Notes under the pieces: model-generated | Told to the model about the DNA's origin: nothing | The model's database searches: none | What the model saw: only the letters and a program-made list of their open reading frames with translations | Source of the DNA: Acidobacteriota bacterium | GTDB taxonomy: Bacteria > Acidobacteriota > Terriglobia > Terriglobales > Acidobacteriaceae | Length of the DNA: 64,000 bases | Direction of reading: 5' to 3' | NCBI GenBank assembly: GCA_003225055.1 | Contig: QIAU01000120.1 | Span: 1 to 64,000 of the forward strand | Shown here: in pieces, positions 1-64,000 of the stretch | How the letters are laid out: every line of letters begins with the position of its first letter | Numbering within the stretch: the first letter of the stretch is position 1 | Made by a program: the position numbers and the translations under genes

Positions 1-35
1 TGGAGAGCGCGCTGAAGATTACACAACTTAACTCA

Positions 36-98
36 GTTGGGCGGGTTGGGGCACGGAGTCTGTGCATAAGTTGAGTTGGGCGGGTTGGGCGGGTTGGG
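36..98. repeat. G-rich direct repeat, possible G-quadruplex
   Basis: A 15-nt unit (AGTTGGGCGGGTTGG) occurs at about 36-50 and again at about 75-89, and the second copy runs on with further GGG units. Between 78 and 98 there are five GGG runs separated by 1-2 nt, which fits the intramolecular G-quadruplex pattern. It lies upstream of the DksA-like gene. Whether it folds or regulates anything is inference; it could equally be a simple tandem expansion. Confidence 0.5.
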
Positions 99-204
99 TG
101 GCAGGCAGTTGACGCATCTTGAGTTCGGCAGATATCATTTTTGTTTGACCAAAAGACAGGAAAGCATTCGGGGCAGCGCCTGTGGGGCCCTGGCCGAGTC
201 TTAC

Positions 205-573
205 ATGGAAAAGAAGAAGCTGGAACAATTCAAGAAGAGGCTGGAAAGTCGGCAACAGGAACTGCGGCGTAACGTGTCGCGCACCGAGCAAGATGGGCGC
301 AGCGCGGACGAGGACTCGGCGCAGGACATCGCCGACCGGGCGGCCAGCTCTTACAACAAGGAATTTCTCTTTCACCAGAGCAACAATGAGCGTCAACTGC
401 TGCAGATGGTGGAGAGTGCGCTGGACCGCATCCGCAAGGGTGTTTTCGGCGAGTGCATCTCCTGCGGCAAGGAGATCAATTCCAAACGTCTGGAAGCGGT
501 GCCGTGGACTCGGCACTGCATCGAGTGCCAGGAAAAACTGGAGCAGGGCCTGCTGGAGGAGGCTCCCAGGTAG
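205..573 (+). CDS. TraR/DksA family zinc-finger protein
   Basis: A 122-residue protein with an N-terminal helical coiled-coil region (about residues 1-70) and a C-terminal four-cysteine zinc finger, CISC then CIEC about 17 residues later (near residues 84-108). This is the architecture of DksA/TraR/YteA proteins, which bind in the RNA polymerase secondary channel and modulate initiation with or without ppGpp. The reading frame is open back to 76, but the ATG at 205 starts the conserved helical part (MEKKKLEQFKKRLES), so it is preferred; no strong Shine-Dalgarno sequence is visible. The usual DksA acidic coiled-coil tip cannot be confirmed by eye, so I do not assign dksA. The next gene starts 53 nt downstream on the same strand. 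Confidence 0.85.
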   Translation: MEKKKLEQFKKRLESRQQELRRNVSRTEQDGRSADEDSAQDIADRAASSYNKEFLFHQSNNERQLLQMVESALDRIRKGVFGECISCGKEINSKRLEAVPWTRHCIECQEKLEQGLLEEAPR

Positions 574-626
574 CTTCCGTCCAACCCACTTGAAGGTCTC
601 AATCGCGGTTTGCAGAAGGGAAGTTC

Positions 627-1352
627 GTGCGCGCAGAAACCCGACATTCACTTAAGGAAGACAAGTTCAGCAGAGCCACCATCAATGCGGCGGAGAAGAC
701 TGTCCATTGGACAGTGGAGCACAAGAGCAAGCTCATAACCGCGGCCGCGATCGTGGTGGTGGTGGCTGCAGCCGCGCTAGCGACCTGGTACTACCTCCAG
801 AATCAGGATCTGAAAGCCAGCACTGAATTTGGCAAGGCCCTCCGCACCCTCAACGCGCAGATTCGTCCCGCGGGTGTTCCGGCACAACCGGATGTGGCCA
901 GCTTCTCTTCTGCCAAAGATCGCGCCACCGAGGCGCATAAAGAATTTCAGGCAATTGTCGACAAGTATCCCCATACTCGTGCCAGCGAGTTCGCGCGTTA
1001 CTTCGCGGGAATGACGGCATCGCAGTTGGGCGACAATGCCGCAGCCGAGCGCGACCTGAAGAATGTTGCCTCGTCTCATCACGAAGATGTATCAGCGCTG
1101 GCCAAGTTTGCACTGGCTTCCGTTTATCGCAAGAGCAATCGCGATAAAAATGCCATCGACATGTACCAGCAGCTGATCGCGAAGCCGACGCGATCTGTGG
1201 GCAAAGCGACGGCGCAGTTGGAACTGGCGGATCTGTACGAAGAGAAGCACCAGCCGCAGGAAGCCAAGCGCATCTACGAGCAGGTGCAGAAAGAAAATCC
1301 TAATAGCGAGGTAGCCAGTCTGGCCTCGTCGAAGTTGGCAGGATTGAAATAG
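627..1352 (+). CDS. Membrane-anchored TPR protein (YfgM/BamD-like)
   Basis: A 241-residue protein beginning at a GTG with an AAGGGA ribosome site about 5 nt upstream. Residues about 36-56 form one transmembrane helix (LITAAAIVVVVAAAALATWY), and the rest is predicted periplasmic. The body has repeated helical TPR-like units (ASEFARYFAGMTASQLGD, ALAKFALASVYRKSNRDKNA, ATAQLELADLYEEKHQPQEA). This matches the layout of YfgM-like and tol-pal/BamD-like tetratricopeptide proteins that act as periplasmic scaffolds or chaperone partners. The function is inferred from architecture only. Located directly after the DksA-like gene and probably cotranscribed with it. Confidence 0.8.
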   Translation: MRAETRHSLKEDKFSRATINAAEKTVHWTVEHKSKLITAAAIVVVVAAAALATWYYLQNQDLKASTEFGKALRTLNAQIRPAGVPAQPDVASFSSAKDRATEAHKEFQAIVDKYPHTRASEFARYFAGMTASQLGDNAAAERDLKNVASSHHEDVSALAKFALASVYRKSNRDKNAIDMYQQLIAKPTRSVGKATAQLELADLYEEKHQPQEAKRIYEQVQKENPNSEVASLASSKLAGLK

Positions 1353-1406
1353 TGGGGCAGTGGGCAGATTGGGCTCTCAGCTATCAGTCTCAGAAGACCA
1401 AGATGT

Positions 1407-1446
1407 CTTGTCGTTCCAAAGCGGGCTTCAGCCGCCGAGGAATCTC
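1407..1446 (-). repeat. Dispersed palindromic repeat, family A
   Basis: Read on the minus strand it runs from GAGATTCCTCGGCGGCTG through GAAGCCCGC to GGAACGACAAG. The ends GATTCCTCG and GGAACGACAAG recur elsewhere in the window (for example at 5381, 24304 and 24424). It fills part of the 457-nt gap before the iron-sulfur subunit gene. I see no gene in the rest of that gap. Confidence 0.6.
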
Positions 1447-1809
1447 GGACGTTGGTTTTGCCTCACGCTACCAGATCGTTTTCAGCACCGGACTGCTGCG
1501 CATTCTTTGGTCGCGGGTGATATGGGGAAGGCCTTCTGCGCGCCCGGTGGCCCCGATTAATCGGTCGGCAGGATCCCGCGGGTAATCGGCGGGAGACGGC
1601 GTAGCTAACGCGGCAATTTCAGGGGTATTAGGTCGGACGATTGTCCAGATGAATCGACGAGTTCTTGAATCGCACCTTCGAGAGTGCCGCGCTGTCGCAC
1701 CACGCCGCAGCCGAAGCCCTTCCGGCAGGTGACACTTGGAAATCCGGTTCCCCTTTTGCCCGGTTTTGAGTACGATGTTCTGCCTCTCCAAAAACAAGCG
1801 GGGCCTACC

Positions 1810-2274
1810 ATGGCGGACATCTCTCTCCGGGTAAACGGCAGCGAGCGCAAGGTCAGTGTGTCTCCGGACACGCCGCTACTCTGGGTTTTGCGCGACACGC
1901 TGAATCTGACCGGCACCAAGTTCGCATGCGGGGCCGGGCTGTGCGGGGCTTGCACGGTTCACGTTGAGGGAGCAGCGGTGCGGTCGTGCTCTACGCCAGT
2001 TTCGCAAGTTGCCGGCAAGAATGTGACGACTATCGAGGGCCTCTCAGCAAACGGGCTGCATGTGTTGCAGAAGGCCTGGATCGCCGAAGACGTCCCGCAG
2101 TGCGGCTATTGTCAGACGGGACAGATCATGGCAGCAGCGGCGCTGCTGGCGAAGAATCCGCATCCCTCCGATCAGGACATTACTAACGCGATGTCGGGAA
2201 ATATCTGCCGGTGTGGGACGTATGACCGGATTCGACGCGCGATTCAGCGAGTGGCGGCGGGAGGTGTGCGATGA
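1810..2274 (+). CDS. iorA: (2Fe-2S) subunit of molybdenum hydroxylase, IorA-like
   Basis: A 154-residue protein with the two [2Fe-2S] domains of xanthine oxidase-type small subunits. The plant-ferredoxin-type motif is CGAGLCGAC plus a later Cys (RSCSTPV), and the second cluster motif is CGYCQTGQ with CRCGTY. Length and order match isoquinoline 1-oxidoreductase alpha subunits, which pass electrons from the Mo cofactor subunit to an acceptor. The ATG at 1810 starts just before the conserved ISLRVNG strand. The stop overlaps the next gene's ATG by 4 nt (ATGA), so the two are translationally coupled. The natural substrate cannot be told from sequence; an aromatic N-heterocycle or aldehyde is possible. 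Confidence 0.88.
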
Positions 2275-4388
2275 GTCCGCTATCGCGTCGAGCATTTTTG
2301 GGCACGGCAATGGCGGCCGGAGCGGGCCTGGTCATCGGGTTCTACTTGCCGCATGGAAATTCGAAGGGTAGCAAGAACTTTGCTCCGAATGCCTATCTCG
2401 GAATCACACCGGACGGAAAAATTACTGTCGTAGCGGCGCGCTCGGAAATGGGACAAGGGGTTTGGACTGCTCTGGCGATGGTCCTTGCGGAAGAGCTGGA
2501 GGCGGACTTGAACGCGATCACGATCGAGCAGGCAGGCGCGAGCACGCTCTACGGCGATCAAACCACCGGGGGTAGCGCCAGCGTCCGCACGGCGTGGGAT
2601 CCGATGCGCAAAGCTGGTGCAGCCGCGCGCGAGATGCTGATCAGCGCCGCGGCTTTCGAGTGGGGAGTGCCGCGGTCGGGGTGCAAAGCGGAACACGGTA
2701 CCATTAGCCACCTGGCATCCAATCGGCGGCTTACCTACGGAGAACTCGCCAGCCGTGCGGCGGAATTACCAATCCCTGCCGACCCTCCGCTCAAACAGGC
2801 TAAAGACTACAAGCTGGTGGGGACGCCAGCGGCGCGGCTCGACACTCGGGCGAAGGTGCAGGGCACGGCGGGATACGGCATCGATTTTCGGCTGCCGGTC
2901 ATGAAGTATGCGGTGTTGTCTCGCTGTCCAGTGTGTGGCGGCAAGGTAGCTTCCTTCGATGACAAAGAGACAAAAAAGATCGCGGGCGTGAGTTACGTGG
3001 GAGAAATTGGCGAATCGGCGGCGGTGGTAGTCGCCGATAGCGTGTGGGCCGCCATGGAAGGCCGGAGAGTCCTGAATGTCACTTGGGATGAAGGTGCGCA
3101 TAAAGACCTGAATTCGGCGGCCATCAGCAACGAACTCAAACAGGCCGCGGCAAAAAAGGGCGTGGCGCTTTACGCGGTCGGAGATGTGTCGAAAGCCGGC
3201 GGCCGGCGGATCGAGGCCGCGTACGAGCTTCCCTTCATGGCCCACGCGCCCATGGAGCCGGGCAACTGCACCGCTCATTATCAAGGCTCCCAGTGTGAGT
3301 TGTGGGCGCCAACTCAAGTGCCGCAGGATGTGCGCGACTCGGTGGCGACCGCGATCGGACTCGATCCTGACCAGGTGAAGGTCAATGTCACGCTGATGGG
3401 CGGAGGATTTGGCCGGCGATTAGAGCACGATTATGCCGTGGAAGCAGCGTTGGTCTCGAAGGCGATCGGCGCACCGGTCAAGGTGCTCTGGACGCGCGAA
3501 GACGACATGCGCTGCTCCACCTATCGTCCTGCCAGTTATCACAAGATGAGCGCGACACTCGATGGGCAGGGATGGCCGGCGGCGCTTTCGCATGTGATTG
3601 TGGCCCCCTCGATCAACGCTCAGAAAGGAGCGCAGTTGGAGGGCGGCGTCGATCCTGATCTGAAGGACGAAGTGGCTCTCGTGTATTCCTTGCCGAATGC
3701 CTTGTTGCAATACGTTCAAACCGAAACCCCGGTGCCTTTGGGATGGATGCGGTCGGTGTACGCACTGCAGGCTGCTTTTGCCAGTGAATGCTTCCTTGAC
3801 GAGTTGGCCGCGGCGGCAGGCAAGAACCCGCTCGACTATCGTTTGCATCTGCTTGCCAAAGATGAAGACATCAAGTACTTCGATGCCACCTGGAAGACAG
3901 GGCGGATGCGCGGAGTTTTGCAGTTGGCGGCTGGAAAGGCAGGCTGGGGCAAGGCTCTGCCTGCTGGACATCATCAGGGCCTGGCATGCTTTGGATGTTT
4001 CAGCAGCTACATGGCCGAGGTGGTCGAGATCTCGATGGAGAACAATCAGCCCAAGGTGCATCGCGTGGTGGCCGCCATCGACTGCGGGCAGGTGATCAAT
4101 CCCGGCATTTTGGAACAGCAGATTTCGGGCGGCGTGATTTACGGTCTGACTAACGCGTTGCGGGCGCAGATCACCATCGACAAAGGCCGGGTAGTGCAGG
4201 GGAATTTCGACGACTATGAGCCGATCCGCATGAATGAGGCTCCGGTGGTTGAGGCTTATTTTGTGGATAGTCATGAAGCGCCCAGCGGCGCGGGTGAGCC
4301 ACCAGTGCCTCCAGTGGCGCCGGCGCTGTGCAATGCGATCTGTGCGTCGACCAAGAAACGGGTGAGGCGCCTACCGGTGCTGGGGTGA
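2271..4388 (+). CDS. iorB: Molybdopterin-binding subunit of molybdenum hydroxylase, IorB-like
   Basis: A 705-residue large subunit of the xanthine dehydrogenase superfamily, isoquinoline 1-oxidoreductase beta type. It begins with a twin-arginine signal ([17 protein letters not shown]), so the heterodimer is probably exported folded to the periplasm, the small subunit riding along. Cofactor-binding segments include [19 protein letters not shown], a Gly-rich MGGGFGRR near residue 380, and [16 protein letters not shown] near the C-terminus with the catalytic Glu expected in the GEP motif. It overlaps the small subunit gene by 4 nt. No cytochrome or maturation gene adjoins, so the electron acceptor is unknown. 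Confidence 0.88.
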
Positions 4389-4711
4389 CGGGCAGAGAGT
4401 TTGCCAATGCTCGCAAGATCGTTCGCGGCTGAACACCGCTCAGAGTTTGTGACTTTTTCATTTTCTCGCACGCAGTGATGCTGAAAACAAGCAGTCTACG
4501 AGACGGGGAAATCGCTTAAATCCAAGACGGTGACGGTCACCAACTTGATTGGATGACGACATGCGGGTTACGCTCGCCAAGCAGTCCCGCGACAAGGCCT
4601 CGTTTGGGGTCGGTCCTCGCTCGGGACGAAGACCGCAGACGGCGCGAGAAAGCGGGGCACCTCGGAGTGATCCCCCGCCCCGGCCGCCCCGGTACCGTAC
4701 CGGTACTTTCC

Positions 4712-4740
4712 TTGACACTTCCTGCCCGCGATTTTATTCT
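4712..4740 (+). promoter_or_regulatory. Sigma70-type promoter for yceD-rpmF-plsX-fabD
   Basis: A consensus -35 box TTGACA (4712-4717) is followed after exactly 17 nt by TATTCT (4735-4740), with AT-rich sequence around it. It lies 86 nt upstream of the yceD ATG. The rest of the 4389-4825 gap has no gene that I can support; just upstream is a short GGTACC/ACCGGT palindromic stretch (about 4690-4706). Confidence 0.6.
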
Positions 4741-4825
4741 TAAAATATTGCTCCCTGGAGAACTTACGCTGCTGAGCGTGCTTCCGCGGCCTTCGCGGTA
4801 TCTACGGTGGGCGCGGAGATTTCCG

Positions 4826-5374
4826 ATGTTCATCGATATCCATGAGTTGGAGAGCCATCCGCTTGATTTCCGCGAGGAAATCCGGCCCGATACGATTGAT
4901 CTTGGGAACGACGTTCGGCAGAAGGCGCCGCTGAAGACTTCCGGCCATGCCGATCTGGTTCAGGAGCACCACGGTAAGCGTCACGTAATCAACGACATAC
5001 GCCTCAAGGGCAATCTCGCAACGCGGCTGGAAGTCAGTTGTGCGCGTTGTCTCGAGCCGGTCGAGGAGGAAGTGGCCCGGGAGTTTGACCTGCTGTATCG
5101 TCCGCAGGGAGTGGACGCGCGCGCCGAGGAGTTGTCGGTCAGCGATGCCGAGGCGGAGATCGGATACTATCGCGGCGACGGGCTCGAGCTGGAAGATGTG
5201 CTGCGGGAGCAGATCCTGCTGGCGCTTCCGCTCAGGACGCTGTGCAGCGAGCAGTGCAAGGGATTGTGTCCGCATTGCGGGAAGAATCTGAATGTGGAAC
5301 AGTGCTCGTGCGCCGAGCCGCTCGAGGATCCACGCTGGGCCGCGCTCAAGGAAATTCGGAAGAAGTTGGAGTAG
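4826..5374 (+). CDS. yceD: YceD family (DUF177) protein
   Basis: A 182-residue DUF177/YceD protein. The family is encoded next to rpmF in most bacteria and has been linked to 23S rRNA accumulation. Visible hallmarks are CARCLEP in the middle (about residues 73-79) and the C-terminal CxxxCKGLCPHCGKNL segment (near residues 141-156). An upstream extension of the frame to 4553 is open but runs through the promoter, so the ATG at 4826 (MFIDIHELESHP) is used. Gene order yceD-rpmF-plsX-fabD is the standard one for this operon. A family A repeat sits between it and rpmF. Confidence 0.9.
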   Translation: MFIDIHELESHPLDFREEIRPDTIDLGNDVRQKAPLKTSGHADLVQEHHGKRHVINDIRLKGNLATRLEVSCARCLEPVEEEVAREFDLLYRPQGVDARAEELSVSDAEAEIGYYRGDGLELEDVLREQILLALPLRTLCSEQCKGLCPHCGKNLNVEQCSCAEPLEDPRWAALKEIRKKLE

Positions 5375-5380
5375 TTGCAA

Positions 5381-5416
5381 CAGATTCTTCGCGGCTAAGC
5401 CGCTGGGAATGACAAG
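5381..5416 (+). repeat. Dispersed palindromic repeat, family A
   Basis: CAGATTCTTCG at the left end, GCGGCTAAGCCGC as a self-complementary centre, and GGGAATGACAAG at the right end. It lies within the operon between yceD and rpmF, so it will be transcribed and can form a hairpin in the mRNA. Confidence 0.65.
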
Positions 5417-5457
5417 ATTAAGAAAGAACGACAAGCCAGAGAAGGAACGAGGACTTC

Positions 5458-5643
5458 ATGCCCAATCCAAAACGGCGGCACTCAAAAGCGCGCACCGGCA
5501 ATCGCCGGGCGCACGACTCTCTTAAGCGGCACTCGCTGTCGGAGTGTCCGAACTGTCACGAAAAGAAAATGCCACATCGCGCCTGCCCTAAGTGCGGCTA
5601 TTACAAGGGCCGCGAAGTACTGGACGTCGAAGAAGCCAGCTAA
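5458..5643 (+). CDS. rpmF: 50S ribosomal protein L32
   Basis: A 61-residue protein, the normal L32 length, starting MPNPKRRHSKARTGNRRAH as L32 does. It carries a four-cysteine zinc ribbon (CPNC and CPKC, residues 29-45), so it is the zinc-binding form. It is a structural protein of the large ribosomal subunit near the peptidyl transferase region. It lies 83 nt after yceD and 15 nt before plsX. Confidence 0.96.
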   Translation: MPNPKRRHSKARTGNRRAHDSLKRHSLSECPNCHEKKMPHRACPKCGYYKGREVLDVEEAS

Positions 5644-5658
5644 CCACCAGCGCCCTCC

Positions 5659-6681
5659 ATGCCAGGCGTCATAGCCCTCGACGCGATGGGTTCCGATCGG
5701 GCCCCCAAGCCTGAGATCGAAGGCGCCATCCAGGCCGCCCGGCACTATGGTGCTCGCGTGTTGCTGGTGGGCCGGGAGCCGCAGATCCGGGCGGAACTGG
5801 AACGTCATGCCGCGGCTGCCGGACTGCCTCTGGAAATTGTTCATGCCAGCGAAGTGATTCGCATGGATGACAAGGCGGCAAAAGCCGTGCGCTCCAAGCG
5901 CGACTCCTCCATGCGGGTAGGGTTGCGTTTGGTGCGCGAGGGACACGCCTCGGGATTTGTCACCGCCGGCAACACCGGGGCGGCGATGGCTACGGCGAAG
6001 ATGGTCCTCGGCGCTTTGCCAGGTGTGGATCGTCCGGCTTTGGCGGCCGTGGTGCCCACGGCGCTGGGCACGGCGGCTATTCTTCTTGACGTGGGCGCCA
6101 ACGTCGATTGCAAACCGGAAAATCTTGAGCAGTTCGCAATCATGGGCGCGATCTACTTCCGCAGCATCTTTGGCACCCGGCGGCCGCGGGTCGGACTGCT
6201 CTCCATCGGCGAGGAGGAAGGCAAAGGCAACGAATTGACTCGCCAGTCGTTCCAGCTTCTGAAACAACTGCCGCTAAATTTTGTGGGGAACGTGGAGGGT
6301 CGCGACGTCTATAACGGCGAGGTGGACGTGATCGTGGCCGATGGATTCGTGGGCAACGTGGCGCTTAAGATTTCCGAGGGAATTGCCAACCTCGTGCGCT
6401 ACGTTCTAAAAGAATCGCTCAGGGCGACTATTACGGCCCAGGTGGGCTATCTTCTCTCGCGCAGCGCCTTCACTGATTTCAAGAGGCGTCTGGACCATAC
6501 CGAATATGGCGGCGCGCCACTACTGGGGGTCAAGGGCGTGTGCATTATCACCCACGGGTCTTCCAACGCCAATGCAATTAAGAATGCGATTCGCGTGGCG
6601 GCGGAATTTTCCGAGCGCAACATCAACGCCGACATTGAGCGGGAGTTGGCGTCGATTCCGCGGGCGACGGTGAGTACGTAG
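5659..6681 (+). CDS. plsX: Phosphate acyltransferase PlsX
   Basis: A 340-residue PlsX, which converts acyl-ACP and phosphate to acyl-phosphate for glycerolipid synthesis. Visible family segments are [19 protein letters not shown] at the N-terminus, [45 protein letters not shown], and [13 protein letters not shown]. Length is typical. The ATG at 5659 begins the conserved strand, but no good ribosome site is visible, so it may depend on coupling to rpmF 15 nt upstream. The neighbour fabD supplies the malonyl-ACP side of the same pathway. Confidence 0.95.
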
Positions 6682-6702
6682 TTGTCTGGTGACGAGCCAG
6701 TT

Positions 6703-6748
6703 GTGCACGCAGATTCTTCGGCCTTCTGTCGCCAGGCTCAAAATGACG
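6703..6748 (+). repeat. Dispersed palindromic repeat, family A
   Basis: GTGCACGCAGATTCTTCGG, then a variable centre, then AAAATGACGA. The left 19 nt match the copy at 13210 (GTGCACGCAGGTTCTTCGG) at all but one position. It occupies most of the plsX-fabD gap and its right end holds an in-frame ATG for fabD at 6743. Confidence 0.6.
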
Positions 6749-6757
6749 ATAGGAAGC

Positions 6758-7714
6758 ATGCCAACCACTGACAGCAAGATCGCATTTCTGTTTCCCGGCC
6801 AGGGATCGCAAGGGGTAGGTATGGGGAAGGAATTGGCGGAGAAATTTCGCATCGCCAAATGGACCTTCCAAGAAGCCGATCAGGCGCTTGGCTACAAACT
6901 CTCCCGCGTGTGTTTCGAAGGACCCGAGGAGCAGCTGCGTTTGACTGAGATTACGCAGCCGGCAATTCTGACGGTGTCGGTCGCGGCCTGCCGGGTTCTG
7001 GCGGAGCGCGGAGTAAGACCGGACTTGGTCGCAGGACACAGCCTGGGAGAATATTCGGCGCATGTTGCCGCTGGAACTCTCACTTTTTCCGATGCGGTGC
7101 GCACCGTTCGCCAGCGCGGGAAATACATGCAGGAAGCGGTGCCGCTGGGTGTGGGCGCGATGGCCGCAATTCTCGGCATGGAGTTGCCAAAAGTCATGGC
7201 GGTTTGCCGTGATGCTGCGCGAGGCGAGGTGTGCGAGCCGGCTAACATCAATTCGCCGGAACAGATCGTGATCTCCGGAAATAGCGGTGCGGTAGAGCGT
7301 GCGGCCACGCTCGCCGAAGAACGGGGAGCAAAGAAAGCCAGACTGCTGCCGGTCAGTGCACCCTTCCATTGCTCGCTAATGAAGCCGGCGCAGGATCGGC
7401 TGACTGCCGACTTAAATAGTCTTACATTCCGGGACCCCAGCGTGCCGGTCGCGTGCAATGTCGATGCCGAGCTGGTTAATGATGGCGACGGCAGTCGTAG
7501 GGCTCTGATCCGCCAGGTAACCGGGGCGGTAAAGTGGGAACAGTCTGTCCGATTGCTGATTGGACAGGGCGTGCAGACCTTGGTGGAAGTGGGGCCGGGG
7601 AAGGTTCTGTGGGGGTTGATGCGGCAGATTGATCGGCATCCCACTGGGCTTTACGTTAATGATGAAGCGTCGCTGGAGAAGACAGTCGGACACTTCGCGC
7701 ATGTGAGGGCTTAG
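6758..7714 (+). CDS. fabD: Malonyl-CoA:ACP transacylase FabD
   Basis: A 318-residue malonyltransferase that loads malonyl groups onto ACP for fatty acid elongation. The nucleophile elbow GHSLGEYSAHVAAG is present near residue 90, and the N-terminus IAFLFPGQGSQGVGMGKEL is canonical; later SAPFHCSLM holds the catalytic His region. The ATG at 6758 (MPTTDSKIAFLF) gives family length, with an alternative in-frame ATG at 6743 inside the preceding repeat and the frame open to 6689. AGGAAG precedes the 6758 ATG but at very short spacing, so the true start is uncertain by five codons. It is the last gene of the operon. Confidence 0.94.
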   Translation: MPTTDSKIAFLFPGQGSQGVGMGKELAEKFRIAKWTFQEADQALGYKLSRVCFEGPEEQLRLTEITQPAILTVSVAACRVLAERGVRPDLVAGHSLGEYSAHVAAGTLTFSDAVRTVRQRGKYMQEAVPLGVGAMAAILGMELPKVMAVCRDAARGEVCEPANINSPEQIVISGNSGAVERAATLAEERGAKKARLLPVSAPFHCSLMKPAQDRLTADLNSLTFRDPSVPVACNVDAELVNDGDGSRRALIRQVTGAVKWEQSVRLLIGQGVQTLVEVGPGKVLWGLMRQIDRHPTGLYVNDEASLEKTVGHFAHVRA

Positions 7715-8445
7715 GCGCTTATGCATAGGGGAACGGGGGTTTGGTTCTCCTTTGCGGGTTGGCGTCGTTCTTTTTCGGTGAAGACGGAGGTGAAGCCATT
7801 GAGCCGCTTGCGGCCGCAGAGCAGCAGATCGGGTGGGGTCTGAGAGTCGGCCAGTTCTTCCATTCGTTGGGGATGGCGGCAACCTAAGAAAGCGTGAGTA
7901 GTTTGCCGCAAGTCGATTCCTTCCTGCCGCAGGTGGCGGGCTAGCCAGTGGTGCTGGTTGCGACAGAAGCGCGCGGAAAAGGGGAAGTAGGGCTGGATGC
8001 GAACGAAGATCCGGCCCCCGTTGCGATGGTGGACGTAGAAGTTGTATTGCACGACCCGGCGCTGGGCTAGTTGGAGACGCCCGCGGTTGTCCTTCTTGTT
8101 CCCAATGGCGGTCAGGACGCGGGTTGGTTCGCGTGCCTTCCGGATGAGGACCACCTGGTCGGGCTGGGCACGGCGGAAGTAAGGTTCTACAGCCTGTCCC
8201 CCTTCGCCCTTGGGGAGCTTCCAGCGTTCCATTGTTCCATGGTTCCATTTTGTAGAGCGGTTAGTCGGGTTAGTCGCCCCGTTCTGAACTTGTTGGGCAA
8301 CGTCCCGCAACACATCTGGAGTGACCGGGTACTGATTCCGATAGGTGCCGAACAAACCGACGACCGGCTCGGGTTGCTGGAAGAGTGGGATGACGCCGTT
8401 GAGCAGGATCCGGGTCGAAGCAATGGTATCGGAATCGAATGCCAT
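7711..8445 (-). pseudogene. Decayed fragment of a large uncharacterised protein family
   Basis: An open frame of 244 codons whose middle (about residues 100-198) resembles part of a roughly 450-500 residue protein family I recall from many bacterial genomes, around REPTRVLTAIGNKK, FVRIQPYFPFSARFCRNQ and HHWLARHLRQEGIDL. I do not know its function. Normal homologues continue for about 250 residues past this point, whereas this frame ends in an unrelated Arg/Lys-rich tail. The N-terminal part contains a repeat-like NHGTMERWKLPKG encoded by a run of GTTCCAT units at 8227-8250. I read it as a truncated relic. It is convergent with fabD and overlaps its stop by 4 nt. Confidence 0.45.
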
Positions 8446-8452
8446 GCTGGTG

Positions 8453-8508
8453 ATGCTCCTAGAAAGTGTTCATGGGCCAACTCCTGTGTGGTGAGATACC
8501 AGGAGCAT
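8453..8508. repeat. Spaced inverted repeat ATGCTCCT / AGGAGCAT
   Basis: Perfect 8-nt arms at 8453-8460 and 8501-8508, separated by 40 nt, directly in front of the decayed minus-strand gene. They could be the stem of a leader RNA or leftover element ends; nothing distinguishes these. Confidence 0.35.
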
Positions 8509-8560
8509 AGCTTCTGGCGAACTCGGCGCCTTTCGGCGGTGAAGAAAGTATTGATGCTGT

Positions 8561-9004
8561 TCAGCACGGCGGATAACTGAGGGTTTTGTCGGATTTTTGG
8601 ACCCAGACGCGGGCGCGGTCGGAGCGACCGTTCACGATTAGCTGAACTACTACCCCTTTGCTGCCTCCGGGACAGGTGCCTGCCACTTCGATTTTGTAGT
8701 TCTTGATGATGCCCCACTCGCCACTCGGTCCCCAGTCCCGGTAGAAATCATTGAAGGCGTACAGCGCATACTTCTGAGGGTGCTGCTTCCAGTTTGGATC
8801 GGCGAAATAAATGCCGTAGGCAGCTTCGTAGTTCTCCCTTTGCAGGGCACCGAAGAATTTGTCGGCTACATGCTCTTCCGGCCAATATCGGAACTGCCAT
8901 GCTAGAGCGGCCGCAATCAAAACAACCGCGATGATAATTGTGAGGGTAATCCTGCGACGCCGCTCGCGTGCGAGGTCGGGTGGCTTGGCGTCCATCAGGG
9001 TCAT
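8561..9004 (-). CDS. Small membrane-anchored protein of unknown function
   Basis: A 147-residue protein with a basic N-terminus (LARERRRR) followed by one transmembrane helix (about residues 19-36, ITLTIIIAVVLIAAALAW) and an outer domain of about 105 residues. The outer domain has a DUF4878-like feel: a helix with FFGALQRENYEAAYGIYF, then beta-rich sequence ending KSDKTLSYPPC. No catalytic motif is evident. The ATG at 9004 has AGGAA a few nucleotides upstream; a second ATG is three codons in. Transcribed alone between a decayed gene and the ABC operon. I do not recognise a specific family. Confidence 0.65.
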   Translation of the reverse strand: MTLMDAKPPDLARERRRRITLTIIIAVVLIAAALAWQFRYWPEEHVADKFFGALQRENYEAAYGIYFADPNWKQHPQKYALYAFNDFYRDWGPSGEWGIIKNYKIEVAGTCPGGSKGVVVQLIVNGRSDRARVWVQKSDKTLSYPPC

Positions 9005-9068
9005 TGGTTCCTAGCTAGGATAACGGAAACCGGCGAAATACAAAAAGTTCCAGGCTGAATTGCGGATT

Positions 9069-9140
9069 GCCCATTGCCAATTTCCAATTTTGTCCATCTT
9101 GGTTCCCACAATTAGCAATCCACAATTGGCAATTGGAAAC
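9069..9140. repeat. Self-complementary AT-rich intergenic string
   Basis: Repeated and inverted pieces of ATTGCCAATTTCCAATT and CAATTGGCAATTGG fill the gap between the ABC permease stop and the membrane protein start. Similar low-complexity strings occur at 26010-26090, 27908-27981 and 36265-36300, always between genes. It might act as a weak terminator hairpin for the permease operon. Confidence 0.45.
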
Positions 9141-9142
9141 CG

Positions 9143-10255
9143 TCACAGTGTCCGCTTGAACAATGGGACCGCGATGCTGAAAGTCACTACCGCGAAGATC
9201 GACAGGTAGATCATGTCGGGCCAGATGGCGGCCAGGCCGGTTTCTTTCAGCAGGAGCGCTTTAAACCCGTGGACGGCGTAGGTGAAGGGGTCGCCTTTAG
9301 CGATGACTCTTAGCCAGAGGGGAAAGGCCTGGATCGGATAGATCGAGCCGCTGGGGAAAAACAGCAGCGTGTTCAGGATTCCAAAAATGGCACGTGGGAC
9401 CAACGGGTCTTCGACGCGGACCATAAGAAGAAACATCATGGTGTTGAAGGCCAGCGAGGTCAGCAGGATCATCAGCGCGAGGCCGAAGACGATGAAGGGA
9501 TCGAAAATGGTGCTCACCCCGGCTAACAGCGATCCGATTATCGTGATGACCACGCCCGTTAACACGGCCTTGATGGCCCCGGCCACGTTTAAGCCCACCA
9601 CCAACTCAGTCTTGGTAATGGGTGTCACCAGGTAGCCTTCGTGCACGCCGCGGGCTTTGTCATCTATGTACAACATGCCTCCACCGATCATCACGGAGAC
9701 GAACATGGCCAGTGTGATCGAGCCGGGGAGCAGATATTTCATGTACTCGATGTAGGGATACAGTTCGACGATGTCCAATACCGTTTTCTGCAGGATACGC
9801 GGCTCGACGTTGGGCTCATTCAGAGCGCTGGTCAGCTCGGTCATTTCTGACTGGAGCGTGGAACTCATAAAATTATCCGAGTTGTCCACTACGAGGGCGA
9901 TGCGGGGATGGTTTTCCTCGTAGACACGCCGGGAATACTGCGGCGGGATTACCACCGCACCCTGGATTTTTCCGTTTCGCACGTCCTCCATTGCCTGCTT
10001 GTCGTTGTCGTAGTAGACGGGCTCGAAGGTGCGAATGTTGGCATGAACGGAATCGAAGGCTTCACGAACCTTTAAAGCCTGGGTGCCGCCGTCCTGATCA
10101 ACTACTCCCAGCTTTGCGTCACGAATTTTTCCACCAAATGCATTTCCCAGCACGATGAGCTGCACCAGGGGAAAAATCATCGCTACCAACATCAGGGCGG
10201 GTGAGCGGAAGAACTTGCGCATTTCTCGCTCGATAATGGCCAGCATGCGGTTCAT
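9143..10255 (-). CDS. ABC-2 type transporter permease
   Basis: A 370-residue ABC-2 membrane protein of the YhhJ/YbhR type. One transmembrane helix near residues 18-38 is followed by a large periplasmic domain (to about residue 170), then five C-terminal helices (ITLAMFVSVMIGGGMLYI, AVLTGVVITIIGSLLAGV, IVFGLALMILLTSLAF, and so on). GDPFTYAVHGFKALLL near residue 330 is the usual ABC-2 signature. It is the last gene of the four-gene operon and overlaps the ATPase gene by 4 nt. With the HlyD adaptor it should form an efflux pump; the substrate is unknown. Confidence 0.92.
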   Translation of the reverse strand: MNRMLAIIEREMRKFFRSPALMLVAMIFPLVQLIVLGNAFGGKIRDAKLGVVDQDGGTQALKVREAFDSVHANIRTFEPVYYDNDKQAMEDVRNGKIQGAVVIPPQYSRRVYEENHPRIALVVDNSDNFMSSTLQSEMTELTSALNEPNVEPRILQKTVLDIVELYPYIEYMKYLLPGSITLAMFVSVMIGGGMLYIDDKARGVHEGYLVTPITKTELVVGLNVAGAIKAVLTGVVITIIGSLLAGVSTIFDPFIVFGLALMILLTSLAFNTMMFLLMVRVEDPLVPRAIFGILNTLLFFPSGSIYPIQAFPLWLRVIAKGDPFTYAVHGFKALLLKETGLAAIWPDMIYLSIFAVVTFSIAVPLFKRTL

Positions 10256-11340
10256 GGCTGCATCCCCGGGCGTGGCGGCATGACGAACCCAAGCGGCTTA
10301 ACCAGCTCGTCGCGGAGTTGCCGCCCCGTGTAATGGACGAATACGTCGTCTAAGGTGGTGTTCTGCACGGTAAGCGACCGGATGCGGACCCCGCTACGCA
10401 CGGACATTTCCACCAATTCCGTCGTGGTGCGCGTACCCTCGCTGGTCAGGACGCGATACATGGCCGCGCCTTCGGACTGGACGGAGGTCACCTCGCCAAG
10501 TCCGTGCAGGCGCTGCTCCCAGTCGGCGGGGGAATTCTCGAACTGCACTTCGATTACTGTGGACCCAGGAACGCTCGATTTCAGCGCCACGGGAGTGTCG
10601 AGCGCGACGAGCCTGCCATGATCAACGATGGCAATCCGGTCGCACAGACGGTCGGCTTCGTCCATGTAATGGGTGGTGAGCAGAATGGTCAGCTGGCGAT
10701 GGCTCCTGATGTTGGTGAGCATCTCCCAGACCGCCACGCGCGACACCGGATCGAGGCCCGTGGTCGGCTCGTCGAGGAAGAAAATTGTGGGGCTGTGGAC
10801 GAGGCCACGGGCGATTTCCAAACGGCGGCGCATGCCGCCGGAAAGGGCTTTCGTCTGGGCGCCGCGCCATTTGGTGAGATCGACGATTTGCAACAATTCA
10901 TCAATCGCTTGCTTACGCTCGTGGCCCGGGACATCGTAGAGCTTGGCGTAGATGTTCAGGTTTTCTTCCACGGTCAGGTCCAGATCGCTGGTCAGTGCTT
11001 GCGGGATAACTCCGATTACGCGGCGTACTTTGTCGGGCTCTCGTGCCACGTCGTGGCCGGAAATGCGGGCGTGGCCTGCGGTGATGGGGATCAACGTCGT
11101 CATCATGCGGATGAGGGTGGACTTGCCGGCGCCGTTGGGACCAAGCAGACCGAAAATCTCGCCGTCAGCGACGCTGAAGCAAATGCCGTCTACGGCCGTG
11201 AAGTCTCCATACTTCTTGACAATGTGATCCACTTCAATGGCTTTGGCGGCTGGTCCACCATGGTCCGGACAGGCGAGGGCCGCTGTCCCTACGTTGCCGG
11301 TGTTACCGCCATTGCCGGATTTAGGGTCGCTCATCATCAC
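10252..11340 (-). CDS. ABC transporter ATP-binding protein (drug-efflux type)
   Basis: A 362-residue ATPase with Walker A GPNGAGKST, Q-loop, signature LSGGMRRRLEIARG, Walker B IFFLDEPTTGLDP and the switch His in LLTTHYMDEADRLCD. The C-terminal about 90 residues match the DUF4162-type extension of DrrA/YbhF-like exporters. About 33 residues precede the conserved domain and include a glycine/asparagine-rich start, so the true start could be slightly inside. It overlaps both neighbours by 4 nt. It powers the ABC-2 permease encoded downstream. Confidence 0.93.
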   Translation of the reverse strand: MMMSDPKSGNGGNTGNVGTAALACPDHGGPAAKAIEVDHIVKKYGDFTAVDGICFSVADGEIFGLLGPNGAGKSTLIRMMTTLIPITAGHARISGHDVAREPDKVRRVIGVIPQALTSDLDLTVEENLNIYAKLYDVPGHERKQAIDELLQIVDLTKWRGAQTKALSGGMRRRLEIARGLVHSPTIFFLDEPTTGLDPVSRVAVWEMLTNIRSHRQLTILLTTHYMDEADRLCDRIAIVDHGRLVALDTPVALKSSVPGSTVIEVQFENSPADWEQRLHGLGEVTSVQSEGAAMYRVLTSEGTRTTTELVEMSVRSGVRIRSLTVQNTTLDDVFVHYTGRQLRDELVKPLGFVMPPRPGMQP

Positions 11341-12431
11341 TTCCCCGCTGAGGCTTCCTGGCTGATGTGGTGTCCTTTGATCTGGTCGGAGGAGACCAGC
11401 ACTTCGGCGGTCATGCCGGGGACGTAGGCGCCCTTGGGATTGTCGAGGCGCACCTTCAGAACGATGGTCTTAATGTCACGCTTGCGCCGGCTGACGTCCC
11501 GCTGGGTAGCGAAATCGGCTTCGGCGGCTTTGAAGAACACTTTGCCGCTGGTAAGGGTGCCGCCGGGCAAGCGGACCCGCAGGGTGTCGCCTAAGCCGAT
11601 CTGATCGGCATAGGTTTCAGGGATAGCGGCGCGCGCCCAGGTGTCGCTCAAGTCCACGATGGTTACGATGGGCTGGCCGGGATTGAGAACTTCGCCTTCA
11701 CGAGCGGCGCGCACGGATACGGTTCCGGTCACAGGGGCGTAGATTTTCGTGTAGCCGAGGCGGACTTCCGCTTCTTTCATCTGGGCCTCGGCATTGGCGA
11801 GCTGGCCGCGCGTGGAGGCCACAGTGCTTTGGGCAGCACTGGCCTGATGAGTGCGGGCGACGGCCGCTGCCAGATCCGCCTGGGCTGCGTTGACCTGATC
11901 TTTAAGGGCCTGCACGCTGGCCTGCTGGGCCCTGAGAGTGGCCTCCGCCTGCACACGCTCTTGGTCCGACGCGATTCCAGCCTTGGCCAATTCAATGAGG
12001 CGGCGGCTGTCGCTTTCCACGCGTTGCAGGGTGGCTTCTGCCTGCGCGAGTTGGGCCCTGACCGATTGCAGGCGGGCTTGCGCGTTCAGGACGTCGCTCG
12101 AAGTCGAACCCTTGGTGGAGCGCTCAGTGTACTGGGTCTCGTCCACCTTGTAGCGCAGGCTGGCAATGGTGGCGGCCGCGGCACGCTCCTGGGCTTCCAG
12201 CTCCGAGGGATCCAGGATGGCGATCAAGTCGCCCACTCTTACCTGCGTGCCTTCGTCAACCAACAATTTCTGGATACGCCCTTGGATCTGCGGGCTGACG
12301 ATCACCTGGTTGGAATCCACGGTGCCGATCAGCACGAGATCGCGGCTGTGGTCGGTCGAGAACCAGTAGTAGGCCAGCGAGATCAACGTGACGATGCCGA
12401 GGAGGATGAATACTCTGCTGCGGGCGCTCAC
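11337..12431 (-). CDS. HlyD family periplasmic adaptor
   Basis: A 364-residue membrane fusion protein: an N-terminal anchor (residues about 7-22, VFILLGIVTLISLAYYW), split biotinyl-lipoyl halves (VIVSPQIQGRIQKLLVDEG and IYAPVTGTVSVRAAREGEV), and a long alanine/glutamine-rich helical hairpin between them (about residues 85-215). The beta-barrel domain ends with VPGMTAEVLVSSDQIKG. It bridges the inner-membrane ABC exporter to an outer-membrane channel; no TolC-type gene lies nearby, so a channel encoded elsewhere must serve. It overlaps both neighbours by 4 nt. Confidence 0.92.
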   Translation of the reverse strand: MSARSRVFILLGIVTLISLAYYWFSTDHSRDLVLIGTVDSNQVIVSPQIQGRIQKLLVDEGTQVRVGDLIAILDPSELEAQERAAAATIASLRYKVDETQYTERSTKGSTSSDVLNAQARLQSVRAQLAQAEATLQRVESDSRRLIELAKAGIASDQERVQAEATLRAQQASVQALKDQVNAAQADLAAAVARTHQASAAQSTVASTRGQLANAEAQMKEAEVRLGYTKIYAPVTGTVSVRAAREGEVLNPGQPIVTIVDLSDTWARAAIPETYADQIGLGDTLRVRLPGGTLTSGKVFFKAAEADFATQRDVSRRKRDIKTIVLKVRLDNPKGAYVPGMTAEVLVSSDQIKGHHISQEASAGK

Positions 12432-13105
12432 TTGCGTTCTCCTTCAGCGCTAGGGCTCGCGTTACGAAACAAGGCAGCGGAAACGAAATCCAGCACAGCA
12501 GCGCGACGAGCCGCGATGCGCTCCGGCGATAGCGGGTCCAAGCCGGTCACCGTTTTCATCAGGGGAGCGCTGGTGAAGTAGAAGACGACGAGCGCGACCA
12601 TCGAGGGGACGAACTGCACGGGGTCCACGGGGCGAAACTCGCCCGAGGCGCTGCCAGCACGGATGACCTCTCCCAATTTGATAAAAAGGGGCTGAAAGTA
12701 GCGCCTGGCAATGCGCTCAAGATGCGCGGAAGTGTGACCGGCGCGCATCATCTCCCTTTGCACCAGGTCGCGATTCAAGGGATGTCCGGCAATGAAATCA
12801 AAATACTCGCCTACGTAAGTGCGCATCTTTTCGCCCGGCGGCAGGTCGCGATCCAAGACAGCCGTCATGTGAGTACTGAGCTGGCGGAAAGCATGATCCA
12901 TGGCGGCGCCGTAAAGCGTCTGCTTGTCTTTGAAGTAATAATAGAGAAGCGCCTTGTTGACGCCGGCGCTACGGGCGATAGCGTCGGTGCGCGCGCCGGC
13001 GATGCCGTGGTGGGCGAATTCCTGGATGGCTGCTTGCAGAATGGCGGCACGCGTCTGCTGGGGCCGGCGGCGGAAACCTAAACCAGATTTGACCGGCGTA
13101 GCCAT
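12428..13105 (-). CDS. TetR/AcrR family transcriptional regulator
   Basis: A 225-residue one-component repressor. The N-terminal helix-turn-helix spans about residues 15-60 (TRAAILQAAIQEFAHHGIAGARTDAIA, ALLYYYFKDKQTLYGA), and the ligand-binding part is a TetR C-terminal domain. It is the first gene of the efflux operon, with its stop overlapping the adaptor start by 4 nt, so autoregulation of the whole pump operon is likely. A pseudo-palindrome lies 7 nt upstream of its ATG. Confidence 0.93.
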   Translation of the reverse strand: MATPVKSGLGFRRRPQQTRAAILQAAIQEFAHHGIAGARTDAIARSAGVNKALLYYYFKDKQTLYGAAMDHAFRQLSTHMTAVLDRDLPPGEKMRTYVGEYFDFIAGHPLNRDLVQREMMRAGHTSAHLERIARRYFQPLFIKLGEVIRAGSASGEFRPVDPVQFVPSMVALVVFYFTSAPLMKTVTGLDPLSPERIAARRAAVLDFVSAALFRNASPSAEGERK

Positions 13106-13111
13106 CTAATT

Positions 13112-13127
13112 AATTAACCAGTTAGTT
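13112..13127 (-). promoter_or_regulatory. Likely TetR operator
   Basis: AATTAACCAGTTAGTT is a pseudo-palindrome: 12 of its 16 positions match its own reverse complement (AAYTAACYRGTTARTT). It lies in an AT-rich island just 7 nt upstream of the tetR ATG, where binding would block the operon promoter or early elongation. The role is inferred from position and symmetry. Confidence 0.55.
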
Positions 13128-13209
13128 ATATTTATTGTAGCACATGCGCTGGGACGCTTTTCTTTTCGATCTGGCCAACCGGACTTTGCCCGAGCCAGGC
13201 GGGCAGGTA

Positions 13210-13246
13210 GTGCACGCAGGTTCTTCGGGGGGCTGAATGACGACAT
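13210..13246 (+). repeat. Dispersed palindromic repeat, family A (short form)
   Basis: GTGCACGCAGGTTCTTCGG followed by GGGGCTGAATGACGACATG. The left part matches the copy at 6703 except for one base; the centre is shorter than in other copies. It lies between alr and the tetR promoter. Confidence 0.5.
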
Positions 13247-13259
13247 GCGCGAACGCGGC

Positions 13260-14522
13260 CTAGTTGTTGTAGCGTCTTGGTACGCGTTTGGAAATTGCGC
13301 AGAGGATCTCGTAAGGGATAGTACTGGCCAACTCAGCGTGCTCGCGGGCGTCGACGTTCAGCCCGTCGGAGGAGCCGAGGAGAATCACTTCATCGCCGAC
13401 CTCAACGCCGGGGATTCCGGTGATGTCGGCCAAGGTTAAATCCATCGAAATTCGGCCGACGATCGGAGCGTAATGCTCGCGCACGATGACACGGCCGCGA
13501 TTCGAAAGGCCGCGATTCAGACCGTCGGCGTAGCCAACGGGTAAAACCGCAACGCGGGTCGGGCCCTTGGTCACGTAGGTGCCCCCATATCCCAAAGCAT
13601 GGTTCGAACCAACGTCACGTATCGCAAGAATTCGCGTCTTCCAGGTGAGAACGGGTTTAACGGCCAGACGCCACTTGCCACCGCTGACCTCCCTTCCCGC
13701 GCGTTGAAAGGGGAGATAGTAGCCGTAGAGGGCGAGGCCGGGCCTGACCAGGTTGTTCCACGACTGCCGGCGGGAAATGGCGGCCGAGGTATTGGCCACG
13801 TGATTGAGCGTGGGCTCAAGACCGGCGTTTCGCACGACGCGGCGGGCTTCGTCGAAGCGCTTCATCTGTTCTTCTGCGGAAGGCGCGTCGAGGACTTCGG
13901 AGGATGCGAGGTGGGTGGACAATCCTTCGAGAGAAAGGTGGTGTGCATTCGTGAGCAGCGAGCAAATCGCGGGCAAGTCTTCCAAGGCGGCTCCAAGGCG
14001 GCCCATGCCCGTGTCAACCTTCAGGTGCACCGGATGCCGGGAGACGCCCAGCAGGGCCGCTGCTCTGTCGAGCGACTCGATTTGCCAGGGCTCCCAAACC
14101 GTGGGAGTCAAATCAAGGCGAACGATTTCTTCCTCTTCTCCCCGCCAGAAGCCGGTCATGAGCAGAATCCGAATTTTGACTTCGGCTTCGCGGAGAGGAA
14201 TGGCTTCGTCCAACGAAGTCACGCCGAGCCACTTGGCGCCTTCGGCTTCCAATGCCAGCGAGCATTCCACCGCGCCATGGCCGTAGGCGTCAGCTTTGAC
14301 AACGGCGCAAACGTTTACCGCGGGGCCCACGTGCTGCTGCACGATGCGAAAGTTCTGCCGCAAAAAAGAGAGCGAAACCTCGGCCCAGGTCGGCCGGGTT
14401 GCGCTGCGGATGAGTTTCCCTGTGGTGATTGTGGCCACTGTTTTGATTATATCGGCCACGCGACTCACCGCGAATGTTACCTGGGTGCTAGTCGGAAAAA
14501 ATCTAATTTCGCGAGAGCACAA
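13260..14522 (-). CDS. alr: Alanine racemase
   Basis: Fold-type III PLP enzyme that makes D-alanine for peptidoglycan. The PLP-lysine motif AVVKADAYGHG lies near residue 83, the catalytic Tyr region GYGGTYV near 310 and GRISMDLTLADI near 350. The frame opens with ATG at 14522 (420 residues), which overlaps the tonB stop by 20 nt. About 40 N-terminal residues precede the conserved RPTWAEVSL, so an internal GTG at 14459 or 14438 would give a more typical length; I cannot decide from ribosome sites. It is the last gene of the minus-strand envelope group. Confidence 0.92.
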   Translation of the reverse strand: MCSREIRFFPTSTQVTFAVSRVADIIKTVATITTGKLIRSATRPTWAEVSLSFLRQNFRIVQQHVGPAVNVCAVVKADAYGHGAVECSLALEAEGAKWLGVTSLDEAIPLREAEVKIRILLMTGFWRGEEEEIVRLDLTPTVWEPWQIESLDRAAALLGVSRHPVHLKVDTGMGRLGAALEDLPAICSLLTNAHHLSLEGLSTHLASSEVLDAPSAEEQMKRFDEARRVVRNAGLEPTLNHVANTSAAISRRQSWNNLVRPGLALYGYYLPFQRAGREVSGGKWRLAVKPVLTWKTRILAIRDVGSNHALGYGGTYVTKGPTRVAVLPVGYADGLNRGLSNRGRVIVREHYAPIVGRISMDLTLADITGIPGVEVGDEVILLGSSDGLNVDAREHAELASTIPYEILCAISKRVPRRYNN

Positions 14523-15228
14523 AGTTGATTGTGATTTGGGTCTCTACTTCGACCGGCTCCCCGTTAAGGATGTAGGGACGGTAGCGCCAGTGGCGAACGG
14601 CCTCGACTGCGGCCGACACCAGCATGGGATGGCCACTGAGCACCTCGAGGTTCTGGATCGTGCCGCTCTTGCCGATGATGGCCTGCAGTTGCACCGTTCC
14701 CTGGATGCGGGCGGCTTTGGCCAATGGCGGATAGAGAGGCTGGACGCGATGAATCAGTAAGCCTTCCATCATGACTGAAACCCGCTGAGGCGGCCGAACG
14801 GAGGGCCGGATGGGGATGACGCCTCGATTGGCCGGGCCGAAAATAAAGTTTAGGACTCCATTGGCGTCTCCAACTGGTCCGGTTGCGCCTTCCACTGTGG
14901 GCAGGCCATTGGGAATAGGGACTACCCCGTGGTCGTCCATTACTGGAATTCCGCGCGGGATCCAGCGCGGGGCCTCGAAGGCGTGCCCTGCAAAATTGCT
15001 TGTGGCGGCCGCTGGTGAATGTGTGGGGGACGTTACGGGCGGGTTTCCGGACGGGACCGGCAGTGAGATGATACGAGGGAGGAGTTTCAGCGTCGGCAGT
15101 CCTTCCGTATAGAAGAGTGGCAAGATCAGCAGCAGCGCGACGGCGGTTGATTGCACGAGGAAGGAAAACACTGTTGTCCATTTTCGCCGCGAAGGGTTGG
15201 GCCGGTTTAATATGGTGTTCGCGAACAT
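14503..15228 (-). CDS. TonB family energy-transducing protein
   Basis: A 241-residue protein with an N-terminal transmembrane helix (about residues 20-40, VFSFLVQSTAVALLLILPL), a proline-rich spacer (residues about 50-130), and a C-terminal TonB domain (about 155-241: PLYPPLAKAARIQGTVQLQ, AVRHWRYRPYILNGEPVEV). TonB proteins couple the proton motive force from ExbBD to outer-membrane receptors; no exbBD is in the window. The Oar-type receptor at 37.7 kb is one possible client, but that is inference. Its stop region overlaps the possible alr start by 20 nt. Confidence 0.85.
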   Translation of the reverse strand: MFANTILNRPNPSRRKWTTVFSFLVQSTAVALLLILPLFYTEGLPTLKLLPRIISLPVPSGNPPVTSPTHSPAAATSNFAGHAFEAPRWIPRGIPVMDDHGVVPIPNGLPTVEGATGPVGDANGVLNFIFGPANRGVIPIRPSVRPPQRVSVMMEGLLIHRVQPLYPPLAKAARIQGTVQLQAIIGKSGTIQNLEVLSGHPMLVSAAVEAVRHWRYRPYILNGEPVEVETQITINFVLSRN

Positions 15229-15550
15229 GGTGTCCTCCTGCGCCGAGGGTTAAGAGCACCGTTTTTTCGGCGCGCGCGTGTGTCGTCCCTGCGAGACTGG
15301 TTTCAATTTGATTTCCAACCAGACCCCGGGCTGAAGCGCCCTGCTATTTTCACGACACTCCTCCGGGGTTGCTCCTGAGCAGCTCTAGGAGCCGGCCCAC
15401 GGAAATTCAGGTGCAGATTGAAGAGCTGCCCTCCTTAAAAACTATTGGCGCTTTCCCCAGCTACTCATAGAGACACCACAGGAACGAACTGCGCACCAGG
15501 CCGCCTAAAGCGGCCCCGGGAAACTCTATTGAGCGATGAGGTGCCCGGAA
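15229..15550. other. Intergenic region tonB / skp
   Basis: A 322-nt gap with no supportable gene. It holds an inverted repeat GCTCCT/AGGAGC with a 10-nt loop at 15371-15392, and a second one, GCCGC CTAAA GCGGC, near 15501-15515. The second lies about 40 nt past the skp stop but has no T-run, so it is at best a weak terminator. Confidence 0.5.
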
Positions 15551-16240
15551 TTACTTGGGCGGATTGCCCTGTGGTTTGGGAGCAGGGGGGGGCGCCGGCT
15601 TACTCGTGGTACCTGCAGGACGAGTGCCGCTCGGCCGCGATGCCGACGGGGCTGCGGGCACGCCAGCCTGCGCGTTGTATAGATCCACGATGGGCTTGGT
15701 GATGTCCACCGATTGATTGGCCCAGAGCACCGCGCCGTCGGGCCACGGTTTGGAAATATCGATAATTAATCCGAGGCCGTTGTCCTTGGCGTACTTGTCG
15801 ATTACCGGACCCAGTTTCTGCAGAATCTTCTGGGCGATCTCGTTCTGCTGTCCCACGAAGTCATTCTGCGCGTCTTCCTGCTTGCGGCTCAGCACCTTTT
15901 GTTTGGTTTCGATCTGGCGAACGAGGCCGGCGCGCGCTTCTTCGTTCATCTTGGAACCTTGGGCATCGAGCTGCTTTTTGAGTTGGTCGATTTCATCATT
16001 GAGAGACTTCAGCTCATTGCGCGTGGGTTCGAATTTCTTGCCGAGCGCCTCAAATTCCTTTTGCCCCTCGTTGGTGGCGAGAATACAGTCTTGGACGCTG
16101 ATAACACCTAGCTTCGTGGGTCCCGGAGCGGTCGTGGTAGGGGCGACGGGACTAGCGGCAGCATTATCAGTTTGGGCCAGAGTGGCCATGGGCAGGGCGA
16201 ACGTCACGGCCATGATGATTCGCACAATCTTGCTGTTCAT
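15551..16240 (-). CDS. OmpH/Skp family periplasmic chaperone
   Basis: A 229-residue protein with a Sec signal peptide (MNSKIVRIIMAVTFALPMATLAQ, cleavage probably after LAQ). The middle, about residues 75-150, is a charged coiled coil with many Lys/Glu/Gln residues (NELKSLNDEIDQLKKQLD) as in the Skp tentacles. The C-terminal about 35 residues are proline/serine/threonine-rich and longer than in E. coli Skp. Skp holds unfolded outer-membrane proteins for delivery to BamA, whose gene lies directly upstream, the standard arrangement. Confidence 0.88.
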   Translation of the reverse strand: MNSKIVRIIMAVTFALPMATLAQTDNAAASPVAPTTTAPGPTKLGVISVQDCILATNEGQKEFEALGKKFEPTRNELKSLNDEIDQLKKQLDAQGSKMNEEARAGLVRQIETKQKVLSRKQEDAQNDFVGQQNEIAQKILQKLGPVIDKYAKDNGLGLIIDISKPWPDGAVLWANQSVDITKPIVDLYNAQAGVPAAPSASRPSGTRPAGTTSKPAPPPAPKPQGNPPK

Positions 16241-16494
16241 TGGATCGCTTGGACTCCTTGAGAATGTTTCGGGATTCTCAGAACCTATTCCCAGTCCTTA
16301 CTGGGTTACGAGCTCCGGGTCAAACCGGACCCTCATAATTTGAGGCAGGGGGGCCGGGTCTCCCAGTTCCTCACACCGAACCGGAACGCGTACTGATCAC
16401 CCGACCGGATGATCATTCTTCATGGTGCGGGTGCGTTCATTATAGGAGGGTTATCGACTTAGCGTCAAACCAGGCGGCGGTCGCAATCGACTGG

Positions 16495-25287: not shown

Positions 25288-26004
25288 TCAGGCACTCACG
25301 AGCGAGCCGATTTTTTCTCCCGTAACAACTTTGCGAATGTTGCCGTGCCGGTTGAGATTAAACACGATGATGGGGAGATTGTTGTCTTTGCATAAAGAGA
25401 TTGCGGTTGAATCCATCACCTTAAGGCCCTTTTTGAGCACGTCCATGTAGGTGATCTCCGTGAACTTCTTGGCGTCTTTGACCAGCATGGGATCGGCGTC
25501 GTAGATGCCGTCTACCTTCGTGGCCTTGAGGATGGCATCCGCTTTGATCTCCATGGCTCGAAGCGACGCAGCGGTGTCGGTCGAGAAGTAGGGATTGCCC
25601 GTGCCGCCGGCGAAGATGACGACTCTGCCCTTTTCCAGGTGGCGGATGGCACGACGGCGGATGAAGGGCTCGGCAACCTGGTTCATCTCGATAGCCGATT
25701 GCACGCGCGTGTACACCCCATGCTTCTCAAGGGCATCCTGCAAGGCGAGGGCGTTGATCACCGTGGCCAGCATGCCCATGTGGTCGGCAGAAACGCGGTC
25801 CATTTCGCGAGCCTGCTCAGCTACTCCGCGGAAGAAATTTCCTCCTCCCATGACGATTGCGATCTGCACGCTCAGAGAATGAACATCGGCTAGCTCGGCA
25901 GCGATTTCGTGGATGCGAGCCGAATCAACGCCAAAACCCTGGCTGGCAGCGAGGGCCTCACCGGAGAGTTTCAGGAGGATGCGTTTGAAGATTGGAGTCG
26001 ACAT
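25288..26004 (-). CDS. pyrH: UMP kinase
   Basis: A 238-residue hexameric UMP kinase that phosphorylates UMP to UDP for pyrimidine nucleotide synthesis. The N-terminal [20 protein letters not shown] and [16 protein letters not shown] segments are family hallmarks of the amino acid kinase fold. Length is typical. It lies between tsf and frr as in most bacteria. Confidence 0.96.
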
Positions 26005-26009
26005 GAATT

Positions 26010-26090
26010 CCCAGGTCTCAAAGCTTCAAGCTTTCAGAGTTTCAAAGCCAAGACCGAAAAGCAGCTTAAAGTATGCCACCTTGAAACTTT
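26010..26090. repeat. Repetitive AAAGCTTCAAGCTTTCAGAG-type string
   Basis: The tsf-pyrH gap is filled with mixed direct and inverted copies of CTTTGAAACTTTGAA-like words (CTCAAAGCTTCAAGCTTTC, GAGTTTCAAAGCC, CCTTGAAACTTTGAAAAGG). It is similar in style to the strings at 9069 and 27908. It is transcribed within the translation cluster, so a processing or attenuation hairpin is possible. Confidence 0.45.
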
Positions 26091-26117
26091 GAAAAGGGGG
26101 CCGCAGGGCCCCTCATT

Positions 26118-26771
26118 TTACTCAGCCTTTTGCTCAGGCTGGCTGATCCCTATGGTCTGTCCCGGATCGCCTACCTTAAAGCGGGCGAAGCGGCGGACAC
26201 TGATGTTTTCGCCGAGCTTGCCTATTTTGGCAGCGATCAGTTGCGAGATGTTGATGGTCTGGTCCTTGATGAAAGGCTGCTCGTAAAGGCAGACTTCCTC
26301 GTAAAACTTGCTCATCTTGCCTTCGACGATCTTCTCGACCACCTGAGGCGGTTTGCCGGTTGCTGCGGCCTGCGAGCGGTAGATGTCCTTCTCACGCTCA
26401 TAAGCTTCAGGCGTCACGTCTTCCTTGCGAACGAACTTCGGATCGGACGCGGCGATGTGCATAGCGATATCGTGCACCAGTTCCTTGAAGTCGTCCGTGC
26501 GGGCGACGAAATCGCTTTCGCAGTTCACTTCCACCAGCACGCCGATCTTGCCTCCGGCATGAATATAGCTGGCAACAGATCCCTCGCTGGTCACGCGAGC
26601 CGCCTTCTTGGCTGCCACCGAGACGCCGCGCTTGCGCAGCAGTACCACCGCCTGCTCAAGATCGCCTTTGGCTTCGGTCAGGGCCTGTTTGCAGTCCATC
26701 ATGGGAGCTCCGGTCTTCTCGCGGAGCTCTTTTACTTGGGCAGCGGAAATATTCACCGTACTTGTGCTCAC
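26118..26771 (-). CDS. tsf: Elongation factor Ts
   Basis: A 217-residue EF-Ts, the GDP/GTP exchange factor for EF-Tu. The N-terminal UBA-like domain has VKELREKTGAPMMDCKQAL, followed by the dimerisation core (GVLVEVNCESDFVARTDDF, the conserved contact to EF-Tu). It is a short-form EF-Ts, as in many non-proteobacteria. The frame is open to 26801, but a GTG at 26771 with AAAGGA upstream begins the conserved sequence and is preferred. It follows rpsB in the usual order. Confidence 0.95.
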   Translation of the reverse strand: MSTSTVNISAAQVKELREKTGAPMMDCKQALTEAKGDLEQAVVLLRKRGVSVAAKKAARVTSEGSVASYIHAGGKIGVLVEVNCESDFVARTDDFKELVHDIAMHIAASDPKFVRKEDVTPEAYEREKDIYRSQAAATGKPPQVVEKIVEGKMSKFYEEVCLYEQPFIKDQTINISQLIAAKIGKLGENISVRRFARFKVGDPGQTIGISQPEQKAE

Positions 26772-26950
26772 TGCTCTATAGATCCTTTCTACAAGTTTCA
26801 AGTAGGGTCGTCATTGCAAGCAAATCTTTTCGCAACTTAAAACCTGAAACCACAGGCTGCTCTACAAAAGTCGACCCGCGCCGGACGACCCGCGCGGGCC
26901 AGATTTTCTCCGGGGCTACAGCCCAGGTCCGAATTGCTCGCCGGCGACGA

Positions 26951-27871
26951 TCACGGATAGGTCTGAGTTTCGACCTGCGGGACCTCGTCGTCGGCTCTTT
27001 GCTTGGCGGCGCTATGCTGCTTTCTGGTTCCACCCCCAAGCACATCTTCCATGCTGATATCTTCTCCGCTGGAATCGCCCTCGGCAGAAATGTCGGCGCG
27101 ACCTTCAACGGGGGGTTCGGCGACCGCGGCTTCGGCCTGCGGCACAGCGCCTGCAGCGGCGGCCAGGTCGGCCGCTTGCGTATCTTTCGCCAGCTGGGAG
27201 CCTTCGGCAACCGAATCGGCGATCTTGGAGGCAAACAGGCGAATCGCCCGTAAGGCGTCGTCGTTGCCGGGAATTACATAATCCACTTCGCTCGGGTCGC
27301 AATTCGTATCCACCACGGCAACCACGGGGATACCCAGCTTGCGCGCCTCGCGGACCGCGATCTGCTCTTTATTAGAATCGATTACGAAAATGGCATCCGG
27401 CAGACGGGTCAATTCTTTGATACCGGCGAGGTTGGCCTGCAGGTGCTTGCGCTCGCGCTCCAGCTTGATGACTTCCTTCTTGGGAAGCAGCTCGTATCGG
27501 CCGTCCGTGGTCATGTCATCAAGTTCCTTGAGCCGCTTCACGGATTTCTGTACCGTGACCCAATTAGTGAGGAGCCCGCCCAGCCAGCGCTGGTTGATGT
27601 AGAACATGCCGCAACGCTGTGCTTCTTCGGCGATCGCGTCCTGCGCCTGGCGTTTGGTGCCTACGAAAAGAACGGTTTTACCGGTGGCGGCCAGGTCGGT
27701 CACGAACTTCGACGCTTCCTTGAACATCTTGAGCGTCTTCTGCAAATCGATGATGTAGATTCCATTGCGCTCTCCGAAGATGTATTCCTTCATCTTGGGA
27801 TTCCAGCGCTTGGTCTGGTGCCCGAAGTGAACCCCCGCTTCAAGCAACTCCTTCATGGTGATATTAGCCAA
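26951..27871 (-). CDS. rpsB: 30S ribosomal protein S2
   Basis: A 306-residue S2. The core (residues about 1-230) contains [34 protein letters not shown], and [14 protein letters not shown]. About 75 extra C-terminal residues, rich in Ala, Glu and Asp ([33 protein letters not shown]), extend beyond the usual length and are probably disordered. It starts the rpsB-tsf-pyrH-frr group; the S2 gene is often autoregulated through its leader, but I cannot define such an element here. Confidence 0.95.
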
Positions 27872-27907
27872 TCAACCCCCTTCTTTGGGATTGCATCCGG
27901 TGAATCA

Positions 27908-27981
27908 GTTTCTAGTTTTGAGTTTCTAGTTTCGAGCGCCTGCCGGGACGGGCAGGAGGGCTCAAAACTTGAAACTGGAGA
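27908..27981. repeat. Repetitive string with a perfect hairpin between rpsI and rpsB
   Basis: TTTCTAGTTTTGAGTTTCTAG is followed by the hairpin CCTGCC GGGACG GGCAGG (27939-27956) and then GGCTCAAAACTTGAAACTGG, which partly pairs with the left side. It sits in the rpsB leader region. No -35/-10 pair stood out. Confidence 0.45.
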
Positions 27982-28073
27982 GCGAAACTGTCTTCCGGAT
28001 TTCCATTCCCGTCCGCCCCGTCACATGAGCTGACGGGAAGAATTTTACTCCTCAAAAATCGATTTTCAGTACT

Positions 28074-28469
28074 CTAGCGCTTCGAGTACTGGAAGCGTTT
28101 ACGGGCGCCTTTCTGTCCGTACTTCTTGCGCTCCTTGCCGCGCGAATCGCGCGTGACCATGCCTTCGGCCTTCAGCTTCTTACGGAGCTCGTTATTGAAC
28201 TCAATAAGCGCACGGGCAATGCCCAGCTTCAACGCGCCCGCCTGGCCGTTGACTCCGCCACCCGAGACATTGGCGACTACATTGAAACTGGCTCCGGTCT
28301 CGGTGGACAGCAGAGGCTGCTTTGCCAAGTTGCGCTGCGCCGCAGTTACGAAATATTGATCGAACGGACGACCGTTAACCTGAAAATCCCCGCCGCCTGG
28401 GCGCAGAAACACACGCGCCACGCTGGACTTGCGACGCCCTGTACCGTAATACTGAAGTAATTCCGCCAT
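28074..28469 (-). CDS. rpsI: 30S ribosomal protein S9
   Basis: A 131-residue S9 of normal length. It has [19 protein letters not shown] near the N-terminus and the basic tail [14 protein letters not shown] that reaches the P-site tRNA. It is preceded by rplM, the nearly universal partner, 118 nt upstream. Confidence 0.96.
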
Positions 28470-28587
28470 CAGCCTCTAGCTTTTAGCTCCTAGCCGCTCG
28501 CACTCGCAACCCCGGAGCCAATCGCTGCTTGTCCCTTTCAAAAATTCCGAAAATAAAAGACGCAGCAGGCCGCGTCTCTACCTAAAA

Positions 28588-29022
28588 CTATTTTGCCAGT
28601 GCCAGAGCTTGCGGCTTTTGCGCCTGGTGCGGATGCTTTTCACCGCGGTATACCTTCAACTTGCTCTTCATCTGGCGGCCCAGTTTGCTCTTGGGCAGCA
28701 TGCGCGCGACAGCGTCCTCGATGACCAATTCGGGCTTTCGCGCAAAACGCTTGCGGAACGCTTCTGTCCGCAAGCCGCCGGGATAGCCCGTATAGTGCTG
28801 GTAAACCTTGGACTCGGCCTTCATGCCGCTCATTCTAACCTTCTCGGCATTAATGATGACAACGTGGTCGCCCGTGTCGAGGAACGGCGTGTATTTTGGG
28901 TTCTCCTTGCCCATTAGGATGCGGGCTACACGGGACGCCAGGCGGCCTAAGGCGTGTCCCGAAGCATCCACGACGAACCACTTGCGCGCAATTTCCCCCG
29001 CTTTGGGGAAATAGGTTGACAT
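28588..29022 (-). CDS. rplM: 50S ribosomal protein L13
   Basis: A 144-residue L13 beginning [19 protein letters not shown], with [18 protein letters not shown] and the conserved [12 protein letters not shown] region. The frame extends ten codons upstream to 29052, but the ATG at 29022 has GGGAGA in front and matches the family start. First gene of the rplM-rpsI pair. Confidence 0.96.
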
Positions 29023-29130
29023 CGGAAATTCTCCCAGAAAATTAAAACGCAAAGAAGACCGCTCAGTGACCCCTCGACGCCGAAAGCGCAGGGTAATCAG
29101 GCGGGCAACCGCAGGACTCCCAAAGATTTA

Positions 29131-29160
29131 AAGATAACGTAGGGGAGTTAGCATTGTCAA
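29131..29160 (-). promoter_or_regulatory. Promoter of rplM-rpsI
   Basis: On the minus strand TTGACA (29160-29155) is followed after 18 nt by TATCTT (29136-29131), about 110 nt upstream of the rplM ATG. A consensus -35 at this place upstream of ribosomal genes is credible. In the rest of the 29023-29424 gap I see no gene; the leader between promoter and rplM could hold an L13-binding autoregulatory element, but none is recognisable by eye. Confidence 0.5.
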
Positions 29161-29424
29161 CGAAGAGTACGCTTTAAACCTGCTTTACAGTAAGGCTTTA
29201 GGCACTAGCTTCTACCTAGCCGCACATGCAGCATGGTCCCTGGTCCGACTACGGCAGTGTTCCCGGATTACAGGCGAACAGCGCCTCCCGGAACAATTAT
29301 TTTTACGGGGCACAAAATCGCTGAGCTCGGGGAGATGTTGCTTGAGCGCCCGTGCCGGGAGCCCTCTCAGGATAATCGCCTTTCTAGCCACACTCCTAAA
29401 AGCCTAACGCCCAGAGTCTAGAGC

Positions 29425-30531
29425 CTACTCGTAAGCCAAGGCGTCGATAGGATCCTTCTGTGCGGCTTGGTAGGCGGGATAGATGGCTCCGGCTAATGAT
29501 CCGGCGATGGCAATTATCGTGGCTCGAAGAATCCATCCCAACGTGACTTCTATCCTGACCAGCGGCATTTTATAAACGATCCCTTTTTCCGCCACCAGGC
29601 TGATGAGAATGCCCACAATGATGCCGGCTATCGCCAATAAGGCAGTCTCACGCAGGATCACGTTCACGATGTAGGCCTTGGAGGCTCCCATCGATTTCAG
29701 AATGCCGATCTCCCGAGTGCGCTCCATGACCGCCGTGTACATGGCCTGGAAAATGACAATCAGTCCGATGGTTAGCGAGATACCGATGACGACATGGATG
29801 AAGGTCCCCAGGTAGGGATAACTCGTAGGGGTCATCAGAGAGAGGTACTCGCGCATGGAACGGACGTTATAGCTCCGCATCCCGGGAATGCTCTTGATTT
29901 CTTTGACAACTTCTCCGGCGTTGCTAGAATCGTCCAGCTTCAAGTAAAAGGCGGAAGCTTTGCCCTGGGCGCCGATGAGGTTTTGGAGCGTGGCGAGCGG
30001 CAGAAATTTGCGCGCTCCTCTGCCGTGCTCGACTATGCCGGCAAGGCGAAAAGAATGGTTGAGGATTTCGATGGGCTGACCCACCTTTACCTGCTGGGAC
30101 TTGGCAAAGACATCGTCGACAAGGACGTCATTCGGTCCCCGGAAAGGGCCACCCTCAAGGTAGTGAAAGGGACCGCCCAATTTCTCGAAGCTGGTTGGGT
30201 CGATACCGTAGATGATCTCCAGAGTGCCGGCTGTCGAAATCTGCATTACCACTGGAGCCACTTCTACGACGTGCGGCAATTTCGCCAGCACGTCGGCGAT
30301 CCTCAGCGAGAGAGGGGCGCCGGAGACGCCCGCGATTACGGTTGTGCCGGCCGGCATCACCACTACATCGGCACCCAAACCAGCTTGTCGTTGCCGGGAG
30401 TCGTTCAGGATGCCGAGAGAGAGGCCGACAATCAGCAGAATCAGCGTTACCTCGAGGGCAATGGCGATAATGCTGATCAGGGAGCGCACCGGCCGGTGCA
30501 CCAAGTTGGCGACAATCATGCGGTTCATCAT
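29425..30531 (-). CDS. FtsX/MacB-type ABC transporter permease
   Basis: A 368-residue protein with an N-terminal transmembrane helix (SLISIIAIALEVTLILLIVGL), a periplasmic MacB-PCD-like domain (about residues 45-240), and three C-terminal helices in the FtsX domain (LGTFIHVVIGISLTIGLIV, TAVMERTREIGILKSMGASK, AYIVNVILRETALLAIAG). The ERTREIGILKSMGAS loop is the ATPase-coupling motif. No ATP-binding gene lies next to it on either side, so the partner is elsewhere or lost. It follows the LolA-like lipoprotein gene, which suggests a role in lipoprotein or envelope transport, but this is inference. Confidence 0.85.
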   Translation of the reverse strand: MMNRMIVANLVHRPVRSLISIIAIALEVTLILLIVGLSLGILNDSRQRQAGLGADVVVMPAGTTVIAGVSGAPLSLRIADVLAKLPHVVEVAPVVMQISTAGTLEIIYGIDPTSFEKLGGPFHYLEGGPFRGPNDVLVDDVFAKSQQVKVGQPIEILNHSFRLAGIVEHGRGARKFLPLATLQNLIGAQGKASAFYLKLDDSSNAGEVVKEIKSIPGMRSYNVRSMREYLSLMTPTSYPYLGTFIHVVIGISLTIGLIVIFQAMYTAVMERTREIGILKSMGASKAYIVNVILRETALLAIAGIIVGILISLVAEKGIVYKMPLVRIEVTLGWILRATIIAIAGSLAGAIYPAYQAAQKDPIDALAYE

Positions 30532-30566
30532 GGCTGGATTTAGCGCACCGGGTTAACCCCAGCACC

Positions 30567-30602
30567 GAGACTGCATGGCTAAAGCCATCTCGGCACGACA
30601 AG
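30567..30602 (+). repeat. Dispersed palindromic repeat, family A (variant)
   Basis: GAGACTGCATGGCTAAAGCC as left and centre, then ATCTCGGCACGACAAG. The hairpin ATGGCTAAAGCCAT and the terminal CGACAAG link it to the other family A copies. It separates the lipoprotein and permease genes. Confidence 0.5.
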
Positions 30603-30610
30603 TATAACGA

Positions 30611-31543
30611 CTACTTTCCGTCCCCTGCTTGTGAGGTTTCCGCCTGGTTAGCCCGCTGGTCCATGTTCACGACTACGGCTCCGGGAGGCTGCTGCAAAGC
30701 AAACTGGTCGTCGGTGAGCTTCTCATTCAGCTGCAGCTTCACAATCTTGAGCAGGATCGAATACTCCTCCTGCGGCCTCCAGATGTCAATCTCGGTGGGA
30801 AAAGTCGCGCCTTTATAGTCCTGGAGTTTTTCATAACGGGCATCGGTGACCAGGTTGCCGTGCTCGTCGTAAATGAGCTGCCGATGCGGCAAAAGGTCGG
30901 TGCGGCTGAAGATAATCTTGCGGGACAGGAACCATCCCGCCGAGCCCTTTCTTATTACCTCAATCTCGTAATCCGGCTGCTGCACTCTGTGACCTTTGGC
31001 ATCGGTTACGGTCTCGTAGCCGTTCTCCAGAACGGCAATCTCATTCTGCGGGTCAACGGAGCGAAGCAGCAGCGCGTCATTGATGTGCTGCGGGCGCAGG
31101 TTTTCCAGCGGCTGGGTGGACGGGCGCACGACCTCGTTGTGACCCACAATGAAACGATTCTTGGGCGGGATCCACAGTTTGAACTCCTGGCCGTCGCTAA
31201 CCATATCGAAGGCCTTGTTACGGACGATGGGCATCAGCCCGATCATGCGCAGCATGGCGGGCTTTCTCGCCAGAACGTAGCCGCGAATTTCCTGATAGTC
31301 GGTGACCTTGCCTTCTTTCGCCCCGCCCACGGAGGCATCGATGTCTACCGTGGCCTGCATAGTCTTGATCTTGTCTGCCTGGGAGTTGATGAAGTCGATT
31401 AATTCCTGCTGGGTGGCCGACTGCAATGGGGCCGAGGTCACCTGCCGTTCCACCTTGTGCGAGCGGAAGAGGCACCCGCTCAAGGGCAGGACCATGACAA
31501 GCGCAAGCAGCGCGCGGTAACGAGAAAGTCGGCTCATGAGCAA
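30611..31543 (-). CDS. Outer-membrane lipoprotein, LolA/LolB- or DUF4292-like
   Basis: A 310-residue lipoprotein: signal RALLALVMVLPLSGC with the lipobox LSGC (Cys at about residue 24). The mature part contains a half-barrel-like run of strands (DYQEIRGYVLARKPAMLRMIG, FKLWIPPKNRFIVGH, YEIEVIRKGSAGWFLSRKII) typical of the LolA/LolB/DUF4292 fold that binds lipid anchors. The C-terminus is Gln-rich. It lies between mltG and the FtsX-type permease on the same strand, so a common envelope function is plausible. Confidence 0.75.
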   Translation of the reverse strand: MLMSRLSRYRALLALVMVLPLSGCLFRSHKVERQVTSAPLQSATQQELIDFINSQADKIKTMQATVDIDASVGGAKEGKVTDYQEIRGYVLARKPAMLRMIGLMPIVRNKAFDMVSDGQEFKLWIPPKNRFIVGHNEVVRPSTQPLENLRPQHINDALLLRSVDPQNEIAVLENGYETVTDAKGHRVQQPDYEIEVIRKGSAGWFLSRKIIFSRTDLLPHRQLIYDEHGNLVTDARYEKLQDYKGATFPTEIDIWRPQEEYSILLKIVKLQLNEKLTDDQFALQQPPGAVVVNMDQRANQAETSQAGDGK

Positions 31544-31617
31544 CTGGATAAACCCTTTAATTCACGTTTAGATGAGTATATTGGACTGTGGGCTGCAGGA
31601 ACTGTTTAGAAACCCGG

Positions 31618-32598
31618 CTATCGACCCTGGAGAGTTCTGCGAAAAGCGGCCACGTTGCGGTTGTGTTCTTCCAACGAGCGGGCAAAGCGATGATGGCCGT
31701 TGCCGTTACTGACGAAGTAGTAGTAGTCGGAATTTGCCGGGTTCATGGCTGCCTGGAGGGAACTTCGTCCGGGATTGGCGATGGGACCGGGAGGCAGTCC
31801 GGCATAGCGGTAGGTGTTGTAGGGCGAGTTGATGCGCAGATCATCGTGATGGAGCGCGCCCTGGTAGGTGCCGTCGAGGAGTTCGGCGTAGATCACGCTG
31901 GGGTCGGCGTCGAGCGCGATCCTCTTCGCCAGCCGATTGTAATAAACGCTGGCTACCATGGACCGCTCCTCGGGCACAGCTGTCTCTTTTTCGACGATTG
32001 AGGCCATCGTCACGATGCGGTGCACGTCTTGGTGGAGACCAATTGTGCTGGCCTCCTGGCGGAAGCGCTTCACCATGGCCGCCAGGATGTCTTGCAGGCT
32101 CTGGGCACGAGTGAATTGATACGTGTCGGGGAACAAATATCCTTCCAGGGAACGCGCCTGAGGATCGAGATCACGAATTAGATGGACGCCAGACTTGGCC
32201 AGGCTCAGAAATTCGTTGCTCGGACCGAGGCCCGCGTCCTGGATAGCCTGCGCGACATCGAAGATCGTGAACCCCTCGGGAATCACGACGGTGTGCACGT
32301 AGATATCCCCGTGAGATAGCCGACGGTGGACCTGGGCCACGTTGCCTGGCTTCTCGAAGAGGTACTCTCCGGCTTTGAGCGACCGGCCGCGATGGAAGTA
32401 ATGCCAGATTACGAAAGCGGAGGCGTTGCGAATCACGCCGGCGTTCTTCAACTCCGTAGCGATGCGCCGGGTGGAATAGCCGGACCGCAAGAGTACGAAC
32501 TTCTGCCCCGACGGAGACACGGGCAGGAACAGCGCCCAAGCGAGCCATGCGTCGGCGGCAATTAGGACCAGCAGCAGGAATATGAGAATCTTTCGCAA
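31618..32598 (-). CDS. mltG: Endolytic transglycosylase MltG
   Basis: A 326-residue YceG/MltG. One N-terminal transmembrane helix (ILIFLLLVLIAADAWLAWALF), a LysM-like segment (IPEGFTIFDVAQAIQDAG), and the catalytic domain with MASIVEKETAVPEERSMVA holding the catalytic Glu, then VYYNRLAKRIALDADPSVIY and SPYNTYRYAGLPPGPIANPG. It cuts nascent glycan strands and sets their length. Located next to ruvX, a pairing found widely. Confidence 0.95.
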   Translation of the reverse strand: MRKILIFLLLVLIAADAWLAWALFLPVSPSGQKFVLLRSGYSTRRIATELKNAGVIRNASAFVIWHYFHRGRSLKAGEYLFEKPGNVAQVHRRLSHGDIYVHTVVIPEGFTIFDVAQAIQDAGLGPSNEFLSLAKSGVHLIRDLDPQARSLEGYLFPDTYQFTRAQSLQDILAAMVKRFRQEASTIGLHQDVHRIVTMASIVEKETAVPEERSMVASVYYNRLAKRIALDADPSVIYAELLDGTYQGALHHDDLRINSPYNTYRYAGLPPGPIANPGRSSLQAAMNPANSDYYYFVSNGNGHHRFARSLEEHNRNVAAFRRTLQGR

Positions 32599-32663
32599 TT
32601 TGGCAGTAGTTTAGATGATCTGGTAGCACAGGTCGTCAGCCAGTAGTCGATGGCCGGGGGTAA

Positions 32664-33140
32664 CTAGGGTCCAGAGTGGTTGCCTGGTTTTCCTGACTGC
32701 GAAGATCTGCTGTCCATCCAGGATTGCAGAATCAGAACGGCCGCTAGCCGATCTACGACTTCGCTACGGCGTCGAATGGACATCTCTGACTCACGCAGGA
32801 CGCGGTTGGCTTCAGCCGACGTTAAACGCTCGTCCCAGAGATGAACTGGAAGCCGGAACCGCTGGCGCAGGTCGTCGGCGAAACGGGCCATTTTCTCCGA
32901 CTGAGTACCCGATTCGCCGCTCATGCGCAAGGGATAGCCCACCACTATTTCGGCGACGTCATATTGCCGGAGAAGATGGGCCAGCGCCTCAAAATCGAGC
33001 CTCTTGTTCTGACGGCGGAGTGTGGGCAGGCCCTGCGCCGTAATGCCGAGGGGATCCGAAACCGCCAGGCCGATAGTCTTTGCGCCGACGTCGAGGCCCA
33101 GGATTCGTCCGGCTGGATCCTGCTTGTGCTGGGACGACAC
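32664..33140 (-). CDS. ruvX: Putative pre-16S rRNA nuclease / RuvX (YqgF)
   Basis: A 158-residue RNase H-fold protein with ILGLDVGAKTIGLAVSD (first catalytic Asp), EIVVGYPLRMSGESGTQSEK and WDERLTSAEANRVL. The family (YqgF) acts in 16S rRNA 5' end maturation and was also described as a Holliday-junction resolvase-like protein. The C-terminal about 15 residues are Ser/Gly-rich. It is divergent from the AI-2E family gene, with a 45-nt gap that must carry both starts. Confidence 0.94.
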   Translation of the reverse strand: MSSQHKQDPAGRILGLDVGAKTIGLAVSDPLGITAQGLPTLRRQNKRLDFEALAHLLRQYDVAEIVVGYPLRMSGESGTQSEKMARFADDLRQRFRLPVHLWDERLTSAEANRVLRESEMSIRRRSEVVDRLAAVLILQSWMDSRSSQSGKPGNHSGP

Positions 33141-33185
33141 CCCGCGATTATATGTCGGGCTGAAAGGAGCAACTTCCGTTACGAT

Positions 33186-34265
33186 ATGCCCATGGATTCA
33201 GGTACGGTACCGGCGCGGGAAGCTTCCCCGGTCAGCCCGCCTCAACCCGCTCGCAGCCGCAACCCGGCGCAAATGATCATTGCTGCGGGAGTCATCCTCT
33301 ATTTCTGCAATCAGGCCGAACCGGTTTTAGCGGTGCTGCTGGTTTCCCTGCTTCTGGCCTTCATTCTCACGCCCGTGGTGGAGTTAGTGCAGCGCTGGCG
33401 GCTGCCACGCAGTGTAGCTTCGTTGATCGCAGTAATGCTGCTGTTGGCGGTAGGGGTAGGGGTCACCTATTTGTCTTATAACCAGGCCGCGTCGTTCGTT
33501 CACAACCTGCCCAGGTATTCGGGAAAAATCCGGGAAGAGATAGCTCGCTTGCGGCAGAGCGCCGAGAACTGGGAGACGGGCGAAACATCCCCCCCCTCTA
33601 CGGGTGTGTTAACGGTCCGCACCGGGACGAACTGGACGGAGCTGCTGACCCGCGGCTTCGGATCGGTTTCACAAGCCTTGTTCGCAGCCTCGTTTGTCCC
33701 CTTTTTGGTTTACTTCATGCTGAGCTGGCAACATCACGCGCGTTCGGCGACGGTGATGCTGTTTCGCATGGAAAACCGCCACACCGCCTATGTCACGCTT
33801 GGTCTGATCGCCAAGATGATGCGCAGCTTCATGGTGGGGAATCTGCTCGTCGGATTATTTATGTCGGCGGTGAGCGCGCTGGTGTTTGGTCTCATGCATC
33901 TGCCCTTCTTCTATTTCGTGGGCCCGCTTAGCGGTTTTCTGAGTCTCGTGCCCTACCTGGGAGTACCTCTAGCGCTGACGCCGCCGTTGCTGGTGGGGAT
34001 CGAGCAGATCCAATCAGGCGACGTGATCGTCATCGTGCTGACGGTGCTGGCGCTGCACCTTTTTTCGTTGAACGTGCTCTATCCCAAGTTTCTGGGAAAC
34101 AGGCTGCAGCTCAATCCTCTGGCGGTGACGATCTCGCTCCTATTCTGGGGCTGGCTGTGGGGAGCGATGGGGCTGGTGCTCGCGATTCCGTTGACGGCGG
34201 CGACGAAGATCGTGTTTGACCACATCGAGCCATTGCGGCCGTATGGGGCGTGGTTGGGGGAGTAG
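33186..34265 (+). CDS. AI-2E family transporter (PerM/YdiK-like)
   Basis: A 359-residue multi-pass membrane protein of the UPF0118/AI-2E exporter family. Hydrophobic segments occur at about residues 28-75 (two), 75-95, 150-175, 215-245, 250-275, 280-305 and 310-345; the conserved PLSGFLSLVPYLGVPLALTPP loop and LYPKFLGNRLQLNPLAVTIS are family signatures. A periplasmic domain lies between the third and fourth helices. Some members move the quorum signal AI-2, others act as Na+/H+ antiporters, so the substrate is open. The ATG at 33186 is used; the frame is open to 32841 only because it runs inside ruvX. Confidence 0.9.
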   Translation: MPMDSGTVPAREASPVSPPQPARSRNPAQMIIAAGVILYFCNQAEPVLAVLLVSLLLAFILTPVVELVQRWRLPRSVASLIAVMLLLAVGVGVTYLSYNQAASFVHNLPRYSGKIREEIARLRQSAENWETGETSPPSTGVLTVRTGTNWTELLTRGFGSVSQALFAASFVPFLVYFMLSWQHHARSATVMLFRMENRHTAYVTLGLIAKMMRSFMVGNLLVGLFMSAVSALVFGLMHLPFFYFVGPLSGFLSLVPYLGVPLALTPPLLVGIEQIQSGDVIVIVLTVLALHLFSLNVLYPKFLGNRLQLNPLAVTISLLFWGWLWGAMGLVLAIPLTAATKIVFDHIEPLRPYGAWLGE

Positions 34266-34339
34266 GTAGCGGCTGAAGACGTGGATACCCTCGATTTCGC
34301 AGATACCCATCGAAGAAAGATAAAGATCAAGGATAAGGA

Positions 34340-34876
34340 CTAAGCCTGGAACTCTGCGGCTTCGGGAAATCGCAGCTTGCACTTGGCGAGGGCTTTCGAG
34401 AGTAGCTGCTCGACGGCCGATTCTTCAAGGTTCTTGGCCATGGCAAGTTCGCTGACCAGCAGATATCGGGCGCGCTCCAGCATCTTCTTTTCGCGGAAGG
34501 AAAGCGGTTTGGTCTGATTCAGAAGCAAGAGGCCTTTGAGCACCGCGGCCACTTCCAGAAGGGATCCGGTGCGCATCTTGTCGGAGTTCTCTTTGAACCT
34601 GTATTTCCAATCGGAGTTATTGCAGCATTCGCCATCTGTAAGAAAATCAAGGATTTTCTGGATTTCTCCATTGCGGACCACCCGCCTGAGCCCGACATTG
34701 TTGACGTTGTGGAACGGTACCATCACTTTGAGGCTGCTGGACTTGATTTTGAGGAGGTAGAACTTCTCGACCGTCGCACCAATGGTGCGGCTGCTGATCT
34801 GCTCGATGACTCCGACACCATGATTGGGATATACGACTTTGTCGCCGATGTGGAAAAGCAGCTCGCTGCTAATCAT
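34340..34876 (-). CDS. CarD/CdnL family transcription regulator
   Basis: A 178-residue CarD-type protein. The N-terminal Tudor-like RNA polymerase interaction domain spans about residues 5-70 (FHIGDKVVYPNHGVGVIEQI, YLLKIKSSSLKVMVPFHN), and the C-terminal helical DNA-contact domain runs from about 75 (LSFREKKMLERARYLLVSELA). CarD/CdnL stabilises open promoter complexes, notably at rRNA promoters. A pair of Cys (GECCNNSDW) in the linker is unusual to my eye. It is convergent with the AI-2E family gene. Confidence 0.9.
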   Translation of the reverse strand: MISSELLFHIGDKVVYPNHGVGVIEQISSRTIGATVEKFYLLKIKSSSLKVMVPFHNVNNVGLRRVVRNGEIQKILDFLTDGECCNNSDWKYRFKENSDKMRTGSLLEVAAVLKGLLLLNQTKPLSFREKKMLERARYLLVSELAMAKNLEESAVEQLLSKALAKCKLRFPEAAEFQA

Positions 34877-35122
34877 GAGGAATACCCACGAACGGGGGAA
34901 AGACTAAGACTGCAGAAGGACACTGAATTATCTTACTCCACTGCTGTTGAAATAACAAACCACGCCGGGTCCCAGGCCCTGTAGAAGACCGGACTTGCCT
35001 TGTGCGTCGCTAAAAGCTTGTCGACCTGAGACTTACGTTCCTTCTCCTGAGTGGTCGTCCAGAGGTCTCCCGTCTGAGCAAAGCCCTGCGGGAAGCCCAA
35101 AATGGGACGCACTCATTCGGTT

Positions 35123-35128
35123 TATAAT
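35123..35128 (+). promoter_or_regulatory. -10 box of greA
   Basis: A perfect TATAAT lies 18 nt upstream of the greA ATG, with no good -35 at the expected distance. Transcription from it would leave only a very short leader carrying the GGAAAG ribosome site. Confidence 0.4.
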
Positions 35129-35145
35129 CGACCGTGGAAAGCCCC

Positions 35146-35625
35146 ATGCCTGAGCACATCAAGAAAAAACTCCAGGAAGAAATCAATGCCCTGGAACACG
35201 AGTTGAGTCACGAGCTGCCTAAGGAACTTAAGAAGGCGGTTGCCCTGGGCGACCTCAGCGAAAACGCCGAATATCACATGGCGAAGCAGCGCCAGGAGTT
35301 CGTCAAGGCGCGTTTACGTCAGTTAGGCAAACGCTTAGCGGACTTGTCGCTGATCAATCTGAATAACATACCAAAAGACAAAGTGGGGCTGGGGTCGACG
35401 GTGAAGGTGTATGACAACGACAAGGGCGAGGAGATCGAGTACAAGCTGGTGACGAGCGAAGAGTCGGACGTCGCCGCGGGTAAGATCTCCACGACATCGC
35501 CCATTGGACGAGCTTTACTTAACAAGAAGGTCGGAGACACCACCACGGTGGTCACTCCCGGCGGCAAGAGGGAGCTGGAGGTGCTCAAGCTGACCACGAT
35601 GTACGACGAGTCGGGTGCCTTATGA
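35146..35625 (+). CDS. greA: Transcription elongation factor GreA
   Basis: A 159-residue GreA. The N-terminal antiparallel coiled coil carries the acidic tip (GDLSENAEYHMAKQRQEF) that stimulates cleavage of backtracked RNA; the C-terminal FKBP-like domain has SPIGRALLNKKVGD. The frame also opens at a GTG at 35134, but the ATG at 35146 has GGAAAG in front and gives family length. Its stop overlaps the next start by 4 nt. Confidence 0.94.
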   Translation: MPEHIKKKLQEEINALEHELSHELPKELKKAVALGDLSENAEYHMAKQRQEFVKARLRQLGKRLADLSLINLNNIPKDKVGLGSTVKVYDNDKGEEIEYKLVTSEESDVAAGKISTTSPIGRALLNKKVGDTTTVVTPGGKRELEVLKLTTMYDESGAL

Positions 35626-36254
35626 CGTGGACCAGTGCTTTCGGACGGGCTTGTGGGAAGCTTCTCCATGTCATTGTGAGTGCCATGGCGTTGGCTCGCA
35701 TCTCGCCTAACGTGCTGACTTTCATGGGCCTGGTCATCAATGTCATGGCCGCGATCCTGTTCGGTTACGCCAATGCCGACAACCAAGCCCGTATGTTCCG
35801 CTACGCCGGACTGGTGGTCTTCGCAGCCGGGTTCTTCGACCTAGTCGACGGTCGGGTAGCGCGGGCCAGCAACCAGGTGACGCGCTTCGGAGCTTTTTTT
35901 GATTCTGTGCTGGACCGCTATAGCGATGCCGCTCTTTTCTTTGGGCTGCTGGTTTACTACGCGCGGGCCAACCGGTTCTTCTACATCGTTCTGGCGGCCC
36001 TAGTGATGATCAGCTGCATCATGGTCAGCTATACGCGAGCGCGGGCCGAATCGCTGATTGGCACCTGCAAGGTCGGTTTCATGGAACGCCCGGAACGGCT
36101 GGTGCTGATAATTATTGGGGCGCTGTTCAACCGGATGGCGCCGGTGTTGTGGGTCATTGCCGTGCTATCCACTGTCACCGTGATCCACCGGATGTACTAC
36201 ACCTGGATGCAGACCGAGGCCATGGAATCCAATACGGCTGGCCGAGCCGCCTAG
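35622..36254 (+). CDS. CDP-alcohol phosphatidyltransferase
   Basis: A 210-residue integral membrane enzyme. The family motif D-G-x2-A-R-x8-G-x3-D-x3-D is complete (DGRVARASNQVTRFGAFFDS followed by VLDRYSD, about residues 70-97). The later MERPERLVLIIIGAL resembles phosphatidylinositol-phosphate synthases and their archaeal relatives, so the acceptor may be inositol phosphate rather than glycerol phosphate; this is inference. About six membrane helices. Translationally coupled to greA by an ATGA overlap. Confidence 0.88.
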   Translation: MTWTSAFGRACGKLLHVIVSAMALARISPNVLTFMGLVINVMAAILFGYANADNQARMFRYAGLVVFAAGFFDLVDGRVARASNQVTRFGAFFDSVLDRYSDAALFFGLLVYYARANRFFYIVLAALVMISCIMVSYTRARAESLIGTCKVGFMERPERLVLIIIGALFNRMAPVLWVIAVLSTVTVIHRMYYTWMQTEAMESNTAGRAA

Positions 36255-36429
36255 TAATCACGAAGTCATTTTCCAATTTTTGAATTTCCAATTTTTGGTC
36301 TCGTCGTGGGCTGATGATGCCGCGAGAGGGGTCTCGCGACAACAACTGGGAGGTAACTTTGCCCACACCAATAATTCCACCACGACTTTTTCACGGCTTC
36401 CGGGCGCTTTGCTAAACTGACGGGTCATT

Positions 36430-37380
36430 ATGTGGGACTCCAGCGTGGGGAAATCTTCATCGCACAATCCCGTTCTGGTGGTTCATGGCGGCGCCTGGGC
36501 CATTCCCGACGACATGGTGGAGGCCCACCTGAACGGGGTTCGGAACGCGATGGCGGCCGGCTGGCGCGTTCTGGAGCAGGGTGGATCGGCACTGGATGCG
36601 GTGGAAGAAGCGGTCGTGGTTATGGAAGACGATGAGACGTTCGACGCGGGGCGCGGCAGCTTTCTCAATCGCGAAGGCAAGGTCCAACTGGACGCGCTCA
36701 TCATGGATGGCGCGACGCTGCGTGCGGGCGGTGTCGGTTGCGTCGAACGCCTGCGCAATCCCATTCGGGCGGCGCGCAAGATCCTGAGTGAGAGCCCGCA
36801 CGTGTACTTCGTGGCCGAAGGGGCGGAGCGGTTCGCCGCGGAGCACGGCATCCCGCTTTGCCAGAACGAGGATTTAGTCATCCCGCGTGAAACTAGGCGG
36901 CTGCTTGAATTTCAGGCACGCATGGCGGAACAGAAGCCGGACTTGTTCGCGCCTACGATTTCACACGATACGGTGGGGGCCATTGCGCTCGATGGCGACG
37001 GAGACCTTGCCGCCGCTACCTCTACAGGGGGAACATTGAATAAGGCACCCGGACGGCTGGGCGATTCTTCACTCATCGGGTGCGGTTGTTATGCCGACAA
37101 TCAGAGCGGGGCTGCGTCCACCACGGGCTGGGGCGAGCCGATCATGAAACTGGTCCTGGCTAAGTGGTCGGCCGATAGAGTGGCATCGGGCAGCATTCCG
37201 GAATGGGTGGCGAAGGAAGCGATCACGCAATTGGAAGAGCGGGTCAACGGACATGGCGGCATCATCTTGCTGGATTCTCGGGGGCGATTTGGGATTGCAC
37301 ACAACACTCCCCGGATGGCCTGGTGTTTGAAGACGGTGGAGAAGCAATCGTCGGGGATTGAGTGCAGTGGTGGGTTGTGA
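36430..37380 (+). CDS. Isoaspartyl peptidase / L-asparaginase (Ntn-hydrolase)
   Basis: A 316-residue plant-type asparaginase. VLVVHGGAWAIP at the N-terminus, FDAGRGSFLNREGKVQLDA, and the autocleavage site HDTVGAIALDGDGDLAAATS, where Thr near residue 180 becomes the N-terminal nucleophile of the beta chain. TSTGGTLNKAPGRLGDSSLIG forms the substrate pocket. It removes isoaspartyl residues from degraded peptides and may hydrolyse asparagine. No signal peptide; likely cytoplasmic. It stands alone, with AT-rich simple-sequence DNA (CCAATTTTTGAATTTCC) upstream at about 36272-36288. Confidence 0.92.
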   Translation: MWDSSVGKSSSHNPVLVVHGGAWAIPDDMVEAHLNGVRNAMAAGWRVLEQGGSALDAVEEAVVVMEDDETFDAGRGSFLNREGKVQLDALIMDGATLRAGGVGCVERLRNPIRAARKILSESPHVYFVAEGAERFAAEHGIPLCQNEDLVIPRETRRLLEFQARMAEQKPDLFAPTISHDTVGAIALDGDGDLAAATSTGGTLNKAPGRLGDSSLIGCGCYADNQSGAASTTGWGEPIMKLVLAKWSADRVASGSIPEWVAKEAITQLEERVNGHGGIILLDSRGRFGIAHNTPRMAWCLKTVEKQSSGIECSGGL

Positions 37381-37691
37381 AATCTGCCGTTTTGCAAGGC
37401 GCGACGCTAAAGCGCGCGAAAAAGGTGCCGCCCCTGAACCTATAAGGACTTGGTTCCAATCTCGCATTCGACCCGGCGTTCTCGTGTATTCCCAAAACGG
37501 GACGGGGCTGACTTGACCGGCTCGGCTCACGTATTTGGCTTGCTTTCCCTTGCCGGGTGATGTAAAAACCAGCCGAAATACCCTGCCTATCCCGTCGGTG
37601 AAGCGCAATTTCCGGGGAACCCGCCCGAGGAACGCAGCGGTGCGCTGCGCCCCCCCGCCGGCATGCGGGGTGAATCATTAAGGGAGATCCT
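37381..37691. other. Intergenic region before the Oar receptor
   Basis: A 311-nt gap. It begins with a hairpin GCGCGACGCTAAAGCGCGC near 37398-37416 that lacks a T-run. No promoter could be picked with confidence. AAGGGAGATCCT just before 37692 is a strong ribosome site for the receptor. Confidence 0.5.
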
Positions 37692-40600
37692 ATGAGGCTC
37701 ATGGTCAAAGTACTCTCGGTAGTGTGTCTGATCGGGCTGGGGGCGACAATTGCCGGCGCACAAGGCTCGGCCACAGGCGATTTGCATGTCACCGTCAAAG
37801 ATCCCAGTGGGAAGGTAGTCACCAATGCCACTGTAACCCTGAGGGACCCGGTCAAAGGCTTGGAACGCACCACGACGCAAAATACCGATGGTGAGTACCG
37901 CCTACTGGCGCTGCCCCCGGGAAGGTACAGCGTGTCGGTGTCAGCTAGCGGGTTCTCGAAGGCAGTAGTTCAGGACCAGGCAGTAACGGTGGGACAGATG
38001 GCCGATTTGCCGGTTATGCTGCAGGTCAGCGGCGGAGAAACGATTGTGAATGTCGGTTCAGAAGCGGAACTGGTGGAAACCGCGCGTACTTCAACTACCG
38101 ATACGATCGACCAGCGCCGCATCGATAACCTGCCGATCAATGGGCGTAATTACATCAATTTTACTTTGACGGATTCGCAGGTGGTTCGCGACAACGCGCC
38201 TTCGATTGGCGCCGCTCCCACATCCGGGCTCAACATGAGTGGTCAGCGTGGGCGCGCCAACCTGGTGAATGTGGATGGTGCGGACGCAATCGACAACGGC
38301 ACAAACGGCGTACGTTCCACCGTGTCGCAAGAGGCGGTGCAGGAATTTCAGATCTTGACCAACGGTTATGCAGCCGAGTACGGTCGTGCATCGGGTGGGG
38401 TGGTCAATATCATCACCCGATCGGGGACGAACGATTTCCATGGGGACGTTTACAGCTACATCCGCAACCGAAATTTCCAGGCGGTAAACCCCTTTAGTAC
38501 GACCCGCAATCCAGCCTACACACGAGTGCAGGCGGGCGTGGCCTTTGGCGGGCCGATCAGGAAGGACAAGACGTACTATTATTTCTCGTATGAAGTGACG
38601 CGGCGTCATGAGACGGGCTTTTCATCAATTGGACGCAACAATTTCGATCTGGTGCCGTTCGACACTTCGACCACTGCGGGCGGGGCCCTGCCCTTACCCT
38701 TTGGCACAATCCAGGTAACCAATGAACAAAAAACTTTTCTTGGGCCGGGGCTAGGGCAGATCGCCTCGCAAAACCCTACATTATTTTTTAAGGACCTGGC
38801 ATCGAAGGTCCCCGGGTACGAGTTCTTAGTGGGCGCGTCCTCGGGCATGGCGGTTAGGGGTGAGTGGCCCACCGGTTTTACGGGTGGAGTTCGGGGCATA
38901 GGAGGTTTCCCGAGTACATGCCAGTCGCCACCGTGTTTCATTCCAGCTTCCTACCAGACACTAGCGTCGCAGTCAGGTAACTACCCGGTGTTTGAAGGTA
39001 CCAGTCTCTATTCCTTGCGCCTGGATCACAATCTCGCCACCAACAACCGCATCATGCTTCGCGCGAATGTGAGCCCGAGCACGGTGACCGGGATCCAAGT
39101 GAACGGTGAAAATCAGGTATTCGGGCAGAATGCCTATTCCCGGACCTCACAGGATACGCACCGTGACCTTGCGGGCGTCGTCGAAGACAGTTGGGCCATC
39201 GGCAACAACCGGGTAAATGAATTCCGTTTCCAGTACGCACGCAGAGGAAGAGCCTACTTTTACTCGAGTGCGCCAAGTGGTTCGACGCCGGCTGTGAACC
39301 TGTTGGGCTATGCTTTTATTGGGCGCGAACCCTACTCCTACATCCAGGAAGTCGAAAAGCGGTTTCAGTTTACCGACAACTTTTCGTGGACCCGAGGACG
39401 TCACGACACCAAGTTAGGGGTCGACTTCAACCACATTCCGGTCACGGCGGGCTTCACGGTGAACTACGGAGGGGTCTATGACTTTGGATCCTTCAGCGCT
39501 TATCCCACACCCTTCCCGGCTCTAAACCCGGTTCAGGCCTATGGAGCAGGACTGCCCGGGACCTACATACAAGGTATCGGCAATCCTAACGATAAGTTCA
39601 CCAACCAACCTCTGGGGTTGTTCTGGCAAGACTCCTGGCGAGCCCGCTCAAACCTGACCGTCAATTATGGGATGCGCTATGATATCGAATTCCCGCCCCA
39701 GTTCGCTCCTCCGACGGGTCTCGGCTTAGCTGCCTACAATCAACTGGGGTTGCAGAAGGGCATCCACACGGACAGGAACAATTTTCAACCGCGCATTGGT
39801 GTCGCGTGGGATCCATGGGGAGGCGGGAAGTCGGTGATCCGAGCCTCCTATGGAGTGTTTTTCGATCATCCACTGCTTGGGCTCTATTTCCTGGGGGATG
39901 CCTCGGATGGATCTAGAACGACGCAACTGGCCTTTGCTGGCACGGGCTTCTGCACTGGCGCCGGCCAACCCGGTAATTTGAACGCCATTCCCATCTTCCA
40001 AGGCCTGATCAACAACCCGGTCGCGCCGCAATGCGCGCCAGGACCAGCGCCGCTCGTCGCGGCTTTGGGATATGACCCCAATCACCAAACATTTGACTCC
40101 TTTTTGCCGAATTCGCTGTTCATCAACCAGAACTACATCACGGCCGGGTTCCCGCTGATCTTCCAGCCATTCGGATACCCGCAAGCGAAGAACTTCGTGT
40201 ACGCATATTCTCAGCAAGCGAACCTGGCGTTTGAGCACGAGCTGGGAAAAGGGCTGGCGATGAGCTTGGGATATAACTTTAACGGGGGGCGACATCTGAA
40301 TCGCCCGATCAACGCCAATGCTCCGAGAGGGGACTTGCTGGTCAGGAATTGGCAGGCCGCTTACAGTGATCCTAGTTCCTATGCCACAGTTGGCGGACCC
40401 CTTGGTGTTGGTCTGGGCCCATCGTCTCAGGGATTCCTGCCCTGCAATATCAACCCGAACAACGGTCAGCCGTGGGTTGCGGCGGCGCTGGTTAATTTCT
40501 TCCGGCCCTCGGGACTGAATCCTGCCATCGCCAATGCCATGATTGCGAATAGTGCCGCGCTGTGCGTGGGATTAGCACAACAGATGCTGCAGGCTGAGGG

Positions 40601-41408
40601 GCTGAATGCGGCATGTAATCCGGCAACGCTGGCCGACTGCGTTCCGTTCCTGGATATGGATGCGAACTTCTCCAATGGCAGTTCGGTCTACCACGGATTC
40701 AGCGCTAACCTGCGCAAGCGATTCGGGGGACACACCGAGTTCCTCGCCTCCTACACCTGGTCGCATGCCATTGACGATTCCACCGACTTGCAATCTCCTC
40801 TCGCGCCACAAGACAGCTACTATCCCGGTTTGGAGCGTTCGAACTCGCTCTTCGATCAACGTCACCGATTCGTCTTCAGCGGAGTGTATCAGACCGGCAG
40901 GGTCGCGGCAGGAGCCTGGTCCACCCTGTTGAGCAACTGGACCTTCTCGCCAATCATCGAGTTCTCGTCGGGAAGACCGTTTAATATCTTGACGGGCAAT
41001 GGCACTAACTTACAGGATTCCTCGTTTACAACTCGTCCGAGCGTTCTACCGGCGGGAGCAACTACCAACGCGTGTGGTCAGCCCGTTACCCCGGTAGCTT
41101 CGAAGTTCTCGCCGACGGGGTTCCTAGCGGAAGCCTGTTATTCGACTTCGAACACCACTTTGTTGTCGTTGGATGGGACGCTGGGGCGCAATGCCGGCCT
41201 TACGCCTTGGACAGTGTTCAACGACTTGCGCATTGCCCGGCGCGTTTATTTCGGCGAGCGCATTAACCTGGAGCTGATGGCGGACGTGTTCAACCTAGCG
41301 AACCGCTTTAACGTGTCTGCTGTGAATCAGCTCTGGACAAATGCGGGGCAGCCGACCGCGACGTATGATCCGCGTCAGTTCCAGTTTGCGTTGAAACTGA
41401 ACTGGTAA
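37692..41408 (+). CDS. Oar-type TonB-dependent receptor
   Basis: A 1,238-residue outer-membrane protein. Signal peptide about residues 1-24 (VVCLIGLGATIAGAQG), a carboxypeptidase-regulatory-like/CNA-B domain about 27-110 (DLHVTVKDPSGKVVTNATVT), a plug domain about 120-240 (RIDNLPINGRNYINFTLTD, EYGRASGGVVNIITRSGTND), then a long beta-barrel ending in the aromatic QFQFALKLNW. This Oar-like architecture is greatly expanded in acidobacteria and is associated with import or export of large substrates, often plant polymers or proteins; the ligand here is unknown. Start supported by a GGGAG ribosome site. Followed by a strong terminator. Confidence 0.93.
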   Translation: MRLMVKVLSVVCLIGLGATIAGAQGSATGDLHVTVKDPSGKVVTNATVTLRDPVKGLERTTTQNTDGEYRLLALPPGRYSVSVSASGFSKAVVQDQAVTVGQMADLPVMLQVSGGETIVNVGSEAELVETARTSTTDTIDQRRIDNLPINGRNYINFTLTDSQVVRDNAPSIGAAPTSGLNMSGQRGRANLVNVDGADAIDNGTNGVRSTVSQEAVQEFQILTNGYAAEYGRASGGVVNIITRSGTNDFHGDVYSYIRNRNFQAVNPFSTTRNPAYTRVQAGVAFGGPIRKDKTYYYFSYEVTRRHETGFSSIGRNNFDLVPFDTSTTAGGALPLPFGTIQVTNEQKTFLGPGLGQIASQNPTLFFKDLASKVPGYEFLVGASSGMAVRGEWPTGFTGGVRGIGGFPSTCQSPPCFIPASYQTLASQSGNYPVFEGTSLYSLRLDHNLATNNRIMLRANVSPSTVTGIQVNGENQVFGQNAYSRTSQDTHRDLAGVVEDSWAIGNNRVNEFRFQYARRGRAYFYSSAPSGSTPAVNLLGYAFIGREPYSYIQEVEKRFQFTDNFSWTRGRHDTKLGVDFNHIPVTAGFTVNYGGVYDFGSFSAYPTPFPALNPVQAYGAGLPGTYIQGIGNPNDKFTNQPLGLFWQDSWRARSNLTVNYGMRYDIEFPPQFAPPTGLGLAAYNQLGLQKGIHTDRNNFQPRIGVAWDPWGGGKSVIRASYGVFFDHPLLGLYFLGDASDGSRTTQLAFAGTGFCTGAGQPGNLNAIPIFQGLINNPVAPQCAPGPAPLVAALGYDPNHQTFDSFLPNSLFINQNYITAGFPLIFQPFGYPQAKNFVYAYSQQANLAFEHELGKGLAMSLGYNFNGGRHLNRPINANAPRGDLLVRNWQAAYSDPSSYATVGGPLGVGLGPSSQGFLPCNINPNNGQPWVAAALVNFFRPSGLNPAIANAMIANSAALCVGLAQQMLQAEGLNAACNPATLADCVPFLDMDANFSNGSSVYHGFSANLRKRFGGHTEFLASYTWSHAIDDSTDLQSPLAPQDSYYPGLERSNSLFDQRHRFVFSGVYQTGRVAAGAWSTLLSNWTFSPIIEFSSGRPFNILTGNGTNLQDSSFTTRPSVLPAGATTNACGQPVTPVASKFSPTGFLAEACYSTSNTTLLSLDGTLGRNAGLTPWTVFNDLRIARRVYFGERINLELMADVFNLANRFNVSAVNQLWTNAGQPTATYDPRQFQFALKLNW

Positions 41409-41496
41409 CTGGCAAGGTTAGGGACTCCTTCGCCTGCGCTTGGACTTGCACGAGCACCAAGCTGGGCTCAGGATGCGAAGTGCAGAAGCTCACACC

Positions 41497-41526
41497 AGCC
41501 CCGGGAGGAAATCCGGGGCTGTTTTG
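41497..41526 (+). terminator. Rho-independent terminator of the Oar receptor gene
   Basis: AGCCCCGG (41497-41504) pairs perfectly with CCGGGGCT (41513-41520) across an 8-nt loop and is followed by GTTTTGTT. It lies about 90 nt after the stop codon. Confidence 0.85.
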
Positions 41527-41576
41527 TTGGCACCTGTTAACATCCTGACATCCTTCGCGACTGGTGGAGCATAGGA

Positions 41577-42239
41577 ATGGCACTCCCTTCTACGCCAACT
41601 GTACGCACGCGCGTCACCCGGGAACCGCAACGTGCGGTTTATGAGCGGGAGGCCGCTTATCGAATCCTGGATGAGGGATTCATCTGCCACGTCGGTTTTT
41701 CCCTAGAGGGGCAGCCGTTCGTGATTCCGACTTCCTATGGGCGGGCCGGCGACAACCTTTATCTGCATGGCTCGGTGGCCAGCCGCATGTTACGGGCGAT
41801 GAAGGAGGGAGTGCCGGTGTGCGTGACCGTCACGCTGGTGGATGGGCTGGTGCTGGCGCGGTCGGTTTTCAATCACTCGATGAATTATCGCTCTGTGGTT
41901 GTGCTGGGCCGGGCGGCGGCAGTCGAGGATTCAGCGGAGAAGACCGAGGCGTTGCGGGCGCTCACCGAACACATCGTCCCGGGCAGGTGGGCAGGGGCGC
42001 GTCAGCCGAATGAAAGAGAACGGAAGGCGACGCTGGTGATGCGCGTTCCAATCACCGAATTCTCCGCTAAAGTGCGCACCGGGCCGCCGATTGATGATGA
42101 GGAAGATTATTCCTTTCCAACTTGGGCGGGAGTGATTCCGTTGGAAATGGTCGCCCAAACACCTGTACCGGATCCGAAACTCGATCGCGGCGTAGCTGCA
42201 CCTTCGTATGTCCGGAAGTATTCGCGGCGGAAAACCTGA
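41577..42239 (+). CDS. Pyridoxamine 5'-phosphate oxidase-like FMN-binding protein
   Basis: A 220-residue split-barrel flavoprotein of the Pyridox_ox_2/NimA-like group. The motif RILDEGFICHVGFSLEGQPFV and FVIPTSYGRAGDNLYLHGS fits the FMN-binding barrel, as does VCVTVTLVDGLVLARSVFNH with the conserved HSMNYRSV. Some members reduce 5-nitroimidazoles, but most are uncharacterised, so no specific function is given. The ATG at 41577 follows GGAGCATAGG. Convergent with the quinone reductase gene. Confidence 0.85.
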   Translation: MALPSTPTVRTRVTREPQRAVYEREAAYRILDEGFICHVGFSLEGQPFVIPTSYGRAGDNLYLHGSVASRMLRAMKEGVPVCVTVTLVDGLVLARSVFNHSMNYRSVVVLGRAAAVEDSAEKTEALRALTEHIVPGRWAGARQPNERERKATLVMRVPITEFSAKVRTGPPIDDEEDYSFPTWAGVIPLEMVAQTPVPDPKLDRGVAAPSYVRKYSRRKT

Positions 42240-42251
42240 GGAATGGCCTTG

Positions 42252-43220
42252 TCAAGGCAGCAACAGCAGTTTGCCGGTAGTTTTGCGGCCTTCAAGGTCG
42301 CGATGGGCTTGCTGGGCTTGCGCAAGGGGATAGGTGTGCTCGATGCGGAACTTCAGCTTGCCCTGGGTGATCATGTCGAAAACCGCCTTGGCGCGTGCCT
42401 GCAACTCTTGTGACGTGATGATGTGGTGCAGCAACGATGGGCGGGTCAGAAACAGTGATCCTTTCTGGGTAAGCATGATCGGGTCGAAGGGCGGGACCGC
42501 GCCGCTGGAGCCGCCGAACAGAACCATCATGCCGCGCGGACGCAGCAGATTCAGGCCCTTCTCGAAGGTGCTCTTGCCGACCGAATCGTAAATCACATCC
42601 AAACCTTTGCCGGCGGTCAGACGTTTGGTCTCGGTTTCGAAGTCAGTCTGCGTGTAAAGGATGATCTCATCGGCGCCAGCTTCGCGCGCGAGTTTGGCCT
42701 TGCTATCGGTGGATACGGTTCCGATGACCCGCGCCCCGATGTTGTGCGCCATCTGAACCAGCAGAAGACCAACGCCTCCGGCAGCCGCGTGTACGAGGGC
42801 GGTTTCGCCTTTCTTCAGCGGATACGTATCGTGGCAGAGATAGTGTGCAGTCATGCCCTGCAGCATGGCGGCAGCGGCTTGGCGATCATCAACACCTTTT
42901 GGGACTTTAACGAGTCGATCGGCCGGGACGGCGGAATACTCAGAATAGCTGCCCATGACGCCCGTATAAGCCACGCGATCGCCGGGTTTGACCGATTTGA
43001 CGTCTTTGCCCGCAGCGGTGACCACCCCTGCCCCTTCCTGTCCCAGGACGAAAGGGGCAGCAACTTTGTAACGGCCTTCCCGGTTGTAAACGTCTATGAA
43101 GTTCACGCCAGCGGCGGAAATCTTGACTACGACTTCGTTCGGTTCGGGTTCAGGAACCGGAAGGTCGACAAACTCCATCGCTTCCGGAGTGCCGGGCTGT
43201 TTGATCTGGATGGCTTTCAT
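42252..43220 (-). CDS. NADPH:quinone oxidoreductase (zeta-crystallin family)
   Basis: A 322-residue MDR-superfamily reductase without catalytic zinc ligands. MKAIQIKQPGTPEAMEFVDLP opens the GroES-like domain; the NADPH-binding Rossmann segment is VHAAAGGVGLLLVQMAHNIGA near residue 145 (AxxGGVG). YDSVGKSTFEKGLNLLRPRG and the C-terminal HRDLEGRKTTGKLLL match QOR enzymes. Expected to reduce quinones by single-electron transfer in the cytoplasm. Single gene. Confidence 0.92.
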   Translation of the reverse strand: MKAIQIKQPGTPEAMEFVDLPVPEPEPNEVVVKISAAGVNFIDVYNREGRYKVAAPFVLGQEGAGVVTAAGKDVKSVKPGDRVAYTGVMGSYSEYSAVPADRLVKVPKGVDDRQAAAAMLQGMTAHYLCHDTYPLKKGETALVHAAAGGVGLLLVQMAHNIGARVIGTVSTDSKAKLAREAGADEIILYTQTDFETETKRLTAGKGLDVIYDSVGKSTFEKGLNLLRPRGMMVLFGGSSGAVPPFDPIMLTQKGSLFLTRPSLLHHIITSQELQARAKAVFDMITQGKLKFRIEHTYPLAQAQQAHRDLEGRKTTGKLLLLP

Positions 43221-43431
43221 ACCCGTCTTCGATTCCCCCGGGCTGGGGAAGGATTCCGAAGAGCTTGCGGCGGTTTGGAAGCGTTCCGTAACACGCCTTC
43301 GGCCTGTGCCGAAAGTAACGGGTGGAAACGCCTTTGCCGATTGACCCTGTCAGCAACCGCAGAGTACCATTTTGTCATCTGTAAGTGTCTGGGTTAAAAG
43401 CGCGCGGTTGATCTGTAAATCCTAGGGGAGT

Positions 43432-45363
43432 ATGAAGCGCAGAAAGCTCGTTTTGCTAATCGCGCCGCTGGGCGCTCTAATTTTTGCGGGCAGCGCCTGT
43501 CAGAGAGCACATCGAGCGGCGAAGCTGATGCCCCCTCCTCAAGCGGCACCACCTGCCCTGACCTCCACGAGCGCATCGATTCCACCAACTCAACCTGCGG
43601 CGTCATCCGAGGAAAAAGAGGAGAACAAGGAAGTCGAGGTAGAGCCTAAAAGTGAGCCCCAATCCGATCCAGTTGCAGACTTGATCGCAAAGGTCGAGAA
43701 GGAATATGAGGCAGGTCGGGCCAATTATCAGGCTGGGCACCTGGAGCCGGCGAAGAAGAATTTTGATAACGCGTTCAATCTGCTATCGAGCGGACCGGTC
43801 GAAATCCGCTCCGACGAACGGCTGGAGCGTGAGTTTGAGAAGCTCCTCGAGGGAGTCAATGGCCTGCCGCTAACGGCGGTCGAGGAAGCGGACGCTCCTA
43901 CCGGGCAGAAGTCGGAACCGGCTCCAATTGACGAAGCTAACGAAGTCACATTCCCAGTTGATCCGAACATAAAAGCGAAGGCCGAGGCGGAAGTTAAGGC
44001 CACTCACTCAGACCTGCCCCTGATGCTCAACGATACGGTGGCGGGATACATTAATTACTTCTCAACGCGGGGACGGGACATCCTGGAGCGCGCCCTGGAA
44101 CGCTCCGGGCAGTATCACGACATGATCCAGCGGGTTTTGAAAAACGAGGGCGTGCCTCAGGATCTGATCTACTTGGCACAAGCTGAGTCGGGCTTTCGAC
44201 CGTTGGCGCTGTCGCGCGCTGGTGCGCGGGGCATGTGGCAGTTCATGTCGACCCGGGCCAGAGGGTATGGATTAACCCGCAACTGGTGGGTTGACGAGCG
44301 ACAAGACCCGGAAAAGTCCACCCGAGCCGCTGCCCGGCACCTGAAAGACCTTTATAACGAGTTTGGCGACTGGTACCTGGCGATGGCCGCTTACAACTCC
44401 GGACCCGGAACAGTCCAAAATGCAGTGCGGCGGACCGGGTACGCCGATTTTTGGGAGTTGTACCGGCGGAATGTCCTGCCGCGGGAAACGCGGAACTATG
44501 TTCCCATTATTCTGGCCGTGACCATCATGGCCAAGAATCCGACGCAGTATGGGCTAGAGCACGTGGTGCCGGCTAAGCCGGTTCCGACTGACACGGTAAA
44601 CATCGATTACCCGGTGGACTTAAGGCTGGTGGCGCAGTCGGTGGACGCGTCCCCGTCGGAAGTGCAGGATTTGAATCCCAGCCTGCTGCGCATGACCACT
44701 CCCAAGGGCCAGCCCTTTGAGCTTCATCTGCCCGCCGGGAGCAGGGAAAGATATCTGAGCGCGATCGCCGTGATTCCGCCTGATATGCGGGTGTGGTGGC
44801 GGTATCACAAGGTCCAGCAGGGAGATACGCTGGTTTCCATCGCACGCAGCTATCGCACCACGGCAAAGGCCATCGCGTCGGCCAACAAGCTGGATGTCAG
44901 TCGACTGGAGCCTGGCAGCCAGCTGATCATTCCTATTGCGCCCGGGAAGCACGGCGTCATGGAAGACCCAGCCACGTATACCCGGCGGGCCACCGCATAC
45001 AAGGTTCGCAAGGGAGATACGGTAGCTTCGGTAGCTGACAACTTCGGGGTACCGCCGGCCATGGTTCGTCGCTGGAACCGCCTGAAGAGCAACAGCTTGC
45101 GGGGCCGGCGCGTGGTTTATGTGCATCTGCCGGTCTCGCCAAACTCGCCGGCGGCCCAGGCCCTGGCAGCCAGCAAACATAAAAACAGGAGTACGGCGGC
45201 AAAGACTCCGGCCCCGGTCGTGCGCCACAAGGTCAAGCAGGGAGAGACTCTCATCTCGATTGCAACCTCCTATAAAACCACCGTTTCGGCTTTGCAGCGG
45301 GACAACGGAAAGTTGGCTAGGCTCCGTCCGGGGATGATTCTGATCATCCGGGATATCCACTGA
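43432..45363 (+). CDS. Membrane-bound lytic murein transglycosylase with LysM repeats (MltD-like)
   Basis: A 643-residue lipoprotein: signal LVLLIAPLGALIFAGSAC with lipidated Cys near residue 23. Then a low-complexity Pro/Glu linker (about 25-80), a helical segment, and the SLT catalytic domain about 210-350 (YLAQAESGFRPLALSRAGAR with the catalytic Glu, then GMWQFMSTRARGYGL, AMAAYNSGPGTVQNAV). Three LysM peptidoglycan-binding repeats follow at about 463-507, 524-568 and 597-641 (KVQQGDTLVSIARSYRTTA, VRKGDTVASVADNFGVPPA, VKQGETLISIATSYKTT). It cleaves glycan strands in the periplasm. Confidence 0.95.
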   Translation: MKRRKLVLLIAPLGALIFAGSACQRAHRAAKLMPPPQAAPPALTSTSASIPPTQPAASSEEKEENKEVEVEPKSEPQSDPVADLIAKVEKEYEAGRANYQAGHLEPAKKNFDNAFNLLSSGPVEIRSDERLEREFEKLLEGVNGLPLTAVEEADAPTGQKSEPAPIDEANEVTFPVDPNIKAKAEAEVKATHSDLPLMLNDTVAGYINYFSTRGRDILERALERSGQYHDMIQRVLKNEGVPQDLIYLAQAESGFRPLALSRAGARGMWQFMSTRARGYGLTRNWWVDERQDPEKSTRAAARHLKDLYNEFGDWYLAMAAYNSGPGTVQNAVRRTGYADFWELYRRNVLPRETRNYVPIILAVTIMAKNPTQYGLEHVVPAKPVPTDTVNIDYPVDLRLVAQSVDASPSEVQDLNPSLLRMTTPKGQPFELHLPAGSRERYLSAIAVIPPDMRVWWRYHKVQQGDTLVSIARSYRTTAKAIASANKLDVSRLEPGSQLIIPIAPGKHGVMEDPATYTRRATAYKVRKGDTVASVADNFGVPPAMVRRWNRLKSNSLRGRRVVYVHLPVSPNSPAAQALAASKHKNRSTAAKTPAPVVRHKVKQGETLISIATSYKTTVSALQRDNGKLARLRPGMILIIRDIH

Positions 45364-45783
45364 GCTGTTCTTTCGCGCCCTTGAGGGGCCAGCCCATGTT
45401 TCACGGTTCTCCCAGCGCTTGCGCCATGGGCTTAAGTCTTAGGCCGCTTCACGGCTGGCAGTCTGCCGGTGATCGGAAGCACTGGCCGGGCCATTTTCGC
45501 GGGCATCCCTCCGACTTTGCTCAGGGCAGTGTCTCCGGGGTTGTTTTTTGAGCGGTTCTGTATTACCCATCCAGGAGGAGATCGCTCATGCCAAGAAACA
45601 GGCTTTGATACGAGCTTCTGGCAGCGACAGCGGCAACCCGTGTCTCTACCAATATCTGAGTGGTTCTGCAGTGCGAATCCACCATGGAAAATACCGTCTG
45701 GTGCACGAGGGTCGGACGCCTGCAAGGGTGTTAATATGCGGGAGAAACGGGGCGGAAGATTACTGTGGCAGGCAATATCGCTG
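45364..45783. other. Region between mltD and the bipolar protein gene
   Basis: No gene I can support. It holds a minimal frame at 45588-45608 (six codons, MPRNRL, then TGA) preceded by a very good AGGAGG ribosome site at 45573-45578, which might be a leader peptide, and a 15-nt string GCTCAGGGCAGTGTC (45519-45533) repeated exactly at 46714-46728. A longer frame from 45548 to 45928 is open but its end is unlike protein. Confidence 0.4.
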
Positions 45784-45792
45784 TGCTATAAT
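45784..45792 (+). promoter_or_regulatory. Extended -10 promoter of the bipolar protein gene
   Basis: TGCTATAAT: a perfect TATAAT with the TGN extension, 126 nt upstream of the ATG. No clear -35 box, as expected for extended -10 promoters. Confidence 0.5.
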
Positions 45793-45917
45793 CGCGCGCC
45801 GTTCCAAGCTACATCATGCGGCATCAGTCTTTTTACTTCTTTTACTTCTAAGAGTGCATCCAGCTCTGGCCGATCCGGCGGAACCGGGGAGCAGCGGCCC
45901 GAAACTCAGGAGGAAAG

Positions 45918-46280
45918 ATGACTTTTGATGAGACCCTCTACCTAGGCGATGACGAAGTGGATGAGTACGGCGACAGCGGCGCGTATGGCGAGTCGCTAGA
46001 GGAAGATTTTGAGGAAGAGGAAGAAGAGGAAGAAGAAGCGGGAATGCCGGGCGCAAGTGAGCCCGTGCCACCTGCTATGCCGACCCCTATGCCCGTGACT
46101 TCCGGAGGCGGAGGAGGTGTTCCGCCGAAAAAGAAAGCGGCCAAGAAGAAAGCGGCAAAGCAAAAACCGGCCAAGAAGAAGGCTCGGGCGGGGGCGGCCA
46201 AGCGCAAAGCAAAACGACCGACGAAGGGAAAACCCGCGAAGAAAGCGGCACGCCGGAAGGGTGGTCGGCGGCGCCGTTAG
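45918..46280 (+). CDS. Acidic-to-basic bipolar protein with histone H1-like tail
   Basis: A 120-residue protein in three parts: an acidic head (about residues 1-41) with a run of glutamates (EEDFEEEEEEEEEAGMPG), a Pro/Gly/Met linker (about 42-67), and a Lys/Ala/Arg tail (about 68-120) made of AAKKKAAKQKPAKKKA-type repeats ending GGRRRR. The tail is like the AlgP/histone H1-like DNA-binding proteins; the acidic head is what is unusual and could shield the tail or bind basic proteins. The start is firm: AGGAGGAAAG lies directly in front of the ATG, and an extended -10 promoter is 126 nt upstream. Inferred role: nucleoid or RNA binding. Confidence 0.75.
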   Translation: MTFDETLYLGDDEVDEYGDSGAYGESLEEDFEEEEEEEEEAGMPGASEPVPPAMPTPMPVTSGGGGGVPPKKKAAKKKAAKQKPAKKKARAGAAKRKAKRPTKGKPAKKAARRKGGRRRR

Positions 46281-46338
46281 GACTGGGATTCTTCTGTGAC
46301 TCTTAGCCGCGGCTTGGCGCCACGGCTTTATCTTGCTC

Positions 46339-46611
46339 CTACTTCTTCCCTTGGACTGCTGCGAGACAGCGGCCGTACAACTCGAGCAAGTGGGCGGCGT
46401 ACTCCTCAGGTTTGGCAGCAGCGCCGCCTCCCTGAAATCCGACCCCCGAGCCGCTGGTCCTTCCGTAGCCGGTGGTCATGGCTACAAATTTCATCATTTC
46501 TAAGGCGATGTCCTGGTCACGCCGCGAGCCGGGTGCGAGGGCGGAAGTCTCTTCCATGTAAGCCTCCGATGAACCAAACACAGTGGGAATGTTGTCGTCC
46601 ATGTCTGCCAT
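46339..46611 (-). CDS. Small conserved-looking protein of unknown function
   Basis: A 90-residue acidic N-terminus and helical C-terminus protein (DDNIPTVFGSSEAYMEETSA, IALEMMKFVAMTTGYGR, YAAHLLELYGRCLAAVQGK) with a glycine-rich centre (GSGVGFQGGGAAAKPEE). No signal peptide or motif. Its composition is protein-like and unlike the shadows of neighbouring frames, and no other gene overlaps. Convergent with the bipolar protein gene. I do not recognise a family. Confidence 0.6.
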   Translation of the reverse strand: MADMDDNIPTVFGSSEAYMEETSALAPGSRRDQDIALEMMKFVAMTTGYGRTSGSGVGFQGGGAAAKPEEYAAHLLELYGRCLAAVQGKK

Positions 46612-47372
46612 TTCCGTATCAGTGCTGAGTGAATGAACGATTACTAAATTATCAGATTTTCAGGAGGGCTTTTACCGCAGAGTGCGCGGAGATCCCCCGA
46701 GAAAACCTTGCGTGCTCAGGGCAGTGTCAGGTCTCCATGCCCACATAACAGAGCCAGCCGACAAGGTAGCAGCGGGTTTTTTTGCCTTCCTCGATGGGCA
46801 GCACTTCGCCGGGATAGGCTTGCCTTCATGGTGAGGGCTCGCCGGCAGCGATGTTTCCATCGACCAGGAGGACATTTTTCAAATTCGCTATCGCCGGGCG
46901 GCGAGATGCTGGCGCCCTTGGTTGATTTCAGCGGGATCCAGTAAATCGAGAACGGAGAGGTGTTGCACGCTGAACACGCGATCCATGCCCGCGACGCTGA
47001 GACCACGCTTACGGTTCAGTAAGTTGGAAATACGAGCCTTCAGCCAGGCGAACGCCTGTGAGTTCGCCCCGATCAATAGGTTCGAGTAGCCGGTTGCGAA
47101 GATTTTCTTGTAAGGCGGAATCGCATGCGTTCACCATCTCGTGAGAAATAGCCATATGCTATAGCAGCGATAATAGAAACACCTAAGAAAATATAGTTGA
47201 CTTCGGCAGGTTGAGACGTTCCCGATGCTTTCGATCAACTCAGCGAGAATACGGAACAAGCTCCGGCAGGCGCGCCCCAGCGCGGCTTTTGTTTTTCCGC
47301 ATACCAACAGCGAGGAAATGTTCGATGCCGTAGAATGGCGCGAGGCGCGAGCGGCGCTGCGAGGTCTTTGGG
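46612..47372. other. Region with degenerate minus-strand frames
   Basis: A 761-nt stretch without a confident gene. On the minus strand a 48-codon frame (47155-47009, MAISHEMVNACDSALQEN) is overlapped and followed by others (46888-47076, 46716-47006 and 46672-46875) that look like pieces of one reading frame broken by shifts, so a decayed gene is possible. It also holds the second copy of the 15-nt repeat (46714-46728). Confidence 0.3.
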
Positions 47373-47825
47373 ATGGACATGACCTGGGTCACAGGGCGGA
47401 TTGCGGTTGGCGGAGGTATCTGGAACGGTGAAAACATGGCAGAAGTGGCCCGGGCCGGAGTGACCCACATCATCGACATGCAGATCGAGTTCGACGACAC
47501 CGCCCTGGCCGAACCGCATGGAATCCAGGTGTTGTGGAGCCCCGTAGATGATGATTTTCAGCCTAAGCCGGAAAAGCTCTTCTGGCGGGGCGTAGAGTTC
47601 GGGCAGGCAGCCGTGGATGAGCCGGGAACCAAAGTGCTGATCCACTGTGCGGCTGGCGTACACCGCGCGCCGATGATGGCACTGGCTCTGCTGTGTTCTC
47701 TCGGTTGGAACCTCGAGAAGGCGATGGACCTGATGCAGGCACGACGACCGGTGGTCGATTTTCCCGACGTGTACGTGAACAGCGTGGAAAGATTTCTTCA
47801 GCAGCAGGCCTCGTCGAACAGATAG
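47373..47825 (+). CDS. Dual-specificity / tyrosine protein phosphatase
   Basis: A 150-residue cysteine-based phosphatase. The signature HCAAGVHRAP (HCx5R, Cys near residue 92) is intact, and the general-acid Asp is likely in the VDDDFQPKP loop near residue 59. The size and layout fit the DSP family that dephosphorylates Tyr/Ser/Thr or other phosphoesters. ATGs at 47373 and 47379 are both possible. A strong terminator follows 18 nt after the stop. No kinase is adjacent. Confidence 0.9.
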   Translation: MDMTWVTGRIAVGGGIWNGENMAEVARAGVTHIIDMQIEFDDTALAEPHGIQVLWSPVDDDFQPKPEKLFWRGVEFGQAAVDEPGTKVLIHCAAGVHRAPMMALALLCSLGWNLEKAMDLMQARRPVVDFPDVYVNSVERFLQQQASSNR

Positions 47826-47843
47826 CAAGGGGATTTCCCTCGT

Positions 47844-47876
47844 GCCCACGGCTTGGCGGCGTGGGCTTTGTTTTTT
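47844..47876 (+). terminator. Rho-independent terminator of the phosphatase gene
   Basis: GCCCACG (47844-47850) pairs perfectly with CGTGGGC (47860-47866) across a 9-nt loop and is followed by TTTGTTTTTT. Confidence 0.85.
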
Positions 47877-47937
47877 GCGCCGCTTCGCGGCTGGTAGGTG
47901 GCGTTGGTGGAGGATTTCATCGGCAAAGCGTCCGGCG

Positions 47938-48183
47938 GAGAAGCCGTTTCCTCGGCTGGCTGTTGGGAATGATGCTGGCAGTGCTGCTTTCGAAGGGGCA
48001 GACGCCGGCGACTACCACCATTTGGGATGTCGTGTGTGTCGTGCAGACGGCGTATCCGCAGGTGCAGTGGTGCTGATTTCCTGGCCGACAACAAGCCCGT
48101 CGCCGCCGGAAGCAAGAGCATCGTGCTCGGATCGCAGGGAACCCTCAATGTAGAGCTGGGTCCCAATGCCGGTGCCATTAGGG
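47938..48183 (+). pseudogene. Broken secreted-protein gene of acidobacterial type
   Basis: Three pieces in different frames join into one familiar sequence: a hydrophobic leader (LGWLLGMMLAVLLSKGQTPA) with TTTIWDVV, then RADGVSAGAVVLISWP after a shift, then DNKPVAAGSKSIVLGSQGTL and NVELGPNAGAI after a deletion. Intact relatives that I recall read T-T-I-Q-D-V-V-Y-x-A-D-G then GGTVLISWPAF and end with a conserved YYTVVY and EYWVVP region, which is absent here. The 3' end runs into a family B repeat at 48212. So the gene is frameshifted at least twice and truncated. Confidence 0.55.
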
Positions 48184-48211
48184 CGGAGCCGCGCTGTACC
48201 GGAGGGCAGAT

Positions 48212-48235
48212 GGGTCAGAGACCCGCCTCCACACC
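48212..48235. repeat. Dispersed palindromic repeat, family B
   Basis: GGGTCAGAGACCCGCCTCCACACC. The palindrome GGGTC-AGA-GACCC and the CxCCAC tail match the copy within lipB (53344-53376, read on the minus strand) and the one within the molybdopterin oxidoreductase (20050). Confidence 0.6.
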
Positions 48236-48257
48236 GGCCTCCTTCACGCCGCTCTTC

Positions 48258-49598
48258 CTAACCGACCTCTTCGCTCCAGTTCTCCAGGGTTTTCTTAACC
48301 AGAGCCATGAATTGGTCGGCGACGGCGCCGTCGATCACGCGATGGTCGTAACCGAGCGTGAGGTGCACCAGTGAACGGATCGCGATCGAGTCGTTGCCCT
48401 GACTATCGGTGACCACGAGCGGGGCTTTGGCAATTCCGCCAACCCCCAGGATTGCGACGTTGGGCTGGTTGATGATGGGCAACCCGAAAACCGCGCCAAA
48501 GCTGCCTGGATTGGTGATGGTGAAGGTCGAGCCCTGGACTTCGTCCGGGGTCAGCCGCTTGTTGCGGGCCCGTTCGCCAAGGTCGGTGATGCCGCGCTGC
48601 AGCCCAAGGAAGTTCTTCTCTTCCGCATTCTTCAGCACGGGCACGAGCAGGCCCCAGTCCAGCGCCACAGCAATTCCCACGTTCACGTTGCCGTGATAGC
48701 GGATGTTTTCACCTTCCATCGAGGCGTTGATGATGGGGAATTGCTGCAGGCCGATGATCGCCGCGCGCACGAAGAACGGCATGAAGGTCAGGCGAGTGCC
48801 GTAGCGCTGCTCGAAGCTGTTCTTGTGGTGGTTACGCAAGCTGACGATGCGGGTCATGTCCACTTCGAACAGGTTGTGAACGTGAGCGCTGGTCCGCCGC
48901 GACTCGACCATGCGCTGCGCAATGATCTTGCGCATTTGCGTCATCGGCACGACTTCGCCGGGGATAACGGCGGGAGCCGCTGGGGCTGTAGCCGCGCCGC
49001 CCGACGGGCGCGCCGGAGCCACGGCAGGCCCCTTCTCCAGAAATGCTAGGACATCCTGCTTGGTAATCCGGCCACCCAACCCGCTGCCCGGCACTTGCGA
49101 GAGGTCGATGTTATTGTCGCGAGCGATGCGCCGCACCAGGGGTGACGAGCGTACGGGCTCCTCTTCTCTTTCCTGGGGAAATTGAATGCCTTCTTTTTGC
49201 TCGGGGGGGGCCGGTTTGGGCCTTGCTTCCGACTGGACCGTGGCCTGCGGCGGCTCTGCCCCTTTTGGGGTGGGCGCAGTTTCGAGTTTGCGCTCGGCAG
49301 GAGGGGTTGGCTTGGCGGCCGGGGCCGCTTGCTTTGCCGGAGCCGCCGCGGCGCCTTCACCGTCGGCTGCAATACTTGCCACTACCGTATTGACCTGCAC
49401 GGTCGTGCCCTCAGAAACTCTGATTTCCTGCAGCACACCGGAGGTGGGGGAAGGAATCTCGGCGTCTACTTTGTCCGTTGAGATCTCGAAAAGCGGCTCG
49501 TCACGCTGCACCTTCTCGCCCGGCTTCTTCAGCCATTTGGTGATGGTGCCTTCGACAATCGATTCCCCCATCTGGGGCATGATCACATCCGTCGGCAT
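48258..49598 (-). CDS. 2-oxoacid dehydrogenase E2 (dihydrolipoamide acyltransferase)
   Basis: A 446-residue E2. One lipoyl domain (residues about 2-76; FEISTDKVDAEIPSP, with the lipoylated Lys in DKV), an Ala/Pro/Lys linker, a peripheral subunit-binding domain about 150-187 (SPLVRRIARDNNIDLSQVPG), a second linker, and the catalytic domain from about 215 with LGYDHRVIDG (catalytic His and Asp) near the C-terminus. It transfers the acyl group from lipoamide to CoA. E1-alpha, E1-beta, E3 (lpdA) and lipB lie upstream on the same strand, so they form one complex; substrate class (pyruvate or branched-chain) cannot be fixed. Confidence 0.94.
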   Translation of the reverse strand: MPTDVIMPQMGESIVEGTITKWLKKPGEKVQRDEPLFEISTDKVDAEIPSPTSGVLQEIRVSEGTTVQVNTVVASIAADGEGAAAAPAKQAAPAAKPTPPAERKLETAPTPKGAEPPQATVQSEARPKPAPPEQKEGIQFPQEREEEPVRSSPLVRRIARDNNIDLSQVPGSGLGGRITKQDVLAFLEKGPAVAPARPSGGAATAPAAPAVIPGEVVPMTQMRKIIAQRMVESRRTSAHVHNLFEVDMTRIVSLRNHHKNSFEQRYGTRLTFMPFFVRAAIIGLQQFPIINASMEGENIRYHGNVNVGIAVALDWGLLVPVLKNAEEKNFLGLQRGITDLGERARNKRLTPDEVQGSTFTITNPGSFGAVFGLPIINQPNVAILGVGGIAKAPLVVTDSQGNDSIAIRSLVHLTLGYDHRVIDGAVADQFMALVKKTLENWSEEVG

Positions 49599-49709
49599 AG
49601 GGGTCCTTCCACTCTGCTCGGAATTTCACCGAAATCTCGGACTTTATATTATATGCACGTTTGATTGGGTGGAAAGGCAGCTTGCCCGTTCTCCAGCGCC
49701 AATCGCGCG

Positions 49710-50273
49710 CTAATGATCCTCATGATGGTGCCCCTCATGAGATTCGCCGGATGGCTCCGGGGATACTCCAAAGGATTTCTGCCAGTAATCTTTGGCGCCG
49801 GGTGGCAACTTCTCGACGCGGGACAGAAAGGCAGTCACCTTCCACATATCCTGCTCACTCAGAGCCTTGCCCCAGGCCGGCATCCCGGTGTAGCGGATTC
49901 CGGTGCGAATGGCGTAGAAGATGTGCCACTCGGGATCATCCAGCGGCTCAAGAACCAACTGCGGCGGCGGCGGATAGAAACCGTGCTCCAGCGGGCTGCG
50001 TTTTTTGTCAAGCGCTCCGTGACACAGGGCGCAGCTCATGGTGTAGATCTTCATGCCATCGATCAAGTTTGCGTCGGTAGCGGGCACGGGGTTATTTACG
50101 CGAGGCGCATGCCGCTCCATGGAGGTATCCATTGCACCACTGGCGAGCCAAGTCTCGAGCTTGCCAGGAGACGCGTCTGCATTGGTAGGCATGAAGCCCA
50201 GCATCGCCATACCAAGCCCCAAGAGAATGAGCACGACTAAGGTGAGGATTACACCGACAATAAAGTTACGCAT
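49710..50273 (-). CDS. Membrane-anchored monohaem cytochrome c
   Basis: A 187-residue protein starting MRNFIVGVILTLVVLILLGLG, an uncleaved anchor or signal. One haem-binding motif CALCH lies near residue 86, with the axial Met probably in YTGMPAWGKAL near residue 135. The tail is His-rich (SHEGHHHEDH), which may bind a metal. The ATG at 50273 has GGAGG in front, preferred over an ATG at 50303. It lies between the E1-beta and E2 genes on the same strand, an unexpected place for a periplasmic electron carrier. Confidence 0.85.
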   Translation of the reverse strand: MRNFIVGVILTLVVLILLGLGMAMLGFMPTNADASPGKLETWLASGAMDTSMERHAPRVNNPVPATDANLIDGMKIYTMSCALCHGALDKKRSPLEHGFYPPPPQLVLEPLDDPEWHIFYAIRTGIRYTGMPAWGKALSEQDMWKVTAFLSRVEKLPPGAKDYWQKSFGVSPEPSGESHEGHHHEDH

Positions 50274-50336
50274 GCAACCTCCAGTTTGCCGCAGGACACC
50301 CACCGCGACTTCCAGAACTTGGGAACTAAGGATTCC

Positions 50337-51311
50337 TTAGTATGCCTTGAGTCGGCGCGCTTGGCGCACTACATCGCTCACCTTGGGTAAGAAATACTCC
50401 TCCTGCGGGGGCGAAAAAGGAACTGGCGTGTCCAGGGCGGTGATGCGGACAATCGGACCGTCCAGATCCTCAAACGCCTCTTCGTTGATAATCGCGCTCA
50501 CCTCGCCTGCCATTCCCCCGGTGCGAACGTCCTCATGCAAGAGGATCACCTTGTTCGTCTTCCGGACCGTTTGCGCGATGGCATCTCGGTCCAGCGGGCA
50601 TAAGGTACGCAGGTCGAGAACTTCCAATTCGATGCCATCCTTTGCCAGGATTTCAGCAGCTTCCAGGGCAACGTAGACCATGGCGGCATAGGTAATCACG
50701 CTCAGATCCCGGCCCTCGCGGGCAATGCGCGCCTTGCCCAGCGGCACAACATAGTCGTTATCGGGAATCTCCTCTTTGATGCGGCGGTAGAGGTACTTGT
50801 GTTCGAAAAATACAACCGGATTGTTGTCGCGGATGGAGGCCTTGATCAGGCCCTTGGCGTCATAGGCGCGGGCCGGGCACACTACTTTAAGCCCGGGAGC
50901 ATGCACAAACCAGGCCTCCGGATTCTGCGAGTGAAATGGGCCGCCGTGGACATTGCCGCCGCTCGGTCCTCGTATTACCAGCGGGGCGGGCGCTCCCCAG
51001 CGGTAGTGCGACTTGGCCACCATGTTGACGATCTGATTGAAAGCGCACCCGATGAAATCCATGAACTGGAACTCAGCAATCGGGCGCATCCCCGTAAGAG
51101 CAGCGCCAAAGGCAGCGCCAACCATTGCCGACTCGGCAATCGGAGTGTCAATGACGCGTTGCGGGCCGAAATGATCAATGAAGCCGTCGGTGACCTTAAA
51201 AGCGCCGCCATAGATGCCGATGTCTTCGCCCAAGCAGAACACACTAGGGTCGCGCTCCATCTCTTCCCAGATTCCCTGGCGAATGGCTTCAAGATAGGTG
51301 AGGGTGGGCAT
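50337..51311 (-). CDS. 2-oxoacid dehydrogenase E1 component, beta subunit
   Basis: A 324-residue E1-beta with the transketolase pyrimidine-binding domain (FCLGEDIGIYGGAFKVTDG, the conserved Glu contacting ThDP) and the C-terminal transketolase domain (VILLHEDVRTGGMAGEVSA). GGPFHSQNPEAWFVHAPGLKV is typical. With E1-alpha it decarboxylates the 2-oxoacid and acylates lipoyl-E2. It is separated from the E1-alpha gene by a 360-nt insert carrying a decayed GIY-YIG frame. Confidence 0.94.
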   Translation of the reverse strand: MPTLTYLEAIRQGIWEEMERDPSVFCLGEDIGIYGGAFKVTDGFIDHFGPQRVIDTPIAESAMVGAAFGAALTGMRPIAEFQFMDFIGCAFNQIVNMVAKSHYRWGAPAPLVIRGPSGGNVHGGPFHSQNPEAWFVHAPGLKVVCPARAYDAKGLIKASIRDNNPVVFFEHKYLYRRIKEEIPDNDYVVPLGKARIAREGRDLSVITYAAMVYVALEAAEILAKDGIELEVLDLRTLCPLDRDAIAQTVRKTNKVILLHEDVRTGGMAGEVSAIINEEAFEDLDGPIVRITALDTPVPFSPPQEEYFLPKVSDVVRQARRLKAY

Positions 51312-51326
51312 CAGCTTACTTTGTCA

Positions 51327-51620
51327 TCAGGCGAGGGCTTCAGCCCGAGTCGAGGAACTTTGCGCTTCATGCCAATCGGCCGCGAGATCTTTCCCATCGG
51401 GGATTAAGACTTGCAAAATCAGCTCCATCTTCTTCTCCCGCTCCTGCCCTGGAGCTGTCTTGCTCGCTTTGGTTGCAGTCCGCACATCGTCGAAACTTTC
51501 CCAGTAAACCAGCCGCATGGCATTGTACTTATGCATGAATCTCTCAAACCCCTGCCTCTTATGCTGCACCCCGCGACCACGTAAGTTGTTGGTCATTCCA
51601 ATGTACAGAGCGTCCCGAGA
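51327..51620 (-). pseudogene. Decayed GIY-YIG nuclease-like gene
   Basis: The minus-strand frame reads DALYIGMTNNLRGRGVQHKR, then FMHKYNAMRLVYWESFDDVR and KDLAADWHEA. This is the stand-alone GIY-YIG protein family of about 90-100 residues, whose normal start is Y-x-Y-I-L-T before LYIGMTN. Here a stop codon interrupts the frame just before that start, where a family A repeat (51634-51655) begins; the 3' end runs into a second copy (51330-51358). So the first strand (GIY) is missing. The remaining 89 codons from the ATG at 51596 may still be translated but without the full catalytic core. Confidence 0.65.
51330..51358 (-). repeat. Dispersed palindromic repeat, family A (partial)
   Basis: On the minus strand GTTCCTCGACTCGGGCTG then AAGCCCTCGCC. 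The TTCCTCGACTCGG left part resembles the start of the copy within dnaG at 62359. Confidence 0.45.
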
Positions 51621-51633
51621 CGCTTTGCATCAT

Positions 51634-51655
51634 GTCGACTCGCCCGGGATGACAA
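51634..51655 (+). repeat. Dispersed palindromic repeat, family A (partial)
   Basis: GTCGACTCGCCCGGGATGACAA. The CGCCCGGGATGACAA right part matches CGCCCGGGACGACAA in dnaG (62404-62419) except for one base. Confidence 0.5.
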
Positions 51656-51671
51656 TGTTGAGTAGCCTGCG

Positions 51672-52967
51672 TCATTTCAAATGTGCTGGCGCTTCTGTCT
51701 GCTTTGGTGTGGCGGATTCCGTTGCCGCGACTTTGGGCAGAGCGTATTTCGGCTTAATTTCATGGCATCCCGGCTCGCAGTACACCCCCGAAGCTGCGCT
51801 TTCCGGAGCCGGCATCGGGGAGGCGAGAGCGAATTCCCGGTCGGTCTCAAGTTGCTTCTCCACGTCGGCTATCAGCTTTTCGTTCTCCCCCGCACTTAGC
51901 CACTTCTTATTCAGGAGATACTTTTCAAGACGAGCGATCGGATCCCGTTTGCGCCAGTGTTCGAATAGCGGCTTAGGAACATATTCGGCTGCATCGTGGA
52001 TCGCGTGTCCTTTCATGCGCATCATCTTGGCTTCAATCAGGGTCGGCCCTTCTCCGCGGCGGGCGCGTTCGCAGGCTTCGTGGGCCGCATCGTACACCTG
52101 GCAAGCGTCCGTGCCGTCCACGATCACCCCCGGAATACCGTAAGCAATGGCCCGTTCCGCCAGATCTTTCACGCAGAACTGCATGTCGCAAGGGGTGGAG
52201 TATCCCCAGAGATTGTTTTCGACCAACAGTACAAGTCCAAGTTTCTGCACGGCGGCCAGGTTCAGGCCCTCATAGGTGACTCCGGTGGACTGGCCCCCAT
52301 CCCCGATGTAAGTCATCACTGCGATGTTGCACCCTTGCAGCCGAGCCCCCAGCGCCACACCCGCCAGAACTGGAATCAGATCGCCCAGGGTCGAGATTGG
52401 AGCCACTACATTTCGTTTCTGAATGTCGCCAAAATGGGAGGACGCGTCCCGGCCCTGGGTGGGCGAGCCAGCCTTCGCCAAGTACTGCATCATGATGTCG
52501 CGCGCGGAGAAGCCGCGCACCAGCAGCGACCCCTGGTTGCGGATCATGGGCCCCATCCAGTCTTCCGGGCGCAACGTGTAGGCCGAGGCACAAGAGCAGG
52601 CTTCCTGGCCGAGGCCGAAGTAAACACCGCCTACCACTTTGCCTTGCTTGTAGAGGTTTTCGAGCGCCGCCTCCATGCGGCGGTTGAGGAGCATCCAGCG
52701 ATAGATCTCGATCGACTGCTTCTTGTCGAGGTAGCTTGATTCGCGGAGGGGCGGAACTGGGGTGTTCAGGTCGCCGGTCACTTCGTAGCGAACCTGGCCG
52801 TCGGCGCGGACTTGCGTCAGTTGAAAGCTTGGTTTTTCAAGCCGGTAATCAACAATGGTGTAGGTGCGCTGATGAGAAGCACCCGGCGGCGGGGAGGGTG
52901 AGCCGCATCCGTTTGAGCCGGTCCCTCCTGCGGAATTCGCCCGTTTCCGTGTTTTCTTCTTTGCCAT
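51672..52967 (-). CDS. 2-oxoacid dehydrogenase E1 component, alpha subunit
   Basis: A 431-residue E1-alpha. The ThDP/Mg motif is GDGGQSTGVTYEGLN to LVENN (about residues 243-272). RNQGSLLVRGFSARDIMM and GRDASSHFGD are typical of the branched-chain/pyruvate E1-alpha. An N-terminal extension of about 80 residues is basic then Ser/Gly/Pro-rich, and a C-terminal Ala/Glu/Thr tail extends past the usual end. It follows lipB by 27 nt. With E1-beta it makes the decarboxylase tetramer. Confidence 0.94.
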   Translation of the reverse strand: MAKKKTRKRANSAGGTGSNGCGSPSPPPGASHQRTYTIVDYRLEKPSFQLTQVRADGQVRYEVTGDLNTPVPPLRESSYLDKKQSIEIYRWMLLNRRMEAALENLYKQGKVVGGVYFGLGQEACSCASAYTLRPEDWMGPMIRNQGSLLVRGFSARDIMMQYLAKAGSPTQGRDASSHFGDIQKRNVVAPISTLGDLIPVLAGVALGARLQGCNIAVMTYIGDGGQSTGVTYEGLNLAAVQKLGLVLLVENNLWGYSTPCDMQFCVKDLAERAIAYGIPGVIVDGTDACQVYDAAHEACERARRGEGPTLIEAKMMRMKGHAIHDAAEYVPKPLFEHWRKRDPIARLEKYLLNKKWLSAGENEKLIADVEKQLETDREFALASPMPAPESAASGVYCEPGCHEIKPKYALPKVAATESATPKQTEAPAHLK

Positions 52968-52994
52968 TGCGGTAGTCGAACGGCACAGAATTCC

Positions 52995-53801
52995 TTACGC
53001 CCAGAAGGTTTGTTCTTCCTCGTGCAATTTGCGTAGATCGGCCGGCGGCTTCATCGGCACACCGGTGGCATTGCCGGTCAATTCTTCCAGGGTGTCCACG
53101 ATTGCAATCTCCGTGCCGAATACTTCTCCGAAGTGACGGGTTATGGTACTGGCAACTTCATCTAAAGATATCTTCCTGCCCAATTGCTTCTGCATAGACG
53201 TAACCGGTTTGGAGGTAATGCCGCACGGAACGATCAGTTTGAAGTAGTCGAGATCGGTGTTCACGTTGAGGGCGAAGCCGTGGGACGTGACCGCTCGCGA
53301 GATGTGCACGCCAATGGCGGCAATCTTGGCCTGGCCACTGCTCAGGTGGGGACGGGTCTCCGACCCGCTAGCACACGTCCATACTCCAGTTAGGCTTTTT
53401 ACCCGTTCCGTGCTGATACCGAATGCGGCACAGGTGCGGATCAAGACCTCCTCCAGGCGGCGAACAAATTCGACCGCTCCCAGATTCTTCCTTTTTGGGT
53501 CCGATGAAGAGAAACCATGCAGATCAAAGATGGGATACGCAACCAGTTGTCCGGGACCGTGGAACGTAACGTCTCCCCCGCGGTCGCACTCCAACCTTTC
53601 CACGCCGCGTTTTGCCAGTTGCTCCGTTGATACCAGGACGTTGGCCGCTCTGGCATTGCGCCCCAGCGTGATCACCGGCGAGTGCTCAAGGAGCAGCAGC
53701 ACATCACCGACACGGGCTTCTTTCCGCATTTCTACCAATCGCTGCTGCAAACGCAGGCCGGTGGCGTAATCGATGAGGCCGAGTTGTACGACGCAGATCA
53801 C
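52995..53801 (-). CDS. lipB: Octanoyltransferase LipB with an in-frame insertion
   Basis: A 268-residue LipB, which moves octanoyl from ACP to lipoyl domains such as that of the E2 encoded downstream. GGDVTFHGPGQLVAYPIFDL is the substrate motif; the catalytic Lys is in KIAAIG and the catalytic Cys in VPCGITSKPVTS. Between TGVW and KIAAIG, where family members have only a few residues, there are about 15 extra residues (TCASGSETRPHLSSGQ) encoded by a family B palindromic repeat. The insertion is next to the catalytic Lys, so effect on activity is an open question. It lies 15 nt after lpdA. Confidence 0.93.
   Translation of the reverse strand: MICVVQLGLIDYATGLRLQQRLVEMRKEARVGDVLLLLEHSPVITLGRNARAANVLVSTEQLAKRGVERLECDRGGDVTFHGPGQLVAYPIFDLHGFSSSDPKRKNLGAVEFVRRLEEVLIRTCAAFGISTERVKSLTGVWTCASGSETRPHLSSGQAKIAAIGVHISRAVTSHGFALNVNTDLDYFKLIVPCGITSKPVTSMQKQLGRKISLDEVASTITRHFGEVFGTEIAIVDTLEELTGNATGVPMKPPADLRKLHEEEQTFWA
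53344..53376. repeat. Intragenic family B palindromic repeat in lipB
   Basis: GGGGACGGGTCTCCGACCCGC with palindrome GGGTC-TCC-GACCC (53354-53366). It is translated in frame within LipB as about twelve residues. Confidence 0.65.
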
Positions 53802-53816
53802 TGGGTTCGTTGACGG

Positions 53817-55235
53817 TTATGCGTTAATTGCCAGCCCATACACGCTGTTGGATGCGTCGAGCATGGCCTCAGCCAAGGTTGGATGAGCATGAATCGTCCA
53901 CATCAAGTCTTCGACCGTGGCCTCCAGTTCCATGGCGGTGACGGCTTCAGCGATCAACTCGGTTGCCTGCGGTCCAATGATGTGCACGCCAAGAATCTCG
54001 CCATACTTGGCATCAGAAACGATCTTGATAAAACCTTCGGGCTCGCCGACGATCGAGGCGCGTGAGTTGGCCGTGAACGGGAACCGACCAAGCTGTACGG
54101 TATAGCCCATCTCCTCAGCTTTAACTTCGCTCAAACCAACGCTGCCGATTTCAGGATGACAATAGGTGCAGTTGGGAATCTTTCGCAGGTCGATTGGCTT
54201 ATCTCCCTTTCCGGCGATCTTGGACACCGCTACGATTCCCTCCATGGCGCCAACGTGTGCCAGCTGCGGTGTACCGGCCACGATGTCGCCAATCGCGTAG
54301 ATGCCGGGTTCATCGGTTTGCATCCATTCGTTAGTCTTGATGAAGCCGCGGTCGGGCTTAATCTTCGTCTTCTCCAGGCCAACTTTCTCGGTTAGTGGCT
54401 TGCGCCCTACGGCAATCAGAATTTTCTCCGCCTCGATGGTCTGTTGCTTGCCGTCAGCCGTCACCCTCACGCTCACGCCGTTCTTGGCTTTGTCTACCTT
54501 GTCGACCTTGGCGCCGGTGAGGAAGTTTATTCCGCGCTTGCGGAAGACGCGCGCCAGTTCTTTCGAAATATCCTCGTCCTCGACCGGCACCAGCCGCGGC
54601 AACATTTCGAGGATGGTCACTTCCGCTCCAAATGATCGGTAGAGCGAAGCGAATTCCACACCCACTGCACCGGCTCCGACCACCACCAGGGATTTGGGAA
54701 TGGCATTAAGCGCCAATATCTCAATATTCGTGAGAACGCGCGGATCCGGTTCCAAGCCGGGCAACATGCGGGCCTCCGAACCGGTCGCCACGATCACGTT
54801 CTTGGCTTTAATGGAATCTGTCGCACCTCCCGCCGCTGAAACCTCCACGGTGAGAACGCCATTTTTGGCCGGCCCAGTCAGGGCCCCGTATCCGGAAACG
54901 GTATCCACCTTGTTCTTGCGCATCAGGAACTCGAGTCCCTTGGCATGTTTTGCGACGATTTTGGATTTGCGCTCCTGGATAGCCGCCCAATTCAGCTTGC
55001 GCGCATCGACTCCGTCAATGCCAAATTCCTTGGCCTCCTTCAGGTGATCCCAGATTTCGGCATTGAACAGCAACGCCTTGGTCGGAATGCAGCCCACGTG
55101 CAGACAGGTCCCGCCCAGCTTGTTATCTTTTTCAATCAGGCAGGTCCTCAGACCATACTGCCCAGCGCGGATGGCAGCGGTGTAGCCCGCCGGCCCGCTT
55201 CCGATTATGGTTACGTCATAGATGGTTTCCGCCAA
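53817..55235 (-). CDS. lpdA: Dihydrolipoyl dehydrogenase (E3)
   Basis: A 472-residue flavoprotein disulfide reductase. N-terminal FAD motif IIGSGPAGYTAAIRAGQYG, redox-active CLHVGCIPTK (Cys-x4-Cys), NAD-binding VVGAGAVGVEFASLYRSFG, and the C-terminal dimer motif TIHAHPTLAEAM with the catalytic His. It reoxidises dihydrolipoamide on E2 and makes NADH. First of the 2-oxoacid dehydrogenase genes, 82 nt after hemB. Confidence 0.96.
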   Translation of the reverse strand: MAETIYDVTIIGSGPAGYTAAIRAGQYGLRTCLIEKDNKLGGTCLHVGCIPTKALLFNAEIWDHLKEAKEFGIDGVDARKLNWAAIQERKSKIVAKHAKGLEFLMRKNKVDTVSGYGALTGPAKNGVLTVEVSAAGGATDSIKAKNVIVATGSEARMLPGLEPDPRVLTNIEILALNAIPKSLVVVGAGAVGVEFASLYRSFGAEVTILEMLPRLVPVEDEDISKELARVFRKRGINFLTGAKVDKVDKAKNGVSVRVTADGKQQTIEAEKILIAVGRKPLTEKVGLEKTKIKPDRGFIKTNEWMQTDEPGIYAIGDIVAGTPQLAHVGAMEGIVAVSKIAGKGDKPIDLRKIPNCTYCHPEIGSVGLSEVKAEEMGYTVQLGRFPFTANSRASIVGEPEGFIKIVSDAKYGEILGVHIIGPQATELIAEAVTAMELEATVEDLMWTIHAHPTLAEAMLDASNSVYGLAINA

Positions 55236-55317
55236 AGTCGTGCTCCGTGCTAGCTGGAATCTTGGGAGATACTCAAATAGGTGATTCTACGACAGCGGCA
55301 TTCGATTCGAAAAACGC

Positions 55318-56355
55318 CTAGGCGAGCAGCTTGGCGGCGTCTTTGGCGAAGTAAGTGAGAATGATTTGGGCGCCGGCGCGGCGAATCGAAGTCAGCGATT
55401 CCATGATGACCCGCTCGCGATCGACCCAGTCATTGCGCGCCGCGGCTTCGATCATCGCGTACTCGCCCGAGACCTGGTAAGCGGCTAGCGGGACGTCGAA
55501 GCGCTCACGGGCGGCGGCAATCACGTCCAGGTAGGGCAGCGCAGGCTTGACCATGATCATATCGGCGCCTTCCTGCAGATCGAGGTCGATTTCCCGCATG
55601 GCTTCCCGGATGTTCGCCGGATCCATCTGATAGGAACGGCGGTCGCCGAATTGCGGCGCAGAATCCGCCGCCTCGCGGAAGGGCCCGTAGAAACCGGATG
55701 CGAATTTGGCGGCGTAGGAGAGTATTGGAGTATTGAGGAACTGAGCCTGATCGAGGGCCTTTCGAATCGCCGCGACTCGGCCGTCCATCATGTCGGAGGG
55801 GGCAATGATATCGATTCCCGCACGCACTTGCGAAACGGCGGTCCGGGCCAGCAACTCCAGCGTCGCATCGTTGACGATCTCGTAATCGGTGGTGGTCGAG
55901 GGCGGAGGAGCCACGGCCGAGGCTGCTCCGAGAGACTGAGGCCCGACAGCAGCACGCACAATCCCGCAATGGCCGTGCGAGGTGTATTCGCACAGGCAGA
56001 CATCGCCCATGATGACCAGCTTGGGTAGCTCGCGCTTAATCGCCCGTGTCGCTTGCTGAACAATTCCTTCTTCAGCCCAGGCTCCGCTTGCCACCTCATC
56101 TTTGCTTTGGGGCAGACCGAATAAAATAATGGACCCTACCCCCAGCGAATGCGCTTCTCGAGCCTCTTTTACGGCCTCATCCACCGAGAGGTTGAACACT
56201 CCCGGCATCGAGCGCACCTCTTTGCGCACACCCTCGCCGGGGCAGACGAATATTGGATACACAAAGGCTTCGGGCGTCAGGTGAGTTTCGCGCACAATCG
56301 AGCGCAGTTGCTCGCTGCGGCGCAGTCGGCGAAGGCGGGTAATTGGGAAAGCCAT
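55318..56355 (-). CDS. hemB: Delta-aminolevulinic acid dehydratase (porphobilinogen synthase)
   Basis: A 345-residue HemB, which condenses two aminolevulinate molecules to porphobilinogen for haem. Active-site lysines are in [19 protein letters not shown] and [12 protein letters not shown]. The metal loop reads [15 protein letters not shown] with three Cys, so it is the zinc-dependent type. A short Ala/Pro/Ser/Thr stretch ([15 protein letters not shown]) seems to extend the loop after it. It lies upstream of lpdA on the same strand; haem would serve the cytochrome c of the same region, but no direct link is shown. Confidence 0.95.
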
Positions 56356-56471
56356 GTTTGGAAGACGATGAGCGGCAAGGGGCTCATCACTACAGGCGAT
56401 TCTAACAGACTGGCGGCGGCAAAATTAGCCAAAGGAGCCCGCCCGAACCCCGGCTAAAATGGATGTCGCAG

Positions 56472-56487
56472 TGTGATCTACGTCACA
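56472..56487 (+). promoter_or_regulatory. Perfect CRP/FNR-superfamily type operator
   Basis: TGTGATCTACGTCACA is a perfect TGTGA-N6-TCACA inverted repeat, the consensus site of CRP-like regulators. It lies 147 nt upstream of the histidine kinase ATG and about 115 nt upstream of hemB on the other strand, so it could act on either gene. Which regulator binds is unknown; no crp-like gene is in the window. Confidence 0.6.
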
Positions 56488-56633
56488 ATCTTCTGTGTCC
56501 TCGAGGTGATAGTTGGGATGCTCAACTAATTCGCGCTCGGGCATTCCACCTCCAGGGTAAGACTTCCGTAACGGGCAGGTTGACCTGCGTAACTTTTTGG
56601 TTTTCAAGAGCTGGGCATAGACTGCGGATAAAG

Positions 56634-58376
56634 ATGAAGATGGGCCGAAACGGGTGGTTGGGGTGTGCAGGAGCATTCACTCTCCTTTACCTGATCGTGT
56701 CTCTCACGGTTTCCCGCAGTTTTGGCCTGACCCTTCTGGGGGATGTCAGCGCTCTTGCCCTCCTCGTTCTGGCGACCGTGCAGATGGCTGCCCATGCCCT
56801 GTCCAACCGCGGACAGACACGCAGCTTTTGGATTCTGATGGCGAGCGGGTTCGCCATGTGGGCGGCCAACCAGACGGGCTGGAGCTACTACGAGCTGCTT
56901 TTGCGGCGGGATATGCCTGATCCCTATGCGGGCGACATTATCCTGTTCCTTCATGTTGTGCCGTTGATGGCGGCGGTCGCTCTTCGGCCCCACCGTCCGC
57001 CAGCGGCTGGAAAGCTCTATTTCAGCACTTTGAATCTGCTGATGCTGGTTGCCTGGTGGGTTTTCCTGTATGCCTTTATCGTTTTTCCCGATGAGTACAT
57101 CGTGCTGAATATTCCCGTCTACGGCCGCAGCTATGATCTGCTCTACCTGCTGGAGAACCTGCTGTTGGTAGCGTTTTTCGGCATTGCCGCAGCGGCTAGT
57201 GAGAACGTGTGGAAGAAGATCTACTGGAATCTGTTTGGGGCCGCCGGACTATACACCATAGCTTCCGTGACCATCAACCTGGCAATTGACCATGGCCGCT
57301 ATTACACCGGCTCTAGGTATGACGTTCCGCTGGTTGTGTCCCTCTGTTGGTTTGTATGGGTGGGCCTTATCGCTGGACGGGTACAGACCGCCGCCGAACC
57401 CGCCGTGGAGAATGACGGACGATTGATTGCGTTAGCGCCGCGAATCGCTATGCTCGCCATCCTTTCGCTGCCTGTCCTGGGGCTCTGGGCATACCTGTTC
57501 GATCCGTCTCCCACCCCCGTACGGCGTTTCAGGTTGCTGGTGGCTCTCGCGGCCATCCTGGTTCTCGGTTCATTCGTTTTTCTCAAGCAATACCTGCTCG
57601 ACCATCAGCTGGTGCGGTTGTTGCACGAGACTCATCGCAGTTTTGAGAACCTGCAGCGGCTGCAGGCAGAACTGGTACAGAAGGAGAAATTGGCAGCATT
57701 GGGCCAGATGGTGGCCGGCGCTGCGCACGAGATCAACAACCCCGTAGCCGCTATCGTTGGTTACACCGACCTGCTTTCCGACAGTGGATTGCTCAACCCA
57801 GAACAGCTTTCCATGACGCGCAAGATTGGCCAACAAGCGCGGCGTACCCACAGCCTCCTTTCCGATCTGTTGAGTTTCGCGCAGCAGAATGCGGCAGAAA
57901 AATCTCTCGTGGATATCGGCTCCCTCTTACAGAAGGCGATCCAAGCCGAAGGTCTCCGCCGGAATCAGAAAATTCGGGTGGAAGCGAGGATCGACCGCGA
58001 TCTGCCCAGAATTTTGGGGAACGCCAATCAACTCTTTCAGGCGTGCACCGAGATTGTCCGCAATGCGGTCGATGCCCTAGAGGAGGTTGGCGGCGGCACA
58101 TTCGTGATTGCGGCCTTTTTGCAGGGCGACGAGATTGTTGTCGAGTTCTCGGACACTGGCCGCGGCTTGCGCGAGCCCAACAAGGTTTTTGATCCGTTCT
58201 ACACCACCAAGCCCATCGGCAAGGGTACAGGCCTGGGGTTGAGCGCGACCTATGGCGTTGTGCAACACCATCAGGGACACATCACCTGCTATAACAAGCC
58301 GGAAGGCGGAGCGCTCTTTATTGTGCGTTTGCCGGTTGCCCGGCCAGCCGTGGCGGCAGCCCCAGGCAATGCCTGA
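56634..58376 (+). CDS. Orphan sensor histidine kinase
   Basis: A 580-residue membrane kinase. About eight to ten hydrophobic helices fill residues 1-325 (for example WLGCAGAFTLLYLIVSLTVS, LLYLLENLLLVAFFGIAAAA), forming a 7TM-like sensor. A short coiled coil follows, then the HisKA domain with AAHEINNPVAAIVGYTDLL (phospho-His near residue 364), and the HATPase domain with N-box EIVRNAVDALEE, G1 DTGRGL, F FDPFYTTKPIG and G2 GTGLGLS. The frame is open upstream to 56463, but the ATG at 56634 starts just before the first helix. No response regulator is adjacent. A CRP-type site lies upstream. Confidence 0.9.
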   Translation: MKMGRNGWLGCAGAFTLLYLIVSLTVSRSFGLTLLGDVSALALLVLATVQMAAHALSNRGQTRSFWILMASGFAMWAANQTGWSYYELLLRRDMPDPYAGDIILFLHVVPLMAAVALRPHRPPAAGKLYFSTLNLLMLVAWWVFLYAFIVFPDEYIVLNIPVYGRSYDLLYLLENLLLVAFFGIAAAASENVWKKIYWNLFGAAGLYTIASVTINLAIDHGRYYTGSRYDVPLVVSLCWFVWVGLIAGRVQTAAEPAVENDGRLIALAPRIAMLAILSLPVLGLWAYLFDPSPTPVRRFRLLVALAAILVLGSFVFLKQYLLDHQLVRLLHETHRSFENLQRLQAELVQKEKLAALGQMVAGAAHEINNPVAAIVGYTDLLSDSGLLNPEQLSMTRKIGQQARRTHSLLSDLLSFAQQNAAEKSLVDIGSLLQKAIQAEGLRRNQKIRVEARIDRDLPRILGNANQLFQACTEIVRNAVDALEEVGGGTFVIAAFLQGDEIVVEFSDTGRGLREPNKVFDPFYTTKPIGKGTGLGLSATYGVVQHHQGHITCYNKPEGGALFIVRLPVARPAVAAAPGNA

Positions 58377-58410
58377 CGTTTGGCCCGGGGATTGGGTAAC
58401 ATGATTTCCC

Positions 58411-60876
58411 ATGTTGCCGCAGCCACTCGCTCACAGCAGCGCTCGCCTTCTCGAATTCGAGTCGCTACGCGAATTATTGCGGGGCTATGCCCCATCTCCA
58501 CTGGGCCAGGGACGCGTTGCGAGCCTCGCGCCTTCTGCCGACCGCTCGTGGATTGCAGGCCAGCAGCGCTTGACATCCGATATCCGGGAATTCCGCCGCG
58601 TGGGTGGACGTTTTGATTTTGCGGGACTTTTGGAGATCGGCAAACTCCTGGACAAGGCGCGCATCGCAAGGTCGGCCCTGGAAACGGCGGAGATTCGCGA
58701 TGTTGTGCTGGTTGTGGATCGCGCCGCTGAATGGCGGGAAATCGCTCTGAAGCCTCCCGCCGCCATGAAGACGGAGTGGACGGCAGTCACAAGTCTGTCG
58801 TCTGCCATTATCGACTTCACCGAGTTCCTCCGGTCTTTTCGCAACAAGATCCTGCCTGACGGCACGCTGGATGACCGCGCCTCCCCTGAACTGGCGCGCA
58901 TTCGGCGGGACATTGAAAAGCAGAAACGGACGATTCAGGACTCATTGCGCAGTTACCTGCGCCGTCTGGCGGAAGGCGGCGCTGTTCAGCAAGAGCTCGT
59001 GACGATTCGCGGCGAGCGCTTCGTGGTTCCTATCAAGATCGAGCAGAAGCGGCGGGTTCAGGGAGTGGTGCACGGCGCCAGTTCCAGCGGGCAAACGGTT
59101 TTCGTCGAGCCGCTCGAAACCATTGAGCAAAACAATGAATTGGTTCGCCTGCTAGATGAAGAGCAATCCGAAATTCACCGCATCCTGCTGGAGATGACTT
59201 GCCGCATCGGAGAAAATTCCGATGCCATCCTCTCCGCCGCCGCCACTCTGGCGGATCTCGAACTGCAGTTCGCGAAAGCCCGGTTCGCGGAAGATTACCG
59301 CTGTGTTCCGGTCGACTTCGGAATACGCGAGGACGGCCGCCCTCGGCCGCCCATGCCTAGCGAAGGTCGGCTGCTGCTCGACAAAGCTCGTCATCCGTTA
59401 CTGGAGCGGAATCTCAAGAGCCAAGGCGGCGACATTGTCCCGATCACCGTTGAACTTGAAGGCGCCCGCCGCGAACTGATCATCACCGGCCCCAATACGG
59501 GCGGCAAAACGGTCGCGCTCAAGACCGTGGGCCTACTCGCCCTGATGGCGCAATCTGGCCTTCCAGTGCCCGCAGATCGTGCCCAGCTGCCGGTCTTCGA
59601 CGCCATCTTGGCCGACCTCGGCGACTACCAATCGATCGAGCAGAATCTCTCGACTTTCTCGGCGCACGTCACGAATATCGATTTCATTTCCCGCACCGCA
59701 ACCATCCATTCACTTGTGATCCTGGACGAGCTGGGCTCGGCCACTGATCCCGAAGAAGGCGCCGCGTTGGCAGTCGCAATCGCTGAACATTTTCGCGGGA
59801 TCGGCGCGATGACCGTCATTTCGACTCATCACACTTCTCTCAAAATCTATGCCGCCAACACGCCCTCGGTGATCAATGCCGCCGTAGGTTTTGATGAGGC
59901 CACGCTGCAGCCGACTTACCAGCTGAAGCTCGGCGTGCCGGGTGCGTCGGCCGGCATCAACATCGCGCAACGTCTCGGACTGAATCCAGCCATCATCGAG
60001 TCTGCCCGCAGCAAGCTGAGCACGCAGACCCGGGACGTCGCCAGATTTCTCGACCGCTTGCATGCTGAGTTGCGGGAAGCGGAGAACGAACGCCTAAAGC
60101 TGCAGCAGCGCGAGCGAGAAGTTGAGCGGGAGAAGGCGCGGCTGGCAGCGGAAGGTGCTCGTGAACAGCGCGACAGAGTCCGCGAGATGGAGAAAAAGCT
60201 CGACAGCCTGTTCAAGGATTTCGAATACCACGCCCGCGAGGCCGTTAATTGGATTCAGGACCGCGCGGCTGCCCAGAAGCTCTCGAAAGACGCCGAACGC
60301 CGCATCGCGAAGCTGCGCCGTCAGTTTCGTGAGCAATTCGATTCGACGGTTGTCGCCCACTCGACGGGAGCCGATCGGGGCGATCCACACGCGCAAGCTC
60401 ATGTTATCAAGCACGTGTCCGAAGGCGACACAGTGAAGTTGAAGTCGCTGGGAAGGCCCGCAGTGGTCAAACGCAGTCTCGACGCCGATCAATTCGAGGT
60501 TGAAATTGGCGCGATGAAGATGAAAATTTCACGCGATGATATTGCCGAGGTGCTGATTCGCGCCTCCGATTCTCCCGTGAAAGCTGCCCGGGCGCGTGGC
60601 ATCAGCGTTTCGCTCGAGAGCGACCTGAAGACGCCGTCTGAGATCAACGTGATCGGCCGCACGGTGGATGATGCAACGAGGGAAGTTGAGAAGTTCGTGG
60701 ATCGCGCCTTCCTGGCAGGACTACCGCGCGTACGGGTGGTGCACGGCAGCGGCATGGGGATTCTGCGTAAGGCGCTGCGCCAGTATCTCGAGAAGCATCC
60801 GCATGTGGCGTCGGTGTCCGAGCCCCCGCAGAACGAGGGCGGAGCGGGAGCCACGGTGGTCGAGCTGAGGGTATAG
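58411..60876 (+). CDS. mutS2: Endonuclease MutS2
   Basis: An 821-residue MutS2. The ATPase domain has Walker A ITGPNTGGKTVALKT and Walker B SLVILDELGSATDPEEGAA; a long coiled coil follows (about residues 545-640, rich in Glu/Arg/Lys), and the C-terminus is a Smr nuclease domain (INVIGRTVDDATREVEKFVD, RVVHGSGMGILRKALRQYL). It lacks the mismatch-recognition domain of MutS1. MutS2 acts on branched DNA and in ribosome quality control in different bacteria. 34 nt after the kinase stop, so possibly cotranscribed. Confidence 0.95.
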   Translation: MLPQPLAHSSARLLEFESLRELLRGYAPSPLGQGRVASLAPSADRSWIAGQQRLTSDIREFRRVGGRFDFAGLLEIGKLLDKARIARSALETAEIRDVVLVVDRAAEWREIALKPPAAMKTEWTAVTSLSSAIIDFTEFLRSFRNKILPDGTLDDRASPELARIRRDIEKQKRTIQDSLRSYLRRLAEGGAVQQELVTIRGERFVVPIKIEQKRRVQGVVHGASSSGQTVFVEPLETIEQNNELVRLLDEEQSEIHRILLEMTCRIGENSDAILSAAATLADLELQFAKARFAEDYRCVPVDFGIREDGRPRPPMPSEGRLLLDKARHPLLERNLKSQGGDIVPITVELEGARRELIITGPNTGGKTVALKTVGLLALMAQSGLPVPADRAQLPVFDAILADLGDYQSIEQNLSTFSAHVTNIDFISRTATIHSLVILDELGSATDPEEGAALAVAIAEHFRGIGAMTVISTHHTSLKIYAANTPSVINAAVGFDEATLQPTYQLKLGVPGASAGINIAQRLGLNPAIIESARSKLSTQTRDVARFLDRLHAELREAENERLKLQQREREVEREKARLAAEGAREQRDRVREMEKKLDSLFKDFEYHAREAVNWIQDRAAAQKLSKDAERRIAKLRRQFREQFDSTVVAHSTGADRGDPHAQAHVIKHVSEGDTVKLKSLGRPAVVKRSLDADQFEVEIGAMKMKISRDDIAEVLIRASDSPVKAARARGISVSLESDLKTPSEINVIGRTVDDATREVEKFVDRAFLAGLPRVRVVHGSGMGILRKALRQYLEKHPHVASVSEPPQNEGGAGATVVELRV

Positions 60877-60884
60877 CTCCCCAC

Positions 60885-61313
60885 TTACTCGCTGAGTGGA
60901 TTGACCACGCGCAAAGAGCCAAACTTCTGTCCTGCTGACAGATCTTCCGAATAGAGCCGACGGGCACCTGCGGTCTCAGCCGCCTGCAGAATCGGCGCAT
61001 CCCAGAAAGAAATCCGGTTGCCTGTTTCCAAGTCAAGCGCCTGGATCGCAGCCTCGGGACCGTTCAGAACCAGCTCCCAACTGAGGTAGTCCTGGAGGAG
61101 ACGACGCAATTCTTCGAGCGGCAAAGGTTGTGGCGCTCTTCGGCGCAAGCTGACACACAGTTCCTCTAACACCCGTGTACTAAGTATGCGAAGTATGCCG
61201 TTACCCTCATCCCAGATTTCTCCCAGTCGCTGCGCCCGCTCGTGCTTGGGTTCGGCGGAACGGTCGTGCGCGTAAACCAGGATACTCGGGTCGACCAAGC
61301 ATTTATCGCTCAC
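60885..61313 (-). CDS. VapC-type PIN domain toxin
   Basis: A 142-residue PIN nuclease. Expected acidic residues are visible: Asp8 (LVDPSILVYAHD), Glu50/51 (LEEL), Asp105 (FWDAPILQAA) and Glu123/Asp124 (YSEDLSAGQ). The usual Asn/Thr after the first Asp is replaced by Pro-Ser. VapC toxins cut tRNA or rRNA when freed from antitoxin. Its start overlaps the antitoxin gene by 11 nt. It is convergent with mutS2, only 8 nt apart. Confidence 0.88.
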   Translation of the reverse strand: MSDKCLVDPSILVYAHDRSAEPKHERAQRLGEIWDEGNGILRILSTRVLEELCVSLRRRAPQPLPLEELRRLLQDYLSWELVLNGPEAAIQALDLETGNRISFWDAPILQAAETAGARRLYSEDLSAGQKFGSLRVVNPLSE

Positions 61314-61545
61314 GGGGTTGGTCGGGCGAGCGCGGTGACTTCCAGTTCAGATCAAAACCTTCCCCTAGCCTGGCCAACGCTCGTCTCTTGGAGCGATCGT
61401 AGGCTTTGCGTTCGCGCACCATCCGCTCCAGCTTCGTAGCGAGCAGGGCGCTCACCGAAGTGCCTTCCGGCGCCGCCAGAATGCGCCCTTCACGGAGCAG
61501 TTCAACATCAAGCTTGAGTGTGATATTGGCTTTCAGGGTGCGCAA
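61303..61545 (-). CDS. VapB-type antitoxin
   Basis: An 80-residue protein. The N-terminus (TLKANITLKLDVELLREGRI, then AAPEGTSVSALLATKLERMV) fits a ribbon-helix-helix DNA-binding domain, and the basic C-terminal half (residues about 45-80) would wrap the toxin. It overlaps the PIN toxin gene by 11 nt, the usual toxin-antitoxin order with antitoxin first. It should repress its own promoter, in the 182-nt gap before dnaG, where I see no clear operator. Confidence 0.82.
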   Translation of the reverse strand: MRTLKANITLKLDVELLREGRILAAPEGTSVSALLATKLERMVRERKAYDRSKRRALARLGEGFDLNWKSPRSPDQPRER

Positions 61546-61757
61546 TTTGCGTGCTAACCGAGGTGACCGGTCAAGCAGGACCGCAACGGCCCCCCACCCT
61601 CCCTTGGCCTAGCGCTTGATTGCTCATGCTCACGGGCACGAGTTTCGTACCAGTTTCCCTCAGGGATTAACTACTTCTTCCGGAAATTCACAATTTCTTC
61701 ACAATAAACCTTGTCTGGCAGGCGTGGATGCACCACTCTGTATTTCAGAATCGAGGG

Positions 61758-63758
61758 ATGAGTGTCGCCATGAGCACCTCTGCCGACTTTAAAGAAACTC
61801 TTAAGCAACAGGCCGACATCGTTCGCATCGTGGGTGACTACGTCAAGCTGAGGAAGGCCGGGGCGCAGAATTATTCGGGGCTCTGCCCGTTTCATGGCGA
61901 GAAGACGCCCTCGTTCTCAGTTCATGCGACGCGCCAGTTCTATCACTGCTTCGGCTGTGGCGCTTCGGGTGACGTTTTCAGCTTTGTACAGAAGATTGAA
62001 AACATAACTTTCCCGGAAGCGGTGCGGCTGGTCGCGCAGAAGATGGGCGTAGCGCTTCCTAAAGTTGCTTACGGCAGCCCGGAGGAAGCTCGGGATGGCA
62101 AGCATCGCACGGCGCTGTTGGAAATCCAGGAAGCTGCCTGTGCTTTTTTTCAGGATTACCTGAACCGGCCGGAAGGGGCTAAGGCACGCGAGTATCTCCA
62201 AGGACGTGGCTTGGATGGCGAAACCATTGCTCGTTTCCGCATCGGCTTTGCCCCCGACTCGGGATTTGTGTTGCGGGATTACTTCAAGGGGAAGTTTGAC
62301 GACAATGTACTGCGGGAAAGCGGCCTGTTTTCCTGGAAGATGCCGGAAGAGAAAAGCAGGTCCCTCGACTCGGTCGGGCCGTCTGCGAGCGGAGAGCGCG
62401 CCTCCGCCCGGGACGACAAGGATAGAAGGGGAACAGCCGCGTCGCCCGAGTTTGCTGTGCAGGTCAAAGGACGAAAGACTTCAGACGTGCTCGCGATGTA
62501 CTCGAAATTTCGCAATCGGGTGATGTTTCCTATCCGCAACGAGAATGGCCGGGTTATCGCCTTCACCGGCCGGAGGCTGAGCGCGGACGAGAAAGCCGGG
62601 CCCAAGTACCTGAACTCTCCGGAGACTCCGATCTACTCCAAATCGCGTGTCTTGTTCAATCTCGACCACGCCAAGGAAGCCATTCGTATGTTGAGCTACG
62701 CCATCCTGGTGGAAGGCCAGATGGACTGCATCTCGGTGTTTGCCGCCGGACTTCACAATGTGATCGCCAGCTCCGGCACCGCCTTTACCGATGCCCAGGC
62801 TAAGTTGCTGGGCCGGTTCAGCAAGAACATCGTCGTAAATTTCGATCCTGATGCCGCGGGCGCCCATGCGACCGAACGAACAGTGGGCCTGCTCGTGGAA
62901 GAGGATTTCAATATCAAGGTGATGAGGCTGGAGCCTGGTTTTGATCCCGACCTGTTCATTCGCCGCAAAGGAAGAGACGCCTATGCCGAGGCTGTAGGCC
63001 ATTCCCAGCGCTACTTTGATTATCTGATCGAGCGGGCCCGCGCCCAGTTCCCGGTGCGAAGTGCAGAGGGCAAGGTAAAGGCGGTGAACTTCCTCTTGCC
63101 GCACATTCAGCGCATCCCGAGCCGGATTGTGCGCGATGAGCTCGCTCACGAGATCGCGCAAAAGCTGGGCATCGACTCGGCGGTGCTGCGGCAGGAACTT
63201 AGGCACCTCGCGGGCACGCGCTCGGCGGCCGCTGTCAAGGCTCCTGCGGAGGCGCAGGTGACCGATGCGGAGCGCATCCTGATTCGCGCCTTGGCTTCAG
63301 CCAGCGAAATGCGGGCAAGTGAAGAGCACCTCTCCGCTCGCGACGGTGCCGAGGAAGAATTCGATCCCGCCCGTCAGGCGCAGTTTGTGCTCCAGAGCGA
63401 GCACCTGCACGCCGGCTTAGCTAGCGAATCCCTGCTGGAAGGTCTTCTCCACTTGGGACCAGAAACAACCGAGGTTATGAAGTTGCCGCTCTCTGACGCT
63501 GACCGGCGCGTCTTGGCCTCCATCCTGATGCGCGAAGAAGAAGAGGAGCTCACTGCCGAGCAGCTGGAAGGCGCGATTCGCGCGCTGCGGCGGATGGGGC
63601 TACGTCGCAGGCTGGAGCAGGTCCAACGCGAGTTGCAGGCCGGCCGCAGCAAAGAGCCGGAGCAGTTGCAAGCCCTTCTGCAGGAGAAGGTCCGGCTCAA
63701 GCGGGCGCTGATGGACCCCGGCCTCTCTAGGGAGAGTCCGGCGGCTCGCCCGGCGTAA
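61758..63758 (+). CDS. dnaG: DNA primase DnaG with an in-frame insertion
   Basis: A 666-residue primase that makes RNA primers for replication. The CHC2 zinc-binding domain (CPFHGEKTPSF to FYHCFGCGASGD, residues about 38-70), the catalytic TOPRIM core (YAILVEGQMDCISVFAAG, NFDPDAAGAHATERT), and a C-terminal helicase-binding region are present. Between FSWKMPEEK and MYSKFRNRVMFPI there are about 45 residues (SRSLDSVGPSASGERASARD and following) that are not expected and are encoded by a family A-like repeat. ATGs at 61728, 61758 and 61770 are possible; 61758 lies close after GAGGG. rpoD often follows dnaG but lies past the window if present. Confidence 0.94.
   Translation: MSVAMSTSADFKETLKQQADIVRIVGDYVKLRKAGAQNYSGLCPFHGEKTPSFSVHATRQFYHCFGCGASGDVFSFVQKIENITFPEAVRLVAQKMGVALPKVAYGSPEEARDGKHRTALLEIQEAACAFFQDYLNRPEGAKAREYLQGRGLDGETIARFRIGFAPDSGFVLRDYFKGKFDDNVLRESGLFSWKMPEEKSRSLDSVGPSASGERASARDDKDRRGTAASPEFAVQVKGRKTSDVLAMYSKFRNRVMFPIRNENGRVIAFTGRRLSADEKAGPKYLNSPETPIYSKSRVLFNLDHAKEAIRMLSYAILVEGQMDCISVFAAGLHNVIASSGTAFTDAQAKLLGRFSKNIVVNFDPDAAGAHATERTVGLLVEEDFNIKVMRLEPGFDPDLFIRRKGRDAYAEAVGHSQRYFDYLIERARAQFPVRSAEGKVKAVNFLLPHIQRIPSRIVRDELAHEIAQKLGIDSAVLRQELRHLAGTRSAAAVKAPAEAQVTDAERILIRALASASEMRASEEHLSARDGAEEEFDPARQAQFVLQSEHLHAGLASESLLEGLLHLGPETTEVMKLPLSDADRRVLASILMREEEEELTAEQLEGAIRALRRMGLRRRLEQVQRELQAGRSKEPEQLQALLQEKVRLKRALMDPGLSRESPAARPA
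62359..62430. repeat. Intragenic family A-like repeat in dnaG
   Basis: CAGGTCCCTCGACTCGG at the left, GCGAGCGGAGAGCGCGCC in the centre, and CGCCCGGGACGACAAGG at the right. The ends correspond to CAGATTCCTCG and GGAATGACAAG of the intergenic copies with single-base changes. Translated in frame as Ser/Arg/Asp-rich residues. Confidence 0.6.
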
Positions 63759-63878
63759 GAGGCTGGAATCATTGAAACTTAAGAGCCAGTCAAGCCATCT
63801 AAAGTCTTTAAGGGGAACCTACATCCCGCCGCTCGGGCAGGGTTAACTGGTTGATGGATGGGCAGAGAGGCACTATCG

Positions 63879-63887
63879 TGCTATACT
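63879..63887 (+). promoter_or_regulatory. Possible extended -10 promoter after dnaG
   Basis: TGCTATACT: TATACT with a TGN extension, 120 nt past the dnaG stop and reading out of the window. The motif is the same type as at 45784. No -35 box matches at 17 nt. The rest of 63759-64000 shows no gene start I can support. Confidence 0.35.
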
Positions 63888-64000
63888 CTGAAAGTTTGTG
63901 CCGGCGCACAATCCTGCAATTCCACGTTCCCACCGCTACTAAACGTGTCTCCGTCCTGCAAAGGACGGAGCTTGAGGGTAATTCGTCTTGGCTCTTGACG

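Follow-up and report, generated by a model that had tools for sequence, protein, structure and literature searches.

The DNA primase gene of this acidobacterium contains a copy of a dispersed REP-like repeat, which is read in frame within a loop of the protein that has been rebuilt repeatedly from unrelated repeats in a clade of related species. The window, by which we mean the whole analysed stretch of 64,000 nucleotides, belongs to an acidobacterial genome of 7.4 Mb (G000:C292). An initial annotation had proposed that the essential DnaG includes the in-frame translation of a dispersed intergenic repeat, and this is confirmed by the exact left end shared with other copies, by the existence of those copies in the genome, and by the open frame. 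The features concerned, together with the further copies of the family in the window, are the following.

61770..63758, + strand: dnaG, DNA primase (ORF list; Pfam DNAG_N, Toprim, Zn_ribbon_DnaG and DnaB_bind; DnaG structures matched at Z about 30)
62340..62498, + strand: hypervariable DnaG loop, 53 codons between SGLFSWK and YSKFRNR (alignment with relatives; AlphaFold2 pLDDT <50)
62350..62421, + strand: in-frame copy of the dispersed REP-like repeat (left 18 nt the same as in four other genomic copies; complete copies with left and right ends elsewhere)
62355..62372, + strand: left conserved end AGCAGGTCCCTCGACTCG (repeat matching)
62386..62410, + strand: inner imperfect inverted repeat CGAGCGGAG / CTCCGCCCG, arms 62386-62394 and 62402-62410 (weak)
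62406..62419, + strand: right conserved end GCCCGGGACGACAA, consensus GCTCRGRATGACAA (comparison with other copies)
5380..5415, + strand: further family copy, CAGATTCTTCGCGG...GGGAATGACAA (both-end search)
24310..24347, + strand: further family copy, first member of a close pair (both-end search)
24431..24460, + strand: further family copy, second member of that pair (both-end search)

The repeat in dnaG is laid out as AGCAGGTCCCTCGACTCG, a variable middle and CTCGGGATGACAAG, and its outer bounds are given by AGAAAAGCAGGTCCCTCGACTCG on the left and GCCCGGGACGACAAGG on the right. The segment 62350-62421 has no stop codon, is in frame with dnaG and interrupts the DNAG_N match in a Pfam search; an in-frame ATG at 61728 is a possible alternative start of the gene. 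The segment had earlier been placed at 62359-62430, between the zinc-binding part and TOPRIM. Its coordinates need to be shifted accordingly, whereas the placement between these two parts holds and corresponds, by structure comparison, to the N-terminal subdomain of the RNA-polymerase domain. Similarly, the loop is long, as supposed (53 residues, compared with 8-16 in short-loop relatives), but the repeat supplies only about 24 codons of it and does not account for the whole excess of some 45 residues formerly attributed to it. The AlphaFold2 model of the protein, which matches known DnaG structures at the Z score given above, has pLDDT <50 for residues 193-239, flanked by strands 186-188 and 242-244, and the solved primase of S. 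aureus (4e2k) has only about five residues at this position. From the model, the loop is inferred to be disordered and to project from the surface between two beta strands. Just upstream of dnaG, at 60885-61545 on the - strand, lie two small adjacent ORFs (a PIN-like one of 142 aa and one of 80 aa), which resemble a toxin-antitoxin pair of the VapBC type.

The copy in the window is partly decayed, as judged from its right end, which has two substitutions relative to the consensus (GCC..GACGAC for GCT..GATGAC), and from its fold, which is no better than that of shuffled sequences (z +0.67; whole loop, z +1.37). Its only inner inverted repeat is of 9 nt at 89% identity. The initial description of the element as palindromic needs correction to this extent: the copy in the window is not a strong palindrome.

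The census of the repeat was made by pattern searches and on samples of DNA. In the genome carrying the window, a search for the 18-nt left core that allowed three mismatches finds 28 matches, against four for the reversed control, and five of the 28, the dnaG copy included, are exact; the exact right core GCTCRGGATGACAA occurs 14 times, with none for the controls. The genome-wide enrichment that the initial annotation anticipated is thus found, with complete copies bearing both ends spread over the genome, three of them within the window in addition to that in dnaG. Elements are about 30-90 nt in size and mostly intergenic. An Rfam search of the window gave no match. Contrary to what had been suggested, the family is not peculiar to this lineage, being present in 71 of the 79 related genomes searched (34/41 and 37/38), where control matches were almost nil. 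In G029, G035, G073, G065 and others, right cores form -/+ pairs with a spacing of about 46-130 nt. The core also occurs in direct tandem arrays of regular spacing (G012:C30:54603-54760, 36 bp; G065:C182:9530-9631, 44 bp; G073:C149:370-489, 53 bp). With the strict gapped pattern, a single match was found among viral contigs, at 7612-7650 of L224 (IMGVR_UViG_3300035696_000387).

A scatter of such insertions through many genes, of the kind known from Rickettsia, is not seen: in about 1.26 Mb of three genomes and 0.39 Mb of flanking DNA, no copy lies in the interior of a Pfam-recognised gene other than dnaG. The copies checked within ORFs elsewhere are terminal in the gene, fall outside its recognised domain or belong to ORFs that lack a Pfam match. 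As for how the repeat moves, Y1 transposases are abundant (42 matches to Y1_Tnp), and an enzyme of this IS200/RAYT type as the mobiliser is a guess; no RAYT link was found at the 12 Y1 loci examined, none of which is flanked by repeat copies, one weak left-end match excepted.

The evidence that sets dnaG apart comes from its relatives. A DnaG sequence was obtained for 58 of 61 genomes and for 80 named loci, most of these from Terriglobales, Candidatus Sulfotelmatobacter and subdivision-1 metagenome-assembled genomes (MAGs). The loop has 8-16 residues in many members of the family, whose genomes are near-complete and whose dnaG is intact, and 26-81 in most of one large clade, within which L144 has a loop of 11 residues. 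All 80 loci keep an open frame through the loop, and the DNA of many long loops is recognisably built of repeats. The fillers include the element found in the window, either in + orientation (as in CAGGTCCTTCGCTCCGCTCAGGATGACAAG, translated QVLRSAQDDK) or in - orientation (GTCATCCCGAGCGAAGGAGGAACGC..., translated SSRAKEER); other palindromes, namely GGGCACGACTTGAGTCGTGCC and GGTGCCCCGTCC...GGACGG...GGGCGGGGA; and arrays with a 7-nt period (GTCAGCC, AACGACC, CGAGCTC, CGGGCTT), often with the complementary array at the opposite end of the loop. Among these loops the element is read in three left-end frames, and a few long loops, such as those of L134 and L149, lack a clear repeat. Alignment with the relatives, which the initial annotation had put forward as a check, therefore reveals extra residues in them too; these, however, stem from different copies, different orientations and different families of repeat, so that the original idea is strengthened rather than refuted.

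Within the loop, 14% of the DNA is covered by strict 7-nt period arrays, as against 0.22% in the intergenic flank and none in the remaining dnaG; among periods from 4 to 12, only that of 7 is enriched there. The intergenic DNA of the relatives also contains such arrays at dispersed sites, some of them as long near-perfect hairpins. In G073, intergenic hairpins with arms of this period are found at L185 14960-15054, L186 4744-4829, and L188 1618-1706 and 11860-11951; the arms are complementary within one copy, while the heptamer changes between copies.

Several observations bear on whether the shared feature is the DNA or the peptide. Core peptides were picked by their amino acids only, and their Asp/Asn-Asp codons are GAT or AAT followed by GAC (T in 38 of 40, GAC in 39 of 40), whereas elsewhere in the same genes GAT and GAC are used about equally; core Ala is mostly GCT, against a background of 14%. 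The hairpin stem covaries inside coding copies, one pair being C:G in 23, T:A in 8 and crossed in none. Taken together, the codon bias of the core and the covariation of the stem indicate that it is DNA that is copied, rather than a protein motif that is conserved. A constraint on the product is nevertheless apparent in the frames that are used: of the 53 loops that offer a choice, 36 are read in the most hydrophilic of their open frames (18 expected), and the linkers contain no Cys and almost no Trp or Tyr.

Element ends (up to two mismatches) number 72 in 10.9 kb of loop DNA (6.6 per kb, counts that are not mutually independent, as loci share ancestry and loop DNA is itself largely repeats), 4 in 143 kb of the remaining dnaG (0.03 per kb) and 81 in 389 kb of flanks (0.2 per kb). 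For right ends the figures are about 3.6 per kb in the loop versus 0.33 per kb in intergenic DNA, a ratio of about ten. Loop length has an SD of 16.4 aa, and the other varying internal intervals of DnaG have an SD of 1.5 or less, except in one N-terminal interval, where a single outlier is apparently an artefact of start site or alignment. The notion that any flexible part of DnaG collects repeats is ruled out by the other low-confidence linkers, which are nearly constant in length.

The loop undergoes repeated turnover. On a DnaG tree built quickly without the loop, the element classes need about 30 label changes, an approximate count that includes losses; the minus orientation changes four times, the right-only and phase classes several times more, and the long or short state of the loop six times. 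Loops can be unrelated between sister species whose DnaG is 94-98% identical. L155 and L157, whose DnaG is 95.8% identical, have a 32-aa heptamer-hairpin loop and one of 13 aa, respectively; in the pairs L105/L112 (96.8%) and L100/L118 (97.7%), nearly identical flanks enclose loops that are unrelated; and L129 has an element and a CAATCAG array, of which L110 has neither. Errors of MAG assembly could affect single cases but would not preserve the frame throughout. In L090 and L091, the left part of the loop with its element is identical over about 90 nt, whereas the dnaG DNA that flanks it has clearly diverged; this suggests that exchange or conversion took place recently. The abundance of repeats alone does not drive insertion, as G020, G035 and G024 have 46-97 exact cores per genome, yet their loops measure about 9 aa. 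A constant match of the dnaG copy to the majority subtype of its genome was likewise considered and was not significant (permutation p about 0.07).

The explanation that we consider probable is that a permissive, disordered loop repeatedly captures mobile or hairpin repeats, which are filtered for open, hydrophilic frames. The loop of an ancestor would have become long, after which further insertions into it would have been nearly neutral, so that palindromic repeats and heptanucleotide hairpins could keep landing, or being copied, there. Those whose frame stayed open and hydrophilic would persist, and insertions elsewhere in dnaG, the rest of which presumably cannot accept them, would be lost. 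Some features are not predicted by pure tolerance itself, namely that element ends are more concentrated in the loop than in intergenic DNA and that nearly the whole clade keeps the loop long. Linker folding above that of controls, a dnaG subtype that does not clearly follow the genomic majority, and the lack of a transposase tied to the repeat at the 12 Y1 loci also count against capture.

The persistence of long loops across the clade makes selection for length a real rival, albeit one that we think doubtful: the DnaG of this clade may need a tether that is long, disordered and hydrophilic but of no particular sequence, whether for spacing, for contact with a partner or for condensation, and repeats would be handy raw material for it. 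Long loops are kept in nearly the whole clade, with six changes of state, length stays near 47 aa despite complete turnover of sequence, and the bias toward hydrophilic frames is strong. That bias, however, is equally expected from tolerance alone, the range of lengths is wide (11-81, the lower value being that of L144 inside the clade), and the short-loop members of the family have an intact dnaG. A more far-reaching form of this idea, and a distinctly speculative one, is that the loop is an actively maintained hypervariable segment, in which a clade-wide need for a tether is met by recruiting mobile hairpin repeats, so that selfish DNA supplies fast-evolving sequence to a replisome protein, possibly under pressure from phage or partner proteins.

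Compared with dnaG controls, the linkers have on average the better fold (39% versus 5% below z -2), which could mean a role for the RNA, and covariation is retained in coding copies. It is nevertheless very unlikely that the insert acts as DNA or RNA, through a hairpin in dnaG mRNA adjusting the expression of primase or the processing of the message: the copy in the window folds no better than shuffles, architecture, position and strand differ among species, the choice of frame indicates constraint at the level of protein, and covariation is explained if the copies are recently derived from a palindromic family. We find it very improbable that an enzyme targets a dnaG sequence as a site-specific hotspot; the tenfold density of right ends would fit, but unrelated kinds of repeat lie at varied positions in the loop, repeat-rich relatives with similar flanking sequence have empty 9-aa loops, and no dedicated transposase emerged from the 12 Y1 loci. 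The partial decay and poor fold of the window copy might recall a chance resemblance or an ordinary low-complexity Ser/Arg/Asp linker, an account that is scarcely credible given the exact 18-nt left end at four other genomic sites, the codon test and the intact copies in relatives, and that is refuted by the census of copies. Capture by a permissive loop remains the reading that we favor.

The closest precedents are the Rickettsia palindromic elements (RPEs), short palindromic repeats found in frame in genes for proteins, essential ones and replication genes among them, where the extra residues are tolerated (PMC3733652, PMC10969869). For R. conorii, RPEs of about 150 bp have been reported from 44 genes that are unrelated to one another (PMC10969869). 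The acidobacterial repeat is likewise inserted in frame in a functional protein gene, but it is smaller and mostly intergenic, and its only interior gene insertion found in the sampled DNA is that in dnaG, in one loop and in many species. Di Nocera et al. (2013) included RPE-4 and RPE-6 among the CGTC-tagged REPs, which are mostly intergenic, with some in frame in replication and repair genes, and which lie at about the same site in recB of two Xanthomonas species (PMC3733652). Their text mentions Acidobacteria once, and neither dnaG nor primase (PMC3733652). Compared by tag motif only, the acidobacterial repeat resembles the CGTC-tagged superfamily, RPE-4 and RPE-6 included, in its TGTC tag and AT-started stem (PMC3733652), a resemblance that leaves the independence proposed in the initial annotation unsupported. 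After the tag come AT and an imperfect stem (CTTGTCATYCCGAG...GGRATCTG). On the reverse strand, the right end is CTTGTCATYCC (CTTGTCGTCCC in the window copy), which places the repeat within the tag definition of CGTC, TGTC or CCTC at one end, and head-to-head pairs are formed in both groups. The tail, on the other hand, is CTG (the complement of CAG) instead of CCA, and many copies have long variable middles in place of a 4-5 nt loop. Simple copies fit the CGTC-REP stem (8-9 bp, AT start, 4-5 nt loop), and the window copy has GT, a middle of >30 nt and a poor fold.

The REPs associated with RAYTs (GTAG REPs) are also small palindromes, often in inverted pairs, from which the present repeat differs in not lying beside the Y1 loci examined, bar the weak match noted above. 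Arrays of the heptanucleotide TAACTGA are dispersed, mainly intergenically, in Beggiatoaceae, Cyanobacteria and Bacteroidetes (PMC4679880). The acidobacterial arrays share the period, dispersal and intergenic location, but their heptamer varies per copy, two complementary arms often give long hairpins, and stop-free versions occur in dnaG. A literature search for DnaG insertions in Acidobacteria found no report.

In-frame palindromic repeats as such are known, as RPEs and CGTC-tagged REPs; what is new is the recurrent capture of several repeat families at the same site of an essential gene across a clade. Known examples are usually single cases scattered over genes, whereas here a single loop has received several kinds of repeat in both orientations. 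For annotators, a note of caution follows in that DnaG alignments in this clade include repeat-derived residues. The filled, short and replaced states of the loop form a natural series for how non-coding repeats become protein, and the same series asks what a protein loop accepts, and whether the primase tolerates a long disordered insert or uses it. In these soil Acidobacteria, the loop documents in nature how selfish DNA has been turned into protein at one place.
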